From an uncultured Clostridia bacterium (GTDB taxonomy: Bacteria; Bacillota; Clostridia; Oscillospirales; Acutalibacteraceae), in assembly GCA_946555465.1 (NCBI GenBank), contig CAMNST010000013.1, forward strand, positions 1 through 64,000: a stretch of 64,000 bases of DNA, read 5' to 3'. The translations under genes and the position numbers were made by a program. The notes under the pieces are model-generated. The model was not told the DNA's origin. It did no database searches and saw only the letters and a list, made by a program, of their open reading frames with translations. Below, piece after piece: positions 1 through 64,000 of this stretch; the stretch's first letter is position 1, and the number at the start of each line of letters is the position of its first letter.

Positions 1-2
1 AC

Positions 3-3000
3 AATTTCAAACTCTTTGAAAAATATCCGACATATACCTTCTCTTTTGAAGGTACATACAGATATGAATTGATGCAGGAATATTATCCTGAACTTTTTGA
101 AAAGATGAAAGAATATGTTAAGCAGGGCAGATGGAATGTCTGCGGTTCGGCTTTTGAAAACGGTGATGTAAATGTTCCGTCACCCGAAGCACTTTTCAGA
201 AATATCCTTATCGGAAATTCTTATTTTGATAAAACTTTCGGCAAGCGTTCCTGCGATATTTATCTGCCCGATTGTTTCGGTTTCGGCTGGGCGCTTCCGA
301 GCATTGTCGCACACGCAAATCTTATGGGTTTTACCACGCAGAAACTTGCATGGGGCAGCGCATACGGAATTCCTTTTGATATCGGTAGATGGCAGGGCGT
401 AGACGGCAATGAAATCTATGCCAGCACAAATCCTCATGATTATTATTTTACGCTGAAAAAACTCCGCGACTGGGATTTTGTTCAGAAAAAGTTTAAAGAA
501 AACGAAAAATATGATCTTGACTGGACTTATATTTTTCACGGTATCGGCGATCGCGGCGGTGCGCCTGAGGAGGCAACTGTTGCTTTCGTTGAAAATGAAA
601 TAAAGAAAAACAGCAGCAGTGATATTGAAGTTGTTGCTGCCGCTGCAGATGAAATTTATCATGATATAGATGAGAAGTTTTCCGATGAACAGAAAGCAAA
701 ACTTCCTGTCTGGAAAAATGAACTTGTAATGCAGAATCACGCTGTCGGCGGATATACATCAAGGGCAATCGGCAAGCGCTGGAACAGAAGGTGCGAGGAA
801 TTGGCGGATATGGCAGAACGTGCAGGCGTTATGTCTTCCTATTTCGGTACTGCCGATTATAACAGAGAAGGGCTTACGCGTTCGTGGAAAAGATTTATCG
901 CCCATCAGTTTCATGATGATATCCCCGGCACTTCCTGCCAGCGTGTTTACAGACGTTCGTGGAATGATTATGCAATATCAATGAACCAGTTTACAAGTGA
1001 ACTTGACGGCAGCATGTCTTCTTTCTCAAATCTTATGAAAACCGATTTGTGTGCAGGAATACCTGTTATGGTATTCAATCCGGTGGAAGCGCAGCGTCAT
1101 GGTGCCGTTACAGTAAGGCTCAGCGGAATAGAAGAACCTTATGTGCGTGTTTTTGATGAAAGCGGAAAAGAGGTTATGAGTCAGGCCGGAAGTATAAAGC
1201 ATGATGAACTGGAAGTTGTATTTATTGCAGATGTAAAGAGTTTCGGTGCAAGAGTTTATTATGTAAGAACGAGCGACAGACCATGTTCTCTTCAGAGCAG
1301 TCTTTCAATAAACACCGATAATGTAATGGAAAATCAGAAATACATAGTTTCTCTTAACAAAAACGGTGATATCACTTCCATTATTGATAAAGAGCAGGAT
1401 GAACTTGAAATCCTCAAAGAGCCTGTAAGCCTCGGTTTATTTAAATATACCGGTTCAAAAGACTGGCCTGCATGGGAAATGAATTTTAAAGAGGCAAATA
1501 AAAATGCCGACAGAATTCCTGCCCTTTCAACAGTTACTATTCTGGAGCAGGGTCCGGCAAGAGTTGCTTTTGAAGTTGTTCAGAGAGATGGCAGAAGTGT
1601 TTTCAAAAATATTATTGCGCTTACAGATGGCAGCGATGTTGTTGAAGTATATTCTGAATTTGTATGGCGCTCTCTCCGCACAATGGCAAAAAACAAGTTT
1701 TCATTTACAGCCAAAAATCCGAAAGCAACATTTGACCTTGGATTAGGTGCGATTGAACGCGAAAATATGAGTGAAAAACTCTTTGAAGTTCCTGCACAGA
1801 AATGGGTTGATTTAACCGACAAATCAGGCGAATTCGGTGTTTCCGTTATCAGTGAATGCAAATACGGCTGGGATAAATTTAACGATAATACGCTCAGAAT
1901 GACTGTTCTTCATACCCCGAAAAGGAATTACAGAATTGATTCTATGCAGTCATTTATGGATCTTGGTCTCAACCGTTATTCATATGCAATTTACAGCCAT
2001 AAGGGAAGTGTCGGTGCCGATACACAGATTGAGGCGCGCAAGTTTATTCAGCCTATGACTGCTTATATCTGCAAAAAGCATAACGGAGTTCTCGGCAGTG
2101 AATATTCTTTCTGCAGTGTCTCGAATAATGATGTTATAATCCGTGCAGTAAAAATGGCTGAAGACAGTGATGAAATCGTTATCCGTCTCGGTGAAGGAAC
2201 GAAAAAAGAGATTAAAGATTTTACGCTTTCCCTTGGTGAAGGCATTGAAAGTGCAAAAGAAATTTTTGCAAGCGAGGAATACAGGGACGAGGCAGTGGTT
2301 AAAAATGGATGTCTGGTTACCGATTTTAAGCCTTATGAAATAAAATCGTTTTCTCTTAAACTGAAAAAGCCGCAGGTAAACGGCAGCAAAATCAGAAGTA
2401 TTCCTTTTGATATCGGCTTTGATAAATCTATTATCACAAAGCAGGGTGAAACCGCTGATTTTGAATTTACAATTCCTTATGAAATTATACCTGACAAGTT
2501 TTCTTTCAATCAGATTGAATTTGCTGTTAATAAAGACAAAAATAATGCACTTGTATCAAATGTTCAGACAATAAATATTGATGACGATACGGAAAAACTT
2601 GTTTTGCTCTGTGCATCACTGAAAAATGATAAAACAGCCGAATTTTTAGTGGATGAAAAAGTTAAGAGATTTAAAATAAATTCCTGTTTTGAGGATTTTG
2701 CTCATTGGGATTTATATGATTTGGAAGAAACCGCGTATATAAAAACGGGCAAACTTGCCTATGAGGCAACCCACTGCCACAGAAACGGAAAAGACTGTGT
2801 TGCAAAGGGAATGTATTTTTATCTTGCCGAAATTTATGTTAAAGGTGCGAAAACCGTTATGCTGCCGGACGACAGCGATATTGTAATTATTTCTGCAAGC
2901 AAGGTGAACAGCGTTTCTGCAACCCTTGCAACGCCTACATATGATGAAGTAAAACCAAGATTGTTTAATTTCAGTCTGACCTTTAAAGAAAAAATATGGT

Positions 3001-3116
3001 ATTATTATAATAAATGCGTATGGACCCTCGGCGACAGAGATAATTTTATTTCCAATAACAATAACGGAAAAAACGGAAAAAGAAAGGAAACCAAACACGC
3101 GCATATCAGTGTTTAA
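3..3116 (+). CDS. Glycoside hydrolase family 38 alpha-mannosidase, 5'-truncated by window edge
   Basis: Frame is open from nt 3 (NFKLFEKYPTYTFSFEGTYRYELMQEYYPELFEKM), so the listed TTG at 69 is not the true start; GH38-like motifs DIYLPDCFGFGWALPSI and RFIAHQFHDDIPGTS. Confidence 0.88.
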   Translation, partial: NFKLFEKYPTYTFSFEGTYRYELMQEYYPELFEKMKEYVKQGRWNVCGSAFENGDVNVPSPEALFRNILIGNSYFDKTFGKRSCDIYLPDCFGFGWALPSIVAHANLMGFTTQKLAWGSAYGIPFDIGRWQGVDGNEIYASTNPHDYYFTLKKLRDWDFVQKKFKENEKYDLDWTYIFHGIGDRGGAPEEATVAFVENEIKKNSSSDIEVVAAAADEIYHDIDEKFSDEQKAKLPVWKNELVMQNHAVGGYTSRAIGKRWNRRCEELADMAERAGVMSSYFGTADYNREGLTRSWKRFIAHQFHDDIPGTSCQRVYRRSWNDYAISMNQFTSELDGSMSSFSNLMKTDLCAGIPVMVFNPVEAQRHGAVTVRLSGIEEPYVRVFDESGKEVMSQAGSIKHDELEVVFIADVKSFGARVYYVRTSDRPCSLQSSLSINTDNVMENQKYIVSLNKNGDITSIIDKEQDELEILKEPVSLGLFKYTGSKDWPAWEMNFKEANKNADRIPALSTVTILEQGPARVAFEVVQRDGRSVFKNIIALTDGSDVVEVYSEFVWRSLRTMAKNKFSFTAKNPKATFDLGLGAIERENMSEKLFEVPAQKWVDLTDKSGEFGVSVISECKYGWDKFNDNTLRMTVLHTPKRNYRIDSMQSFMDLGLNRYSYAIYSHKGSVGADTQIEARKFIQPMTAYICKKHNGVLGSEYSFCSVSNNDVIIRAVKMAEDSDEIVIRLGEGTKKEIKDFTLSLGEGIESAKEIFASEEYRDEAVVKNGCLVTDFKPYEIKSFSLKLKKPQVNGSKIRSIPFDIGFDKSIITKQGETADFEFTIPYEIIPDKFSFNQIEFAVNKDKNNALVSNVQTINIDDDTEKLVLLCASLKNDKTAEFLVDEKVKRFKINSCFEDFAHWDLYDLEETAYIKTGKLAYEATHCHRNGKDCVAKGMYFYLAEIYVKGAKTVMLPDDSDIVIISASKVNSVSATLATPTYDEVKPRLFNFSLTFKEKIWYYYNKCVWTLGDRDNFISNNNNGKNGKRKETKHAHISV

Positions 3117-3124
3117 CTTTAGTG

Positions 3125-4507
3125 ATGAAATATAAATTCAACAATAACTGGACCACCGATAACGGCGGTGTTGATTTAAACAGCAAAGAGGTTGACAGGT
3201 ATATTCTTGTAACTCCGAGTGAAAATCAAATTCGCCTTGCCGAAAAGCCTTTCTATTGTTTTATTCATTTCGGTATGAATACGGCAACGGCAAGAGAGTG
3301 GGGAACAGGTAGTGAAACGCCGTCTGATTTTACCATAAAATCAATAGATGCTGCACAGTGGGTCAAAACAATAAAAGCAAGCGGTGCAACAGGTGTAATT
3401 CTTACCTGCAAGCATCACGACGGCTTTTGTCTCTGGGAAAGTGATTATACCGATTTTTCGGTTAAAAACTCTGCTTTTCAGGGTGATATCGTAAAAATGG
3501 TTTCTGATGAATGCCATAAGCAAGGCATTGATTTCGGTGTTTATCTGTCACCATGGGATATGCATGATGAGCGCTACGGCACAGAAGCATATAACGATTA
3601 TTTCTGCAATCAGTTGACCGAACTTTTAACAAATTACGGCGAAGTTTTTGAAGTGTGGTTCGACGGTGCAAAAGGCTCAAATGCAGTTAAGTTTGAATAT
3701 GACTGGGAAAGATACTATGCCATTATCCGCTCTTTGCAGCCCAAGGCAAACATTGCCATATGCGGCCATGATATCCGCTGGGTGGGCAACGAGGGCGGAA
3801 AAACAAGAAAAAGTGAGTACAGCGTTGTTCCGAGTTGCCTTTGCGATGTTGAAAAAACCATGAAAAACAGCCAGCAGGATGAAAGCCAGGCCTCTTCTCT
3901 TCAGAAATATAAATCAACAGATGAAGACCTCGGTTCACGCAAAGTGCTTGAAAAAAATGCTTATCTTTCGTGGTATCCTGCAGAAGTTGACGTTTCCATC
4001 AGAAAAGGCTGGTTTCATTCAGATAACGAGAATAAGACAGTTAAATCTTCAAAAAAACTTTTTTGGTTATATCTTAACTCAGTCGGAAAAAACTGCACTT
4101 TTCTTCTTAATGTTCCGCCTGCCGCCAATGGTGTTATCCATAGCAAAGATGTCAGGTCTATGAAAGGTCTCGGCAAAAAAATAAAAGCACTTACCGAAAA
4201 TCCGATTTTGATTGATAAACCCGGCAGACTTTCTGACGATAACGGCTATATCGACTTTAATTTTGACAGGGAAAGAAAACTTAATTATGTCATTCTGAAA
4301 GAAGATATTTCTTTCAGCCAAAGGGTTGAAGCCTTTGATTTGTATATCAGAAAATCAAACGGAACGTTCAAAAAAGTTTTCGGCGGCACTGTTATCGGGT
4401 CGCAGAGAATTGTTTGTGTCAAAGGTAAAAAATGTGTCGGGGCAAGGCTTGTTATCAGACAGAGCAGAAGCAATCCCGTAATAAAGTCAATAGGCTTTTA
4501 TGAATAA
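3125..4507 (+). CDS. Alpha-L-fucosidase (GH29)
   Basis: FIHFGMNTATAREWG, ILTCKHHDGFCLWESDYTDFSV, GVYLSPWDMHD and EVWFDGAKG are GH29 signatures; ATG at 3125. Confidence 0.9.
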   Translation: MKYKFNNNWTTDNGGVDLNSKEVDRYILVTPSENQIRLAEKPFYCFIHFGMNTATAREWGTGSETPSDFTIKSIDAAQWVKTIKASGATGVILTCKHHDGFCLWESDYTDFSVKNSAFQGDIVKMVSDECHKQGIDFGVYLSPWDMHDERYGTEAYNDYFCNQLTELLTNYGEVFEVWFDGAKGSNAVKFEYDWERYYAIIRSLQPKANIAICGHDIRWVGNEGGKTRKSEYSVVPSCLCDVEKTMKNSQQDESQASSLQKYKSTDEDLGSRKVLEKNAYLSWYPAEVDVSIRKGWFHSDNENKTVKSSKKLFWLYLNSVGKNCTFLLNVPPAANGVIHSKDVRSMKGLGKKIKALTENPILIDKPGRLSDDNGYIDFNFDRERKLNYVILKEDISFSQRVEAFDLYIRKSNGTFKKVFGGTVIGSQRIVCVKGKKCVGARLVIRQSRSNPVIKSIGFYE

Positions 4508-4554
4508 ATACAGATAAACAAATTATTAAATATTTATTAAGGAATATATTGCTA

Positions 4555-4584
4555 TTGACAATATATTGCATTCAGGTTTATAAT
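4555..4584 (+). promoter_or_regulatory. Sigma-A type promoter for the GH25 gene
   Basis: TTGACA (4555-4560), 18-nt spacer, TATAAT (4579-4584), RBS aaaggag before ATG 4609. Confidence 0.65.
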
Positions 4585-4608
4585 TATAAACTATAAAGGA
4601 GTGGTTAT

Positions 4609-7600
4609 ATGAAAAAAATTATGTCAGTAATTATTTCACTGATAATGGTTTTCTCACTGAGTGTCGGTTCGGCATTCTCTGCATTTGCTGGTGAGAAAAT
4701 TTTCGGCGTTGACGTTTCTCAGTTTGACGGCGAAGTGAATTTTGTTGATGTAAAAAACAACAATAAAAACTTTGTAATGATAAGACTCGGCTGGTTCGGA
4801 ACATCATCGGGTGATCATGTTGATGACCGTTTCTGGCGTAATGTTAAAGAAGCATATGATGCAAAGTTAGACTTCGGCGTTTATCTTTACAGTTATGCTT
4901 TTAACGAAAAAGAGGCTAAGCAGGAGGCAGATTTTGTTATCAGAACTCTGTCTCAGATGGATGAGAAATATCTTGAATATTTCACTCTTCCCGTTGCTTA
5001 CGATATTGAAGACAGCACGATTGCACCATACGGCAAAACCCAGATTACCAAAAATATGGTTGCTTTCTGCAATGATATTAAAAATGCCGGTTATACCCCT
5101 ATGGTATATGCAAATGTAAACTGGTATGAAAACTATATTGATATCAATACTGCTGTTAAGAATAATTATAAAATCTGGTGCGCTTCATGGTATAATACCC
5201 CGAATCTCAGCCAGTCAAAATACACAATCGGAAACACAGGCGTTAATGCCGATATGTGGCAGTATACCGAGGGTGAAAATAACGCAAAAGATTTTGATGA
5301 AAATGTTATTTTCAATGCAGAAACTTTCGTTAAACCTCTGCACCACAGTGTAGGCACTGCCATTAAACCTGCCCATAACATTCATGTTGAAACAACACCT
5401 GCAACTCTTGAAAAAGACGGAACAATTATTACAAAATGCAGCGATTGTTCTTACGCTGTTACAGAAACAATTTACCGTCCGACAGGCATGAACCTCGGAA
5501 GAACTTCTTATGAATATACCGGTAAAGATATCGGACCGGGTGTAACTGTAACAGATGCGAGCGGCAAAAAACTTGTATATAAAACAGATTATACACTTAC
5601 CTATGCAGCAGGCAGAACCAATGTCGGCACATATGGTGTAACAATTAATTTTATCGGCAAGTATTCAGGTTCAAAAACTTTGTATTTTGATATTACTCCT
5701 AAAACTGCAGATAAATGCACAGCAAAATTGTCTGCAGAAGAATATGCTTATACCGGCAGTTCTATCGGACCTGGTGTAACCGTAACCGATGATACAGGCA
5801 GAAAACTTGTTTACAAAACAGATTATACGCTTACTTATGATCAGGGCAGAATTGAACCGGGAAGATATCAGATAAAGGTAAATTATCAGGGTAACTACAG
5901 CGGCTGGGATTTACTTTTCTTCACAATTAATGAGCCTGTTAAGGTGAATGCAAAACTCTCTGCAACATCCTATGTATACACAGGCAAGGATATCGGACCT
6001 GGTGTAACCGTAACCGATGAAAACGGCAAAAAACTTACGTATAAAACAGATTATACGCTTACCTATGCAGCAGGCAGAACAAATGTCGGCAGATATGGTA
6101 TAACCGTAAATTATATCGGTAAGTTTGCAGGAACACCAAGCGAAACACTCTATTTTGATATTACTGCAAAACCTGCATCACAGTGTACTGCAAAACTTTC
6201 AGCAACAGAGTACGCATATTCAGGCAAAGAAATCGGACCGGGCGTAAGCATTACTGATAACACAGGCAGAAAACTTGTTTACAGAACAGATTATACGCTT
6301 ACTTATGATCAGGGCAGAAAAGAGCCGGGCAGATATTCTGTAGTCGTTAACTATATTGGCAACTACAGCGGAACTCAGACGCTTTATTTCACAATTAAAG
6401 ACCCTGCTAAACTCACAGCAAAACTGTCTGCAACATCCTATGTATACACCGGCAAGGATATCGGACCTGGTGTAACCGTAACAGATGCAAACGGCAAAAA
6501 ACTTACGTATAAAACAGATTATACCCTTACTTATGCACAGGGCAGAACCAATGTCGGCAGATATGGTATAACCGTAAATTATATCGGTAAGTTTGCAGGA
6601 ACACCAAGCGAAACACTCTATTTTGATATTACTGCAAAACCTGCATCACAGTGTACTGCAAAACTTTCAGCAACAGAGTACGCATATTCAGGCAAAGAAA
6701 TCGGACCGGGCGTAAGCATTACTGATAACACAGGCAGAAAACTTGTTTACAGAACAGATTATACGCTTACTTATGATCAGGGCAGAAAAGAGCCGGGCAG
6801 ATATTCTGTAGTCGTTAACTATATCGGCAACTACAGCGGAACTCAGACGCTTTATTTCACAATTAAAGAACCTGCTAAACTCACAGCAAAACTCTCTGCA
6901 ACATCCTATGTATACAGCGGTAAAGATATCGGACCGGGTGTAACCGTAACAGATGAAAACGGCAAAAAACTTACTTATAAAACAGATTATACCCTTACCT
7001 ATGCAGCAGGCAGAACCAATGTCGGCAGATATGGTATAACCGTAAATTATATTGGTAAGTTTGCAGGAACACCAAGTGAAACACTCTATTTTGATATTAC
7101 TGCAAAACCTGCATCACAGTGTACTGCAAAACTTTCAGCAACAGAGTACGCATATTCAGGCAAAGAAATCGGACCGGGCGTAAGCATTACTGATAACACA
7201 GGCAGAAAACTTGTTTACAGAACAGATTATACGCTTACTTATGATCAGGGCAGAACAGAGATCGGCAGATATTCTGTAGTTGTTAACTATATTGGCAACT
7301 ACAGCGGAACAGAGACTTTGTATTTCAATATAAATGATCCTGCCAAACTCACAGCAAAACTTGCTGCAACATCTTATGTTTACAGCGGCAAGGATATCGG
7401 ACCTGCGGTAACCGTAACAGACGGTGCAGGCAAAAAACTTACTTATAAAATAGATTATACACTTACTTATGCACAGGGCAGAACAAATGTCGGCAGATAC
7501 GGTGTAACCGTAAATTACATCGGCAAATACAGTGCTGTTCCAAGTGAAACGCTTTATTTTGATATCACACCCAAATCTGCAGACAAATGCAGTGCAAAAC

Positions 7601-8379
7601 CATCTACATGGTCCTATTCCTATTATTACACAGGGGATTCGATTGGCCCCGGCATAACCGTAACGGATGATACCGGCAGAAAACTTGTTTATAAAACAGA
7701 TTATACCCTTGTTTATGAAGAAGGCAGAGTAGATGTAGGAAGATATTATATTAAGGTAAATTATCAGGGCAACTATACAGGCAGCCAGACAATTTATTTC
7801 TATATCATTCCGGGTAAGGGCCAGTTCAAATCTGTTCTTCCGCTTAACGAAGGCTTTATTGTAAATTGGTACAGCGGAGGCGGTGTAACACCTGAAAGCC
7901 AGATCAGCGGTTATCAGATTCAGTACAGCCGTTACAGCGATTTTTCAAATGCAGCAACCCTTACATTCGGCACTTCGGATGAAGATTACTTCTCAAGTTA
8001 TTCTACATCAAGATATAAAATGGGTTCAAAAGTAAAATACTATGTAAGAATCAGAACCTTTACAGACCTTGTGATTGACGGCAAGTCAACAACCCTTTTC
8101 TCAGGTTGGAGCGATGCCAAAAATGTTACAACCGCGGGCCCGGTAACAAAAGCGTGTCCAAACAACAGTCACAGTATGGTAACAGGCAATTCCGGCAAGT
8201 GGTTCAACAGCCTCGGTGAAGCAGATATTTATGCTAATGAGGTGGCTCAATATTGGGGCAATCTCTATGAGAGCGGCGAAATAACATGGGAAGAATATAC
8301 GGAAAACTGTCCTTACGGATATGAGGCATGGTCTTGCCGTGACTGCGAAAAGTGGACCATAAATTTCAAATACGATTAA
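4609..8379 (+). CDS. Secreted GH25 lysozyme/muramidase with ten tandem C-terminal modules, Fn3-like segment and Cys-containing C-terminal domain
   Basis: Signal peptide MKKIMSVIISLIMVFSLSVGSAFSAFAG; GH25 motif FGVDVSQFDGEVNFVDVKNNNKNFVMIRLG; repeated IGPGVTVTD..GKKLTYKTDYTLTY..GRTNVGRYGITVNYIG. Confidence 0.88.
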   Translation: MKKIMSVIISLIMVFSLSVGSAFSAFAGEKIFGVDVSQFDGEVNFVDVKNNNKNFVMIRLGWFGTSSGDHVDDRFWRNVKEAYDAKLDFGVYLYSYAFNEKEAKQEADFVIRTLSQMDEKYLEYFTLPVAYDIEDSTIAPYGKTQITKNMVAFCNDIKNAGYTPMVYANVNWYENYIDINTAVKNNYKIWCASWYNTPNLSQSKYTIGNTGVNADMWQYTEGENNAKDFDENVIFNAETFVKPLHHSVGTAIKPAHNIHVETTPATLEKDGTIITKCSDCSYAVTETIYRPTGMNLGRTSYEYTGKDIGPGVTVTDASGKKLVYKTDYTLTYAAGRTNVGTYGVTINFIGKYSGSKTLYFDITPKTADKCTAKLSAEEYAYTGSSIGPGVTVTDDTGRKLVYKTDYTLTYDQGRIEPGRYQIKVNYQGNYSGWDLLFFTINEPVKVNAKLSATSYVYTGKDIGPGVTVTDENGKKLTYKTDYTLTYAAGRTNVGRYGITVNYIGKFAGTPSETLYFDITAKPASQCTAKLSATEYAYSGKEIGPGVSITDNTGRKLVYRTDYTLTYDQGRKEPGRYSVVVNYIGNYSGTQTLYFTIKDPAKLTAKLSATSYVYTGKDIGPGVTVTDANGKKLTYKTDYTLTYAQGRTNVGRYGITVNYIGKFAGTPSETLYFDITAKPASQCTAKLSATEYAYSGKEIGPGVSITDNTGRKLVYRTDYTLTYDQGRKEPGRYSVVVNYIGNYSGTQTLYFTIKEPAKLTAKLSATSYVYSGKDIGPGVTVTDENGKKLTYKTDYTLTYAAGRTNVGRYGITVNYIGKFAGTPSETLYFDITAKPASQCTAKLSATEYAYSGKEIGPGVSITDNTGRKLVYRTDYTLTYDQGRTEIGRYSVVVNYIGNYSGTETLYFNINDPAKLTAKLAATSYVYSGKDIGPAVTVTDGAGKKLTYKIDYTLTYAQGRTNVGRYGVTVNYIGKYSAVPSETLYFDITPKSADKCSAKPSTWSYSYYYTGDSIGPGITVTDDTGRKLVYKTDYTLVYEEGRVDVGRYYIKVNYQGNYTGSQTIYFYIIPGKGQFKSVLPLNEGFIVNWYSGGGVTPESQISGYQIQYSRYSDFSNAATLTFGTSDEDYFSSYSTSRYKMGSKVKYYVRIRTFTDLVIDGKSTTLFSGWSDAKNVTTAGPVTKACPNNSHSMVTGNSGKWFNSLGEADIYANEVAQYWGNLYESGEITWEEYTENCPYGYEAWSCRDCEKWTINFKYD
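5488..7811 (+). repeat. Ten tandem ~78-aa protein modules, alternating A/B types; central 468-bp higher-order DNA repeat
   Basis: A-B pairs start at 5947, 6415, 6883 and 7351, each 468 bp apart; long identical stretches at DNA level. Confidence 0.9.
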
Positions 8380-8434
8380 CATTGACAATTTAATATTGAT
8401 GAAATTCGTGTCGACAAATTTCATCGTGTATAGC

Positions 8435-8468
8435 AAAAAACTGTCTGATTTTTGTCAGACAGTTTTTT
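8435..8468. terminator. Bidirectional intrinsic terminator between the GH25 gene and the convergent minus-strand small gene
   Basis: AAAAAACTGTCTGA-tttttg-TCAGACAGTTTTTT. Confidence 0.8.
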
Positions 8469-8523
8469 GTTTTGTGCCAAATTAAATATGGCTGATGATT
8501 GATTTAACAGCCGTTTTTGACCT

Positions 8524-8799
8524 CTATTTTTTCAGCATATGCTGCATATGTAAATAGCATTTGTCGGAAAATGCGGTCAGTTCTTCCGTGTAATCCAGCG
8601 CATCTTCGATTGCCATACAGAGCAGGTCGTAGTTTTTGTTGTTATACGCCTCAAGTTCAACACAGCACCCCTGCAGAACATTCAGCAGTTCAATTTTGTT
8701 GGAGAGAATCTCCAGCCTGTCGTTCAGTTGATTGTGCATTTTGAAAAATTCATGCAAATCTTTGCCCTCAATGTCATACGAATACGTTTTTTCAGTCAT
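8524..8799 (-). CDS. Hypothetical 92-aa protein, predicted mostly helical
   Basis: MTEKTYSYDIEGKDLHEFF...; minus-strand RBS aagggggtc upstream of ATG at 8799; the listed upstream start (8847) lies inside a terminator hairpin. Confidence 0.6.
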   Translation of the reverse strand: MTEKTYSYDIEGKDLHEFFKMHNQLNDRLEILSNKIELLNVLQGCCVELEAYNNKNYDLLCMAIEDALDYTEELTAFSDKCYLHMQHMLKK

Positions 8800-8820
8800 T
8801 TTTATGACCCCCTTAAAAAT

Positions 8821-8847
8821 AAAAAATGCGCAGCCGAAGCCGCGCAT
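8821..8847 (-). terminator. Intrinsic terminator in the leader of the small gene (possible attenuator)
   Basis: Minus strand: AUGCGC-GGC-UUCG-GCU-GCGCAU-UUUUU. Confidence 0.8.
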
Positions 8848-8864
8848 AAAAATGCATGACTCCG

Positions 8865-8990
8865 TTAGCCGCGAAGCAAATTAAATAACACATCTTAATA
8901 AATAAGCACGTGAAATAAGAGCATGCATTTTTTACAAAATAAAAACACGTGCTTTAATTATAAGATGTATTTAATTCACTTCGCAACTAA
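8865..8990 (-). ncRNA. Candidate structured RNA/leader: long imperfect palindrome
   Basis: gcgaag (8871-8876)/cttcgc (8979-8984); aagcacgtg (8904-8912)/cacgtgctt (8946-8954); intervening AT arms also largely complementary; lies between a minus-strand promoter and terminator. Confidence 0.5.
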
Positions 8991-8991
8991 A

Positions 8992-9020
8992 AATATAACA
9001 TAGATATGCAGTGTTGTCAA
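8992..9020 (-). promoter_or_regulatory. Sigma-A type promoter firing into the palindromic region
   Basis: Minus strand TTGACA (9020-9015), 17-nt spacer, TATATT (8997-8992). Confidence 0.7.
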
Positions 9021-9027
9021 CAAAAAT

Positions 9028-9063
9028 AAAAAGATGCATTCTTAATATGAAATGCACCTTTTT
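9028..9063 (-). terminator. Intrinsic terminator after the radical SAM gene
   Basis: Minus strand aaaaaggtgcatt-tcatattaag-aatgcatcttttt; overlaps the stop codon. Confidence 0.65.
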
Positions 9064-9928
9064 ATAATCTGTTTATTGCATTAATAACTTTTTTCTTGTC
9101 TGCCGACCATAGGGGAGAAATAAGATCTTTTTTTGCTCCGTCTCCTGTTAATCTGTGAATCACAACGTTATCGGGTATAACTTCAACACAGGCGTTAAGC
9201 ACGTCAAGATATTCTTCCATCGTCAGTGTTCTGAATCTGCCTTTTTCAAAATCTTCTGCAAGGTCTGTGCCTTTCAAAACATGAAGCAGTTGCAGTTTTA
9301 TTCCGTCAACTCCTTTGCTGCAAACATATTTTACACTCTGAATCATATCGCTTTTTGTTTCATTCGGCAAACCTAAAATGATGTGTGCAACAATGTTTAT
9401 GTTTATGGCTTTTAAATCTTTTACCGCTTTGTCAAAAACCTCAAGTTCATATCCCCGTCTTATGTAGTCGGAACTCTTTTTGTGTATTGTTTGTAAACCG
9501 AGTTCAACAAAAACAGGTTTGATTTTATTAATTTCGTCAAGAAGTGTTAATACATCACTGCCTAAACAGTCGGGTCTTGTTGCAATGGAAAGAGCAACGA
9601 TATCGGGGTGATTAAGTGCCTCGTAATATTTTTCTTTCAGCACATCAACAGGTGCATATGTATTGGTAAACGCCTGAAAATAAGCAATGTATTTTCCGCT
9701 TTTTATTTTTTTTGCAACTCTTTTTTTGCCCTCTTCAATCTGATTGTAAATGGAAAGGTTTCTGTTTTCGGCAAAATCACCGCTGCCGCCCGCCGAGCAG
9801 AAAATGCACCCGCCTGTTGCGATTGTTCCGTCTCTGTTAGGGCAGGTAAATCCTGCATCAAGGCTTATTTTATATACCTTTTCGCCGAACGTATTTTTCA
9901 GGTAATTGTTAAGACTGTAATATTTCAT
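9062..9928 (-). CDS. TIGR01212-family (YhcC-like) radical SAM protein
   Basis: SLDAGFTCPNRDGTIATGGCIFCSAGGSGDF Cys motif; VFVELGLQTIHKKSSDYIRRGYE. Confidence 0.87.
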   Translation of the reverse strand: MKYYSLNNYLKNTFGEKVYKISLDAGFTCPNRDGTIATGGCIFCSAGGSGDFAENRNLSIYNQIEEGKKRVAKKIKSGKYIAYFQAFTNTYAPVDVLKEKYYEALNHPDIVALSIATRPDCLGSDVLTLLDEINKIKPVFVELGLQTIHKKSSDYIRRGYELEVFDKAVKDLKAININIVAHIILGLPNETKSDMIQSVKYVCSKGVDGIKLQLLHVLKGTDLAEDFEKGRFRTLTMEEYLDVLNACVEVIPDNVVIHRLTGDGAKKDLISPLWSADKKKVINAINRL

Positions 9929-10700
9929 AAAAATCTCTCAGACTGTTTTCATTTCCGCAGACAAAAGAAGTTATTTTATCTGCATCAATATTTTCTTTTT
10001 CAAAAGTGTATGCCATGCCGCCTGCTTCACTGAGAATAACATATGCCCCGGCCCAGTCCCACGGGCGAAGAATCATTTCAAAGTATAAATCGACCTTTCC
10101 GCTTGCAACATAGCATATGTCAAGCGCTGCCGAACCGCCGCGCCTCACTTCTATTGCCCGGTAAAAAACTTTTTCTGTCAGTTCAAATGTTTTGTGTGCA
10201 AGTTCGTGTTCATAAGGACAGGTGCCGAAAAGCACAAGGCTTTTGTCAATACCGCAGTCAGATACGCTGATTTTTTTACCGTTCAGATATGCGCCTTTTC
10301 CTTTTTCGGCATAAAACAGATTATTCAAATCAGGGTCAAGCACAACGCCTATAATAAATTCCCTGTCTTTTGCAAGGGCAACGCTGATTGCGCTGTGCTG
10401 AAATTTTTTGATAAAATTTGTTGTTCCGTCAATAGGGTCAATAACAAAGCAGTATCCGTCCGTAAGGGTTTTATTGCCTTCGCCCTCCTCGCCGAGAAAG
10501 GTGCAGCCCGGAACAATTTTTTCAAGTTCTTCAAAAAGAAAGTCCTGTATCATCTTATCGTATTTTGTGACAAGGTTAACAGCCGAACCTTTATCTTCAA
10601 TTCCTAAATCGTCATCGGCACTGCGGTATATTTCGCCTGCCTTTTTAACTGCTGTTATAATTTTGTTGAGTATTTCACTGTTATGATTCATTTGTTTCAC
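9909..10700 (-). CDS. Inositol monophosphatase family protein
   Basis: FLGEEGEG, DPIDGTTNF and RPWDWAGAYVILSEAGG signatures. Confidence 0.9.
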   Translation of the reverse strand: MKQMNHNSEILNKIITAVKKAGEIYRSADDDLGIEDKGSAVNLVTKYDKMIQDFLFEELEKIVPGCTFLGEEGEGNKTLTDGYCFVIDPIDGTTNFIKKFQHSAISVALAKDREFIIGVVLDPDLNNLFYAEKGKGAYLNGKKISVSDCGIDKSLVLFGTCPYEHELAHKTFELTEKVFYRAIEVRRGGSAALDICYVASGKVDLYFEMILRPWDWAGAYVILSEAGGMAYTFEKENIDADKITSFVCGNENSLRDFYEILQS

Positions 10701-10849
10701 CTTTTTTTATTATACTATATCACAAAATAGAAAATAAAAAAATATGATTTTCATTTTATTTATTATTGACTTAAATCTGTGCGTAGTTTAAAATTAAAAA
10801 GTATAATATTTATGTAATTTTTATCGTATTTTTAATATGGAGTGATTTC

Positions 10850-12220
10850 ATGAAAGTATTTCTTAGTTGTCTTGTCTGCAGAATTGTTACTTTTATTCTG
10901 CAGAAACTTGGCAGGGGTGCAACCTCAATGCCGGGTAAAGTTGCCCTGAAGGTTAAACGTAATGTGCTTGCTGACCTTTCAAAGAATGTTAAAGTTATTA
11001 TCGTAACGGGTACAAACGGAAAAACCACCTCCTGCCGAATTCTTGAAGAAGGGCTTAAAAGGGCAGGCAAGTCCTATTTTATCAATAAATCGGGTGCAAA
11101 CCTTATCACAGGCGTTACCGCTTCGTTTATTATGAATTCAACAATTACAGGCAAAAACACAAAAGAGTATGCCATTGTTGAGTGTGATGAAAATGCTTTT
11201 AAAGAGGTTTCAAGATATATCCGTGCCGATGTTATTCTGGTAACGAATGTTTTTCGTGACCAACTTGACAGATATGGTGAAGTTACCCATACGCTTAACG
11301 CCATTAAAGAGTCTGTTAAAAATCTTCCCAATGCGGTTGTATGCCTTGATGCCGACTGTTCGCTTACTTATTCAATGTCTAAGGAAATACCAAATAAAAT
11401 TATTACTTTCGGCGTTAATGTTCCTTTTGATAAAAATGCAAAGGCCCCGGAAATTTCAGATGCCAAATACTGCATTTTCTGTAAAAATGAATATGATTAC
11501 ACTTATCATACTTATGGTCATCTCGGTGGTTTTGTCTGCTCAAAATGCGGTTATGCAAGACCAAATCCCGACTATGCAATAACATCTGTTGCAGAGTTAA
11601 AGCAGAATCATTCCATCGTTGTTGCCAATCTTAACGGCAATGAAAATTTGTTTAAAGTTAATATCGGCGGTGCCTATAACATTTATAATGCCATTGGCTG
11701 TGTTGCTGCTTTGTCTGCTGCCGGAATTGACGAAAGAATCATAATCAACGCCATTGAAAATTTCAACGGTGCTTTCGGCAGAATGGAACAGTTTGAGAGC
11801 GGTGATCATAAAATTAATGTTATTCTTGTAAAAAATCCGGCAGGTTTCAGCCAGACTATGAATTTCATTTCATCTGTTGAAGATGATTTTACTATGATTA
11901 TCAGCCTGAACGATAACGGTGCCGACGGCAGAGACATCAGTTGGATATGGGATGTTGATTTCGGCGGAATTTTTGAAAAGAGCAATCTTAAGAAAATTTA
12001 TGTGTCGGGAAAACGCTGCTATGATATGGCAATCCGTGTAAAATATGAAGGCGTCGGTGACAGGGAAATAAATGTAATTGAAAATGAGGATTATGAAAAA
12101 CTTGTTGATATTGCTACAAGCCAGGGCAGAGATGTCTATATTGTGCCTACCTACACTTCTATGATGACAATGCGCCCTGTAATTGCCAAAAGACTCGGCG
12201 GAAAGGAGTTCTGGGAATGA
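10850..12220 (+). CDS. murT: Lipid II isoglutaminyl synthase subunit MurT
   Basis: Mur ligase P-loop VTGTNGKTTSCRIL, internal CxxC (YCIFC, VCSKCGYARPNPDY), overlaps gatD. Confidence 0.88.
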   Translation: MKVFLSCLVCRIVTFILQKLGRGATSMPGKVALKVKRNVLADLSKNVKVIIVTGTNGKTTSCRILEEGLKRAGKSYFINKSGANLITGVTASFIMNSTITGKNTKEYAIVECDENAFKEVSRYIRADVILVTNVFRDQLDRYGEVTHTLNAIKESVKNLPNAVVCLDADCSLTYSMSKEIPNKIITFGVNVPFDKNAKAPEISDAKYCIFCKNEYDYTYHTYGHLGGFVCSKCGYARPNPDYAITSVAELKQNHSIVVANLNGNENLFKVNIGGAYNIYNAIGCVAALSAAGIDERIIINAIENFNGAFGRMEQFESGDHKINVILVKNPAGFSQTMNFISSVEDDFTMIISLNDNGADGRDISWIWDVDFGGIFEKSNLKKIYVSGKRCYDMAIRVKYEGVGDREINVIENEDYEKLVDIATSQGRDVYIVPTYTSMMTMRPVIAKRLGGKEFWE

Positions 12221-12939
12221 TTATAAAAATAGCACACCTTTACCCCGATATGCTCAATCTTTACGGCGACCGGGGAAATATCATTGCCCTTACGCAGCGT
12301 ATGAATGCGCGCGGCATTGATGTTCAGACAGATGCAATAACCATGGGCAAATCTTTCAATTCAGATGATTACGACATTCTTTTTATCGGCGGCGGTCAGG
12401 ATTTTGAGCAGGATGTACTGCTTGATGACTTGAAAAGGGGCAAAGATACCGAAATCAGCAAAGCAATCCACGGCGGAAAAGTTATGCTCGCAATCTGCGG
12501 CGGATATCAGATGCTCGGTAAGTATTATAAAACTTATGACGGCAAAAAACTTGAATATATGGGTGCCCTTGATTTCTACACCGAAGGCAAAGAAGAACGT
12601 ATGATAGGAAACTATGCCTTCAAAACAAAAGAGGGAATTGAGGTTGTGGGATTTGAAAACCACAGCGGAAGAACCTATCTCGGCAAAGGCATTGAGCCGC
12701 TTGGCAGAGTTATAAAAGGCTATGGCAATAACGGCGAAGATAAAACAGAGGGAATCAGATTTAAAAATACTTTTGCAACATATTCTCACGGTCCTGTTCT
12801 TCCAAAAAACCCGCAGTTTGCCGACTTGCTGATCTCAAAAGCGATTGAAAACAAATACGGCAAAACCGAACTTGCTTCTCTTGATGATACGCTTGAGGCG
12901 AAAGCAAGAAAACAGGTTATGAAACTCTATATAAAATAG
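12217..12939 (+). CDS. gatD: Lipid II isoglutaminyl synthase glutaminase subunit GatD
   Basis: Class I GATase VMLAICGGYQMLG; IAHLYPDMLNLYGDRGN; coupled to murT. Confidence 0.88.
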   Translation: MIIKIAHLYPDMLNLYGDRGNIIALTQRMNARGIDVQTDAITMGKSFNSDDYDILFIGGGQDFEQDVLLDDLKRGKDTEISKAIHGGKVMLAICGGYQMLGKYYKTYDGKKLEYMGALDFYTEGKEERMIGNYAFKTKEGIEVVGFENHSGRTYLGKGIEPLGRVIKGYGNNGEDKTEGIRFKNTFATYSHGPVLPKNPQFADLLISKAIENKYGKTELASLDDTLEAKARKQVMKLYIK

Positions 12940-12946
12940 TTTATAA

Positions 12947-12973
12947 AAAGGCTTGATTTTTCAGGCCTTTTTT
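12947..12973 (+). terminator. Intrinsic terminator after gatD
   Basis: aaaggcttga-tttt-tcaggccttttttt. Confidence 0.65.
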
Positions 12974-12981
12974 GTTATAAT
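12953..12981 (+). promoter_or_regulatory. Promoter for rpsB-tsf, overlapping the gatD terminator
   Basis: TTGATT (12953-12958), 17 nt, TATAAT (12976-12981). Confidence 0.55.
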
Positions 12982-13100
12982 GCTTACGCATTCGTGAAAA
13001 TGAACGCGAATACACACATAAACGGATTAAGCCTTAGGTGATTTTTTGGGCTTTTGCCATATCCGTTTGTGGAGGATTAACCTTAAAGGAGGAAATTATA

Positions 13101-13835
13101 ATGGCAAATGTAGTTTCAATGAAACAACTCTTAGAAGCAGGTGTTCATTTCGGACATCAGACAAGAAGATGGAACCCTAAAATGGCTGAATACATCTTCA
13201 CAGAACGTAACGGTATTTACATCATCGACCTTCAGAAGACTGTAAAAAAACTCGATGAAGCATATATGTTCGTTCGTGACCTCGCTGCAGAAGGCGGCTC
13301 AATCATTTTTGTAGGCACAAAGAAGCAGGCTCAGGAATCTGTTAAAGAAGAGGCTGAACGCTGTGCAATGCCTTACGTTAACGCTCGTTGGCTCGGCGGT
13401 ATGCTTACAAACTTCAAAACAATCCGCGGCAGAGTTGCACGTCTTGCTCAGTTAAAGGCTATGCGTGAAGACGGTACTTTTGATCTTCTTCCTAAAAAAG
13501 AAGTTGTAGGTCTTGAACTTGAAATTGAAAAACTTGAAAAATATCTCGGCGGTATCACTGAAATGAAGAAGATTCCTAACGCTATGTTTATCGTAGACCC
13601 ACGTAAGGAAAGAATCGCTGTTTCAGAGGCTCAGAAATTAGGTTTACCTATTGTTGCTATTGTTGATACAAACTGTGATCCTGATGAAATTGACTACGTT
13701 ATCCCGGGTAACGATGATGCTATCCGTGCAGTAAAACTTATTGCCGGTGCAATGGCTAACGCTGTTATCGAAGGTCGTGACGGTCAGGATACTGCTGAAG
13801 AAACTGCTGAGGCAGCAGAAGAAAAAGCAGAATAA
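13101..13835 (+). CDS. rpsB: 30S ribosomal protein S2
   Basis: [50 protein letters not shown] aaggagg before ATG 13101. Confidence 0.97.
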
Positions 13836-13875
13836 TTTAAACTAAATAAAATATCTCGTTAAGGAGGAAATTATA

Positions 13876-14814
13876 ATGGCATTTACAGCACAGGATGTAA
13901 AGGCTCTTCGTGAGAAGACAGGCGTTGGCATGATGGAGTGCAAAAAGGCACTTACAGAGGCTGACGGTGATATGGATAAAGCAATAGACTTTCTTCGTGA
14001 AAGAGGTCTTGCTGCAGCAGCAAAGAAGGCTACAAGAATTGCTGCAGAGGGTGTAGTTCTCCCTTATTATGACAGCGAAGCAAAGAAGGGTGTTGTTGTT
14101 GAGGTAAACTCAGAAACAGACTTTGTTGCTAAAAATGAAAAGTTTATGGATTTCGTAACAGGCGTTGCAAAAACAATTATTGCTGCTGACCCTGCTGATG
14201 TTGAAACCCTCTGCAATTCAGAGTTCAACGGCACAGGCAGAACAGTTACCGAAACCCTTAACGACCTTGTTCTTGCAATCGGTGAAAATATGAAAGTTCG
14301 CCGCTTTGAAAGAATGGACGGTATTGTTTCAACATATATCCACGGCGGCGGTTCAGTTGGTGTTATGATTGGATTTGACGTTGCTGATGAATCAAAAGCA
14401 AATGACGAAGCATTTGTTGCTATGGGCAAGAACATTGCAATGCAGATTGCTGCAATGAATCCTGCTTACCTTGATAAGGCTTCCGTTCCTGCTGATGTTG
14501 TTGAGCATGAAAAAGGAATCCTTGCTGCTCAGATGAAAGAAGATCCTAAAATGGCTTCAAAGCCGGAAGCAGTTCTTGCAAAGATTGCTGAAGGTAAAAT
14601 GGGCAAGTATTATTCGGAAAACTGCCTTGTTGAACAGGAATTTGTTCGTTCAGACCTTTTCAAGGGTTCTGTTAAAGGCTATATCGATTCAGTTGCCAAA
14701 GAACTCGGCACAGAAATCACTGCAACAGGCTTCATCCGTATGATGAAGGGCGACGGTCTCGAGAAGAGAGAAGAAAACTTCGCAGAAGAAATTGCAAAGC
14801 AGATTAACGGTTAA
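13876..14814 (+). CDS. tsf: Elongation factor Ts
   Basis: VKALREKTGVGMMECKKALTEADGDMDKAIDFLRERGLAAAAKKA. Confidence 0.97.
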   Translation: MAFTAQDVKALREKTGVGMMECKKALTEADGDMDKAIDFLRERGLAAAAKKATRIAAEGVVLPYYDSEAKKGVVVEVNSETDFVAKNEKFMDFVTGVAKTIIAADPADVETLCNSEFNGTGRTVTETLNDLVLAIGENMKVRRFERMDGIVSTYIHGGGSVGVMIGFDVADESKANDEAFVAMGKNIAMQIAAMNPAYLDKASVPADVVEHEKGILAAQMKEDPKMASKPEAVLAKIAEGKMGKYYSENCLVEQEFVRSDLFKGSVKGYIDSVAKELGTEITATGFIRMMKGDGLEKREENFAEEIAKQING

Positions 14815-14827
14815 TTTAATACTTTTC

Positions 14828-14855
14828 AGAGCATCTCATTTGAGGTGCTCTTTTT
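14828..14855 (+). terminator. Intrinsic terminator after tsf
   Basis: agagcatctca-ttt-gaggtgctcttttt. Confidence 0.75.
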
Positions 14856-14856
14856 G

Positions 14857-14885
14857 TTTACAAAATTCAGACGGTATGCTATTAT
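14857..14885 (+). promoter_or_regulatory. Promoter following the tsf terminator
   Basis: TTTACA (14857-14862), 17 nt, TATTAT (14880-14885). Confidence 0.5.
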
Positions 14886-14904
14886 AAAAGAAAAGGGTGT
14901 TTTT

Positions 14905-15399
14905 ATGAAACGCAATAAGTGGTGGTATATCCCGTTAAGCGTATTCGGTTATTTGGCTGTGCTGGCGGTGTTGTATTATATTCTGTTTTTTGGTGAGTTT
15001 ATTTTGTTTGAGGGCAGCTGGGGCGGCAATATTATTGATTTTTTTGTGATGCTGTTCAACAGTATGGTATATCTTGCATGCTCAATTATTTATGGATATT
15101 TTGTGTTGCCTGCAATTACGGATAAAATCCAAATCAGCAAAAAAACGGCAATTTTTTTAATATCTGTGCTTTTTATCATCCTTTCAGCTGCCGTGTGTAT
15201 TTTAATAAGCATTGACAGTTCTTCAGATGTGTATCATTTCTTCTATGAACGAATTATATTCTATTGGGCGCCGATAATCGAATATGTTTTGTACTATACA
15301 AATCAGTATATAGCCGGTGTATGTGTATTTATTGTTAATGCTGTTGCTCCTATATGCTTTATGCTTGGTATAAAAAGCAAAAACGATAAAGCAATTTAA
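14905..15399 (+). CDS. Hypothetical multi-pass membrane protein
   Basis: Several hydrophobic segments; ATG 14905 (MKRNKWWYIPLSVFGYLAVLAVLYYILFF). Confidence 0.6.
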   Translation: MKRNKWWYIPLSVFGYLAVLAVLYYILFFGEFILFEGSWGGNIIDFFVMLFNSMVYLACSIIYGYFVLPAITDKIQISKKTAIFLISVLFIILSAAVCILISIDSSSDVYHFFYERIIFYWAPIIEYVLYYTNQYIAGVCVFIVNAVAPICFMLGIKSKNDKAI

Positions 15400-15483
15400 T
15401 TTGTTTTTGTGAAAGAAAAGCGGATAAATTTTCTGCTTTCTATCGAGGGTTAGGTTGATTTATGGCTTTTATTGGAGTGTATT

Positions 15484-15942
15484 ATGTGTGATATTTGTAA
15501 AACCATTGAAAAATCAATCCGTGGAGATAATCCATATTTTGTTAAAGAATTGAAAGCAGGTATAGTTGTGCTTGGCTGGAATCAGCATTTTTACGGTTAT
15601 ACACTGTTTATGTGCAAACAGCACACGACTGAACTTTATGACCTTGAGCCTGATTTTCAAGCGGAATACTTAAAGGAAATGGTTATAGTTGCCGAGGCAG
15701 TTGCAAAAGCCTTTGGTGCTGATAAAATGAATTATGAATGTTTGGGCAACGGAGATACGCATCTGCATTTTCATTTATTTCCTCGTGTTAACGGTGACTT
15801 GGGTGAATACGGAAATAATGGTAAAGGTCCTGTTTGGTGGTTACCTCAAAATATTATGTGGAGTGATGATAATATTCCGTGCGAAAATAGACTTGAAAGT
15901 ATGAAATTAAAACTGAATTCGGAACTTGATAAATTGCTTTGA
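15484..15942 (+). CDS. HIT family protein
   Basis: C-terminal His triad NGDTHLHFHLFPR; N-terminal CDIC. Confidence 0.82.
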   Translation: MCDICKTIEKSIRGDNPYFVKELKAGIVVLGWNQHFYGYTLFMCKQHTTELYDLEPDFQAEYLKEMVIVAEAVAKAFGADKMNYECLGNGDTHLHFHLFPRVNGDLGEYGNNGKGPVWWLPQNIMWSDDNIPCENRLESMKLKLNSELDKLL

Positions 15943-15965
15943 GGAATAATCGGAATATAAATCCG

Positions 15966-15994
15966 TTGACATTATATCAATATTTTGATATAAT
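15966..15994 (+). promoter_or_regulatory. TA-module promoter with perfect palindromic operator
   Basis: TTGACA (15966-15971), 17 nt, TATAAT (15989-15994); palindrome ATTATATCAA-TATT-TTGATATAAT (15971-15994). Confidence 0.75.
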
Positions 15995-16024
15995 TTGAGT
16001 ATAATAATAATGGAGGTGAGTTTG

Positions 16025-16288
16025 ATGCCAACAATCAGACCAAGTGCGGATTTAAGAAATAGTTACAATGAAATCTCACAATTCTGCCACGAATATGCAG
16101 AGCCGGTATTCATAACAAAGAATGGCAAAGGTGATCTCGCTGTTCTCAGTATTGAAGCGTACGAAAAACTTTGCGGTAAATTTGAATTGTATAGTCTATT
16201 GAATGAAGGACTGCTGGCAGAAAAAGCAGGCAACACAAAACCTTTTGATGATGTCATAAATGATTTGAGAAAGGGATTAAATGCCTGA
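16025..16288 (+). CDS. Type II antitoxin, Phd/YefM family
   Basis: IRPSADLRNSYNEISQFCHEYAEPVFITKNGKGDLAVLSIEAYEKL. Confidence 0.85.
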   Translation: MPTIRPSADLRNSYNEISQFCHEYAEPVFITKNGKGDLAVLSIEAYEKLCGKFELYSLLNEGLLAEKAGNTKPFDDVINDLRKGLNA

Positions 16289-16605
16289 TGTATAAAATTA
16301 TTGTAACTGATCCTGCACAAAAGGATTTGCAAAATGCAGTTTCATATATTTCAAATGAATTAAAAAACAAACAGGCTGCGTTTCATCTTCTTGACCTTGT
16401 TGAAGAAACTGTTAAATCATTAAGCGATATGCCTGAAAGATATGCAGTTGTTGATGATGAAATTCTTTCAAGAGAAGGTTTCAGATTCATACCAATTAAG
16501 AATTATCTTTTGTTTTATATTGTTCGTAAAGATACTCAAACTGTAGTCATTCAGCGTTTTCTTTATGCGAGAAGAGATTGGATGAATATTTTGAAAATAA
16601 ATTAG
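16288..16605 (+). CDS. Type II toxin, RelE/ParE family
   Basis: MYKIIVTDPAQKDLQNAVSYISNEL...NYLLFYIVRKDTQTVVIQRFLYARRDW; overlaps antitoxin stop (TGATG). Confidence 0.85.
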   Translation: MYKIIVTDPAQKDLQNAVSYISNELKNKQAAFHLLDLVEETVKSLSDMPERYAVVDDEILSREGFRFIPIKNYLLFYIVRKDTQTVVIQRFLYARRDWMNILKIN

Positions 16606-16727
16606 TTTGGTGGCTATGAAAAAGAGATGTGTTTAATCTGCTTTTAAAACGCGTAAATTAAAATTGAGGCAGCCGATGAATTGAATGATGCGGACACACC
16701 GGGTTTAAGCCGAATTTGAAATCTTTT

Positions 16728-16752
16728 TTGCAAAGCAGATTAACGGTTAATT
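16728..16752 (+). repeat. 25-bp exact copy of the tsf 3' end (other copy 14792-14816)
   Basis: ttgcaaagcagattaacggttaatt present at both places. Confidence 0.9.
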
Positions 16753-16753
16753 C

Positions 16754-16786
16754 AAAACGGCTATCTTTTGATAGCCGTTTTTTTAC
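16754..16786 (+). terminator. Intrinsic terminator
   Basis: aaaacggctatc-tttt-gatagccgttttttt. Confidence 0.8.
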
Positions 16787-16804
16787 TGCACTATTGAGGT
16801 GTTT

Positions 16805-17431
16805 ATGAATCAAAAAAATTATTGGAATTCAGTTGCAAACGAAAAAAATTTTACAACCACATTTAAGAAAGAGGAATTTTCTGAATTTGCAGATAAAGAT
16901 GCTGAAATTCTTGATGTAGGCTGTGGCTATGGCAGAACCATGAACGAATTATACCATGCCGGCTATAAAAATCTTATTGGTGCTGACACCGCAATAGAAA
17001 TGATTAACCGCGGCAAGAGAGAATTTCCGTATCTTAAGTTTGTAAAAAGCGATGATAAATTGCCTTTTGATAATGACACTTTTGATGCAGTTATCTTATT
17101 CGGTGTTCTGTGTTCGGTTGTAAATGAAGATATGCAGCGCAGTTTGCTTAATGAAATTAAAAGAGTTTTAAAACCCGATGGGATTATTTATGTCAATGAT
17201 TTTCTGATTAATACAAGTATTCCTTATAAACTGCGTTATAAGAAATTTGAAAAAGAATTTGGCACATATGGCATTTTCAGACTTGATGACGGCGGCGTTT
17301 TAAGACATCACACAGAAGACTATATTTTAAATCTTCTTTCTGATTTTCAAAGACTGAAATATAAAAAATTAAAGTTTAAAACCGTGAGTGGAAATATTTC
17401 GAACGGATTTTATTTTATCGGAAGAAAATAG
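16805..17431 (+). CDS. Class I SAM-dependent methyltransferase
   Basis: ILDVGCGYGRTMNELYHAGYKNLIGADTA; IKRVLKPDGIIYVNDF. Confidence 0.82.
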   Translation: MNQKNYWNSVANEKNFTTTFKKEEFSEFADKDAEILDVGCGYGRTMNELYHAGYKNLIGADTAIEMINRGKREFPYLKFVKSDDKLPFDNDTFDAVILFGVLCSVVNEDMQRSLLNEIKRVLKPDGIIYVNDFLINTSIPYKLRYKKFEKEFGTYGIFRLDDGGVLRHHTEDYILNLLSDFQRLKYKKLKFKTVSGNISNGFYFIGRK

Positions 17432-17458
17432 TGTGATAATAAGGGTTTTGGTGATGAG

Positions 17459-17911
17459 ATGGGAAGAGAAATTGTTGAATTAACAAATATGTGTATGATT
17501 TATGATAATGACGGAAATATTCTTGTTCAGAATAAAATCGGCAAAAGTTGGGGTGGGGTCACTTTCCCCGGCGGTCACATAGAGCATAATGAAAGTTTTC
17601 ATGATTCCGTTATCCGTGAAGTTAAGGAAGAAACAGGGCTTGACATAAGAAATCCTAAACTTTGCGGAATAAAACATTGGGTTATATCTAAAAAATCAAG
17701 ATATATTGTTTTGTTGTATAAGACAAATGAATTCAGCGGCAATCTTTCTTCTTCTGAAGAAGGAGATGTTTTCTGGATAAAGAAATCAGAACTGAATAAC
17801 TATAGGTTGGCAGACGGTTTTGATGTAATGTTCAGAGTTTTTGATGATGATAACCTAAGTGAATTTATTGAAGTTAAAGAAAAAAGTGAATGGGTTAAAT
17901 ATATTTATTGA
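17459..17911 (+). CDS. NUDIX hydrolase
   Basis: Nudix box GGHIEHNESFHDSVIREVKEETGLDI. Confidence 0.88.
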   Translation: MGREIVELTNMCMIYDNDGNILVQNKIGKSWGGVTFPGGHIEHNESFHDSVIREVKEETGLDIRNPKLCGIKHWVISKKSRYIVLLYKTNEFSGNLSSSEEGDVFWIKKSELNNYRLADGFDVMFRVFDDDNLSEFIEVKEKSEWVKYIY

Positions 17912-17945
17912 TATAATCAGGTGTTTTTTAGGTGAGGATATTTTT

Positions 17946-18575
17946 ATGATTCATATTAAAGACGGTGACAAAATTTTATTTTTAGGTGACAGTATAACAG
18001 ATAAAAATTTCAATCGAAAGTTTGCTTATAAAATTCATGGTGCAAATATTTATGCACTGCAGGCTGCAAAACAACTGAAAAAGAAACATAAAAAACTTAC
18101 GTTTTTTTACAAGGGTATTGCATCCAATCGTACATATCACCTTTATGACCGATTAACAAAGGATTGTATAGAGTTAAAACCTGATGTGATTGTTATGCTT
18201 ATAGGAGTTAATGACGCATGGGAACATTATGTACCCGAGCAGTATCCGCCTCTTGTAAGACCTATGGAGCCGCATATGAGAGAGATTTACAGGCGTCTGA
18301 AGGCAGAATTACCGGCTGCTGAACTTCTTGTTCTTTTGCCGTTTCTTATAGATGCCGTACCTGAAAAGGCGCCGTTTCATAAAACGCTTGATGAATACAG
18401 AACCGTGCTTGCCGATATGGCAGAGGAAAACGGTGCGCAGATTATAGATTTGCAGGCAGTGTTTTATGAAAAACAGAAGTGCATTGAGTCTGTAAAACTT
18501 GCCGTAGACGGTGTTCACCCAACCAATTTAGGACATAGGATTATTTCCGAGGAGATACTGAAAGTGTTAGATTAA
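17946..18575 (+). CDS. SGNH/GDSL hydrolase family protein
   Basis: ILFLGDSITDKN, MLIGVNDAW, DGVHPTNLGHRI; ATG 17946. Confidence 0.85.
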   Translation: MIHIKDGDKILFLGDSITDKNFNRKFAYKIHGANIYALQAAKQLKKKHKKLTFFYKGIASNRTYHLYDRLTKDCIELKPDVIVMLIGVNDAWEHYVPEQYPPLVRPMEPHMREIYRRLKAELPAAELLVLLPFLIDAVPEKAPFHKTLDEYRTVLADMAEENGAQIIDLQAVFYEKQKCIESVKLAVDGVHPTNLGHRIISEEILKVLD

Positions 18576-18659
18576 ACGGAAAATATAGAATTATTTTATC
18601 AATGAAATCAATTTTTAATACAAGAATAAATTTGTCATCAGTTAAAGAGGTAAGAAAAT

Positions 18660-19331
18660 ATGGCAATCGTGTTTTGGGATTTTGACGGTACATTGGTTTA
18701 CAGCAATCCTTTATGGAGTAACAGTGTTTACACCGCTTTAAAGGAAACAGATCCGCAGACAACGGTTTTATTCAGCGATATCCGTAAACGGATGGCTTGC
18801 GGATTTACCTGGCATACACCCGATGAGGATTATAGTGATGTAGTTAATGACAAGTGGTGGAATTTTATGAATAACAAATTTTACAATGACTATATCAGCC
18901 TTGGTGTAAACCCCGAAACAGCAAAATATTCTGCTCACAGAGTGCGCGATATTATAAAAAGAAAGGATAACTACGTTCTGTATTCCGATGCTTTGGAGGT
19001 GTTGAATTTGTCTTTAAGCAAAGGAAATACCAATGTTATTTTATCAAATAATTATCCTGATTTGGAGGAAGTTATTAAGCAGTTGGAACTTTCTCAGTAT
19101 TTTGACAGAATAATCGTTTCTGCAAAAGCAGGTTATGATAAGCCTCGTAAAGAAATATTTGACATTGCAAAAACATATTATCCGGATGAGAATTACATAA
19201 TGATCGGTGACAGTGTGCATGCAGATATCTTTGGTGGTAAAAATGCTGGTATGACAACAATTCTTGTTCATAATGGTTTTTGCAGTCAGGCTGATTTTTG
19301 TTATGATAATTTGAACGATATTAAATTTTGA
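18660..19331 (+). CDS. HAD family hydrolase
   Basis: VFWDFDGTLVYSN; ILSNNYPDL; YDKPRKEIF; MIGDSVHADIFGGKNAGMTTILV. Confidence 0.87.
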   Translation: MAIVFWDFDGTLVYSNPLWSNSVYTALKETDPQTTVLFSDIRKRMACGFTWHTPDEDYSDVVNDKWWNFMNNKFYNDYISLGVNPETAKYSAHRVRDIIKRKDNYVLYSDALEVLNLSLSKGNTNVILSNNYPDLEEVIKQLELSQYFDRIIVSAKAGYDKPRKEIFDIAKTYYPDENYIMIGDSVHADIFGGKNAGMTTILVHNGFCSQADFCYDNLNDIKF

Positions 19332-19342
19332 GCGGAGATTGA

Positions 19343-20107
19343 ATGATGTGGAATTTTAAAGAGGATAACACATCCGCGGTTATAACAGCGGATAAGCATA
19401 TTGCAAGCAGCCGAAAAGGCGGTGGGATTTCTTTGCCTGAAACGGCAGTTTTATTCTATATGCATGGCGGTATTGAGTATATGATTTCAAATTATGACAC
19501 AGAATTAATCTCAAAGCATTTTCCGAGTTTTTTGAATTCCCGCCCGATATATAGAATAAAAAATTCCGATGTGTGTTTTCTTCATGGCGGATGGGGTTCG
19601 CCGATGGCGGTTGATACTTTGGAAACTCTTGCTGCACTTGGCGTTAAAAAAATAATTTCCATAGGTATGTTCGGTGCTTTTGCAGAAGGTGTAAACAGCG
19701 GTGATATTCTTATTCCCGGCAAGGCTTTTACCGAAGAGGGAACCTCGTTCCATTATTTTGATAAAATTGAGTATTCAAAACCAAATGCACAACTTCACCG
19801 TAAGGCATTGCGGCATTTTGATAATGCAAAAGCATATTCAATCGTAACAACAGATGCGCCTTACAGGCAGACCTTCTATAAAGAGAATTTGTGGAGGGAA
19901 AAGGGTGCTGTCGGTGTTGATATGGAAACATCTGCCCTTTTCAGTGTGGGAAAATATCTTGATGTTCATGTTGTTTCTGTTTTGATTGCATCAGACAAGC
20001 ACCCTATGAAAGAAAACGGTGAATGCTGGAAGTGGACTATGAGCCAGAAAGACAGATATAATTTTTTTGATAAATGCATTCATTTTGCATTGAAATCGAG
20101 TGATTAA
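19343..20107 (+). CDS. Nucleoside phosphorylase-like protein
   Basis: ALGVKKIISIGMFGAFAEGVNSGDILIPGKAFTEEGTSFHY; VGVDMETSALFSVGKYLDVHVVSVLIASD. Confidence 0.82.
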   Translation: MMWNFKEDNTSAVITADKHIASSRKGGGISLPETAVLFYMHGGIEYMISNYDTELISKHFPSFLNSRPIYRIKNSDVCFLHGGWGSPMAVDTLETLAALGVKKIISIGMFGAFAEGVNSGDILIPGKAFTEEGTSFHYFDKIEYSKPNAQLHRKALRHFDNAKAYSIVTTDAPYRQTFYKENLWREKGAVGVDMETSALFSVGKYLDVHVVSVLIASDKHPMKENGECWKWTMSQKDRYNFFDKCIHFALKSSD

Positions 20108-20132
20108 GAGCATCTGTATACGATGCTCTTTT
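20106..20132 (+). terminator. Intrinsic terminator
   Basis: aagagcatc-tgtatac-gatgctctttt. Confidence 0.75.
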
Positions 20133-20133
20133 G

Positions 20134-20162
20134 TTTACAAAAAATATCATATATGCTATTAT
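20134..20162 (+). promoter_or_regulatory. Promoter upstream of the acyltransferase
   Basis: TTTACA (20134-20139), 17 nt, TATTAT (20157-20162); near-copy of the element after tsf. Confidence 0.5.
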
Positions 20163-20226
20163 TGATTTATAAAAGTTTAAATTTATTTCAACAAAAAATA
20201 TATCCGATATTTTTGGAGTTTTAATT

Positions 20227-21216
20227 ATGATATTAACATCTGCAGTCTTTTTTGCTATTGTACTTATAGAATTAATAGGTTTAAAATATAAAAAAGATAT
20301 AGAAAGTAATTTTTTTGATTTAAAAACCGCCAATGTACTCAGAGGTGTCTGCAGCATTATTGTTATAATGGTGCATATTCCTGCCCATTACACAAATAAA
20401 GTGCAGGATATGATAGGCAGTTTCGCTTTTGTCGGTGTAACTTTATTCTTTATGATGTCGGCTTACGGTCTTGTCATAAGTGTTAAAACAAAAGAAAACT
20501 ACCTGAAAGGATTTTTCAGAAAAAGAATTTCGGCTATTTTAATTCCGCTGCTGATTTCCGTTGCTGTTAAGTTGATATTCGGATTGAACTGGCGAAGCGG
20601 CGGTGTAATGTTTGTTGCGGTTCTGCTTCTTTTTTACGTTTTGTTCTGGTTGGTAAACCGTTTTGTTAAATGGCAGCATAAAAACAGTATTATTGTTTTG
20701 TTTGTGGTTTTATACAGCCTTTTCGGATATCTGTTTGTCAAAGACAGTGCGCTTCAGGATTTTGGTTTCAGTTGGTATTATGAGGCAATGGGTTTTGCTT
20801 ACGGGATTCTTTTTGCACAATTTCAGGATAAATTTGCTGCATTTGCAAAAAACAAATATTTTCTTAAATTATCAATGTTTGTGTTATGTTCAGGCTTATT
20901 GGGTGTGCTTTATCTTAAATTTAAAACGGTTTATTTTTTGGGTGAATATCTGCTTAAATGCATGCTTGGTATAGCCATTACAGCGCTGGTTATGATGATT
21001 GTAACACATTTCAGATTGGGCAACAGACTTTCTGTTGAACTTGGTAAAATCAGTTTTGAAATCTTCCTGTATCATGGTTTTGTCATAAGTCTGCTTAATA
21101 AATATACGCATTTTTCAAGCGGTCTATTTATTTTTCTGTCTGTTCTTCTGACAATAGCACTGGCTTTTGTTATGAACAGACTTGACAGCATAATTGTTAA
21201 ACGGCTGAAAAATTAA
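20227..21216 (+). CDS. Membrane acyltransferase, acyltransferase-3 family
   Basis: NVLRGVCSIIVIMVHIPAHY; GVTLFFMMSAYGL; ~10 hydrophobic helices; FEIFLYHGFVI. Confidence 0.82.
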   Translation: MILTSAVFFAIVLIELIGLKYKKDIESNFFDLKTANVLRGVCSIIVIMVHIPAHYTNKVQDMIGSFAFVGVTLFFMMSAYGLVISVKTKENYLKGFFRKRISAILIPLLISVAVKLIFGLNWRSGGVMFVAVLLLFYVLFWLVNRFVKWQHKNSIIVLFVVLYSLFGYLFVKDSALQDFGFSWYYEAMGFAYGILFAQFQDKFAAFAKNKYFLKLSMFVLCSGLLGVLYLKFKTVYFLGEYLLKCMLGIAITALVMMIVTHFRLGNRLSVELGKISFEIFLYHGFVISLLNKYTHFSSGLFIFLSVLLTIALAFVMNRLDSIIVKRLKN

Positions 21217-21243
21217 CCATTATAAAAATATATAACTCAACTG

Positions 21244-21358
21244 ACGGTTGTTTTTTCTAAACCGATGGTTGTCTGCCCGAAAATCAACCGTAAGTTGCTT
21301 TTATCAACCGATTTTCTGTGATAGATTGTTGTTGAAATCGATGCATCGGTTATTTTTT
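21244..21358 (+). promoter_or_regulatory. Leader/operator region with repeated CAACCG/CGGTTG boxes before the XRE gene
   Basis: cggttg 21245-21250; aaccgatg 21260-21267; caaccgt 21285-21291; caaccgat 21305-21312; catcggtt 21344-21351 followed by a T tract. Confidence 0.45.
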
Positions 21359-21379
21359 TGATGAAAGGAAAACACAACA

Positions 21380-21955
21380 ATGACATTTGGAGAAAAATTA
21401 AACTTACTCAGGAAAAAGGCAGGGTTTACGCAGGACGAGGTTGCACAGCACCTTGGGATTTCGCCTCAGGCTGTTTCAAAATGGGAAAATGATTTGTCCT
21501 GCCCCGATATTATGCTTCTGCCTGAAATCGCAAAGTTATACGGTCAATCAGTTGATGAACTTCTCAGTACGGAAAATTTGCATATGATTAATGATAAAGA
21601 AACTGCAGAAGAAAAAACGCAGGAAAACTGTCAGAAGAAGGAAACGGAAAACACCGGAATTTTCAGTGCAGAGAATAAAACTTCATTAGGTAATATGTTT
21701 CTTAAAGTAAATGTTTTATCTAAGCACGGGGATAAAATAGATGTTAAACTTCCGCTTTCACTCATAAAATCAATGAAAAATGTGCTTGGAAACATAAAAA
21801 CAGGTAATGCTGCAGCGGGAAGTATTGACCTCAGTGAAATAGATTTTGATATGATATTTGAACTTGTTGACAGCGGTGTTATGGGTGAAATTGTTAATAT
21901 GGTTTCTCAAAACGGTGATACAATCAGAGTTTATGCTGAGCGTGATGAAATATGA
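21380..21955 (+). CDS. XRE family transcriptional regulator with C-terminal SHOCT-like/unknown domain
   Basis: HTH MTFGEKLNLLRKKAGFTQDEVAQHLGISPQAVSKWENDLSCPDIMLLPEIAKLYGQSVDELL. Confidence 0.88.
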   Translation: MTFGEKLNLLRKKAGFTQDEVAQHLGISPQAVSKWENDLSCPDIMLLPEIAKLYGQSVDELLSTENLHMINDKETAEEKTQENCQKKETENTGIFSAENKTSLGNMFLKVNVLSKHGDKIDVKLPLSLIKSMKNVLGNIKTGNAAAGSIDLSEIDFDMIFELVDSGVMGEIVNMVSQNGDTIRVYAERDEI

Positions 21956-22194
21956 AAGTTCATATCAGTTATAACAAATTAAAGATTGTCATCATACTGC
22001 CGAAATTGTTTTTTTGCAGCCGTTTGTCTGCGGTAATTCTGTCACGTAATTTAAAAAAAGCAGGAATCGGAGTTTCCGGCAGAAGTATTTATTCATCATT
22101 AAAGCGAATGAAAAACGAAATAAAAAACTATAAAAACCTAACAGTTCTGAATATGCAGAGTGCCGGTGGTTTCAAACTGTTTCTTGTTTTATAG
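21952..22194 (+). CDS. Small protein translationally coupled to the XRE regulator
   Basis: ATGA-type overlap with the XRE stop; MKVHISYNKLKIVIILPKLFFCSRLSAVILSRNL...VLNMQSAGGFKLFLVL resembles the XRE C-terminal domain layout. Confidence 0.6.
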   Translation: MKVHISYNKLKIVIILPKLFFCSRLSAVILSRNLKKAGIGVSGRSIYSSLKRMKNEIKNYKNLTVLNMQSAGGFKLFLVL

Positions 22195-22218
22195 GTAATT
22201 CGGAAAGGGCGGACTATT

Positions 22219-23028
22219 GTGAAAACCTTATATGTATCTGATCTTGACGGAACATTGCTTGCAGGTAATCAGAAAACTTCTGATTTTACAAATGAAACAA
22301 TTAATGCTTTGGTAAAAAAAGGAATGATTTTTTCGTATGCTACTGCAAGAAGTTACATAACGGCACAGAAAGCAACAAAAGGGGTTAATGCAAAAATACC
22401 GCTGATTGTTTATAACGGAACATTTGTTGTTGATAATCAGACAGGAAAAATGATGATATCAAATTATCTGCCTGATGATATCGGCAATGTTATAAATGAT
22501 TTGATAAATAACGGAATTTATCCGATTGTTTACAGTTTTATTGACGGTAAAGAAAAGTTTTCATATGTTGAAAGCAGAATGTCAGACGGCGTAAAAGATT
22601 TTGTTAATTCAAGAAAAGGCGATATCAGAGAAAATCCTGTTAAAACCCGTGAAGAATTGCTTCAGGGCAAAATATTCTATATTTCCTGCATTGATGATGC
22701 GCATAAACTTGAAATATTTTATTATAAATATAAAAACAGATACCGCTGCCTTTTTCAGAAAGATGTGTATACAAACGATCAGTGGCTTGAAATTATGCCT
22801 TTGAACGCCACGAAGGCCAATGCAGTTTTACAGGTTAAAGAACGGCTTGGCTGCGACAGGGTAATTGCTTTCGGCGACGGTTTGAATGATATGGATATGT
22901 TTAAAATTGCCGACGCGTCTTTTGCCGTGGCAAATGCCGCTGATGAATTAAAAAGCATTGCAACTGCAGTTATACAGAGCAATGATGACGACGGGGTGGC
23001 AAAGTTTCTGAAGAAAATTTTCAATTAA
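22219..23028 (+). CDS. Cof-type HAD-IIB family hydrolase
   Basis: VSDLDGTLLAGNQ; IVYNGTFVVD; ATKANAVLQVKERLGCDRVIAFGDGLNDMDMFKIADASFAVANA. Confidence 0.9.
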   Translation: MKTLYVSDLDGTLLAGNQKTSDFTNETINALVKKGMIFSYATARSYITAQKATKGVNAKIPLIVYNGTFVVDNQTGKMMISNYLPDDIGNVINDLINNGIYPIVYSFIDGKEKFSYVESRMSDGVKDFVNSRKGDIRENPVKTREELLQGKIFYISCIDDAHKLEIFYYKYKNRYRCLFQKDVYTNDQWLEIMPLNATKANAVLQVKERLGCDRVIAFGDGLNDMDMFKIADASFAVANAADELKSIATAVIQSNDDDGVAKFLKKIFN

Positions 23029-23033
23029 TTATA

Positions 23034-23071
23034 AAGAGTATCTCTGTTCATTTTGGCAGAGGTGCTCTTTT
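23034..23071 (+). terminator. Intrinsic terminator
   Basis: aagagtatctctg-ttcattttgg-cagaggtgctctttt. Confidence 0.7.
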
Positions 23072-23228
23072 AATATTTGCCGATTTATAAAAATGATTGC
23101 TTTTATGACGGATATGTGGTATATTTATTTTGTTAAATTATAATAATTTTTCTTGTTATTGCAGGCGGATTTTTGTTAATAAAATAAGCCTTAACTTTAA
23201 AAATGAACTTTACGGAGATTAAAACAGA

Positions 23229-24302
23229 ATGAAAAACGGACCCGGAAAAATAGCAGAAGATTTTGTTTGGAAAATGAAATCACAGTACTGCAAGTACTTT
23301 TATCACAAAAAGATGAAAAACCGTCTTAAAGCAATAAACGGCGGATATAAATGCGATAAAGAATATAAAGAAACAGTTGTTCCGTACTGGAAAAAGTATG
23401 GATATATTCCGTCAAAAGACTGGTACTGTATGTTTTCAAATACCAATCATAAGGTTGACCCCAGGTATATTCCCGATGACCTTTACTGGGGAGAACTTCT
23501 TCCGTATTTTAATAATATGTCTTTTCAGCGATACGGTGAGGACAAGTGCTATTATGATGTCTGGTTTTCCGATGTTAAAGGCCCTAAAACGGTATGTAAG
23601 AATATCGCAGGCATTTATTATGATTCTGAAATGAATATCATAAATGAAGAAAAAGCACTTGATTTATGTATGAATCACGGTGCAGAAATTCTTATCAAAC
23701 CGTCTATGGACAGTTACGGCGGTCAGCATATTTCATTTTTTGCACCTGACAGTATTAAAAGAACAGATGTAAAAAAAGCCTTTAATGATATCGGCTCAAA
23801 CTTTATAGTTCAGGAAAAACTGAAACAGAATGCTGTTTTAGGGCTTATGAATGAATCATCGCTCAATACAATCAGAATAATATCGCTTATTTTTGAAGGG
23901 GAAGTGCATATTTTATCTTCCATTCTCAGAGTCGGTGAACCGGGAGCAAAAGTTGACAATTTTTCTGCAGGCGGTTTTGCCGTACAGATTATGGAAAACG
24001 GGCAATTATTTGAAAAAGGCATCAACGGCAAATCAGAGTGGGTAAGTGAAAATCATAACGGTGTTAAATTTTCAGATATCGTTATTCCGAGTTATGACCG
24101 TGTTATTGGAACTGTTAAAAAACAGCATGCAAAACTCGGCCATTTCAGACTTATCGGATGGGATATAACCGTTGATGAGGCTGCCGATCCGGTAATTATA
24201 GAGTTTAACATAAATCCGGGAACGAATCAGGTAACATGCGGGCCGACATTCGGTGATTTAACCGATAAAGTTCTTGATGAATACTTTGCAAAAAGAAAAT
24301 AG
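23229..24302 (+). CDS. ATP-grasp protein, sugar-transfer-associated type
   Basis: EILIKPSMDSYGGQHISFF; FIVQEKLKQNAVLGLMNESSLNTIRIISLI; FRLIGWDITVDEAADPVIIEFNINPGTNQ. Confidence 0.78.
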   Translation: MKNGPGKIAEDFVWKMKSQYCKYFYHKKMKNRLKAINGGYKCDKEYKETVVPYWKKYGYIPSKDWYCMFSNTNHKVDPRYIPDDLYWGELLPYFNNMSFQRYGEDKCYYDVWFSDVKGPKTVCKNIAGIYYDSEMNIINEEKALDLCMNHGAEILIKPSMDSYGGQHISFFAPDSIKRTDVKKAFNDIGSNFIVQEKLKQNAVLGLMNESSLNTIRIISLIFEGEVHILSSILRVGEPGAKVDNFSAGGFAVQIMENGQLFEKGINGKSEWVSENHNGVKFSDIVIPSYDRVIGTVKKQHAKLGHFRLIGWDITVDEAADPVIIEFNINPGTNQVTCGPTFGDLTDKVLDEYFAKRK

Positions 24303-24312
24303 GACTGATATA

Positions 24313-25404
24313 ATGAAAGTAGCAATTTTAGGCTGCGGCAATGTCGGCTGTGCATTTGCGGCAGACCTTACTTTAAGGGAGCATGAAGTTACCCTCATCA
24401 AAACTTCACATTCTCTTCATGACGATAATTTTGATTTTTTAAAAAATAATAACGGCAGGATGACGCTTGATGAATTCGGAGAAATCAAAACTGCCTTTAT
24501 TCATAAGGTAACCCGTGATGTTTCGGAAATCGCGGGAAACGATATAATTTTTATGTGTACCCAGACAAAATATCACGAAAGTCTGATTGAAAGAATTGCC
24601 CCGTATCTTGAAGACGGGCAGATTTTGCTGATAAATCCGGGTTATTTTTCTACCGCGTATGTTTTAAAGCATTGCAGCGATAAAAACATTATTGTTGCAG
24701 AGGCGGAAAGTTCTTTTATCGATGGACGAATTATGTCACCCGGATATTTCAGAGTAGGTTTCAGAAATGTAAGAAATCCCATAGGTATTTATCCGTCATC
24801 ACAAAAAGAAAGAGCGATGAAGAAACTTGATGAGATGTATGACAGACTGGTATATCTTGATTCTGTCGCCGAGGCTGCTCTGAATAATCCCAATCTGATA
24901 GTTCATACTGTAGGTTCGGTTCTCAGTATTCCCAGAATTGAGTATTCGGGCGGGGATTTTTGTATGTACCACGAGGCTTATACAAGAAAAAATCCTCATA
25001 CGTGGATGATTCTTGAAAAGCTTGACTGTGAGAAAATGGATGTTATTGAAAAACTCGGATTCGGCAGAGTTCCTTATGTTGAAGCGTGTAAATTCAGAAA
25101 TTCATTAGATGATACCAAGGATGCAAAAGAAGTGTTCCTTGATTATGCAGAGATGGATACAAGAGCAAAAGGACCGACCGAAGTGGATTCCCGATACATT
25201 TCGGAAGATGTTCCGCAAGGTCTTGTTATGCTTGAAACACTCGGTAAATCACTTGATGTTCCTACCCCTGTCTGCACTGCACTTATTGAAATTGCATCTG
25301 CGGCTCTTGGAAGAAATATGAGAGAAGAGGGCAGAACGCTTGAAAAACTCGGCGTAAACAATATCAGCAAAATCCTTGATGATGCAAAAAATTATAAATT
25401 ATAA
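24313..25404 (+). CDS. NAD(P)-dependent opine (octopine/nopaline) dehydrogenase family protein
   Basis: Rossmann MKVAILGCGNVGCAFAADLTLREHEVTLI; NPNLIVHTVGSVLSIPRIEYSGGDFCMYHEAYT; DSRYISEDVPQGLVMLETLGKSLDVPTPV. Confidence 0.82.
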   Translation: MKVAILGCGNVGCAFAADLTLREHEVTLIKTSHSLHDDNFDFLKNNNGRMTLDEFGEIKTAFIHKVTRDVSEIAGNDIIFMCTQTKYHESLIERIAPYLEDGQILLINPGYFSTAYVLKHCSDKNIIVAEAESSFIDGRIMSPGYFRVGFRNVRNPIGIYPSSQKERAMKKLDEMYDRLVYLDSVAEAALNNPNLIVHTVGSVLSIPRIEYSGGDFCMYHEAYTRKNPHTWMILEKLDCEKMDVIEKLGFGRVPYVEACKFRNSLDDTKDAKEVFLDYAEMDTRAKGPTEVDSRYISEDVPQGLVMLETLGKSLDVPTPVCTALIEIASAALGRNMREEGRTLEKLGVNNISKILDDAKNYKL

Positions 25405-25434
25405 ACTTTCAAAAAAGTGTAAGGAGTGGTAATT

Positions 25435-27954
25435 TTGAAAAGGACAACCTCTTTGATGCTTGCATTGGCGATGGTTATATCAATATTATTCGGATGTAAT
25501 GCTTATATTGCAAGTGCTGCTACCAGCGGAAATTGCGGTGCAACCATAAGTGATAAATGCACATGGAAATATGATTCTGCAACAACTACTCTTACCATTT
25601 CCGGAACCGGTTCAGTTAAAGATTACGGCGTGTCAACAACTGTGATTTCATCAAAAAAACTACCATGGCATGATTACCGCCATCAGATAACAAAAGTTGT
25701 TGTTGAAGAGGGTATTACAAAAATAGGTCAACTTAATTTTTACAACTGCGATGCTTTAACAACGGTTGAACTTCCAAGCACACTTGTTGAAATTTCAGGC
25801 AGTTCGGCTCTTCTGAGTGTTGACCCCGAAACCGAGGGCTACGGTGCTTTCAGAGAATGCACCGCTCTTTCCTCAATACATTTACCTGAAAATTTAACAA
25901 CTATCGGCGTAAAGGCTTTTCAGAGTTGCACTTCCCTGAAGAGCATAACTTTTCCCGACTCTTTAACAAAACTTGAAAATTATGCTTTTCAGAATTGTAC
26001 AAGTCTTGAAAAAGTGAAATACGGCACAGGCCTTACTTCTACCGGTAAGGCAATATTCTATAATGCAGGCGTGAATGAAGTTGCATTTTCACCAACCATA
26101 ACCGCTGTTGATCAGTGGTGCTTTTTCGGCTGTAAATTTACATCCGTTGAAATTCCCGAAACGATAACCAGTATCGGAACAAGAGCGTTTGCAAACTGCT
26201 CTTTCATATCAAAAGCAACGGTTTATAACCCTAACTGTGAATTTAAGGGCGTTATCGGCGAAGACCCGTTTAATGGTTCAAACCAGTCTTTGGTAATGTA
26301 TGGTCACAGCGGCTCTACTGCGCAGACTTATGCTGAAAGCAAAAACTATAAATTTGTTTCGATTGACCCTTGCGATCATACTTCCACTCACGAGGTTATT
26401 ACCGTTGAACCAACTTGCCTTGAAGGCGGAAAGAAAGTTGAGGTTTGTGATAACTGCGGATTTGAAAAAACAGAAACCGATTTACCCGCTAACGGACATA
26501 GTTGGGAAGTTATTGAAACCGAAGATTTAACAGAGATAAACGGTCATATAAAAACATATTCAAAATGTTCTGTATGCGCAGAAGAAAAAACAGATATTAA
26601 ACATCAGGCATTTGTTGAAGGTTTTTATGATTACAGCAATACCGCAACCTGTACAAAAGCAGGTATTGAAACATATACATGCACTTTTGAAACCTGTACT
26701 GAAAAATCATGGAAACCCGTCGGAAAAGGCAATCATCAGGTTGACAGTTATACCGTGACTGATGAACCAACCTGTATTGAACAAGGTACGCAGGAAGGCG
26801 TTTGTACCGTTTGCGGTGAAACTGTTACCGAGTCGATTCCGGCACTTGGCCATACAAATGAATTTCTTGAAACGATTGATAATACGGCCGAAGACGGTCA
26901 TACCCATGATATTTATGTTTGTTCGGTCTGCAATGAACAGACTGCCGTTACAACCCATGTTGAATGGATTGAGGGCTTCTATAACTCAACAGTTATCACG
27001 CAGCCGAAATGCGTAGTTCCCGGTTCAAGACGTGATGTCTGTACGGTTTGCCAGAATAATAAGTCAAGAATTGTAACCATTCCTGCAACGGGTCAGCATG
27101 ACTGGCAGGTTACCAGTCAAACAGAACCTACCTGTACCGCAGTGGGAAAAATTTTCTATGCCTGTGCAAATGAGGGTTGTAATTTAACAAAAAGTGAAAA
27201 TATAGATGCACTCGGCCACGATTATGTTCTTGTTGAGGGCAGTTGTGAAGCACCAACCTGTACAACTGCAGGATATAATTCTTATAAATGTTCACGCTGT
27301 GCTTCAACAAACAGAGAGGTCATAAATGCACTCGGTCATACGGTTGATGAAACGAATTATACAATCACCAAAGAGCCGGACTGTGAAAATAACGGAAGTG
27401 CCGTATCTGTATGCACGGTATGCGGTGAGTCTTTTGATATTGTGCTTGAGGCTCTTGGTCATAATTTTGAAAATGCTGTTGTTCCTATTGAAGATAAGCC
27501 CGGTCACAGCCTGTCAACGCCTGTCTGCACGAGATGCGGATTTTCTGATAAGGCTGATACCGTTCATGATGAATGGATTGAGGGATATTATACAAATGAG
27601 GTAATTACCGAGGGCAGTTGTGTAATTGACAGAGTTACGCTTGACAGTTGCTCTTTATGTTCCGAAACAAGAAGGCATACTGAAAAAGCCCCGGGTCATA
27701 ATTATACATATACGGGAACAAGTGAGACAGGTGTACTTTCATATATCTGTTCAAATTGTGAAAATGTGATAACAAGAGACCCATCCATTCTTCTTGTAAG
27801 TTGGAGAGCAAGTGTTATCAATAAATCTTCGAACGAGGTGATTTCGGGCTATCTTCTTGAGATTAATCAAGACGGTATTCTCAATGCAAAAGACTATGCC
27901 CTTTTGAAAAAGGCTCAAAAACTTGCAAATGATAATACTATGCATATAAAATAA
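25435..27954 (+). CDS. Secreted BspA-like LRR protein with Cys-rich repeats and a dockerin-like C-terminal segment
   Basis: Signal peptide; LRR_5 repeats (GVKAFQSCTSLKSITFPDSLTKLENYAFQNCTSLEKV); recurring PTC..xG...C..CG......ALGH; C-terminus EINQDGILNAKDYALLKKAQK; TTG start at 25435 best fits the RBS. Confidence 0.82.
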   Translation: MKRTTSLMLALAMVISILFGCNAYIASAATSGNCGATISDKCTWKYDSATTTLTISGTGSVKDYGVSTTVISSKKLPWHDYRHQITKVVVEEGITKIGQLNFYNCDALTTVELPSTLVEISGSSALLSVDPETEGYGAFRECTALSSIHLPENLTTIGVKAFQSCTSLKSITFPDSLTKLENYAFQNCTSLEKVKYGTGLTSTGKAIFYNAGVNEVAFSPTITAVDQWCFFGCKFTSVEIPETITSIGTRAFANCSFISKATVYNPNCEFKGVIGEDPFNGSNQSLVMYGHSGSTAQTYAESKNYKFVSIDPCDHTSTHEVITVEPTCLEGGKKVEVCDNCGFEKTETDLPANGHSWEVIETEDLTEINGHIKTYSKCSVCAEEKTDIKHQAFVEGFYDYSNTATCTKAGIETYTCTFETCTEKSWKPVGKGNHQVDSYTVTDEPTCIEQGTQEGVCTVCGETVTESIPALGHTNEFLETIDNTAEDGHTHDIYVCSVCNEQTAVTTHVEWIEGFYNSTVITQPKCVVPGSRRDVCTVCQNNKSRIVTIPATGQHDWQVTSQTEPTCTAVGKIFYACANEGCNLTKSENIDALGHDYVLVEGSCEAPTCTTAGYNSYKCSRCASTNREVINALGHTVDETNYTITKEPDCENNGSAVSVCTVCGESFDIVLEALGHNFENAVVPIEDKPGHSLSTPVCTRCGFSDKADTVHDEWIEGYYTNEVITEGSCVIDRVTLDSCSLCSETRRHTEKAPGHNYTYTGTSETGVLSYICSNCENVITRDPSILLVSWRASVINKSSNEVISGYLLEINQDGILNAKDYALLKKAQKLANDNTMHIK

Positions 27955-27963
27955 AACATTGAG

Positions 27964-27996
27964 CAGGCAGAATAATATAAATTCTGTCTGTTTTTA
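27964..27996 (+). terminator. Intrinsic terminator before pyrH
   Basis: caggcagaat-aatataa-attctgtctg-ttttt. Confidence 0.7.
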
Positions 27997-28107
27997 TTTA
28001 TATAATATATTTATATATTAAAAATTTGTTACAAGTAATTGCATACTATTTACATTAAGTTTAAATTATATTATTATATAAAAGATAATAAATGCGGAGG
28101 TTATCCA

Positions 28108-28815
28108 ATGGATATAGCGTATAAAAGAATTTTATTAAAACTCAGCGGAGAAGTGCTTGCCGGCGAAAAAGGTTCGGGTATTGATACCGAAACGGTTATC
28201 ACCATATGCAAGTCAATCAAAAAAATTGCCGATCTTGGTGTTCAGGTTGGTATTGTTGTCGGCGGCGGAAACTTCTGGCGCGGCAGAACAAGCGAGCATA
28301 TGGACAGAACACGTGCAGACCATATCGGTATGCTTGCAACAGCGATGAACTCACTTGCTCTTTGCGACGCTCTTGAGCAACTCGGTGCAGATGTCAGAGT
28401 TCAGACCGCTATAGAAATGCGTCAGATTGCAGAACCTTATATCAGAAATAAAGCAATCCGTCATTTTGAGAAAAACCGAATTGTAATCTTCGGCTGCGGA
28501 ACCGGCTCACCATTCTTCTCAACAGATACTGCTGCTGCTTTAAGAGCAGTAGAAATCAATGCGGATGTTCTTCTTAAAGCAACAAATGTTGACGGCGTTT
28601 ATGATAAAGACCCGAATAAATATGATGACGCTGTTAAGTTTAATGACGTAACCTTTAAAGAGGCTCTCGCCCGTGATATCAAGGTTATGGATTCAACTGC
28701 ATTTTCACTTTGCAAAGATAATGATTTGTCAATCCTTGTGTTCGATTTAACCAATCCTGATAATATTGTTAAAGCAGTGTGCGGTGAAGAAATCGGTACT
28801 TTAGTCAAAAACTAA
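28108..28815 (+). CDS. pyrH: UMP kinase
   Basis: [55 protein letters not shown]. Confidence 0.96.
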
Positions 28816-28837
28816 CGAATATGAAGAGGTAATATTT

Positions 28838-29392
28838 ATGGAAACAGTATTTGCAAAAACGAAAGAAAAGATGGAAAAATGCCTTACTTCTCTTGAAAGA
28901 GATTTTTCAGCAATAAGAGCAGGCCGAGCAAATCCTGCCGTACTTGATAAAGTTATGGTTGATTACTACGGCGTTCCGACCCCTGTTAATCAGATGGCAG
29001 CAATCAGTGTTCCTGAGGCAAGGCTTCTTGTTGTTCAGCCATGGGATGCCTCAACTTTAAAAGATATTGAAAAGGCTATCAATATTGCCGATATCGGTAT
29101 TAATCCGCAGAATGACGGTAAGGTTATCAGACTTGCATTCCCTCAACTTACAGAGGAACACCGTAAAAACCTTCAGAAAGATATTTCAAAGCGCGGTGAA
29201 GAGGCTAAGGTTGCAATCAGAAATGTTCGCCGTGATGCTATGGACGATATCAAGAAACTTAAAAAGGATAATGAAATCACTGAAGATGATCAGAAAAACG
29301 GTGAAAAGAAACTTCAGGATATAACCGATGATTTCATTAAACAGTCAGAAGTAATAACAAAGAAAAAAGAAGAAGAGGTTCTTTCTTTGTAA
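28838..29392 (+). CDS. frr: Ribosome recycling factor
   Basis: MEKCLTSLERDFSAIRAGRANPAVLDKVMVDYYGVPTPVNQMA. Confidence 0.97.
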   Translation: METVFAKTKEKMEKCLTSLERDFSAIRAGRANPAVLDKVMVDYYGVPTPVNQMAAISVPEARLLVVQPWDASTLKDIEKAINIADIGINPQNDGKVIRLAFPQLTEEHRKNLQKDISKRGEEAKVAIRNVRRDAMDDIKKLKKDNEITEDDQKNGEKKLQDITDDFIKQSEVITKKKEEEVLSL

Positions 29393-29476
29393 TTGAAAAT
29401 TATAGACTATAAGGGGCGACATTTTTTTACTGTCGCCCTATAACTGTATTTTACGTGTATTCGGGAGGAACTTATT

Positions 29477-30193
29477 GTGGCACTGTTTGGAAAAAAAGAA
29501 GTTGAGCAAAATGAATTTTCTGTGCTGCCCAATCATATCGGTATTATTATGGACGGCAACGGCAGATGGGCTAAAAAACGCGGTTTGCCGCGTTCGGCAG
29601 GTCATAAAGCAGGTGCAAATGTTTTTCGCAAAATCAGTAAGGAATGTGAACGTCTCGGCATAAAATATGTAACTTTCTATGCATTTTCAACCGAAAATTG
29701 GAAACGCTCAAAAGAAGAAGTGGATGCACTTATGAACCTCTTTATGGAATATCTTCTTGAGGCTAAAAGTGATGTTACTCAGGCGGGAAACAGCCGTATA
29801 AAATTTATCGGTGAACGAGAGGGATTGTCGCAGGAACTTCTTAATCTTATGGACGAAGCGGAAGAAGAAACAGGCAGTCATACAGGCACAACGGTTTATC
29901 TTGCTGTAAATTACGGCGGCAGACAGGAAATTGTTAGTGCTGTCAATAAACTTCTGAAAGACGGTAAAACAGAAATTACCGAAAAAGATATCAGCGAAAA
30001 TATTTATACAACGCCGGAATGTGATTTAATCATACGCCCAAGCGGAGAGCAAAGGCTTTCAAACTTTCTTCTCTGGCAGGCTGCGTACAGTGAATTCTGG
30101 TATAGTGATGTGCTGTGGCCTGATTTTAAAGCAGAGAATTTACACTCGGCACTTCGTGAATTTGAAAAGAGAAATCGCCGTTTCGGCGGATAG
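29477..30193 (+). CDS. uppS: Isoprenyl transferase (undecaprenyl diphosphate synthase)
   Basis: HIGIIMDGNGRWAKKRGLPRSAGHKAGA; LIIRPSGEQRLSNFLLWQAAYSEFWYSDVLWPDF; GTG start. Confidence 0.95.
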   Translation: MALFGKKEVEQNEFSVLPNHIGIIMDGNGRWAKKRGLPRSAGHKAGANVFRKISKECERLGIKYVTFYAFSTENWKRSKEEVDALMNLFMEYLLEAKSDVTQAGNSRIKFIGEREGLSQELLNLMDEAEEETGSHTGTTVYLAVNYGGRQEIVSAVNKLLKDGKTEITEKDISENIYTTPECDLIIRPSGEQRLSNFLLWQAAYSEFWYSDVLWPDFKAENLHSALREFEKRNRRFGG

Positions 30194-30210
30194 AAACAGG
30201 AGATTGGAAT

Positions 30211-31083
30211 ATGAAACAAAGAGTTATAACAGCACTTTGCCTTCTTGCAGTTCTTGCACTTGTGGTATGGCAGATTGATACACCTGTGCTTGTAATTGTT
30301 ATTGCCTTTCTTTCGGCAGTCGCAACAGGCGAGATAATGAGATGCGCCAATGTTCAGAATATGTTTATTAAGATTTCGGGAATTATTTTTTCTGCGCTGA
30401 CTCCTTTTTTTGCAAGTGCAAAGGTAATGGAACCATGGATTGAATCTGACTTGTGGGGCACTATCATCGGGTTTATACCTAATGTTGTTTTTATAATTGC
30501 ATTATGTCTTTTATTTCTGCTTGCAATGCTTAAAGGTTATGCGTACACATCCTTTGAAGATGTAACAGTATCTGTATTTGCAAGTGTTGCTGTACCGTTC
30601 GGTTTCAGCATTTTTATAAGACTGAGGGATATGTTTGATAATATGCAGTTTGGCGTTTATCTCATTTTTTACGCTCTCATCTGTGCACTTGCTACCGATA
30701 CCGGCGCTCAACTTACAGGCATGGCGATAGGCAAGCATAAAATGGCACCTAATATTTCGCCTAAAAAAACAGTAGAAGGTGCTGTCGGCGGTCTTGTTGT
30801 AAGTTTTATTTTTACTTCGGTTGCACTTGTACTTTATAATAAGTTAGCGCTTGTTCCCCTCGACAAGAGTATGGCAACAGTCCTTTTGATTTGCTGTATC
30901 CCTGTTTCATTTATGGGAATGATGGGTGATCTCTCTGCCTCGGTTCTAAAAAGAAACTTTGATGTAAAAGATTTCGGAAAGATTTTTCCGGGCCACGGGG
31001 GAGTAATGGACAGACTTGATTCTTCACTTTTCACTCTTCCTTGTACATATGCCATTGCTTTAATAACACAGAATATTTTTTAA
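30211..31083 (+). CDS. cdsA: Phosphatidate cytidylyltransferase
   Basis: ATDTGAQLTGMAIGKHKMAPNISPKKTVEGAVGG; KDFGKIFPGHGGVMDRLDS. Confidence 0.93.
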   Translation: MKQRVITALCLLAVLALVVWQIDTPVLVIVIAFLSAVATGEIMRCANVQNMFIKISGIIFSALTPFFASAKVMEPWIESDLWGTIIGFIPNVVFIIALCLLFLLAMLKGYAYTSFEDVTVSVFASVAVPFGFSIFIRLRDMFDNMQFGVYLIFYALICALATDTGAQLTGMAIGKHKMAPNISPKKTVEGAVGGLVVSFIFTSVALVLYNKLALVPLDKSMATVLLICCIPVSFMGMMGDLSASVLKRNFDVKDFGKIFPGHGGVMDRLDSSLFTLPCTYAIALITQNIF

Positions 31084-31101
31084 AATTAAACAGGTGATGA
31101 A

Positions 31102-32247
31102 ATGAAAAATATTTCACTTTTAGGTTCAACCGGTTCGATAGGTACACAAAGTCTTGATGTCTGCAGAATGCACGGCTACAATGTAAAATGCCTGAGTGCC
31201 AATTCAAGAATTGATATAATTGAAAATCAGATAAGAGAATTTAAACCTGAACTTGTTTGTATGATGAATGAAAATTCGGCGAAAGAACTAAAAACAAGAA
31301 TCAGCGACACAGATACAAGAGTTGTCTGCGGTATGGACGGACTTATTGAATGTGCAACATACAGCGGTGCCGACACTGTGCTGAATTCAGTTGTCGGAAT
31401 GGTAGGCCTTCAGCCTACGCTTGAGGCTATCAAGGCGAAAAAAACAATCGCACTTGCCAATAAGGAAACGCTTGTTGCAGGCGGTCATCTTGTAACAAAT
31501 CTGGCAAAAGAATGCGGTGTTGATATTCTTCCGGTTGACAGTGAGCATTCAGCAATTTTTCAGTCAATGCAGGGAATGCCTTCAAAAAAGGCAGTAAAGA
31601 AAATAATTCTTACTGCATCGGGCGGACCTTTCTTTGGCAGAAAACTCAGCGAACTTGAAAATGTTACTGCTGCCGATGCACTTAAGCATCCCAACTGGGA
31701 TATGGGTGCAAAAATTACCATTGACTCGGCAACAATGATGAACAAGGGTCTGGAATTTATAGAAGCCAAATGGCTTTTTGATATGCCTAATGAAGATATT
31801 GAAATTGTGGTTCACCGTGAATCGGTGGTTCATTCTGCAATCGTTTATCAGGATAATTCAATGATTGCCCAACTCGGTGTGCCTGATATGAGGATTCCGA
31901 TTCAGTATGCTTTAACTTATCCTGAACGGCAGCCGAGTCCCGTAAAGGAACTTTCTCTTGCAGATTACGGCAAATTAACTTTCTTTGAACCCGACTATGA
32001 AACTTTTAAATGCATTGATGTCTGCAGAAATGCCATAGATATGGGTGGTCTTCACCCGGCTGCAGCAAACGGTGCAAATGAAGAAAGCGTAAAACTTTTC
32101 CTTAATGGTAAAATTAAATTTACCGATATTGCATATCTTAATAATGAGGCTATGCTCAAAGCACCGGATAAAAAAGATTTTACACTTGAAGATGTGCTTG
32201 AAACAGACAGACTTGCAAGAAATTATGTTATTGAGGCGGTTAAGTGA
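31102..32247 (+). CDS. dxr: 1-deoxy-D-xylulose-5-phosphate reductoisomerase
   Basis: LLGSTGSIGTQSLDVCR; LANKETLVAGG; PVDSEHSAIFQSMQG; TASGGPFFG. Confidence 0.96.
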   Translation: MKNISLLGSTGSIGTQSLDVCRMHGYNVKCLSANSRIDIIENQIREFKPELVCMMNENSAKELKTRISDTDTRVVCGMDGLIECATYSGADTVLNSVVGMVGLQPTLEAIKAKKTIALANKETLVAGGHLVTNLAKECGVDILPVDSEHSAIFQSMQGMPSKKAVKKIILTASGGPFFGRKLSELENVTAADALKHPNWDMGAKITIDSATMMNKGLEFIEAKWLFDMPNEDIEIVVHRESVVHSAIVYQDNSMIAQLGVPDMRIPIQYALTYPERQPSPVKELSLADYGKLTFFEPDYETFKCIDVCRNAIDMGGLHPAAANGANEESVKLFLNGKIKFTDIAYLNNEAMLKAPDKKDFTLEDVLETDRLARNYVIEAVK

Positions 32248-33284
32248 ATATAACTTCTATTTGGAATACGGTTTATCCCATTCTTATTGCTATATTGTTT
32301 TTTGAACTTATTATTGTTGTTCATGAAGCCGGTCATTTTATTGCGGCGCGCTTAATGAAAATTAAGGTTAATGAATTTTCAATAGGTATGGGACCTAAAC
32401 TTTTTCAGTTTAAGAGAAAAAATACAAAATATACACTGAGACTTATTCTTTTCGGCGGTTATTGTTCAATGGAAGGTGAGAACAGTGAGAGTGACGACGA
32501 AAATGCTTTCGCCAAAAAGAAAGTATGGCAAAGGGTGTTTGTTGTTGTTGCCGGCGCAATAATGAATCTTATTCTTGGATTTATTATTGTTCTTATTATT
32601 GTGTGTTCCCAAAACCTTGTAGGAACAACACAGATTGCCAAATTTGAAGAAAATGCACCAAGTATGCAGTCGGGTCTTCAGATTGGTGATGAAATCAAAA
32701 GTATTGACGGGTTAAAAGTTTATACCACCAATGATGTTTCAACCGGTTTTTCAAGAAGTGAAGATGATACGGTTGATATGGTTGTTCTCAGAGACGGAAA
32801 AGAGGAAAAACTTTCTGTTACTTTCGGTACCAAAGAATATGAAGGCAAAAATTATATTATGATGGATTTCTGGCTTCTGGGCAAAGAGAGAACGTTCACT
32901 GGTGTTATAAGTCAGACGTTTAAAGAAACTGTTTCTTATGCAAGAATGGTGTTCCTTTCCGTTCACGATTTGCTTGTCGGCAAATACGGAGTGTCTGATA
33001 TGAGTGGCCCGGTGGGTGCGGTTTCCGTTGTTTCGGATGCAGTCAAAACATCTGCAATATCAATGCTCAGAATAATGGCATTGCTGACAATAAATGTAGG
33101 CTTGTTTAATTTATTCCCTATACCGGCACTTGACGGCTGGCGGCTCTTTGTTCTGATAGGTGAGGGTTTAACCAAAAAGAAACTGCCTCAGAAGGCAGAG
33201 TATCTTATAAATGCAATAGGTCTTGTTCTTCTTCTGGGATTAATGTGCCTTGTAACATTCAGTGATATAACAAAACTTTTTTAA
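32244..33284 (+). CDS. rseP: RIP/site-2 metalloprotease
   Basis: VVHEAGHFIAARLMKIKVNEFSIGMGPKL; PDZ segment; NLFPIPALDGWRL. Confidence 0.93.
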   Translation: MNITSIWNTVYPILIAILFFELIIVVHEAGHFIAARLMKIKVNEFSIGMGPKLFQFKRKNTKYTLRLILFGGYCSMEGENSESDDENAFAKKKVWQRVFVVVAGAIMNLILGFIIVLIIVCSQNLVGTTQIAKFEENAPSMQSGLQIGDEIKSIDGLKVYTTNDVSTGFSRSEDDTVDMVVLRDGKEEKLSVTFGTKEYEGKNYIMMDFWLLGKERTFTGVISQTFKETVSYARMVFLSVHDLLVGKYGVSDMSGPVGAVSVVSDAVKTSAISMLRIMALLTINVGLFNLFPIPALDGWRLFVLIGEGLTKKKLPQKAEYLINAIGLVLLLGLMCLVTFSDITKLF

Positions 33285-33308
33285 CAGTTCTGTAAAAGGG
33301 TGAAAACT

Positions 33309-34358
33309 ATGGAAAGACGAAAAAGCAGAAAAATAAAACTTAAAAATACTTTTATCGGCGGAGACAGCGATATACTCGTTCAGAGTATGCTTAATGTTCC
33401 TGCAAACAATATAGAAGGTTCGGTTGAACAGGCAAAAGAACTTGCAGCAGCAGGCTGTCAGGTTATACGTTTTGCTGTTCCGAATGAAGATGCACTTGCT
33501 CTTATCGAGCCTATAAAAAAGGCTGTTGACGTTCCTTTGGTGGCTGATATCCATTTTGACTATAGGCTTGCACTCGGTGCGGTTGACAGGGGAATAGATA
33601 AAATCAGAATCAATCCGGGCAATATAGGCGATGAAAGCCGGGTAAAGGCAGTTGCCGATGCCTGCAAAGCCAAAAATATTCCGATTCGTATAGGTGTTAA
33701 TTCAGGCTCTCTTGAAAAAGAAATACTTGCTAAATATGGCTCGCCAACACCGCAGGCAATGGTAGAGTCGGCACTTTATCACGCAGGTCTTCTTGAAAAA
33801 TTTGATTTTGAAGATATTGTTATTTCAATCAAATCTTCAAATGTGAATACAATGATTTCTGCCTATGAACTGGCAGCAGAAAGATGTGATTATCCGCTTC
33901 ATCTCGGTGTAACCGAGGCGGGAACAGAGCGGATGGGAATTATTAAATCCTCGGTAGGAATAGGCTCTCTGCTAACACGCGGAATAGGCGACACAATCAG
34001 AGTCAGCCTTACCGATGCACCTGTTAAAGAGGTGTTTGCCGCATTTGATATTTTGAAGGCAATAGGGCTTAAAAATGACAGTCCTTATCTTATTTCCTGC
34101 CCAACCTGCGGCAGAACAAAAATTGACCTTGTTTCTCTTGCAAAGCAGGTTGAAGAAAAACTCAGAGATTGCAGAAAACCGATTAAAGTTGCCGTTATGG
34201 GATGTATTGTAAACGGACCGGGAGAGGCAAAAGAGGCTGATATCGGAATTGCCGGCGGAGACGGAAACGGTCTTATTTTTAAAAAAGGCGAAATTCTCCG
34301 TAAGGTCGATGAAAATGATTTACTTGACGAATTAATGAAAGAAATTGAGAAATTATAA
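33309..34358 (+). CDS. ispG: (E)-4-hydroxy-3-methylbut-2-enyl-diphosphate synthase
   Basis: VQSMLNVPANN; KIRINPGNIG; SCPTCGRTKIDL; GCIVNGPGEAKEADIGIAGG. Confidence 0.95.
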   Translation: MERRKSRKIKLKNTFIGGDSDILVQSMLNVPANNIEGSVEQAKELAAAGCQVIRFAVPNEDALALIEPIKKAVDVPLVADIHFDYRLALGAVDRGIDKIRINPGNIGDESRVKAVADACKAKNIPIRIGVNSGSLEKEILAKYGSPTPQAMVESALYHAGLLEKFDFEDIVISIKSSNVNTMISAYELAAERCDYPLHLGVTEAGTERMGIIKSSVGIGSLLTRGIGDTIRVSLTDAPVKEVFAAFDILKAIGLKNDSPYLISCPTCGRTKIDLVSLAKQVEEKLRDCRKPIKVAVMGCIVNGPGEAKEADIGIAGGDGNGLIFKKGEILRKVDENDLLDELMKEIEKL

Positions 34359-37300
34359 TGGGGAAATTTTCAGATTATTTTTCAAATTACATAGATGCAG
34401 ATGTTCTTGGTGTTATTGGCTGCGGCGAAATTTCTTCGCTTACCATATCACGTGAAAGACGCAGCGTAAAAATAGGGCTGATGCTTGATTCTTTTGTTGA
34501 TAAACATATCATCAGCAAAGCAGAAAAATCCATTGAACAGACAATGAATTTAAAAAAAGTTGTTATTGCTCCGCTTTTTCCTAAAAATGAATTTTCATTG
34601 TCTGATATATCAGGGGTTCTTGAATATGTTAAAGCAGGCACACCTGCAGCAAATGGATTTTTTGATGACTGTGAAGCAGAAGTTGAAGATAATGTTTTAA
34701 CTATATTTTTGAAAAAAGGCGGCAAAGAGGTTCTTGAATCTCAAAAAGTTGACCGTATGATTTCAAAAATTATATATAATCTTTTTAAACTTGATTTTGA
34801 TGTTTCTTTTCTTGAAGTTCAGGCGTTTGATATTGAAAAAGCAGTAAGGGAAGCAGTTGCGGAAAGAAAACAGGAAGAACAGAAAGTTAAAGAAGAACGT
34901 GAAAAAAATGTTGTTCACGAAAAGTGGGAGGAACTTCCGCTTTATAAAGATACTGTAAGAAACATATACGGTAAGGAACTTCGTGAAAAGCCCATCCTGA
35001 TGAGTGAAATCACTGCAGACGCCGGTTACATAACCGTCTGGGGTGATGTTATAAAAACAGAGGTCAGAGATACAAAGCGCGGAACGAGCAAAATATTTAA
35101 TTTTGATATATCGGACTATACTTCCTCCGTAACAGTAAAAATGTTTGAGGACAAGCGTGTGATTGACCCTCTTATTGAAAAACTGGGTGAATGCAAAACC
35201 GTAGTTATCAGCGGCGGTTATCAGTTTGATACTTTTTCAAACCAGTATGTGTTAAGACCGAGTTCGATATCCTCTGTTGCAAAATGCGAAAAAACAGATA
35301 ATGCGGAAGAAAAAAGAGTTGAACTGCATATGCATACCTCTTTTTCGGAAATGGATGCAATCAACTCTCCGAAGCAACTTGTTAATCAGGCAATAAAATG
35401 GGGTCACAGAGCAGTTGCAATAACCGACCATGGTGTAGTTCAGGCTTTGCCTGAGGCATATGGTGCCGCAAAAGGAAAAATCAAACTTATTCTTGGTATG
35501 GAGGGTTATCTGGTTGATGACTACAAATACCCGGATTTTATGAATCTCAAATTAAAACAGTTCAAGAGACATCATATTATTCTGCTTGTTAAAGAAGATA
35601 CTTCTCTTGACGAGTCAATACCGAAAGAAGAAAGAAAGTACGGCAGAAAAAATCTCTACGAACTGATTTCTTCGTCTAACATTAAAACTTTCAAATCACG
35701 TCCGCTCATTCCGAAAAGTATGCTTGCGGAAAAAAGAGATGGTCTTATCATAGGATCGGCCTGCGAACAGGGCGAACTTTATCAGGCAATTTTAAACGGT
35801 GAAAGTGATGAAAAACTGCTTGAACTTGCTTCATTCTATGATTATCTTGAAATTCAGCCAAACGGCAATAATGCCTTTATGATAAGATCAAGCCGTGATA
35901 TTCACGAGAATATTCACAGCGAAGATGATTTGATTGAAATCAATAAAAAAATTATTTCTCTTGCCGACGAACTGGACAAGCCTGTTGTTGCAACGGGTGA
36001 CGTTCATTTCCTTGATGAAAAAGATGCCAAATTCAGGGCAATCATAATGGCGTCAAAAGGTTTTGACGATGCCGATAATCAGGCACCGCTTTATTTTAAA
36101 ACCACAGATGAAATGCTTGAGGATTTTGCCTGGGCAGGAGACAGAGCGAAAGAATTTGTTATCGACAATCCAAATAAAATTGCGGATATGGTTATGGATA
36201 ATATTCCGCCTATCCCGCCGGGAACTTTCCAGCCGCATATTGACGGCGCGAACGAAGAGTTAACGGAAAAGTGCTGGAATATGGCTAAGGATTTATATGG
36301 CGATCCCGTTCCTGAATATGTTGCAAACAGACTGCAGCGTGAACTTGATTCCATTATCGGTCATGGCTTCGGTGTGCTTTATGTTATTGCAAAGCGTCTT
36401 GTTGAAGAGAGTGAGCGAAACGGCTATTTAGTCGGTTCCCGTGGTTCTGTTGGTTCTTCTCTTGCTGCTCATATGGGCGGTATATCTGAGGTTAATCCTC
36501 TTGCACCTCATTACTATTGCAAAAAATGCAAACACAGCGAATTCTTTCTTAAAGGCGAATATGGTTCCGGTTTTGATTTGCCTCCGAAAGACTGTCCTAA
36601 CTGCGGTATTCCGATGAAACGTGACGGTCACGAAATTCCGTTTGAAACATTCCTTGGTTTTGACGGTGATAAAGAACCCGATATCGACCTTAACTTTTCG
36701 GGTGAATATCAGTCGCGTTCGCATAGATATACAGAAGAACTTTTCGGTAAAGAATATGTGTTCAAGGCCGGTACAATGGCAACGGTTGCCGACAAAACGG
36801 CATACGGTTATGTAATGAAATACCTTGATGAAAGAGGACTTGCCGGTATAACTTCAAAGGCAGAGATTGACAGGCTCACTGCCGGCTGCACGGGTATTAA
36901 GCGAACCACCGGTCAGCATCCCGGCGGTATGGTTGTTGTGCCTGATAAATATACTGTTGAGGATTTTACACCTATTCAGTATCCGTCAAATGATGAGAAA
37001 AAAGGTACCTATACAACGCACTTCGACTTTAAGAATTCACTCCACGATACGCTTCTTAAACTCGATGAACTCGGACACGATAATCCGACTCTTTATAAAT
37101 ATCTTGAAGATTCAACAGGTATTCCGGTTATGGATGTTGATTTAAGTGATCCTAAACTTTATCAGTTGATTACATCAACCGAACCTATCGGTGTTTCACC
37201 TGAGGATATTGACTGTGTGACGGGTACGCTTGCCATTCCCGAAATGGGCACACCGTTTGTTATCGGTATGCTTACTGAGGCTCAGCCAAAAACATTTGCC

Positions 37301-38155
37301 GATTTGCTGCAGATTTCAGGTCTGTCACACGGTACGGATGTTTGGCTAGGCAATGCGCAGGAACTGATTCAAAACGGCACATGCACCATTTCCGATGTTA
37401 TCGGCTGCCGTGATGATATTATGACCCATCTTATACACGTTGCAGAAGATTATGAAAGAAGAACGGGAAAAGAGTCTCCGCTGTCTAAAAAAGACTGCTT
37501 TAAAATTATGGAATATACCCGTAAGGGCAAAGCACCTAAGGAATTGCCTCCATATGAAGATGCAATGAAAACAATCGGTGTTGAGCAGTGGTATATTGAT
37601 TCCTGTTATAAAATCAAGTACATGTTCCCCAAGGCTCACGCGGCTGCTTATGTTATTGCGGCTCTGCGCCTTGCGTGGTATAAAATTTATCATCCGATTC
37701 ATTTTTATTCGGCGTACTTTACTGTTCGCGGCGGCGCGATTGACGCTGTTGCGGCTGTAGAGGGAAAGGCTGCCGTAAAAAGAAAAATGGAAGAAATAAA
37801 AATGAAGGGCAATGATAAAACTGCGAAAGACGAAAGTACATATATTGTTCTTCAGATTGTTATTGAAATGCTGGCAAGGGGTATAGAATTTCTTCCTGTT
37901 GATATCTATAAATCAGATGCAAGGGTTTATATGATAGAGGATGGAAAGATAAGGCTTCCTTTCGGTGCGATTGACGGTATAGGTGAAAATGCTGCAAAAG
38001 CAATAGCAAAATCCCGAAATGACGGTAACGGCGAATTTATGAGTTATGATGATTTAATGGCTCGTGCGGGTATCGGCAAAAGTGTTGTTGAATCCCTGAA
38101 AGAGGCAGGCGCACTCGGTGATATGCCTGAATCAAACCAGATTTCGTTGTTTTAA
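34358..38155 (+). CDS. polC: DNA polymerase III PolC-type alpha subunit, apparently lacking the exonuclease insertion
   Basis: OB (PILMSEITADAGYITVWGDV), PHP (HMHTSFSEMDAINSPKQLV, DHGVVQALPEAY), zinc motif (YYCKKCKHSEFF...CPNCG), catalytic PDIDLNFSGEYQ; 1265 aa uninterrupted. Confidence 0.95.
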   Translation: MGKFSDYFSNYIDADVLGVIGCGEISSLTISRERRSVKIGLMLDSFVDKHIISKAEKSIEQTMNLKKVVIAPLFPKNEFSLSDISGVLEYVKAGTPAANGFFDDCEAEVEDNVLTIFLKKGGKEVLESQKVDRMISKIIYNLFKLDFDVSFLEVQAFDIEKAVREAVAERKQEEQKVKEEREKNVVHEKWEELPLYKDTVRNIYGKELREKPILMSEITADAGYITVWGDVIKTEVRDTKRGTSKIFNFDISDYTSSVTVKMFEDKRVIDPLIEKLGECKTVVISGGYQFDTFSNQYVLRPSSISSVAKCEKTDNAEEKRVELHMHTSFSEMDAINSPKQLVNQAIKWGHRAVAITDHGVVQALPEAYGAAKGKIKLILGMEGYLVDDYKYPDFMNLKLKQFKRHHIILLVKEDTSLDESIPKEERKYGRKNLYELISSSNIKTFKSRPLIPKSMLAEKRDGLIIGSACEQGELYQAILNGESDEKLLELASFYDYLEIQPNGNNAFMIRSSRDIHENIHSEDDLIEINKKIISLADELDKPVVATGDVHFLDEKDAKFRAIIMASKGFDDADNQAPLYFKTTDEMLEDFAWAGDRAKEFVIDNPNKIADMVMDNIPPIPPGTFQPHIDGANEELTEKCWNMAKDLYGDPVPEYVANRLQRELDSIIGHGFGVLYVIAKRLVEESERNGYLVGSRGSVGSSLAAHMGGISEVNPLAPHYYCKKCKHSEFFLKGEYGSGFDLPPKDCPNCGIPMKRDGHEIPFETFLGFDGDKEPDIDLNFSGEYQSRSHRYTEELFGKEYVFKAGTMATVADKTAYGYVMKYLDERGLAGITSKAEIDRLTAGCTGIKRTTGQHPGGMVVVPDKYTVEDFTPIQYPSNDEKKGTYTTHFDFKNSLHDTLLKLDELGHDNPTLYKYLEDSTGIPVMDVDLSDPKLYQLITSTEPIGVSPEDIDCVTGTLAIPEMGTPFVIGMLTEAQPKTFADLLQISGLSHGTDVWLGNAQELIQNGTCTISDVIGCRDDIMTHLIHVAEDYERRTGKESPLSKKDCFKIMEYTRKGKAPKELPPYEDAMKTIGVEQWYIDSCYKIKYMFPKAHAAAYVIAALRLAWYKIYHPIHFYSAYFTVRGGAIDAVAAVEGKAAVKRKMEEIKMKGNDKTAKDESTYIVLQIVIEMLARGIEFLPVDIYKSDARVYMIEDGKIRLPFGAIDGIGENAAKAIAKSRNDGNGEFMSYDDLMARAGIGKSVVESLKEAGALGDMPESNQISLF

Positions 38156-38164
38156 TTATTATAC

Positions 38165-38200
38165 TTGACATTGCTATATTAATATGGTAGCATATTACCA
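38165..38200 (+). promoter_or_regulatory. Putative his-operon promoter with small palindrome
   Basis: TTGACA 38165-38170; TGGTA-gcatat-TACCA 38185-38200 overlapping the predicted -10. Confidence 0.4.
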
Positions 38201-38252
38201 CTCTACTACGCTAAAGTGTTTATTCTGTTAATAAATACAAAAGGAGAAAAAT

Positions 38253-39866
38253 ATGAAAAGATATTCAAAACTTACGCCTCAGGGCACCCGTGATTTGCTT
38301 TTTGAGGAATGTGATGACAGAAGAAGAGTTGAATCTATTCTTTCTGATTTATTCAAAGAAAACAGTTATCGAAAAGTTATGACACCTACTGTTGAGTTTT
38401 TCGATGTTTTTAAAAGCGATAATCTTGGTATAGAGCCTGAGGAGATGTATAAACTTTCAGATAATCAGGGCAGAACAACAGTTCTTCGCCCCGATAATAC
38501 TGCTCCTATTGCCCGTCTTGTTGCAACAAGGCTTTCAGAAGAAGATTTTCCGGTAAGGCTTTATTATAACCAGAATGTTTACAGAAGAAACAAACAACTT
38601 GCCGGCCGTACAGACGAGGTTGAGCAAAGCGGTATTGAACTTATCGGTGATGGCAGTATAGACGCCGATATTGAAGTTATATCAATGGCATATGAGGCAC
38701 TTAAAAGAAATGATGTAAATTCATTTAAAATTGAACTTTGTCATGCGGGATTTTTCAATGCCATTGTTGATAAACTTAATGTTACCCCTGCCCAAAAGGC
38801 AGATATATGCAGTTTTATTGAAGGCAAAAATTATTCTGCACTCGGTGATATGCTTGATAAAATGGGCAGCAGTATTGAATCAAAAGTGATTAAAACGCTT
38901 CCTCGTCTTTTCGGCGGAGTTGATGTTATTGATAGAGCAAAAGAACTTTACAGTGACAAAACTGCCAATGATGCCCTTGATTATTTAAGACAGGTTTATG
39001 AAAAACTTTGTGAACTCGGTCTTGGTGATAACATTCTTATTGATCTGAGCCTTGTAAACAGAAGCAATTATTATACCGGTGTAATCTTCCGCGGATATGC
39101 ACAGGGCAGCGGTTTAACCATACTTTCCGGAGGCAGATACGATAACCTTATCAGCGAATTCGGAATGGATGCACCTGCAGTGGGTTTTGGTGTTGATGTT
39201 AATTCGCTCTGTGATATTATGCGTGAGGAAATTAATATCGACCGTCCGCTGAGAGTTGCTTTAACAAAGGGCAGACTTGAAAAGAGTTCTGTTAATCTGT
39301 TTAAGAAAATGGGTCTTGATACAAGCGAACTTGAAAACAAGGGCAGACGTCTTATTTTGCCTGTAGGTGATTTTGAAGCAGTTCTTTCAAAGGCACCTGA
39401 TGTAATTACCTATGTTGAACACGGTGTATGCGATATTGGTGTTGTCGGCAAAGATACGATTGCCGAACACGGCAGTTCTTTCTATGAGGTAATTGATCTT
39501 AATATCGGAAAGTGCTGTTTTGCTCTTGCCTGTCCGAAAGGAACAGATTTCTTTTCGGGTTATAAAAGAAAAGTTGTTGCAAGCAAGTACCCCAAAGTTG
39601 CAAAAGAATATTTTAAGTCAAAGGGTATGGATGTAGACATCATAAAAATTGAAGGCAGTGTTGAACTTGCTCCGCTTCTCGGCCTTGCAGACGGTATTGT
39701 TGATATTGTTGAAACAGGTTCAACTTTAAAAGAAAACGGGCTTGAAGTTGTTGATAAAATTATGCCGATTTCAGCAAGGGTTATAGTTAATATTGCGTCT
39801 ATGAAACTTCGTAAAAATGAAATAGAAAGTTTTCTTGACGATCTTGAATTGGCATCAAAGGTGTGA
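38253..39866 (+). CDS. hisZG: HisZ-HisG fusion: ATP phosphoribosyltransferase regulatory plus catalytic subunit
   Basis: HisZ-like N-terminus (TPQGTRDLLFEECDDRRRVES, VLRPDNTAPIARLVATRL, YYTGVIFRGYAQGSG) continuous with HisG (LRVALTKGRLEKSSVNLFKKMGLD, CDIGVVGKDTIAEHG, IVDIVETGSTLKENGLEVVDKI). Confidence 0.9.
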   Translation: MKRYSKLTPQGTRDLLFEECDDRRRVESILSDLFKENSYRKVMTPTVEFFDVFKSDNLGIEPEEMYKLSDNQGRTTVLRPDNTAPIARLVATRLSEEDFPVRLYYNQNVYRRNKQLAGRTDEVEQSGIELIGDGSIDADIEVISMAYEALKRNDVNSFKIELCHAGFFNAIVDKLNVTPAQKADICSFIEGKNYSALGDMLDKMGSSIESKVIKTLPRLFGGVDVIDRAKELYSDKTANDALDYLRQVYEKLCELGLGDNILIDLSLVNRSNYYTGVIFRGYAQGSGLTILSGGRYDNLISEFGMDAPAVGFGVDVNSLCDIMREEINIDRPLRVALTKGRLEKSSVNLFKKMGLDTSELENKGRRLILPVGDFEAVLSKAPDVITYVEHGVCDIGVVGKDTIAEHGSSFYEVIDLNIGKCCFALACPKGTDFFSGYKRKVVASKYPKVAKEYFKSKGMDVDIIKIEGSVELAPLLGLADGIVDIVETGSTLKENGLEVVDKIMPISARVIVNIASMKLRKNEIESFLDDLELASKV

Positions 39867-39870
39867 GAAT

Positions 39871-41154
39871 ATGAATATTACAAAAGCAAACGGTAAGGCA
39901 GAATATGCCTTAATAGAAAATTTAAAAAAGCGTTCAGGTGAAACTGACGCAAAAATAGTTGAAATCGTTACCAATATCATTAATTCCGTTAAAGAGCAGG
40001 GTGACGATGCCGTAAGAGAATTTACAGTTCGTTTTGACGGCTCAGTTCCTAAGAAAACAGTAATTGAGAAAAATGAACTTCAGGAATATCTTGAAATTGT
40101 TGATGAAGATTTTAAAAATGCCGTTATAAAAGCAAAAGAAAATATTTATGATTTTCATCTTCGTCAGGCTCAGCAGTCATGGATGACAACAAAGTCTAAC
40201 GGTGTAATTATGGGTCAGAGAGTAAGAGGTCTCAAAAGAGTCGGCATTTACGTACCCGGCGGCACTGCGGCTTATCCGTCATCTGTTCTTATGAATGCAA
40301 TCCCTGCAAAAATTGCAGGTGTTGAAGAAATAATTATGGTTACACCTCCTGCAAAAGATGGCAGCCCCAACCCTGATATTATGGCAGCGGCCGCAATCGC
40401 AGGTGTTGATAAAGTGTTTCTTGTCGGCGGTGCACAGGCTGTTGCCGCTCTTGCTTACGGAACAGAAAAAATACCGAAGGTTGATAAAATTGTAGGTCCG
40501 GGCAATATCTTTGTTGCAACTGCAAAAAAACTTCTTTACGGTGTTGTTGATATAGATATGGTTGCAGGACCGTCGGAAATCCTTATTGTTGCCGATAAAA
40601 CTGCAAAACCTGCTTTTCTTGCTGCCGATCTTATGAGCCAGGCAGAACATGACAAACTGGCTTCTGCTATTCTTCTTACCACCTCGGGTGATATTGCAAG
40701 GGCAACAGCAAAAGAAATTGAAAGGCAGTTAAAATATCTTGCCAGACAGGAAATTATTGAACAGTCTCTTGAAAACTTCGGTGAAATTATTGTTTGCGAA
40801 AATCTGGAACAGGCAGTTGATTTTGCAAATGAACTTGCTCCGGAACATCTTGAACTGTGTGTTGAAGAACCGCTTAAATATATCGGCAAAATAGATAATG
40901 CCGGTTCTGTTTTCCTCGGAAATTATTCACCCGAACCGCTTGGTGATTATTATGCCGGTCCAAACCATGTTCTTCCCACCAGCGGCACAGCAAGATTTTT
41001 CTCTCCGCTCTCGGTTGACAGTTTTATTAAAAAGAGTTCTTTTATTTATTATACCGAAGATGAACTCAGAAAAGCCAAAGATGATATTATTAAACTTGCC
41101 GATACAGAAGGTCTTACCGCACATGCAAATTCAATTAAGGTAAGATTTGAATAA
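39871..41154 (+). CDS. hisD: Histidinol dehydrogenase
   Basis: GIYVPGGTAAYPSSVLMNAIPA; VDKIVGPGNIFVATAKKLLYG; AGPSEILIVAD; QAEHDKLASAILLT. Confidence 0.96.
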   Translation: MNITKANGKAEYALIENLKKRSGETDAKIVEIVTNIINSVKEQGDDAVREFTVRFDGSVPKKTVIEKNELQEYLEIVDEDFKNAVIKAKENIYDFHLRQAQQSWMTTKSNGVIMGQRVRGLKRVGIYVPGGTAAYPSSVLMNAIPAKIAGVEEIIMVTPPAKDGSPNPDIMAAAAIAGVDKVFLVGGAQAVAALAYGTEKIPKVDKIVGPGNIFVATAKKLLYGVVDIDMVAGPSEILIVADKTAKPAFLAADLMSQAEHDKLASAILLTTSGDIARATAKEIERQLKYLARQEIIEQSLENFGEIIVCENLEQAVDFANELAPEHLELCVEEPLKYIGKIDNAGSVFLGNYSPEPLGDYYAGPNHVLPTSGTARFFSPLSVDSFIKKSSFIYYTEDELRKAKDDIIKLADTEGLTAHANSIKVRFE

Positions 41155-42059
41155 TGGCAAAGCGAAAGCAAAAACCGAATATTACCGCAATTATTGTTTC
41201 TCTTTTGCTGATAATCGCATGCATATCTGCTTACTCTTTTTCTGATGATAAGCCTGCTGGCGTTATGCCTTCCTCCTCGGATGACAGTACTTTGGCTGTG
41301 TGTTTTATAGATGTCGGACAGGGAGACTGTGAATTTATTCAGTTTCCGAACGGTGAATGTATGCTGATAGACAGCGGAGAAAAAGAAAATTCCGAAAAAG
41401 TTATTGAAACAGTACGTGCATTCGGTTACGGTAAAATTGACTATGTTGTTGCAACGCATCCTCACACTGACCATATCGGTGGCTTAGCAGAGGTGATAGA
41501 TGCTTTTGATATCGGCGAAGTTTATATGCCTAAAGTATCTGCTTCAACCAAAACTTTTGAAAATCTGCTGATAGCCATTCAGAATAAAAATCTGCAGATT
41601 CATACGGCAAAAGCAGGTGTTACTGTTATTGATGACGGTATGCTTGAGGTAAAATTTCTTTCGCCTGTAAAAAGCAGTTATGATGATTTGAATAATTATT
41701 CTGCCGTGCTTAAGATTACATACGGAAGAGATTCGTATCTGTTTACGGGTGATGCCGAATCTCCGGTTGAAAATGAACTGCTTGAAAATGCTTATTCCGA
41801 ACTCGACAGTGATATTTTAAAAGTTGCCCATCACGGCAGCAGAACCTCTTCAACAGAAGAATTTCTCTTTGCCGTAAGTCCTGATTATGCTGTTGTTGAA
41901 GTCGGAAAGGGCAATTCATATAATCATCCCCATACCGAAACGATTGAAAAACTTGAAAGTATCGGTGCCGAAATACTCCGAACGGATGAAAAAGGTACTA
42001 TTACGGTAAAAAGCGGCGGTGACGGTAATTATGAATTTGATTATCAGGTGAATGTATGA
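41154..42059 (+). CDS. ComEC-like MBL-fold hydrolase, membrane-anchored
   Basis: CFIDVGQGDCEFIQFPNGECMLIDSGE; ATHPHTDHIGG; LFTGDAE; KVAHHGSRTSST; N-terminal hydrophobic segment. Confidence 0.88.
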   Translation: MAKRKQKPNITAIIVSLLLIIACISAYSFSDDKPAGVMPSSSDDSTLAVCFIDVGQGDCEFIQFPNGECMLIDSGEKENSEKVIETVRAFGYGKIDYVVATHPHTDHIGGLAEVIDAFDIGEVYMPKVSASTKTFENLLIAIQNKNLQIHTAKAGVTVIDDGMLEVKFLSPVKSSYDDLNNYSAVLKITYGRDSYLFTGDAESPVENELLENAYSELDSDILKVAHHGSRTSSTEEFLFAVSPDYAVVEVGKGNSYNHPHTETIEKLESIGAEILRTDEKGTITVKSGGDGNYEFDYQVNV

Positions 42060-42256
42060 AATGGATTATTGACAGAATAGAAGATGATTTTGCTGTTATT
42101 GAAGCAGAAAACGAAAAAGTTTTCAGCATTCCTCTCGCAGTTATTCCGGAAAATGCAAAAGAGGGCGATGTTGTTTTTGTAACAATAGATAAAGCCGAAA
42201 CTTTAAACAGAAAAGAAAGAATAAACAGTTTGATGAATGATTTGTTTATCGACTGA
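42056..42256 (+). CDS. DUF3006 family small protein
   Basis: MKWIIDRIEDDFAVIEAENEKVFSIPLAVIPENAKEGDVVFV; overlaps MBL gene. Confidence 0.75.
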   Translation: MKWIIDRIEDDFAVIEAENEKVFSIPLAVIPENAKEGDVVFVTIDKAETLNRKERINSLMNDLFID

Positions 42257-42271
42257 TTTCAGAGGTGCGAT

Positions 42272-42850
42272 ATGAGATTTGCAAAGATTGAGAGAAATAC
42301 AAAGGAAACACAGATAACCGTTGAACTTAATCTTGACGGCGGTGAAGTTGATGTTAAAACAGGTATCGGTTTTTTTGACCATATGCTTACAGCATTCGGT
42401 GTTCACGGCGGTTTTGGTCTTAAGGTCAGAGTTAATGGTGATCTCGAAGTGGATACACATCATACAGTTGAGGATACAGGTATTGCTCTCGGCATGGCAT
42501 TTAAAGAGGCTCTCGGCGATATGAGCGGTATTGAGCGTTACGGAACATTTTTTATTCCTATGGATGAAAGTCTTGCAATGTGCACACTTGATATTTCAAA
42601 CAGACCGTTTCTTGTTTTTAAGGCTTCTTTTGAACAGGAATTGTGCGGCGATTATGAAACCTGTGTCACCGAAGAATTTTTTAGAGCCTTTGCTATGAAT
42701 GCCTGCATAACACTTCATATTAAAGTGCCTTATGGTGCAAATGCTCACCACGAAATTGAAGCAATATTCAAAGCCGTTGCTCATGCAATGAAAATTGCCG
42801 TAAAAAAGAACGAGGACGGTTCTGTTCTCTCAACAAAAGGAGTACTGTAA
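42272..42850 (+). CDS. hisB: Imidazoleglycerol-phosphate dehydratase
   Basis: GIGFFDHMLTAFGVHGGF; DTHHTVEDTGIALG; HHEIEAIFKAVAHAMK. Confidence 0.96.
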   Translation: MRFAKIERNTKETQITVELNLDGGEVDVKTGIGFFDHMLTAFGVHGGFGLKVRVNGDLEVDTHHTVEDTGIALGMAFKEALGDMSGIERYGTFFIPMDESLAMCTLDISNRPFLVFKASFEQELCGDYETCVTEEFFRAFAMNACITLHIKVPYGANAHHEIEAIFKAVAHAMKIAVKKNEDGSVLSTKGVL

Positions 42851-43563
42851 TGATTATTTTTCCTGCTATTGATATTATTGACGGCAAACCTGTAAGGCTT
42901 TATAAAGGTGATTTTTCAACAGCAAAGCAGGTGGCATCCGATGCCTTGGAGACTGCTGAAAAATTTGTTAAGTCGGGCTGTGAATGGATTCATATGGTTG
43001 ATCTTGACGGGTCTCTGAAAAAAGAACCTGTCAACAGTCAGACTTTTATCAGTGTTGCAAAAGAAACATCTTTAAAGGTTGAACTCGGTGGCGGAATACG
43101 CACAATGAAAGATATTGATTTTTATATTGAAAATGGTATCAGCCGAATTATTTTAGGTTCTGTTGCCTTAAAAAATCCTGATTTGGTTAAAGAGGCGGTA
43201 AAAGAATTCGGTGATAAAATCGCAGTCGGAATTGATGCAAAAAATGGTTACGCTGCAACCGAAGGCTGGATGGAAAGCAGCAGTGTTTATTTTACCGATC
43301 TTGCCAAACAGATGGAAAGCGTCGGTGTAAAAACGATTATTTTTACCGATATCGGTAAAGACGGAACGCTTTCAGGACCGAATATAAAACAACTCGTCGA
43401 AATAAATGAGGCTGTATCCTGCGATATAACTGCATCCGGCGGTGTAACAAGCATTACAGATATTCTTGCTCTCAGAGATAAAAATCTTTATGGTGCAATC
43501 TGCGGAAAGAGTATTTATGAAGAAACGCTTGATTTAAGAGAAGCAGTGGAGGTTTGCAGATGA
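42850..43563 (+). CDS. hisA: ProFAR isomerase (1-(5-phosphoribosyl)-5-[(5-phosphoribosylamino)methylideneamino]imidazole-4-carboxamide isomerase)
   Basis: [61 protein letters not shown]. Confidence 0.95.
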
Positions 43564-43880
43564 TTGATGTTGAAAAGTATTTTAAAAAAGCAGATCTTAT
43601 TCCTGCAGTCGTTCAGGAAGAGTCAACGGGCGAAGTTCTGATGCTTGCATATATGAACAGAGAGTCGATGCAGAAAACGCTTGAAACGGGGTATACATGG
43701 TTTTGGTCGCGTTCGCGTCAGGAGTTGTGGAATAAAGGTGCAACCTCCGGTCATCTTCAAAAAATAGTTTCCATACACGGTGACTGCGACGATGATACAC
43801 TTCTGATTAAGGTTGTTCAGACGGGAGCAGCCTGCCATACAGGCAGCCATTCCTGTTTCTTTAACAAAATTATGGGATAA
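43560..43880 (+). CDS. hisI: Phosphoribosyl-AMP cyclohydrolase
   Basis: [51 protein letters not shown]. Confidence 0.95.
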
Positions 43881-43919
43881 TATTTATTGATACTTATAAT
43901 GAACATATAAGGAGAAGTT

Positions 43920-44243
43920 ATGGATTATATTAAAAACGAATATAAAACAATACTTGATAGAAAAGATGCCGGACAGGAAGGGTCATATACCTGTTATCTT
44001 TTTGAAAAAGGTATTGATAAAATACTGAAGAAAGTCGGAGAGGAATGCACCGAAATGGTGATTGCCGCAAAAAACAATGATAAAGAAGAAACGGTTTATG
44101 AAATAACAGATCTCATTTATCATACACTTGTTATGATGGCGAATCAGGGAATTACTCCCGAAGATATTGAAGAAGAACTTGAAAAAAGGGCTGCCAAAGC
44201 AGGCAATCTTAAAAAATTTCACCAGGTAGATAAGAATACATAA
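43920..44243 (+). CDS. hisE: Phosphoribosyl-ATP diphosphatase
   Basis: GSYTCYLFEKGIDKILKKVGEECTEMVIAAKNNDKEETVYEITDLIYHTLVMM. Confidence 0.94.
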   Translation: MDYIKNEYKTILDRKDAGQEGSYTCYLFEKGIDKILKKVGEECTEMVIAAKNNDKEETVYEITDLIYHTLVMMANQGITPEDIEEELEKRAAKAGNLKKFHQVDKNT

Positions 44244-46270
44244 TGGCGCATAAAAAATGGATAATTGCCGAGGCTGATAAAGAGAAAGCGTCGGTATTGA
44301 GTGAAAAACTGAATATTGATCCTTTTATTGCATTTCTTCTTGTTTCAAGAGGTATAGGTGACGAACTTGCAGCGTCTGATTTTTTATCTGACAGTTGTGC
44401 TTTTTCGTCACCCTTTTCGCTTAAAGATATGGACAAAGCGGTTGAAAGAATCAATCAGGCACTTGATTATAATGAAAAAATCTGCATATATGGTGACTAT
44501 GATTGTGACGGTGTAACTGCCACCGCTCTTCTGTTTACTTTTCTTGAAAGTATGGGTGCAGATGTTACATATTTTATTCCGAATCGTCTTACCGAAGGTT
44601 ACGGAATGAACAAATCTGCGATAGACAGTATAAAAGCACGGGGTACTGATATAATTATAACGGTTGATAACGGTATTTCCGCTGTTGACGAGTCAGAATA
44701 TATCCATTCTCTTGGTATGGAACTTATTGTAACAGACCATCATCAGATTGGAGAAACACTGCCGAAAGCCTGTGCGGTTATTAATCCTCACAGAAAGGAT
44801 AACAAAATCGCTTTTTCGGATTTTGCAGGCGTTGGTGTTGTTTTTAAACTTGCATGTGCTTTGTATGACGGAGATCCCGGAGATATAATTGAACAGTATG
44901 CCGACCTTGTTGCAATCGGAACAATAGGTGATATTGTTCCGCTCAAAAGCGAAAACAGGGGTCTTGTTAAAGCGGGTATAGATTTGATTAATTCATCTTC
45001 AAGAATAGGTATTGAAGCACTCAGAGAAGCATCGGGAAATGCAGGCAGCAATCTTACTGCTATGGATGTTGCTTTTCAGATTTGCCCGCGTATTAATGCA
45101 GCAGGTAGAATGGACACAGCATATATTGCTCTTGAACTTCTGATATGTGATGATTATGATGAGGCGAAGTTTAAAGCGTCGCAGTTGAATATCGAAAATT
45201 CACACAGACATGAGGTTGAGTCAAATATACTTGAAGATATTGACAGAAAGATTGCAGAGAACCCACAACTTATTAATGACAGAATTATTGTTATCAGCGG
45301 AGAAAATTATCACCATGGTGTTATAGGCATTGTTGCATCTCATATTGTATCGGCATATGGAAAACCTGCAGTAATTATCGGTATTGACGAAAATGGGGAG
45401 GCAACGGGCTCTGCAAGAAGTGTTGAAGGGTTTAATCTTTTTGATGCAATATTATACTGCAAAGACCTTCTTATCCGTTACGGCGGCCATCCTCTTGCAG
45501 CAGGACTTGGAATCAATGCAGACAGAATCAGCGAATTTCGCAGAAAAATAAATGAATATGCGTTTGAAAATCACCCTGTTATGCCTGTGCAGACATTAAA
45601 ACTTGACTGCAAACTTTCACCGTTTTATCTTAATGTTGATTTGGTTGATAATCTGTCTGCGCTTGAACCTTACGGCGCAGACAATGCACAGCCGATATTC
45701 GGTCTTTTCAATGTAAAACTTGAAAGTATCACGCCTATAGGCGAGGGTAAGCATATTCGCCTTGAAGTTTCAAAAAAAGGCAAAATGATAAAAGTTGTTC
45801 TTTTCAGAAAGACGCCGGAGCAGTTGCCTTACAAAATCGGAGATTTGCTTGACCTTGCCATAAAAGTTTCCAAAAACTTTTTTAAGGGAAGATATTACCT
45901 TTCGGTTCAGTGTGTTGATATCCGACCAAATTCGGCAGATGATAATAAATATTTTTCGGAAAAATCAGATTTTGAACTTTTTGAAACAGGTCGGACAAAT
46001 GAAACAGATATTTATCCGTCACGCAGTATATGCTCCGTTATATTTAAGTTTTTAAAGCAGAACGGCGGCTGGAATTATGATTTTGACGATTTGTATTTTG
46101 CCTTAAATCAGAAAGTGACTTATGCTCAGTTGAAGTATGCGCTTTCTGCTTTTGAAGAAAGCGGCTTGATTTCGCAGCAAAACAGCGTGATTATTATTAA
46201 TGAAGTAAACGGCAAAGTTGACCTTGAAAATACAGAGATTTTAAAAATGCTGAAAGGGAGATTACAATGA
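44243..46270 (+). CDS. recJ: Single-stranded-DNA-specific exonuclease RecJ
   Basis: KICIYGDYDCDGVTATALL; VTDHHQIGETLPKACAVINPH; RINAAGRMDTA; RYGGHPLAAGLGI. Confidence 0.93.
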   Translation: MAHKKWIIAEADKEKASVLSEKLNIDPFIAFLLVSRGIGDELAASDFLSDSCAFSSPFSLKDMDKAVERINQALDYNEKICIYGDYDCDGVTATALLFTFLESMGADVTYFIPNRLTEGYGMNKSAIDSIKARGTDIIITVDNGISAVDESEYIHSLGMELIVTDHHQIGETLPKACAVINPHRKDNKIAFSDFAGVGVVFKLACALYDGDPGDIIEQYADLVAIGTIGDIVPLKSENRGLVKAGIDLINSSSRIGIEALREASGNAGSNLTAMDVAFQICPRINAAGRMDTAYIALELLICDDYDEAKFKASQLNIENSHRHEVESNILEDIDRKIAENPQLINDRIIVISGENYHHGVIGIVASHIVSAYGKPAVIIGIDENGEATGSARSVEGFNLFDAILYCKDLLIRYGGHPLAAGLGINADRISEFRRKINEYAFENHPVMPVQTLKLDCKLSPFYLNVDLVDNLSALEPYGADNAQPIFGLFNVKLESITPIGEGKHIRLEVSKKGKMIKVVLFRKTPEQLPYKIGDLLDLAIKVSKNFFKGRYYLSVQCVDIRPNSADDNKYFSEKSDFELFETGRTNETDIYPSRSICSVIFKFLKQNGGWNYDFDDLYFALNQKVTYAQLKYALSAFEESGLISQQNSVIIINEVNGKVDLENTEILKMLKGRLQ

Positions 46271-48474
46271 GCGATACAGTTTATAATGAAGAATATAACG
46301 ATGGATTTTATGAATTTTTTGCCGATGTAAAAAATAATCCTCAATATGATTCAAAAATAATTGAAAAAGCATATTGTCTTGCCCGTGATGCACATAAAAA
46401 TCAGCGCAGGCGTTCGGGTGAGCCATACATTATGCATCCGGTTGCGGTAGCAAAAATTCTTTTTAAACTCGGAATGGATAACGAGTGTATTGTAGGTGCG
46501 CTTCTGCATGATGTTGTTGAAGATACCGATTACGATATTGATTATATAAAAAAAGAGTTCGGTGAAGTGATCGCACTGCTTGTTGACGGTGTTACAAAAC
46601 TCGGTCAGATTCCGCTTTCAACAAGAGAGGAAGTTCAGGCAGAAAATATCAGAAAAATGTTTATTGCTATGAATGAAGATATCAGAGTGATTATTATTAA
46701 ACTCTGCGACCGTCTTCATAATATGCGTACTCTTGAGCATATGCCGGAATACAAGCAGAGAGAAAAAAGCCTTGAAACGCTTGAAATCTATGCTCCCATT
46801 GCTCACCGTTTGGGTATTCGCCCTATTAAGGAAGAACTTGAAGACCTTGCAATTTATTATCTTGACCCTATTGCTTATAAAGAGATAGAAAAAAATCTTT
46901 CTATGAAAAAGGAACAGGGCGAAACATTTCTTAAAGAAATCACAGAACAGATAAGTGATAAAATCAATCCCATAATGGATAATGTTCAGATAACATCACG
47001 TGTAAAATCGGTTCATGGAATTTTTCGTAAAGTTTACATTAAAGGCAAAGATTTTGAGCAGATTTTCGATATATATGCTATAAGAATTATTGTTGATTCA
47101 ATGATAGATTGTTATAACGCTTTGGGCATTGTTCACGATATGTTCAAACCTCTTCCGGGCAGATTTAAAGATTATATATCTATGCCAAAACCCAATATGT
47201 ATCAGTCACTTCATACAACCGTGCTTTCTCACTCAGGTATTCCGTTTGAAATTCAAATCAGAACCTGGGATATGCACAGAACTGCAGAATTCGGTATTGC
47301 TGCCCACTGGAAATATAAAATCGGCAAGGGCGGCAAAGATAAGATGGACCGCCATCTTGAATGGATTCACCGAATGATGGAGGTGGGCAATGATACGGAA
47401 AATGCCGAAGAACTTGTTGCCAATATCAAAGGTGATCTTTCAGTTGAAGAGGTATATATTTTTACGCCCAAAGGTGATGTAAAATCTCTTCCGAAAGGGG
47501 CAACTGTAATAGACTTTGCCTATGCAATTCATTCTGCCGTCGGCAATAAGATGGTGGGTGCAAAGGTGAACGGCAAAATCGTAAACCTTGATTATAAAGT
47601 CAAAACGGGTCAGATTGTTGAAATTCTTACTTCAAATCAGCAGGGCAAAGGCCCGAGCCGTGACTGGCTCAATATTGTTACAACAGGTGAGTCAAGAAGC
47701 AAAATACGTGCTTGGTTTAAAAAAGAAAAAAGAGATGAAAATATTGTTGAAGGAAAGGCTGAGGTTGAGCGAGAGTTTAGGCGAAACTTTATCAGGCTTG
47801 ACAGTGATAATTATGAAGCCTTTCTCAGAAAAATTGCCGAAAGACAGCATTTTACAAATATAGATGATTTCTATGCAGCAGTAGGTTACGGCGGCGTTCC
47901 GATATCAAGGCTTATGCCCGGTATTAAAGATGAGTATACCCGCAACTGGAAACCGAAAGAGTCTGTTCCGTCTAAGATTAATTATCCTGTTGAGGAACGC
48001 CCCGAAAGTAAAAATGTGGGTTCAATTATTGTTGAGGGTATAGATAACTGCCTTATAAAAATTGCAAGATGCTGTGCACCTATTCCGGGTGAAGAAATTA
48101 TAGGCTTCATAAACCGCGGAACAGGTCTCACTGTTCACAGACGCGACTGCACCAATGTTCCCGTTGATGTGGCTCTTTCGCCTGAACCGGAGCGATGGGT
48201 AAAGGCTTACTGGAACAGCAATGTTCAGATTGAGGCACGTTCAACCATTGATGTTTATGCAATAGACCGTGACGGAGTGGTTCTTGATATCACAACAAAA
48301 ATGGCTAATGCTCATGTTAAAATTCATGCAATTAATGCAAGACCTATTAATGACGGCAACTGTCTTACCACAATGACGATAACAGTCAATTCAAAAGAAC
48401 ATCTTGAAAATGTTTTAAAAATTATCCGCAAAATTGACGGTGTATATCATATTGAAAGAAGTACAAAAGAATGA
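46267..48474 (+). CDS. relA: RelA/SpoT family (p)ppGpp synthetase/hydrolase
   Basis: HD domain ([24 protein letters not shown]), synthetase [15 protein letters not shown]. Confidence 0.95.
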
Positions 48475-48929
48475 AAGCAGTTATTCAGAGAGTAAAAAAT
48501 TCAAATGTAGTAATAGAAGGTGAGGAATACAGCAATATATCGGCTGGATTTCTTATTCTGCTTGGTGTAGAACAGGGTGATACAAAAGGCGATGCCGATA
48601 AACTTGTTAAGAAAATTCCCGTACTGCGTGTGTTTGAAGATGAAAACGGCAAAATGAATTTGTCCTGTCTTGATATTGACGGCGAAATTCTTGTAGTGTC
48701 GCAGTTTACTTTGTGCGCGGATTGTTCTCACGGCAGAAGACCGAGTTTTACCAATTCTGCACCGCCTGATATTGCAAATGAACTTTATGAATATTTTGTT
48801 GAAAAACTCAGAAAAAGCGGCGTAAAAAAAGTCTGCACAGGAAAATTCGGTGCGGATATGAAGGTTAGTCTTTTAAATGACGGACCTGTTACAATAATAC
48901 TTGACAGTAAGGATTTGAAATCATGCTAA
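48471..48929 (+). CDS. dtd: D-aminoacyl-tRNA deacylase
   Basis: [60 protein letters not shown]. Confidence 0.95.
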
Positions 48930-49540
48930 GTGTAAAATATGATGTTTTCGGTTCTCTTGAAAATAATTGTTATCTTATAACCGATACCGCAACCGGAAAA
49001 TCTGCTCTGGTTGACTGCACGGAAGACAGTTTAAAAATGATGTCTTTTATTGAAAACAGCAATCTTGAATATATTTTGCTTACTCACGGTCATTATGACC
49101 ATATCGGCGGAGTTAAGGCTGTAAAAGAGAAAACAGGGGCTAAAGTTGTAATCAGTGCTGAAGATGAAAAAATGCTTTCTTCTTCAAGGCACAGCCTTGC
49201 TGCATTCTGCGGCGGTGTTCAGAACAATACCGATGCTGATATAATTATTTCAGACGGCGACGTTATAAATTTAGGCGAAAGTGAAATAAAAGTTCTTGCA
49301 ACTCCCGGTCATACTAAGGGCGGGGTCTGCTATATCTGCGACGGGAAAATTTTCTGCGGTGATACGCTTTTTCAATGTTCCTGCGGCAGAACGGATTTCC
49401 CGGGCGGTTCTGTAAGTGAAATGCTTTTAAGCCTGAAAAAAATTGCCTCGCTTGATGGTGATCTTACGGTTTATCCGGGACATGAAAGTTTTTCAACTCT
49501 TGATTTTGAACGGAAAAATAACCCGTATATGAACAGGTAA
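48923..49540 (+). CDS. MBL-fold metallohydrolase (glyoxalase II-like)
   Basis: [47 protein letters not shown]. Confidence 0.9.
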
Positions 49541-49545
49541 ACAGT

Positions 49546-50976
49546 ATGATACTGAAAATGATAAATCATTCATATTCCCATGATATGACGCATTTATGTA
49601 CGCTGTTTTTTCCTTATGAAAAAATAAGATGTGACGGTGATGACAACATTGTTGTCATTACAGAAAAAAAGGATAACAGTGTTGCAGTCAGTGCAAGGGT
49701 TTATGATAAAGAAAAATCAAAAGAATGCGTTTTAAATTGCAAGGATGATCCATGTGAAAAAATGTCTGTTACCCTTTATGAGGTTCTGTCTGAAATAATG
49801 GGTTATTCCCTTTCGTGGGGAATACTTTTCGGTGTTCGTCCTGCAAAACTTATGCACAGATTTACCAAAGAAATGGGAGAAGAAAAAGCAAAAGCATACT
49901 TTGTGAATTCTTTTCTTGTGAACCCCCAAAAGGCATCTCTTGCAGCAGAGGTTATGAAACACGAAAATAAAGTGATTGCTCTTTCAAAGAGAAATTCTTA
50001 TTCACTTTACGTTTCAATACCGTTTTGCCCGTCGAGGTGCAGTTATTGTTCTTTTGTTTCCCATTCCATTGAAAAAACGCAGAAACTCATAGAACCGTAT
50101 GTTAGTTTGCTGTGCAAAGAACTTGAAAAAACTGCAGAAATTGCATCTTCACTCGGCTTGAGGCTGGAAACCATTTATTTCGGCGGCGGAACACCTACAG
50201 CACTTACTGCACCGCAACTGAAAAAATTGCTTGATACAATATCCAATCATTTTGATTTGAAAAATCTCAGAGAATATACTGTTGAGGCAGGCAGACCCGA
50301 TACGATTACCGAGGAAAAACTGATCACGCTGAAAAATGCCGGTGTTGAAAGAATAAGTATTAATCCCCAGTCATTCAATGATGATGTTCTTTGTGCCATA
50401 GGCAGACGCCATACGGCAAAACAGGCGGTTGATGCTTTTAACCTTGCCCGTGAATGCGGTTTTGATAATATAAATATGGATTTTATTGCCGGTCTTCCGA
50501 AAGACAGTGCAGAAAGTTTCAGATCAAGCATTGACATGGCTGTTTCTATGGGTGCCGAATCAGTAACGGTACATACGCTTGCTCTTAAATCTGCGGCATA
50601 TCTGGTCACAAGGGAAAGCACTTTTGATTTAACCGATAGGCTTGTAACTGCCGAAATGGTTGATTATTCAAACAGCGTTCTTTCAGAAAACGGCTATTAT
50701 CCTTATTATATGTATCGTCAGTCAAAAGCGCTTGGCAATCTTGAAAATGTCGGATGGTGCAAAGAGGGGATGGATTGTCTTTACAATGTGTATATGATGG
50801 ATGAAACGCACAGCGTTCTTGCTGTTGGTGCAGGCGGGGTAACAAGATTGAAAAATCCTGATACCGCTCATATTGAAAGAATATATAATTATAAATATCC
50901 TTATGAATACATAGATGGTTTTGCAGAAATTCTTAAAAGAAAAAACAAAATATTAAATTTTTATAATAAGATATAA
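49546..50976 (+). CDS. hemZ: Coproporphyrinogen dehydrogenase HemZ (radical SAM)
   Basis: SLYVSIPFCPSRCSYCSFVSHSI; ETIYFGGGTPTALT; HemZ-type N-terminal extension. Confidence 0.88.
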   Translation: MILKMINHSYSHDMTHLCTLFFPYEKIRCDGDDNIVVITEKKDNSVAVSARVYDKEKSKECVLNCKDDPCEKMSVTLYEVLSEIMGYSLSWGILFGVRPAKLMHRFTKEMGEEKAKAYFVNSFLVNPQKASLAAEVMKHENKVIALSKRNSYSLYVSIPFCPSRCSYCSFVSHSIEKTQKLIEPYVSLLCKELEKTAEIASSLGLRLETIYFGGGTPTALTAPQLKKLLDTISNHFDLKNLREYTVEAGRPDTITEEKLITLKNAGVERISINPQSFNDDVLCAIGRRHTAKQAVDAFNLARECGFDNINMDFIAGLPKDSAESFRSSIDMAVSMGAESVTVHTLALKSAAYLVTRESTFDLTDRLVTAEMVDYSNSVLSENGYYPYYMYRQSKALGNLENVGWCKEGMDCLYNVYMMDETHSVLAVGAGGVTRLKNPDTAHIERIYNYKYPYEYIDGFAEILKRKNKILNFYNKI

Positions 50977-51166
50977 TTCTTTTTGTATTGCATTATTCTA
51001 CAATTTGTAATATAATGATATCAAGAGGACAGTTAAAATAATTATCTTCCGCTTTTTTCAAATGTTATTTTGTATTTTTTGAAAAGTTTTTATCACTCCT
51101 TGATTGGCTACAGCAAGGGTTTGTGATTTTATTAATATTTGTAGCCTGAAAGGCTATGTGATTGTT

Positions 51167-51616
51167 ATGGCAAGTAAATTCAGCGATTTTTTTAATTATC
51201 CCAATGCACAGTTTAACAACAAAAAAATAGAAGAAGTTATTGAAAAAACAAAGGATGCTGCTGAAAGTTTCGGCAAAAAAAGTGTTGAGCATCTTGAGGT
51301 CAGCAGAAAAATGGTTGAATGTCTTGATGCAAAAGCAAAACTCAATAAACTTTATGAAAAATTCGGAGAAATCAATTATAATGCCTATATCGGCGAAACC
51401 GTCAATGGTGCAGAACTTGAAGATATAGCAAACCGAATTGCAGAACTTAAAGAAAAAGTAAGTCAACTTGATGTTGAAATTGAAATTGCAAAATCAAAAT
51501 TCAATGATGCTGTTTCGGCTGCTGCTCAGAAAACAAGAGACGCTTTTCAGAAAAGCCAGTCTGAAACCGATGCAAAAGAAGTTGAAGTTCAGGCAGAAGA
51601 AAGTGATGCTGAATAA
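51167..51616 (+). CDS. Hypothetical coiled-coil protein
   Basis: MASKFSDFFNYPNAQFNNKKIEEVIEKTKDAAESFG...; acidic/helical; ATG 51167. Confidence 0.6.
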   Translation: MASKFSDFFNYPNAQFNNKKIEEVIEKTKDAAESFGKKSVEHLEVSRKMVECLDAKAKLNKLYEKFGEINYNAYIGETVNGAELEDIANRIAELKEKVSQLDVEIEIAKSKFNDAVSAAAQKTRDAFQKSQSETDAKEVEVQAEESDAE

Positions 51617-51698
51617 CATCATCAGTTAAGTAATATATTTAGTAATAAAGGCAGTGTAAATCATCACTGTCTTTATTTTTTTGTTTTAAGGTGATTTC

Positions 51699-53342
51699 TT
51701 GAAAAAAGGTATAAAGCAAAGATATATTACTTCTGCATTTATTCTGCTTCTTTCCACGGTTGTGGTAAAGGTGATAAGTGCTGTTTATAAAATTCCGCTT
51801 ACCAATTATATCGGTGCAACAGGCAGAGGATATTTTTCCGTTGCCTATAATCTCTGTCTGCCGATACATGCCCTGACTATGGGTGCTTTTCCCATTGCTC
51901 TCACCAAACTTGTCAGTTCGTATGAGGCCAAGGGTGATACTTTAAGAATAAAAGCGCTCAGAAAGGCATCAAAAAAACTGTTTTTTATTATCGGTCTTGT
52001 CGGAACAGTTGTTATGTTTGCCGTTTCAAAACCTTATGCACAGTTTGTTGCGTCTTCGCCCAAAAGTATTTACACGGCTCTTGCTCTTGCGCCGTCGATA
52101 TTTTTTTCCTGTCTTTGTGCCTGCCACAGAGCATTTGCAGAAGGCTATATGGATATGAAACCGACTGCGGTAAGCCAGTTGATTGAAGCCCTGTTTAAAA
52201 TGATTTTTGGTTTGCTTTTTGCAAGATTTTGCATGAGTTATCTGTATAATTTTTATGTTGAAAACGGTACGGTTTTCGGTGTGATTATGACGCAGGAAGA
52301 GGCACTTGCAGCAATTTATCCTGTAACCTCGGCATTTTCAATGTTAGGTGCCACACTCGGCAGCATTGCAGCATATATTTTTGCAGCCGTATATACAAGA
52401 AATAAATACGATAACTTTCCGCCTGACAGTGTTGATGTAAAATCGGCATATAATGAAATGCTTGCATGCTGTGTTCCGCTGGTTGCCGCAACAGTTGTGC
52501 AGAGTATTTCTAACTTTGCGGATACTTCAAGTATTCAGTATTTTCTTTCGCTTTGTGATGAAAAAATTCTGCTTTCTCAGTATCCGTCTGCCGGCGAAGA
52601 TGTTTATACATATGTTTTCGGTATATATGCCTCGGCGCTTGATTTTAAAAATTTAATTCCTGCAATCGTTATGGCACTGGGAATTACCGCCGTTCCTGCA
52701 GTCAGTTCTGCTTTTGAAAGCGGTGATCAGCGTTTTTCCTCTCTTCTTACAAGCATTTTTAAATATACTGTTATTCTTTCGGTCGGCGGCGGATTGGCAC
52801 TTTCACTTTTCAATGAAGATATTTTAAATCTGTTTTATGCTCAAAGCCATCCTGATATTGTCAGCGGGGCAAGTAAACTTCTGTTTTATTTCGGAGTAAC
52901 TGCTTTACCGTGTGCAGCAGCATCAACCTCGGTGTTCTGCACGCAGGCACTCGGCTTTGCAAAAAAGACAGTGGCACCGTTTGCAGTTTCGGCAGTGATA
53001 AGAATTGTGCTGAATTATTTTCTTGTATGCAGCAGTGAAATCAATATCATCGGAACTGCGTTTTCAAATTTTGCCGGATTTCTTATTATTCTTATCTGGA
53101 ATATGATAACGATAAGGAAATATACACATGCGAGGTTTAAAATTTCAGATATATTTTTTAAGCCTGTAATCTGTGCCGTTTTGACATATTTCACAGTTTT
53201 ATCGCTTAAAAATACATTATTCGCTGATTTTGGCAGTTTAACTGTTTTTATACTGAGTGTTCTGGTTTGTCTATTATTATTTTTTATATTGCTGTTTTTA
53301 TTGAAATGTGTATCATCAAAAGAAATAAAGTTGTTAAAATAA
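51699..53342 (+). CDS. SpoVB/YabM-like flippase (MOP/MATE-type exporter)
   Basis: KISAVYKIPLTNYIGATGRGYFSVAYNLCLPIHALTMGAFPIALTKLVSSY; multi-pass; precedes mazG. Confidence 0.83.
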   Translation: MKKGIKQRYITSAFILLLSTVVVKVISAVYKIPLTNYIGATGRGYFSVAYNLCLPIHALTMGAFPIALTKLVSSYEAKGDTLRIKALRKASKKLFFIIGLVGTVVMFAVSKPYAQFVASSPKSIYTALALAPSIFFSCLCACHRAFAEGYMDMKPTAVSQLIEALFKMIFGLLFARFCMSYLYNFYVENGTVFGVIMTQEEALAAIYPVTSAFSMLGATLGSIAAYIFAAVYTRNKYDNFPPDSVDVKSAYNEMLACCVPLVAATVVQSISNFADTSSIQYFLSLCDEKILLSQYPSAGEDVYTYVFGIYASALDFKNLIPAIVMALGITAVPAVSSAFESGDQRFSSLLTSIFKYTVILSVGGGLALSLFNEDILNLFYAQSHPDIVSGASKLLFYFGVTALPCAAASTSVFCTQALGFAKKTVAPFAVSAVIRIVLNYFLVCSSEINIIGTAFSNFAGFLIILIWNMITIRKYTHARFKISDIFFKPVICAVLTYFTVLSLKNTLFADFGSLTVFILSVLVCLLLFFILLFLLKCVSSKEIKLLK

Positions 53343-53448
53343 TCCAAAAAAGTGCCTTAATTACTTGAAATTTTCTTACTTTTATAGTATTATTCAAATA
53401 GACACGCTTTTGTGTGCCATAACAAGTTAATCCGAGGTGGGGTAATAA

Positions 53449-54255
53449 TTGGCTGTTGATTTTGAATTTAAAGATAAATATGATATTAATGATTTGATTT
53501 CAATAGTAACATTGCTCCGACAACCTGACGGTTGCCCGTGGGACAGAGAACAGACTCATTTTTCAATCAAGAAAAATTTTATTGAAGAAACCTACGAGGT
53601 AATTGAGGCTATCAACAAAGAAAGTACTGAAGGTCTGCAGGAGGAACTTGGTGACGTTCTCCTTCAGATTGCCCTTCACTGCGAAATGGAGAGGGAGCGG
53701 GGCAGTTTTAGTTTTGACGATGTTTGTAATGATATCTGTCAGAAACTGGTTATCCGTCATCCTCATGTTTTCGGCGAAGTTAAAGCAGATAACTGCGAAG
53801 AGGCACTTTTAAGTTGGGACGCCGTCAAAGCACAGATTAAAGGTCAGAAAAATCAGAGCCAGTCAATGCAGAGTATACCTCTTGAACTGCCTGCCCTTAT
53901 GAGAGCGCAGAAAGTTCAGTCAAAAGCAGCAAAAGTCGGTTTTGACTGGGACAGTGCAGACGGTGCATTTGATAAAATTCAGGAAGAGATTGACGAGTTA
54001 AAAAGTGCCATGGCCCATGGCAGTTCTGCCGATATTGAAGATGAGTTCGGTGATTTGCTTTTTTCTTGTGTTAATGTGGCAAGGTTTATTAAGGTAGACA
54101 GTGAAGAGGCACTGAAAGGTGCAACTGACAAGTTTATTAAAAGATTTACCCTTGTTGAAAAATTAGCAGAGGAAAAGAATATGTCAATGAAAGATGCTTC
54201 GCTCGAAGAACTGGACAAACTTTGGGATAATGCAAAAGAATTATTAGTTGATTAA
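53449..54255 (+). CDS. mazG: Nucleoside triphosphate pyrophosphohydrolase MazG
   Basis: LRQPDGCPWDREQTHFSIKKNFIEETYEVIEAI; EELGDVLLQIALHCEM; TTG start. Confidence 0.93.
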   Translation: MAVDFEFKDKYDINDLISIVTLLRQPDGCPWDREQTHFSIKKNFIEETYEVIEAINKESTEGLQEELGDVLLQIALHCEMERERGSFSFDDVCNDICQKLVIRHPHVFGEVKADNCEEALLSWDAVKAQIKGQKNQSQSMQSIPLELPALMRAQKVQSKAAKVGFDWDSADGAFDKIQEEIDELKSAMAHGSSADIEDEFGDLLFSCVNVARFIKVDSEEALKGATDKFIKRFTLVEKLAEEKNMSMKDASLEELDKLWDNAKELLVD

Positions 54256-54279
54256 TCAACAAAAACGGAGGAATTTTAA

Positions 54280-54552
54280 ATGAACAAAACAGAACTCGCA
54301 GCAGCAGTTGCTGCAAAAGCAGATCTTTCTAAAAAGGACGCAGAGGCTGCAGTAACAGCAGTTTTAGATTCAATCAAGGAAGCACTTGCAGAAGATGATA
54401 AGGTTGCACTTGTTGGTTTCGGTACATTCTCTGTAAAAACACGTGCTGCTCGTACAGGTCTTAATCCTCGTACAAAAGAAACAATTACAATTCCAGAAGC
54501 AAAGGTTCCTGCTTTCAAAGCCGGTTCAGCACTTAAAGATGCTGTAAAGTAA
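54280..54552 (+). CDS. hup: HU family DNA-binding protein
   Basis: [60 protein letters not shown]. Confidence 0.95.
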
Positions 54553-54572
54553 TCTTAAATATTACTGTTTTT

Positions 54573-54600
54573 GGGCATCGGGTTTCCGATGCCCTGATTT
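54573..54600 (+). terminator. Intrinsic terminator after hup
   Basis: gggcatcgg-gttt-ccgatgccc then T-rich. Confidence 0.75.
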
Positions 54601-54616
54601 TTTGGAGATTATCATA

Positions 54617-54859
54617 ATGAGATTGGATAAATATTTAAAAGTTTCAAGAATAATTAAAAGAAGAACTGTTGCAAACGAAGCCTGTGATGCAGGAAAAGTT
54701 GAAGTTAACGGAAAAATTGCCCGTGCATCATATGATGTAAAAATCGGCGATGAAATTAAAATTTCTCTTGGTTCAAATGTAAAGACTTATAGGGTTCTGG
54801 AAATAAGCGAACATGCTCTTAAAGAAGATGCGCTGAAAATGTATGAACAAATTAAATAA
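54617..54859 (+). CDS. S4-domain RNA-binding protein, RqcP/YabO-like
   Basis: MRLDKYLKVSRIIKRRTVANEACDAGKVEVNGKIARASYDVKIGDEI. Confidence 0.88.
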   Translation: MRLDKYLKVSRIIKRRTVANEACDAGKVEVNGKIARASYDVKIGDEIKISLGSNVKTYRVLEISEHALKEDALKMYEQIK

Positions 54860-54900
54860 AAATGTTTTCACCTGCATATTAATTTAGCAGGTGATTTTTT

Positions 54901-55167
54901 ATGGAAAATGAAACACAGCACACTTTGACTTTAACAAACAGGGAACAGTTGAGTTTAAGCGGTATAAAAGATGTTGATTCTTTTAATGAACAGGAAATTG
55001 TTGCAGTATGTGATTTCGGCGAACTTTCAATAAAAGGGGAACTGCTGCATATTGAAGAGTTGAGTCTTGACAGCGGACTGATGTCTGTCAACGGAAAAAT
55101 ATCTTCGCTTTCCTATACGCAGAAACTCACTTCCGACTCTCTTCTGAAAAGATTATTCGGTGGCTGA
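54901..55167 (+). CDS. yabP: Sporulation protein YabP
   Basis: TLTLTNREQLSLSGIKDVDSFNEQEIVAVCDFGELSIKGELLHIEELSLDSG; syntenic. Confidence 0.88.
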   Translation: MENETQHTLTLTNREQLSLSGIKDVDSFNEQEIVAVCDFGELSIKGELLHIEELSLDSGLMSVNGKISSLSYTQKLTSDSLLKRLFGG

Positions 55168-55591
55168 GCAACTTTTTTATGCTGTGTTGACGGGCGGAGT
55201 CCTTGCTGTTCTCTATGATTTTTTCAGGCTTTTTCGCATTGTTTTTAACGATAAGTTTATTCTTGATTTTTTATTCTGGATTATTTCTGCTTTTTCGGTT
55301 TATTCTTATATCCTTATATTCTGTGAGGGTAAAATCAGAAGTTTAGTTTTTATTTTTATATTTATCGGTTTTGTTCTTTATATTATGACCCTTGGTTACG
55401 TTACAAAGAATATAGAAATAAAAATTGGTAAAAAAATTAAAAATCGGTTAAAAAAGTTAAAATACAAATTAAAAAGTTTTAAAAAAGTATTGCATTATCC
55501 TCGCAATATATATTATAATATTACAAAACACAAAAACAGTATTTTTAAAAGGAATTCTGAAGGTGAAGATGATGAAAAAGGAAATGGGTAG
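55160..55591 (+). CDS. yabQ: Spore cortex biosynthesis protein YabQ
   Basis: GGVLAVLYDFFRLFRIVF; membrane protein; syntenic. Confidence 0.82.
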   Translation: MAEQLFYAVLTGGVLAVLYDFFRLFRIVFNDKFILDFLFWIISAFSVYSYILIFCEGKIRSLVFIFIFIGFVLYIMTLGYVTKNIEIKIGKKIKNRLKKLKYKLKSFKKVLHYPRNIYYNITKHKNSIFKRNSEGEDDEKGNG

Positions 55592-55901
55592 GAAGAAATC
55601 GTTTAAAGATTTTTTCTCTATAAAAAAGAACATTCTTTTCGTTACGGCAGTTTCACTTGCTTTTGCGCTTTTTGCTTATTTCGGTTTTACTATGGTCAAC
55701 CTCAGATCCGATATAAGTCTTCTTGAGCGTCAGAAAGCCGAAGTTGCTGCAAAATGTGATGAACAGGAGCAGACAAATAAAGAACTTCAGGCAGTTCTTG
55801 ACAATGAAGATAAGGGCGATTATATAGAACAGAAAGCCCGTGAAAAAGGATATGGCAAATCCAACGAAATTCATTTTTATGATATTTCGGCAAGCGAATA
55901 A
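55569..55901 (+). CDS. divIC: Septum formation initiator, DivIC/FtsB family
   Basis: Single TM plus coiled coil; GDYIEQKAREKGYGKSNEIHF; syntenic. Confidence 0.82.
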   Translation: MMKKEMGRKKSFKDFFSIKKNILFVTAVSLAFALFAYFGFTMVNLRSDISLLERQKAEVAAKCDEQEQTNKELQAVLDNEDKGDYIEQKAREKGYGKSNEIHFYDISASE

Positions 55902-55939
55902 CTCGGCGTCAGTCAGTTTGTTCGATAAATACGATTAAT

Positions 55940-55969
55940 AAGACCGAGTATTGCTCGGTCTTTTTTTTT
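55940..55969 (+). terminator. Intrinsic terminator
   Basis: aagaccgag-tattg-ctcggtctttttttt. Confidence 0.85.
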
Positions 55970-56021
55970 AAAGTTGCGTGAAACGCACATTTTATGCATT
56001 TCAGATAAGGAATTATATTTT

Positions 56022-57137
56022 ATGTATTTACAAATGGTTGCACCATGCCTTCTTGGTCTTGAGGGTCTGGTGAGTGATGAACTTAAAAATATGGAGGCGC
56101 AAAACGTCAGTGCCGAAAACGGCAGGGTGTTTTTTGAGGGCGACGACAGTATGCTTGCAAGGGCTAATATCAACAGCCGTTATGCCGAAAGAATACTGAT
56201 TGTTCTTGACAGATTTAAGGCCTTTACTTTTGAAGAACTTTTTCAGGCTGTAAAAAGCCTTCCGTGGTCGGAATTTATCGGCAGTACCGATACTTTTCCG
56301 GTTAAAGGTTACAGCATTAATTCAGAACTTCATTCCGTTCCCGATTGCCAAAAAATAATAAAAAAGGCGGTTGTTGAATCACTTAAAGAAGATTATAATA
56401 TTTCTTGGTTTGAAGAAACGGGTCCTGTGCATCAAATTCAGTTTTCCATCATGAAAAACGAAGTTACCATTATGCTTGATACAACAGGCAGAGGACTTCA
56501 CAAAAGAGGTTACCGGCCGGAGTCAAACGATGCACCGATAAGAGAAACGCTTGCGGCTGCACTTTGCGGTCTTTCAAGACTCAGGCATTATCACACTCTT
56601 TATGATCCTTGCTGCGGCAGCGGAACCATTCTTATTGAAGGTGCAATGATGGCTCATAATATTGCCCCGGGAATAAACCGTAATTTTGAATGCGACAGAT
56701 GGGGGCTTTTAAATCCCTCGGCATGGATTACCGAAAGAGAACGCTGCCACGATTTAATAAAAACCGATACGGATTTTGTTGCTTTTGGCAGTGATATTGA
56801 TTCTCACGCTGTTGAACTGACAATGATAAATGCCAAAAGAATCAAAGTTGACGGTTTTATGCGACTTGCACAAAGAGATATAAAATTTTTTAATCCGACA
56901 ACTGAAAAAGGAACTCTGATAACCAATCCGCCTTACGGCGAGCGTATGCTTGATATAAAAGAGGCAGAAAAAATTTATAAAATTATGGGTGAAAAGTTTG
57001 TATCGAAAAGAGGATGGTCTTACGGTATCATTTCACCCGATGAAGAATTTGAAAAAATCTTCGGCAAAAAAGCAGATAAGCGCAGAAAACTTTATAATGG
57101 TATGATAAAATGCCAGTATTATATGTATTTTAAATAA
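56022..57137 (+). CDS. THUMP-domain class I SAM-dependent RNA methyltransferase (RlmL-like)
   Basis: CLLGLEGLVSDELKNM; GLHKRGYRPESNDAPIRETLAAALCGLS; DPCCGSGTILIEGAMMA; TNPPYGERM. Confidence 0.88.
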   Translation: MYLQMVAPCLLGLEGLVSDELKNMEAQNVSAENGRVFFEGDDSMLARANINSRYAERILIVLDRFKAFTFEELFQAVKSLPWSEFIGSTDTFPVKGYSINSELHSVPDCQKIIKKAVVESLKEDYNISWFEETGPVHQIQFSIMKNEVTIMLDTTGRGLHKRGYRPESNDAPIRETLAAALCGLSRLRHYHTLYDPCCGSGTILIEGAMMAHNIAPGINRNFECDRWGLLNPSAWITERERCHDLIKTDTDFVAFGSDIDSHAVELTMINAKRIKVDGFMRLAQRDIKFFNPTTEKGTLITNPPYGERMLDIKEAEKIYKIMGEKFVSKRGWSYGIISPDEEFEKIFGKKADKRRKLYNGMIKCQYYMYFK

Positions 57138-57161
57138 ATTTACAGTATGAAGAGGTGTATT

Positions 57162-58790
57162 ATGGATTATAAGGAAAAATATCAGCAGTGGCTTGATTTT
57201 GCAGATGAAAACACGAAAGCGGAACTTTCTGCAATTACTGATGATAAGGAAATAGAAGACAGATTTTATAAAGACCTTGCTTTCGGTACAGGCGGACTGC
57301 GAGGTGTTATGGGTGCCGGCTCGAACAGAATGAACCGATACACTGTCGGCAAAGCAACGCTTGGCCTTGCAAGGTATCTTAAAAGTAAAAACAGCGGCGA
57401 TATTTCTGTTGCCATTGCCTATGATACAAGAAATAACTCACAGTTTTTTGCAAAAACAGCCGCAGGCATTTTTGCGTCACAGGGTATAAAGGTTTATATT
57501 TACGAAACTGTAGTTCCCGTACCTGTTCTTTCGTTTACAACCCATTATCTCGGTTGCAGAGCAGGTGTTATGATTACCGCTTCGCACAATCCAAAGGAAT
57601 ATAACGGTTATAAAGTTTATGACGAAAAAGGCTGTCAGTTGTGCACGGATGATGCAAAAAATGCAATATCATTTATTAACGATATAAGTGACTATTCATC
57701 AATTCCTTTTACCGGTGGAAATCCTCTTATTACATATATCGGTGAAAAAGAACTTTCTGCTTTTCTTGCAGAAGTAAAAAAGCAGTCACTCTATGAAGAA
57801 AAAAGCGACTTGAAAATTGTGTATACTCCGCTTCACGGAACAGGCAATATTCCTGTTCGCAGAATGCTTGAGGGAATGAATGTTACCGTTGTTAAAGAAC
57901 AGGAACTTCCAGACGGTAATTTTTCAACAGTCCGTTCTCCCAATCCGGAAGAAAAGGATGCGCTCACCATTGCCATTGAAAAGGCAAAAGAAATCGGTGC
58001 TGATATTGTTCTCGGAACAGATCCTGACTGTGACCGTGTCGGTATCGCCGTTAAAGACGGAGATGATTACAAATTATTTACCGGCAATCAGACAGGCGCT
58101 TTGCTTGTTAAATTTGTGCTCGAAATGAAAAAAGCATCATTAAGCGAAAAATCAACACTTGTAAAAACAATAGTTACTTCAGAACTCGGTGCAAATATTG
58201 GCAGAAAATATGGACTTCAGATTGAAGAAACTTTAACAGGTTTTAAATATATCGGCGATAAAATCAACAAGTATGAAGAAAGCGGTAACCAGGAATTTGT
58301 AATCGGTTATGAAGAGTCATACGGTTATCTTGTGGGTATTCATGCAAGAGATAAAGATGCTGTTGTTTCGTCAATGCTTATTTGCCAAATGGCAGCATGG
58401 TATAAAAACCAGGGCAAAACCCTTGTTGATGGACTTAATGAAATCTATGATGAATACGGCTATTATCTCGACAGTCTTGATTCTTTTGTTCTTAAAGGTA
58501 AAGACGGTGCAGAAAAAATACAGTCTCTTATGACCTATTTCAGGGAAAAAGGTGATACTCTTTTTGACGGCATAGAATCTGTTGTTGATTTCAGCGGTGG
58601 TATCCGTGATTTGCCGAAAGAAAATGTTCTTAAATATATCTGGAAAGACGGTTCATGGATGGCTGTCCGTCCGTCAGGAACAGAGCCTAAAATAAAGGTT
58701 TATTATTCAATCGTGGACCCGAGCAAAGAAAACGCGAAGATTAGACTTGATGAAATCAAAACAGAAATAAAAGCAATAATAGAAAGATAA
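57162..58790 (+). CDS. Phospho-sugar mutase (phosphoglucomutase/phosphomannomutase)
   Basis: LAFGTGGLRGVMGAGSNRMN; GVMITASHNPKEYNGYKVYDEKG; GTDPDCDRVGIAV; AVRPSGTEPKIKVYY. Confidence 0.92.
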   Translation: MDYKEKYQQWLDFADENTKAELSAITDDKEIEDRFYKDLAFGTGGLRGVMGAGSNRMNRYTVGKATLGLARYLKSKNSGDISVAIAYDTRNNSQFFAKTAAGIFASQGIKVYIYETVVPVPVLSFTTHYLGCRAGVMITASHNPKEYNGYKVYDEKGCQLCTDDAKNAISFINDISDYSSIPFTGGNPLITYIGEKELSAFLAEVKKQSLYEEKSDLKIVYTPLHGTGNIPVRRMLEGMNVTVVKEQELPDGNFSTVRSPNPEEKDALTIAIEKAKEIGADIVLGTDPDCDRVGIAVKDGDDYKLFTGNQTGALLVKFVLEMKKASLSEKSTLVKTIVTSELGANIGRKYGLQIEETLTGFKYIGDKINKYEESGNQEFVIGYEESYGYLVGIHARDKDAVVSSMLICQMAAWYKNQGKTLVDGLNEIYDEYGYYLDSLDSFVLKGKDGAEKIQSLMTYFREKGDTLFDGIESVVDFSGGIRDLPKENVLKYIWKDGSWMAVRPSGTEPKIKVYYSIVDPSKENAKIRLDEIKTEIKAIIER

Positions 58791-59986
58791 TGATGATATT
58801 TGACTCTGTAAAAATTTCAGAAATAAAACTAAAAAACAGAATTATCAGATCGGCAACCCATGATGGTCTTGCAGATGAGAATGGTGCGCCTACGGATAAA
58901 ATGATAAGAAAATATGAAAATCTTGCCAAAAATGATGTGGGCTGTATCATTACAGGGTATGCAGGTGTCAGTGAAGACGGAATGTCGCCGTATCCTGCAA
59001 TGCTGAAAATTCATAATGATGCTCATATGGATGCTTTTAAAAGAATGGTTGACAGCGTGCATCAATATGATACGCCTCTAATTCTGCAGATTGCGCATTG
59101 CGGCAGGCAGACATCTTCAAAAAAAATAGGTGCAAAGAAAAAAGCACCCACTGCAATGCGGCACCTTTTTTATCCGGATATGGCAGAAGAACTCTGCAGT
59201 GAAGATATTTACCGGATTATTGATGATTTTGTGAATGCTGCTGTCAGAGCAGAAAAGGCGGGCTTTGACGGTGTTCAACTTCATGGCGGCCATGGTTATC
59301 TTCTGCACGATTTTCTTTCACCTTATGGTAACAGAAGAAAAGATGAGTGGGGCGGTACGTTAGAAAACAGATGCAGGATAGTTGAATTTATTATAAAGGG
59401 AATAAAAGAAAAAACATCCCTGCCTGTATGGATAAAAATAAGCGCCGAGGATAACAGAAAAGGCGGAATGGATATAAATCAGGCAGTTCAGATATGCAGG
59501 AGGCTTGAAAATGCGGGCATTGATGCCATTGAAGTTTCCTGCGGAACTGTTGAAGACGGAATGAACACAATGCGAAGCCGTATGATGCCTATGGAGGCGG
59601 TTTTTGAATACCGTGAGCCATGTGCCTCTTTTCCTGATCCGCTCAAAAAGTTTTCACTCGCCTGTGCGAATCTCCTTAATCCTATGATTAAGCAGCCTGA
59701 GCCGCTTGAGAATTTTAACATTTTTAATGCCGCTGAAATAAAGAAAAATGTGTCTGTCCCCGTTATTGCGGTGGGTGGAATACATAAGCTTGCTGATATG
59801 GAATATATTGTTTCCAACGGTATGGCAGACTGTGTGTCAATGTGCCGCGCATTTATATGTGAACCGAATTTAGTAAAAAAACTCAGAGACGGCAGGCAGA
59901 CTCAGGCAAAATGTCTGATGTGCAATTACTGTGGACTTGTTATTGAAAAAGGTGAAACAAAATGCCTTTTCGGAAAAATAAGATAA
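58790..59986 (+). CDS. NADH:flavin oxidoreductase (Old Yellow Enzyme family) with C-terminal Cys cluster
   Basis: SVKISEIKLKNRIIRSATHDGLADENG; GFDGVQLHGGHGYLLHDFLSPYGNRRKDEWGG; C-terminal AKCLMCNYCGLVIEKGETKC. Confidence 0.88.
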   Translation: MMIFDSVKISEIKLKNRIIRSATHDGLADENGAPTDKMIRKYENLAKNDVGCIITGYAGVSEDGMSPYPAMLKIHNDAHMDAFKRMVDSVHQYDTPLILQIAHCGRQTSSKKIGAKKKAPTAMRHLFYPDMAEELCSEDIYRIIDDFVNAAVRAEKAGFDGVQLHGGHGYLLHDFLSPYGNRRKDEWGGTLENRCRIVEFIIKGIKEKTSLPVWIKISAEDNRKGGMDINQAVQICRRLENAGIDAIEVSCGTVEDGMNTMRSRMMPMEAVFEYREPCASFPDPLKKFSLACANLLNPMIKQPEPLENFNIFNAAEIKKNVSVPVIAVGGIHKLADMEYIVSNGMADCVSMCRAFICEPNLVKKLRDGRQTQAKCLMCNYCGLVIEKGETKCLFGKIR

Positions 59987-60016
59987 CTTTTATATCTTTA
60001 GGATGGTGTAAATTAT

Positions 60017-60259
60017 ATGAATAAAGTTCAGAAATATGTTGAAAATGTATTGCAGCCAAAACTTCAGGGTGACGGCGGCTGGGTTGAGTTCGTTTCTCTT
60101 GAGGATGAGAAACTTACACTTGTTTTCAGAGGCGAATGTTCTAAATGTCTTATTCTGCACCGCTGCACCGATTGGATTGAGAAGCAGATAAAAAAAGATT
60201 TACATAAAAATGTTAAGGTTTGTGCTGTTCGCAAAAAACCTTATTTTCAGGATGTTTAA
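60017..60259 (+). CDS. NifU C-terminal-like small protein
   Basis: VENVLQPKLQGDGGWVEFVSLEDEKLTLVFRGECSKCLILHRC. Confidence 0.72.
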   Translation: MNKVQKYVENVLQPKLQGDGGWVEFVSLEDEKLTLVFRGECSKCLILHRCTDWIEKQIKKDLHKNVKVCAVRKKPYFQDV

Positions 60260-60271
60260 GGAGGGGTGACA

Positions 60272-63196
60272 ATGGCTCATATTAAAGTTGTAAGACGTTC
60301 AATGCGTCCGGAAGAGTGGACCGATCTTCGTTTTGGTTGGCTCAAAAGATATATATATGACAATAAATGGGAAATAAAAAATCTGATGATACGTGATGCC
60401 CGTCAGGTTTCTGAAATGGAGTTTGAATACTACAGTGATGAATACAGACCGCTTAATAAAGGTGATATGTATTTCACCCCTGACGGAACTGCTTTCATTA
60501 AAGCAGATGTTGATATTCCGGCAGAATTTCAGGGAAAAGAACTTTGGTTTTCACTTAAAACCGCAGCCGAAATCTGTGTAAAGGTAAACGGAAAATACGT
60601 CGGCGGTGTTGACCCTAACAGAGAGCGAATGCTCCTTTCCCCTTATATTAATGACAAGGAAACGCTTCATTTTGATATGATGGGCTATAACCGCTCAAAG
60701 CCTGACGATGAGCGAAATCCCGAGTCTTTATCCGTTCGCGGCTGCCGCCAGATTTTTGAGGGCGCCTATATCTGCACCGTAAATCATAAAGTGCAGGATC
60801 TTGTGTGGGATTTTGAGGCGCTGCTTGATATTGCAAAAAGTGATTTATTCAATGAGGATTACAGAAATTTTCTGAATAAAGAACTGAATAATGCAATGAA
60901 TTTAATTGATTTTGATAGTGACAACCTTACCGGAATTGACGAATGCAGGCAGTATCTTAACGATGTTGTATTTGCCAATGACACATATAAGGGAAACGGT
61001 GATGTTGCACTTATTGCCCACTCGCATCTTGATATTGCGTATTACTGGAGAAGAATTCATGCAGTTCAGAAAAATTTGAGAACCGTGTTGATTCAACTTC
61101 GTCTTATGGATAAGTATCCTGACTTTAAATATACGCATACGCAGCCGTATGTATATGAAACACTTGAAAAATACTATCCTGATGTTTTTGAAGAATTAAA
61201 AGAAAAAGTTGCAAACGGTCAGTTTGAACCTGTGGGTGCAATGTATGTTGAACCCGATTGCAACATTCCTTCGGCAGAATCTTTGGTACGTCAGTGCCTT
61301 TATGGTCAGCAGACTTATAAGAGAATGTTCGACAGAACAGTTAATAATGCATGGATGCCTGATGTTTTCGGAAACAGTTGGATAATGCCGCAGATTCTTA
61401 AGAAAAGCGGCGTTGAATATTTTGTATCAAATAAGATGTCAACATGGAATGATACCAACCGTTTTCCGCACAATAACTTTATATGGAGGGGTATAGACGG
61501 TTCCGATGTTCTTGCCTGTGTTCCTCCTACCCATTTTATAACATGGAATGCGCCTTCACAGATTCAGGAAAACTGGGAAGCGTATATTGATAAAGACAGC
61601 GGCGGACAGACGCTTAATATGTTCGGTTACGGTGATGGTGGTTCAGGCTGCACCGAAGAAATGATTGAACTTATGCATCGCTTTGAAAAAATCGCTGTTA
61701 TGCCGAAATGCGAGCATATGGGCGGCAGTGAATTTCTCGAAAGAAATCTTAAGAATAATGATAATCTTGAGGTGTGGGACGGTGAACTCTATCTTGAAAT
61801 GCACCGCGGAACCTTCACCACAAAATCAAATCTGAAAAAAGCGAATCGCCGTCTTGAATATAAACTGCGTGATGCTGAACTCCTTTCTGTTTTAAGAGGG
61901 GAAGATAATACTGCCGAAATAACCGATATTTATAAAAAACTTCTTGTTAATCAGTTTCATGATATTCTGCCCGGTTCTCATATCCATCCTGTTTATGAAG
62001 ATACAATGGCAGATTATAAAGATATTGAAGCAAGACTTGATAAAATTATCGGTACCGGAAAAACATATTTCAACACCCTTAATTTTAAGCGTACTTCTCT
62101 GACATTTGTGCCAAACAAAAATGGTTCGGCAACAAGATACGGCGTAAAAGGCAACTGGGTAATTCCAAATGCCGAGCCGCTTTCATCTGTCAATATCCGT
62201 GCAGTAAAGTTCAAGGGCGAGTGGATAACTGTCGGGAATACCGTTGAAACTCCGTTTTATTCGATTAAATTTAATGCAGACGGTTCAATCGCATCTCTTT
62301 TTGATAAAGAAAATGACCGTGAATGGGCAAACGGTGATTTCAACAAACTCAAAATATATACTGACTGTCCCGGCAACTATGATGCGTGGGATATTCTTCC
62401 GAATTATAAAGATAAGCAGATTGATATTACTGTTGAAGAAGCGCTTCATCTCTGTGAGCAGGATGGCGAAAGTGCAACTTTCAAAACTGTTTTGGCAACA
62501 GAAAAATCAAAGTGGACCATGCTTATTCGTGTATTCAGAAGAAGCCGCGGCATAGAAGTTGAAAATATTGTTGACTGGAACGAGAAACATAAACTTGCCA
62601 AAGCAGAATTCTCATGTAATGTACTTTCGCGTAAGGCGCTTTGTGATACATCGGCAGGGTTTATTGAGAGAGACACCCATAAAAATACAACATGGCAGCA
62701 GGCACGTTTTGAAACCTGCCACCATAAATGGGCAGATTTATCCGAAACCGACGGTGGTGTCGCCCTTATTAATGACGGTAAATACGGTATCGGTTTTGAT
62801 AATAACACAATGTCTCTTTCTCTTCTTCGTGCAACAATCAGACCTGATGTTACAAGTGATATCGGTACGCATGATTTCTGCTATATGATTATGCCGCACA
62901 GTAAAAATGCAGTTGATGCTGATATTAATAAAACCGCATTTGAATATAATATTCCGCTTGTAAAGGCAGATGTTCAGTATAACGGAGAAAGTTATGCGCC
63001 TCTTTATATGCAGGCAATGAAAAAGTCTGAAGACGGTTCAATGACTGTTATCAGATTGAGTGAACAGGATGGAAAACGCGGTAAAATAAAACTTTCCCGC
63101 AAAGTCAGACTGCTCAATATGCTCGAAGAAACCGAGTGCGAAACAGATGTTATTGCGTATAAACCGTTTGAAATTATTACAATAGGGGTAGAATAA
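60272..63196 (+). CDS. Glycoside hydrolase family 38 alpha-mannosidase (second)
   Basis: ALIAHSHLDIAYYWRRIHAVQKNLRT; NAWMPDVFGNSWIMPQILKKSGVEYFVSNKMSTWND; LLVNQFHDILPGSHIHPVYEDT. Confidence 0.92.
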   Translation: MAHIKVVRRSMRPEEWTDLRFGWLKRYIYDNKWEIKNLMIRDARQVSEMEFEYYSDEYRPLNKGDMYFTPDGTAFIKADVDIPAEFQGKELWFSLKTAAEICVKVNGKYVGGVDPNRERMLLSPYINDKETLHFDMMGYNRSKPDDERNPESLSVRGCRQIFEGAYICTVNHKVQDLVWDFEALLDIAKSDLFNEDYRNFLNKELNNAMNLIDFDSDNLTGIDECRQYLNDVVFANDTYKGNGDVALIAHSHLDIAYYWRRIHAVQKNLRTVLIQLRLMDKYPDFKYTHTQPYVYETLEKYYPDVFEELKEKVANGQFEPVGAMYVEPDCNIPSAESLVRQCLYGQQTYKRMFDRTVNNAWMPDVFGNSWIMPQILKKSGVEYFVSNKMSTWNDTNRFPHNNFIWRGIDGSDVLACVPPTHFITWNAPSQIQENWEAYIDKDSGGQTLNMFGYGDGGSGCTEEMIELMHRFEKIAVMPKCEHMGGSEFLERNLKNNDNLEVWDGELYLEMHRGTFTTKSNLKKANRRLEYKLRDAELLSVLRGEDNTAEITDIYKKLLVNQFHDILPGSHIHPVYEDTMADYKDIEARLDKIIGTGKTYFNTLNFKRTSLTFVPNKNGSATRYGVKGNWVIPNAEPLSSVNIRAVKFKGEWITVGNTVETPFYSIKFNADGSIASLFDKENDREWANGDFNKLKIYTDCPGNYDAWDILPNYKDKQIDITVEEALHLCEQDGESATFKTVLATEKSKWTMLIRVFRRSRGIEVENIVDWNEKHKLAKAEFSCNVLSRKALCDTSAGFIERDTHKNTTWQQARFETCHHKWADLSETDGGVALINDGKYGIGFDNNTMSLSLLRATIRPDVTSDIGTHDFCYMIMPHSKNAVDADINKTAFEYNIPLVKADVQYNGESYAPLYMQAMKKSEDGSMTVIRLSEQDGKRGKIKLSRKVRLLNMLEETECETDVIAYKPFEIITIGVE

Positions 63197-63594
63197 TGAG
63201 ACCTGTTCATATTTTAATTATTGCTGCGGTAATTCTTGTTTTAGGTGTTATTATTTTTCCAATCGTTAATCGCCGTCAGTTTCGCAATCTTCCTCCTGAA
63301 CAGCAGGTAAGAATACTGATGAAAGAGGCAAAAGGGCTCGCCTATTTTAAAAATGTGGCTAAAGGCGGAAAAGGCACTTTATTTTATGTCAAAAATAAAC
63401 GTAAAATTCTTGCCTTCCCTTGGGTGCTTATTGATGGCAAAATGGTCTGTATTCGCAAAAATCCTTTTGAAAAATGGGATTATCCCGAAGAACAGCAACC
63501 GCTTAATGACGATGAACTGGCGCAAATTAAACAGGAGATAGAGAATTTTAACAAAAAAAATCCTGTAAAAATTGTATTTAATAATAAGAAATAA
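63196..63594 (+). CDS. Hypothetical membrane-anchored small protein
   Basis: N-terminal TM (VHILIIAAVILVLGVIIFPIV); overlaps GH38 stop. Confidence 0.6.
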   Translation: MRPVHILIIAAVILVLGVIIFPIVNRRQFRNLPPEQQVRILMKEAKGLAYFKNVAKGGKGTLFYVKNKRKILAFPWVLIDGKMVCIRKNPFEKWDYPEEQQPLNDDELAQIKQEIENFNKKNPVKIVFNNKK

Positions 63595-63601
63595 TATAAA
63601 G

Positions 63602-63649
63602 ACCGTTTTAATTTTGAGTATAATCTTAATTAAAACGGTTTTATTTTTA
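63602..63649 (+). terminator. Intrinsic terminator
   Basis: accgttttaatt-ttgagtataatctt-aattaaaacggt-tttattttt. Confidence 0.75.
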
Positions 63650-63657
63650 AATTGCTC

Positions 63658-63701
63658 TTGACAATTATGCATATACTGTATATACTGTTAATGTACAGTA
63701 T
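63658..63701 (+). promoter_or_regulatory. Promoter and palindromic operator of the GntR gene
   Basis: TTGACA (63658-63663), 17 nt, TATACT (63681-63686); ATACTGTA (63673-63680)/TACAGTAT (63694-63701). Confidence 0.7.
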
Positions 63702-63713
63702 GAAAGGAGGCCG

Positions 63714-64000
63714 ATGATGTATATATTTATAGACAACAAAAGCGGTCAGCCTATATATGAACAGATTTATTCTCAGATAAAGCAGCAAATTATAAATGAA
63801 ACTTTAAAACAGGATGAAATGCTTCCGTCAATACGCAATCTTGCAAAGGATTTAAAAATAAGTGTTATCACCACCAAGCGTGCTTATGAAGAATTGGAAC
63901 GTGACGGATTTATATATACCGTGGCGGCAAAAGGCTGTTTTGTTGCGGCAAAAAATATTGAACTTCTGAAAGAAGAACAATTAAGAAAAATTGAAAAACA
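63714..64000 (+). CDS. GntR family (YtrA-like) transcriptional regulator, 3'-truncated by window
   Basis: MMYIFIDNKSGQPIYEQIYSQIKQQIINETLKQDEMLPSIRNLAKDLKISVITTKRAYEELERDGFIYTVAAKGCFV; absent from the ORF track because no stop falls in the window. Confidence 0.9.
   Translation, partial: MMYIFIDNKSGQPIYEQIYSQIKQQIINETLKQDEMLPSIRNLAKDLKISVITTKRAYEELERDGFIYTVAAKGCFVAAKNIELLKEEQLRKIEK

Follow-up and report, generated by a model that had tools for sequence, protein, structure and literature searches.

The segment upstream of a small gene on the minus strand of the window (the whole 64,000-nt stretch of DNA analysed here) probably encodes a leader RNA, conserved and acting in cis, with the function of a pseudoknot-gated transcription attenuator, as judged from comparison of its many copies. 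The leader family appears to be a conserved RNA switch that is new to Rfam and widespread in gut Clostridia.

Organization of the locus

Re-reading of the sequence located the promoter, the long imperfect hairpin, the loop-tail complementarity and the UUCG terminator where the initial annotation had placed them, and likewise the ribosome-binding site and ATG that follow (Table 1). The 11-nt loop-tail match described there is present but extends in fact to AAAAAUGCAUGCUC and GGAGUCAUGCAUUUUU, with one bulged base, and the downstream ORF has 91 codons instead of the 92 aa attributed to it. By count alone, matches to the promoter are at chance level (2 found, 2.0 expected); a TTGACT-17-TATAAT-like promoter recurs across the copies of the RNA. 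In the source genome the terminator of the preceding gene often has the promoter right behind its U tract, for example at loci L009, L013 and L023. Elsewhere in the window, a GH25 lysozyme domain and repeated MBG domains occur in a 1256-aa protein encoded at positions 4609-8379 of the plus strand.

Table 1. Features of the locus at 8524-9020. R1 is the covariance model described in the text.
Feature	Position	Strand	Remarks
Promoter TTGACA-N17-TATATT, TG before the -10 box	8992..9020	-	layout recurs upstream of other copies
Promoter boxes	TTGACA 9020-9015; 17-nt spacer; TATATT 8997-8992	-	
Leader RNA, about 165 nt up to the terminator end	8821..8987	-	one R1 match; fold -61.5 kcal/mol, z = -7.2 against shuffled sequence
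Imperfect hairpin, 118 nt	8987-8870	-	outer gcgaag/cttcgc, inner aagcacgtg/cacgtgctt
Outer stem P1, 5' arm	8961..8987	-	two arms of one copy pair far better than arms taken from different copies
Outer stem P1, 3' arm	8870..8897	-	covariation and fold
Inner stem, 5' arm aagcacgtg	8946..8954	-	covariation and fold
Inner stem, 3' arm cacgtgctt	8904..8912	-	covariation and fold
Apical loop segment AAAAAUGCAUGCUC, pseudoknot strand 1	8919..8932	-	covaries with the tail
Tail GGAGUCAUGCAUUUUU, pseudoknot strand 2; 5' part also antiterminator strand	8848..8863	-	
Core loop-tail match	loop AAAAAUGCAUG 8932-8922; complement CAUGCAUUUUU 8858-8848	-	
Intrinsic terminator hairpin, 9 bp, UUCG loop	8826..8847	-	U tract then runs to 8821
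Shine-Dalgarno AAGGGGG	8808..8814	-	read in the sequence
Putative controlled gene, 91-aa protein with a predicted two-helix fold	8524..8799	-	ATG 8799; 13-14 copies in the genome

Copy number and distribution of the RNA family

A BLAST search with 200 nt returned 35 places in the source genome, 30 of which were used to build a covariance model, R1, whose structure includes the pseudoknot helix. With this model, at least 34 copies were found in the source genome, and 65 of the 80 genus genomes scanned had one copy or more; the leader at 8821..8987 (-) scored 133 bits by cmsearch, the same copy being a member of the set from which R1 was built. Several contigs begin or end at or near the RNA and the 91-aa gene, namely L015, L029, L027 and L016 (contigs C2, C12, C11 and C23) and L046 (C14), so the true copy number in this genome may exceed 34. 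Half-elements that keep the 3' half alone, starting near AAAAYRCATGCTC, were also observed (L014:3051-3161, L018, L027 and L032), some of them apparently fused to upstream T runs.

A second model, R2, with the outer stem, the inner stem and the terminator in its structure and the pseudoknot left out, matched 110 of 300 genomes of the family, 102 of 297 of the order and 78 of 292 of the class; about ten candidates were scored per genome in these scans, and the copy numbers that they give are lower bounds. The RNA family occurred in 61 of the 148 genera in the order sample and in many other families of the class, which we infer to be Clostridia, and R2 found no member of it in the sampled genomes outside this class. 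Among named records, the core motif occurs mostly in MAGs from rumen and gut that bear the labels Eubacterium, Ruminococcaceae, Oscillospiraceae or Clostridia, and also in Clostridium sp. CAG:217.

Covariation of the stems, the terminator and the pseudoknot

Covariation, which the initial annotation had proposed as a check, was strong for the outer stem, the inner stem, the terminator and the loop-tail pseudoknot. In an alignment of 112 genus copies fitted to R1, a model that contains the pseudoknot, these four helices jointly had 96.3% of their cells paired, with 287 cells changed on both sides compared to 62 in shuffles, and shifting the partners by one to three columns abolished the pairing signal. 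Double changes were found at 8 of the 9 terminator pairs and in 6 of the 13 pairs of the pseudoknot helix, which was 96.9% paired in this R1-fitted alignment. Because the fit had included the pseudoknot helix, the test of the latter was repeated on 144 copies aligned by MAFFT without such a fit, where its key pair was GC in 111 copies, AU in 22, GU in 8, A-C in 1 and gapped in 2 (Fisher test on the four letter combinations, 3.5e-18, which is not a strict probability as the sequences are related). In the same 144 copies the loop-tail duplex had a mean energy of -15.7 kcal/mol with its own tails against -13.5 kcal/mol with tails permuted among copies (z = -14.6), and a z of -6.7 was obtained for 51 distant copies found by the pseudoknot-free model. 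These permutation values treat the copies as independent though they are related; the changes recur in separate genera.

The arms of the stem behaved in the same way when exchanged between copies, with energies of -38 kcal/mol for own arms against -18 kcal/mol for swapped ones in the genus copies (where loop and tail boundaries were rough, some of them wrong, and 12 copies, including that at 8821-8987, were skipped), and of -44 against -22 kcal/mol in the 51 distant copies. On the other hand, covariation of the apical U5/A5 hairpin was hardly above chance. The sole conserved element without a full pairing explanation is AAUA[U/A/C], present in 73% of the copies, the shuffled value of 35% referring to the slightly narrower pattern AAUA[U/A]; our best candidate for a sensor or protein site is this AAUAU segment, located in the 5' strand of the stem.

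Similar palindromes are indeed dispersed in the genome, a finding that the initial annotation had equated with a MITE. A mobile, MITE-like palindrome without RNA function would explain dozens of such copies in one genome and the coincidence of some of them with contig ends, yet it is very improbable here, for the loop and the tail covary, the copies are oriented toward genes and the family is spread over a bacterial class. Among the paralogous loci of the source genome, moreover, the terminator, the Shine-Dalgarno sequence and the ORF are 84-95% identical, and the stretch between terminator and start codon is 90% identical, whereas the identity of the hairpin arms (0.58-0.65) is close to the flank background (0.59). 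Terminal repeats are therefore not conserved between copies, and the MITE was rejected: the arms are conserved less than any other part and nonetheless pair in each copy, which, together with the consistent orientation and the class-wide spread, identifies the palindromes as a multi-copy RNA class. Arms that vary freely between copies with near-identical genes and yet stay paired offer a natural example, and a clean one, of selection that acts solely on structure.

Proposed attenuation mechanism

Transcription from the sigma-A-type promoter would produce an RNA of about 165 nt with a long hairpin, the arms of which could change as long as pairing is kept. Its apical loop, AAAAAUGCAUGCUC, is complementary to a putatively single-stranded tail, GGAGC-AUGCGUUUUU, located just 5' of the UUCG terminator. 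If the loop captured the tail, the resulting pseudoknot would preclude the antiterminator, the terminator would form and transcription would end before the gene. If the pseudoknot were prevented or too slow, the tail would be free to pair with the terminator's apex and 5' half (CAGUUGGAGC : GCUUCGGCUG), so that the terminator would be blocked and the gene transcribed. Antiterminator and pseudoknot should compete because both use GGAGC, and the pseudoknot should favour termination (OFF) because it takes the antiterminator strand; from this we infer the ON/OFF assignment. A signal would act on the pseudoknot.

As expected for an attenuator, an intrinsic terminator lies between promoter and start codon. 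An alternative pairing that excludes the terminator is indicated by energy: in 122 of 144 genus copies and 46 of 51 distant copies, the antiterminator has the lowest energy of all pseudoknot-free folds computed for the tail together with the terminator. Covariation of the antiterminator is modest (11 double-change cells against 4.2 in shuffles, 89% paired), in a tail that the pseudoknot also constrains.

Genes downstream of the RNA

The proposal that a loop-tail pseudoknot controls the terminator of a cis-regulatory leader is supported both by the covariation described above and by the position of the RNA before varied genes in other species. An ORF with a Shine-Dalgarno-like motif was found downstream of 91 of the 114 copies from other species of the genus (about 80%), by simple rules on start codon, Shine-Dalgarno-like motif and length, and it mostly starts about 15-25 nt past the terminator. 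Products that recur behind the RNA include BspA-type leucine-rich repeat (LRR) proteins, fn3 and PIN7 proteins, subtilases, zinc ribbons, AMP-binding proteins and DUF6809. Of the 99 products with 150 aa or more, 66 had a crude secretion signal, compared to 48 of 160 neighbouring ORFs. A class-wide leader that reaches dozens of copies in some genomes would mark out a regulon with many surface and secreted proteins, carried by uncultured gut and rumen Clostridia, with the leader as a candidate new ligand- or protein-sensing switch.

Alternatively, the terminated RNA of about 165 nt could be the main product, a stable trans-acting small RNA to which the downstream gene is incidental. Its promoter and terminator are both strong, tandem and gene-less copies exist in the source genome and in genomes G149, G154, G178 and G220, and gene-less copies of the source genome bear antisense to the shared tail. 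We nevertheless regard this explanation as unlikely: most copies in other species have an ORF a short way downstream, the PIN7 and LRR_5 families recur behind the RNA as cis control predicts, and a stand-alone RNA does not need the antiterminator overlap. No obvious ORF follows about 20% of the copies elsewhere and many of those in the source genome, and some of these gene-less copies may function as stand-alone RNAs.

The 91-aa protein

In the source genome, 13 copies of the RNA precede the 91-aa gene, of which there are 13-14 copies in all. The gene, taken at first for an orphan, is one of about 14 paralogues within the genome, all standing behind the RNA as far as the contigs let this be seen, and a dN/dS of about 0.16 indicates purifying selection. 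A plain two-helix hairpin is predicted for the protein. No family and no RNA-binding domain were recognised in Pfam, NCBIfam and PHROGs scans; comparison with the PDB gave generic matches, none below E 0.001, and a look-up in GTDB contigs gave no match. The family was absent from all others of 150 sampled genomes of the bacterial family. One further RNA copy of the source genome (L031) precedes a 186-aa DUF6809-type protein, a stretch of which is distantly like the 91-aa protein (27% identity, E 5e-4).

As a sub-case of attenuation that names the sensor, a regulatory protein, perhaps the 91-aa helical protein in the source genome, might bind the stem or loop and set the pseudoknot. The conserved unpaired bases show no obvious small-molecule pocket, and the 91-aa family is under purifying selection behind the RNA, both of which fit a protein; we consider this variant doubtful all the same, given a candidate without a recognised RNA-binding domain and found in no other of the 150 sampled genomes, whereas the RNA is class-wide. 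For the latter reason the 91-aa family cannot be the general regulator and was rejected as such.

Comparison with known systems

No Rfam 15 family reached its gathering threshold in the window, and searches of six further loci with E up to 0.1 gave no match to the leader RNA, in agreement with its having been placed outside the known riboswitch classes. Some riboswitches use terminator/antiterminator platforms, an example being preQ1-I, which has a loop-tail pseudoknot. The leader RNA resembles this type in its leader position, intrinsic terminator, overlapping antiterminator and loop-tail pseudoknot, and differs in having no Rfam riboswitch match, a long stem of unconserved sequence, no recognised ligand pocket and a mixed regulon in which surface and secreted proteins are frequent. 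T-box leaders are, like it, attenuators common in Clostridia, but the T-box model RF00230 does not match the leader RNA while finding a T-box elsewhere in L031. This T-box leader, at L031:4829-5023 (-) with 103.7 bits, lies on a contig stretch shared with one RNA copy.

In type III toxin-antitoxin (ToxI) systems a promoter, a structured RNA, a terminator and a small gene follow one another, the RNAs being sometimes in tandem. The leader locus has the same order; in contrast, unrelated genes stand behind the RNA in other species, and no ToxN/CptN/TenpN-type toxin was recognised in the 91-aa protein by the Pfam, NCBIfam and PHROGs scans. The MRSC-65-2 motif consists of one long stem that covaries and is often found dozens of times in a genome; it is described as a likely selfish repeat of diverse phyla that is sometimes near transposases (PMC11109978); compared by description alone, it shares the long covarying stem and the multiple copies with the leader RNA. 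A matching motif was not found in the texts of the structured-RNA surveys PMC8632094, PMC11109978 and PMC2864571, and an earlier description may exist elsewhere, e.g. in the 2017 study of 224 motifs.

Antisense tails of gene-less copies

A sorting script identified 13 copies in the source genome with neither the 91-aa gene nor a further promoter close behind, of which 11 loci were kept, leaving out L027 (cut by the contig end) and L031 (before the DUF6809 gene). Within about 120 nt downstream, each of the 11 has a segment that is complementary to the consensus tail and forms a predicted duplex of between -22.4 and -36.0 kcal/mol; when these downstream stretches were shuffled (30 times each), the mean was about -16.5 and the per-locus minima were -21.1 to -24.8 kcal/mol. 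Ten loci were stronger than every shuffle of their own, and L025 (-22.4) did not pass its shuffle minimum of -23.5. The 13 gene-bearing loci fell inside their own shuffle range, except for L013 (-23.7 against -21.2), where the site lies over 360 nt downstream. Ten of the 11 antisense segments paired on average more strongly with the tails of gene-bearing loci than with that of their own copy (in L024 by less than 1 kcal/mol), in a comparison that favours gene-bearing copies as the search consensus is close to their tails.

Tentatively, the leader family may form a self-wired RNA network in this lineage, in which read-through of gene-less copies would yield an antisense (consensus CGCAUGCUCCAACUGUCGCCAAA) to the tail of gene-bearing copies and terminate them in trans. 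Termination would follow because binding blocks the antiterminator and the pseudoknot strand alike, and the gene-less copies would escape their own product because their tails have mostly diverged. With their antisense tails, the gene-less copies would permit a direct test of whether one leader controls another in trans. In an ungapped scan, ranks 1-8 were all loci of the source genome (8/8) and one copy from another genome, L073, lay above the shuffle maximum, a ranking which suggests that the antisense tail is mainly a feature of this lineage.
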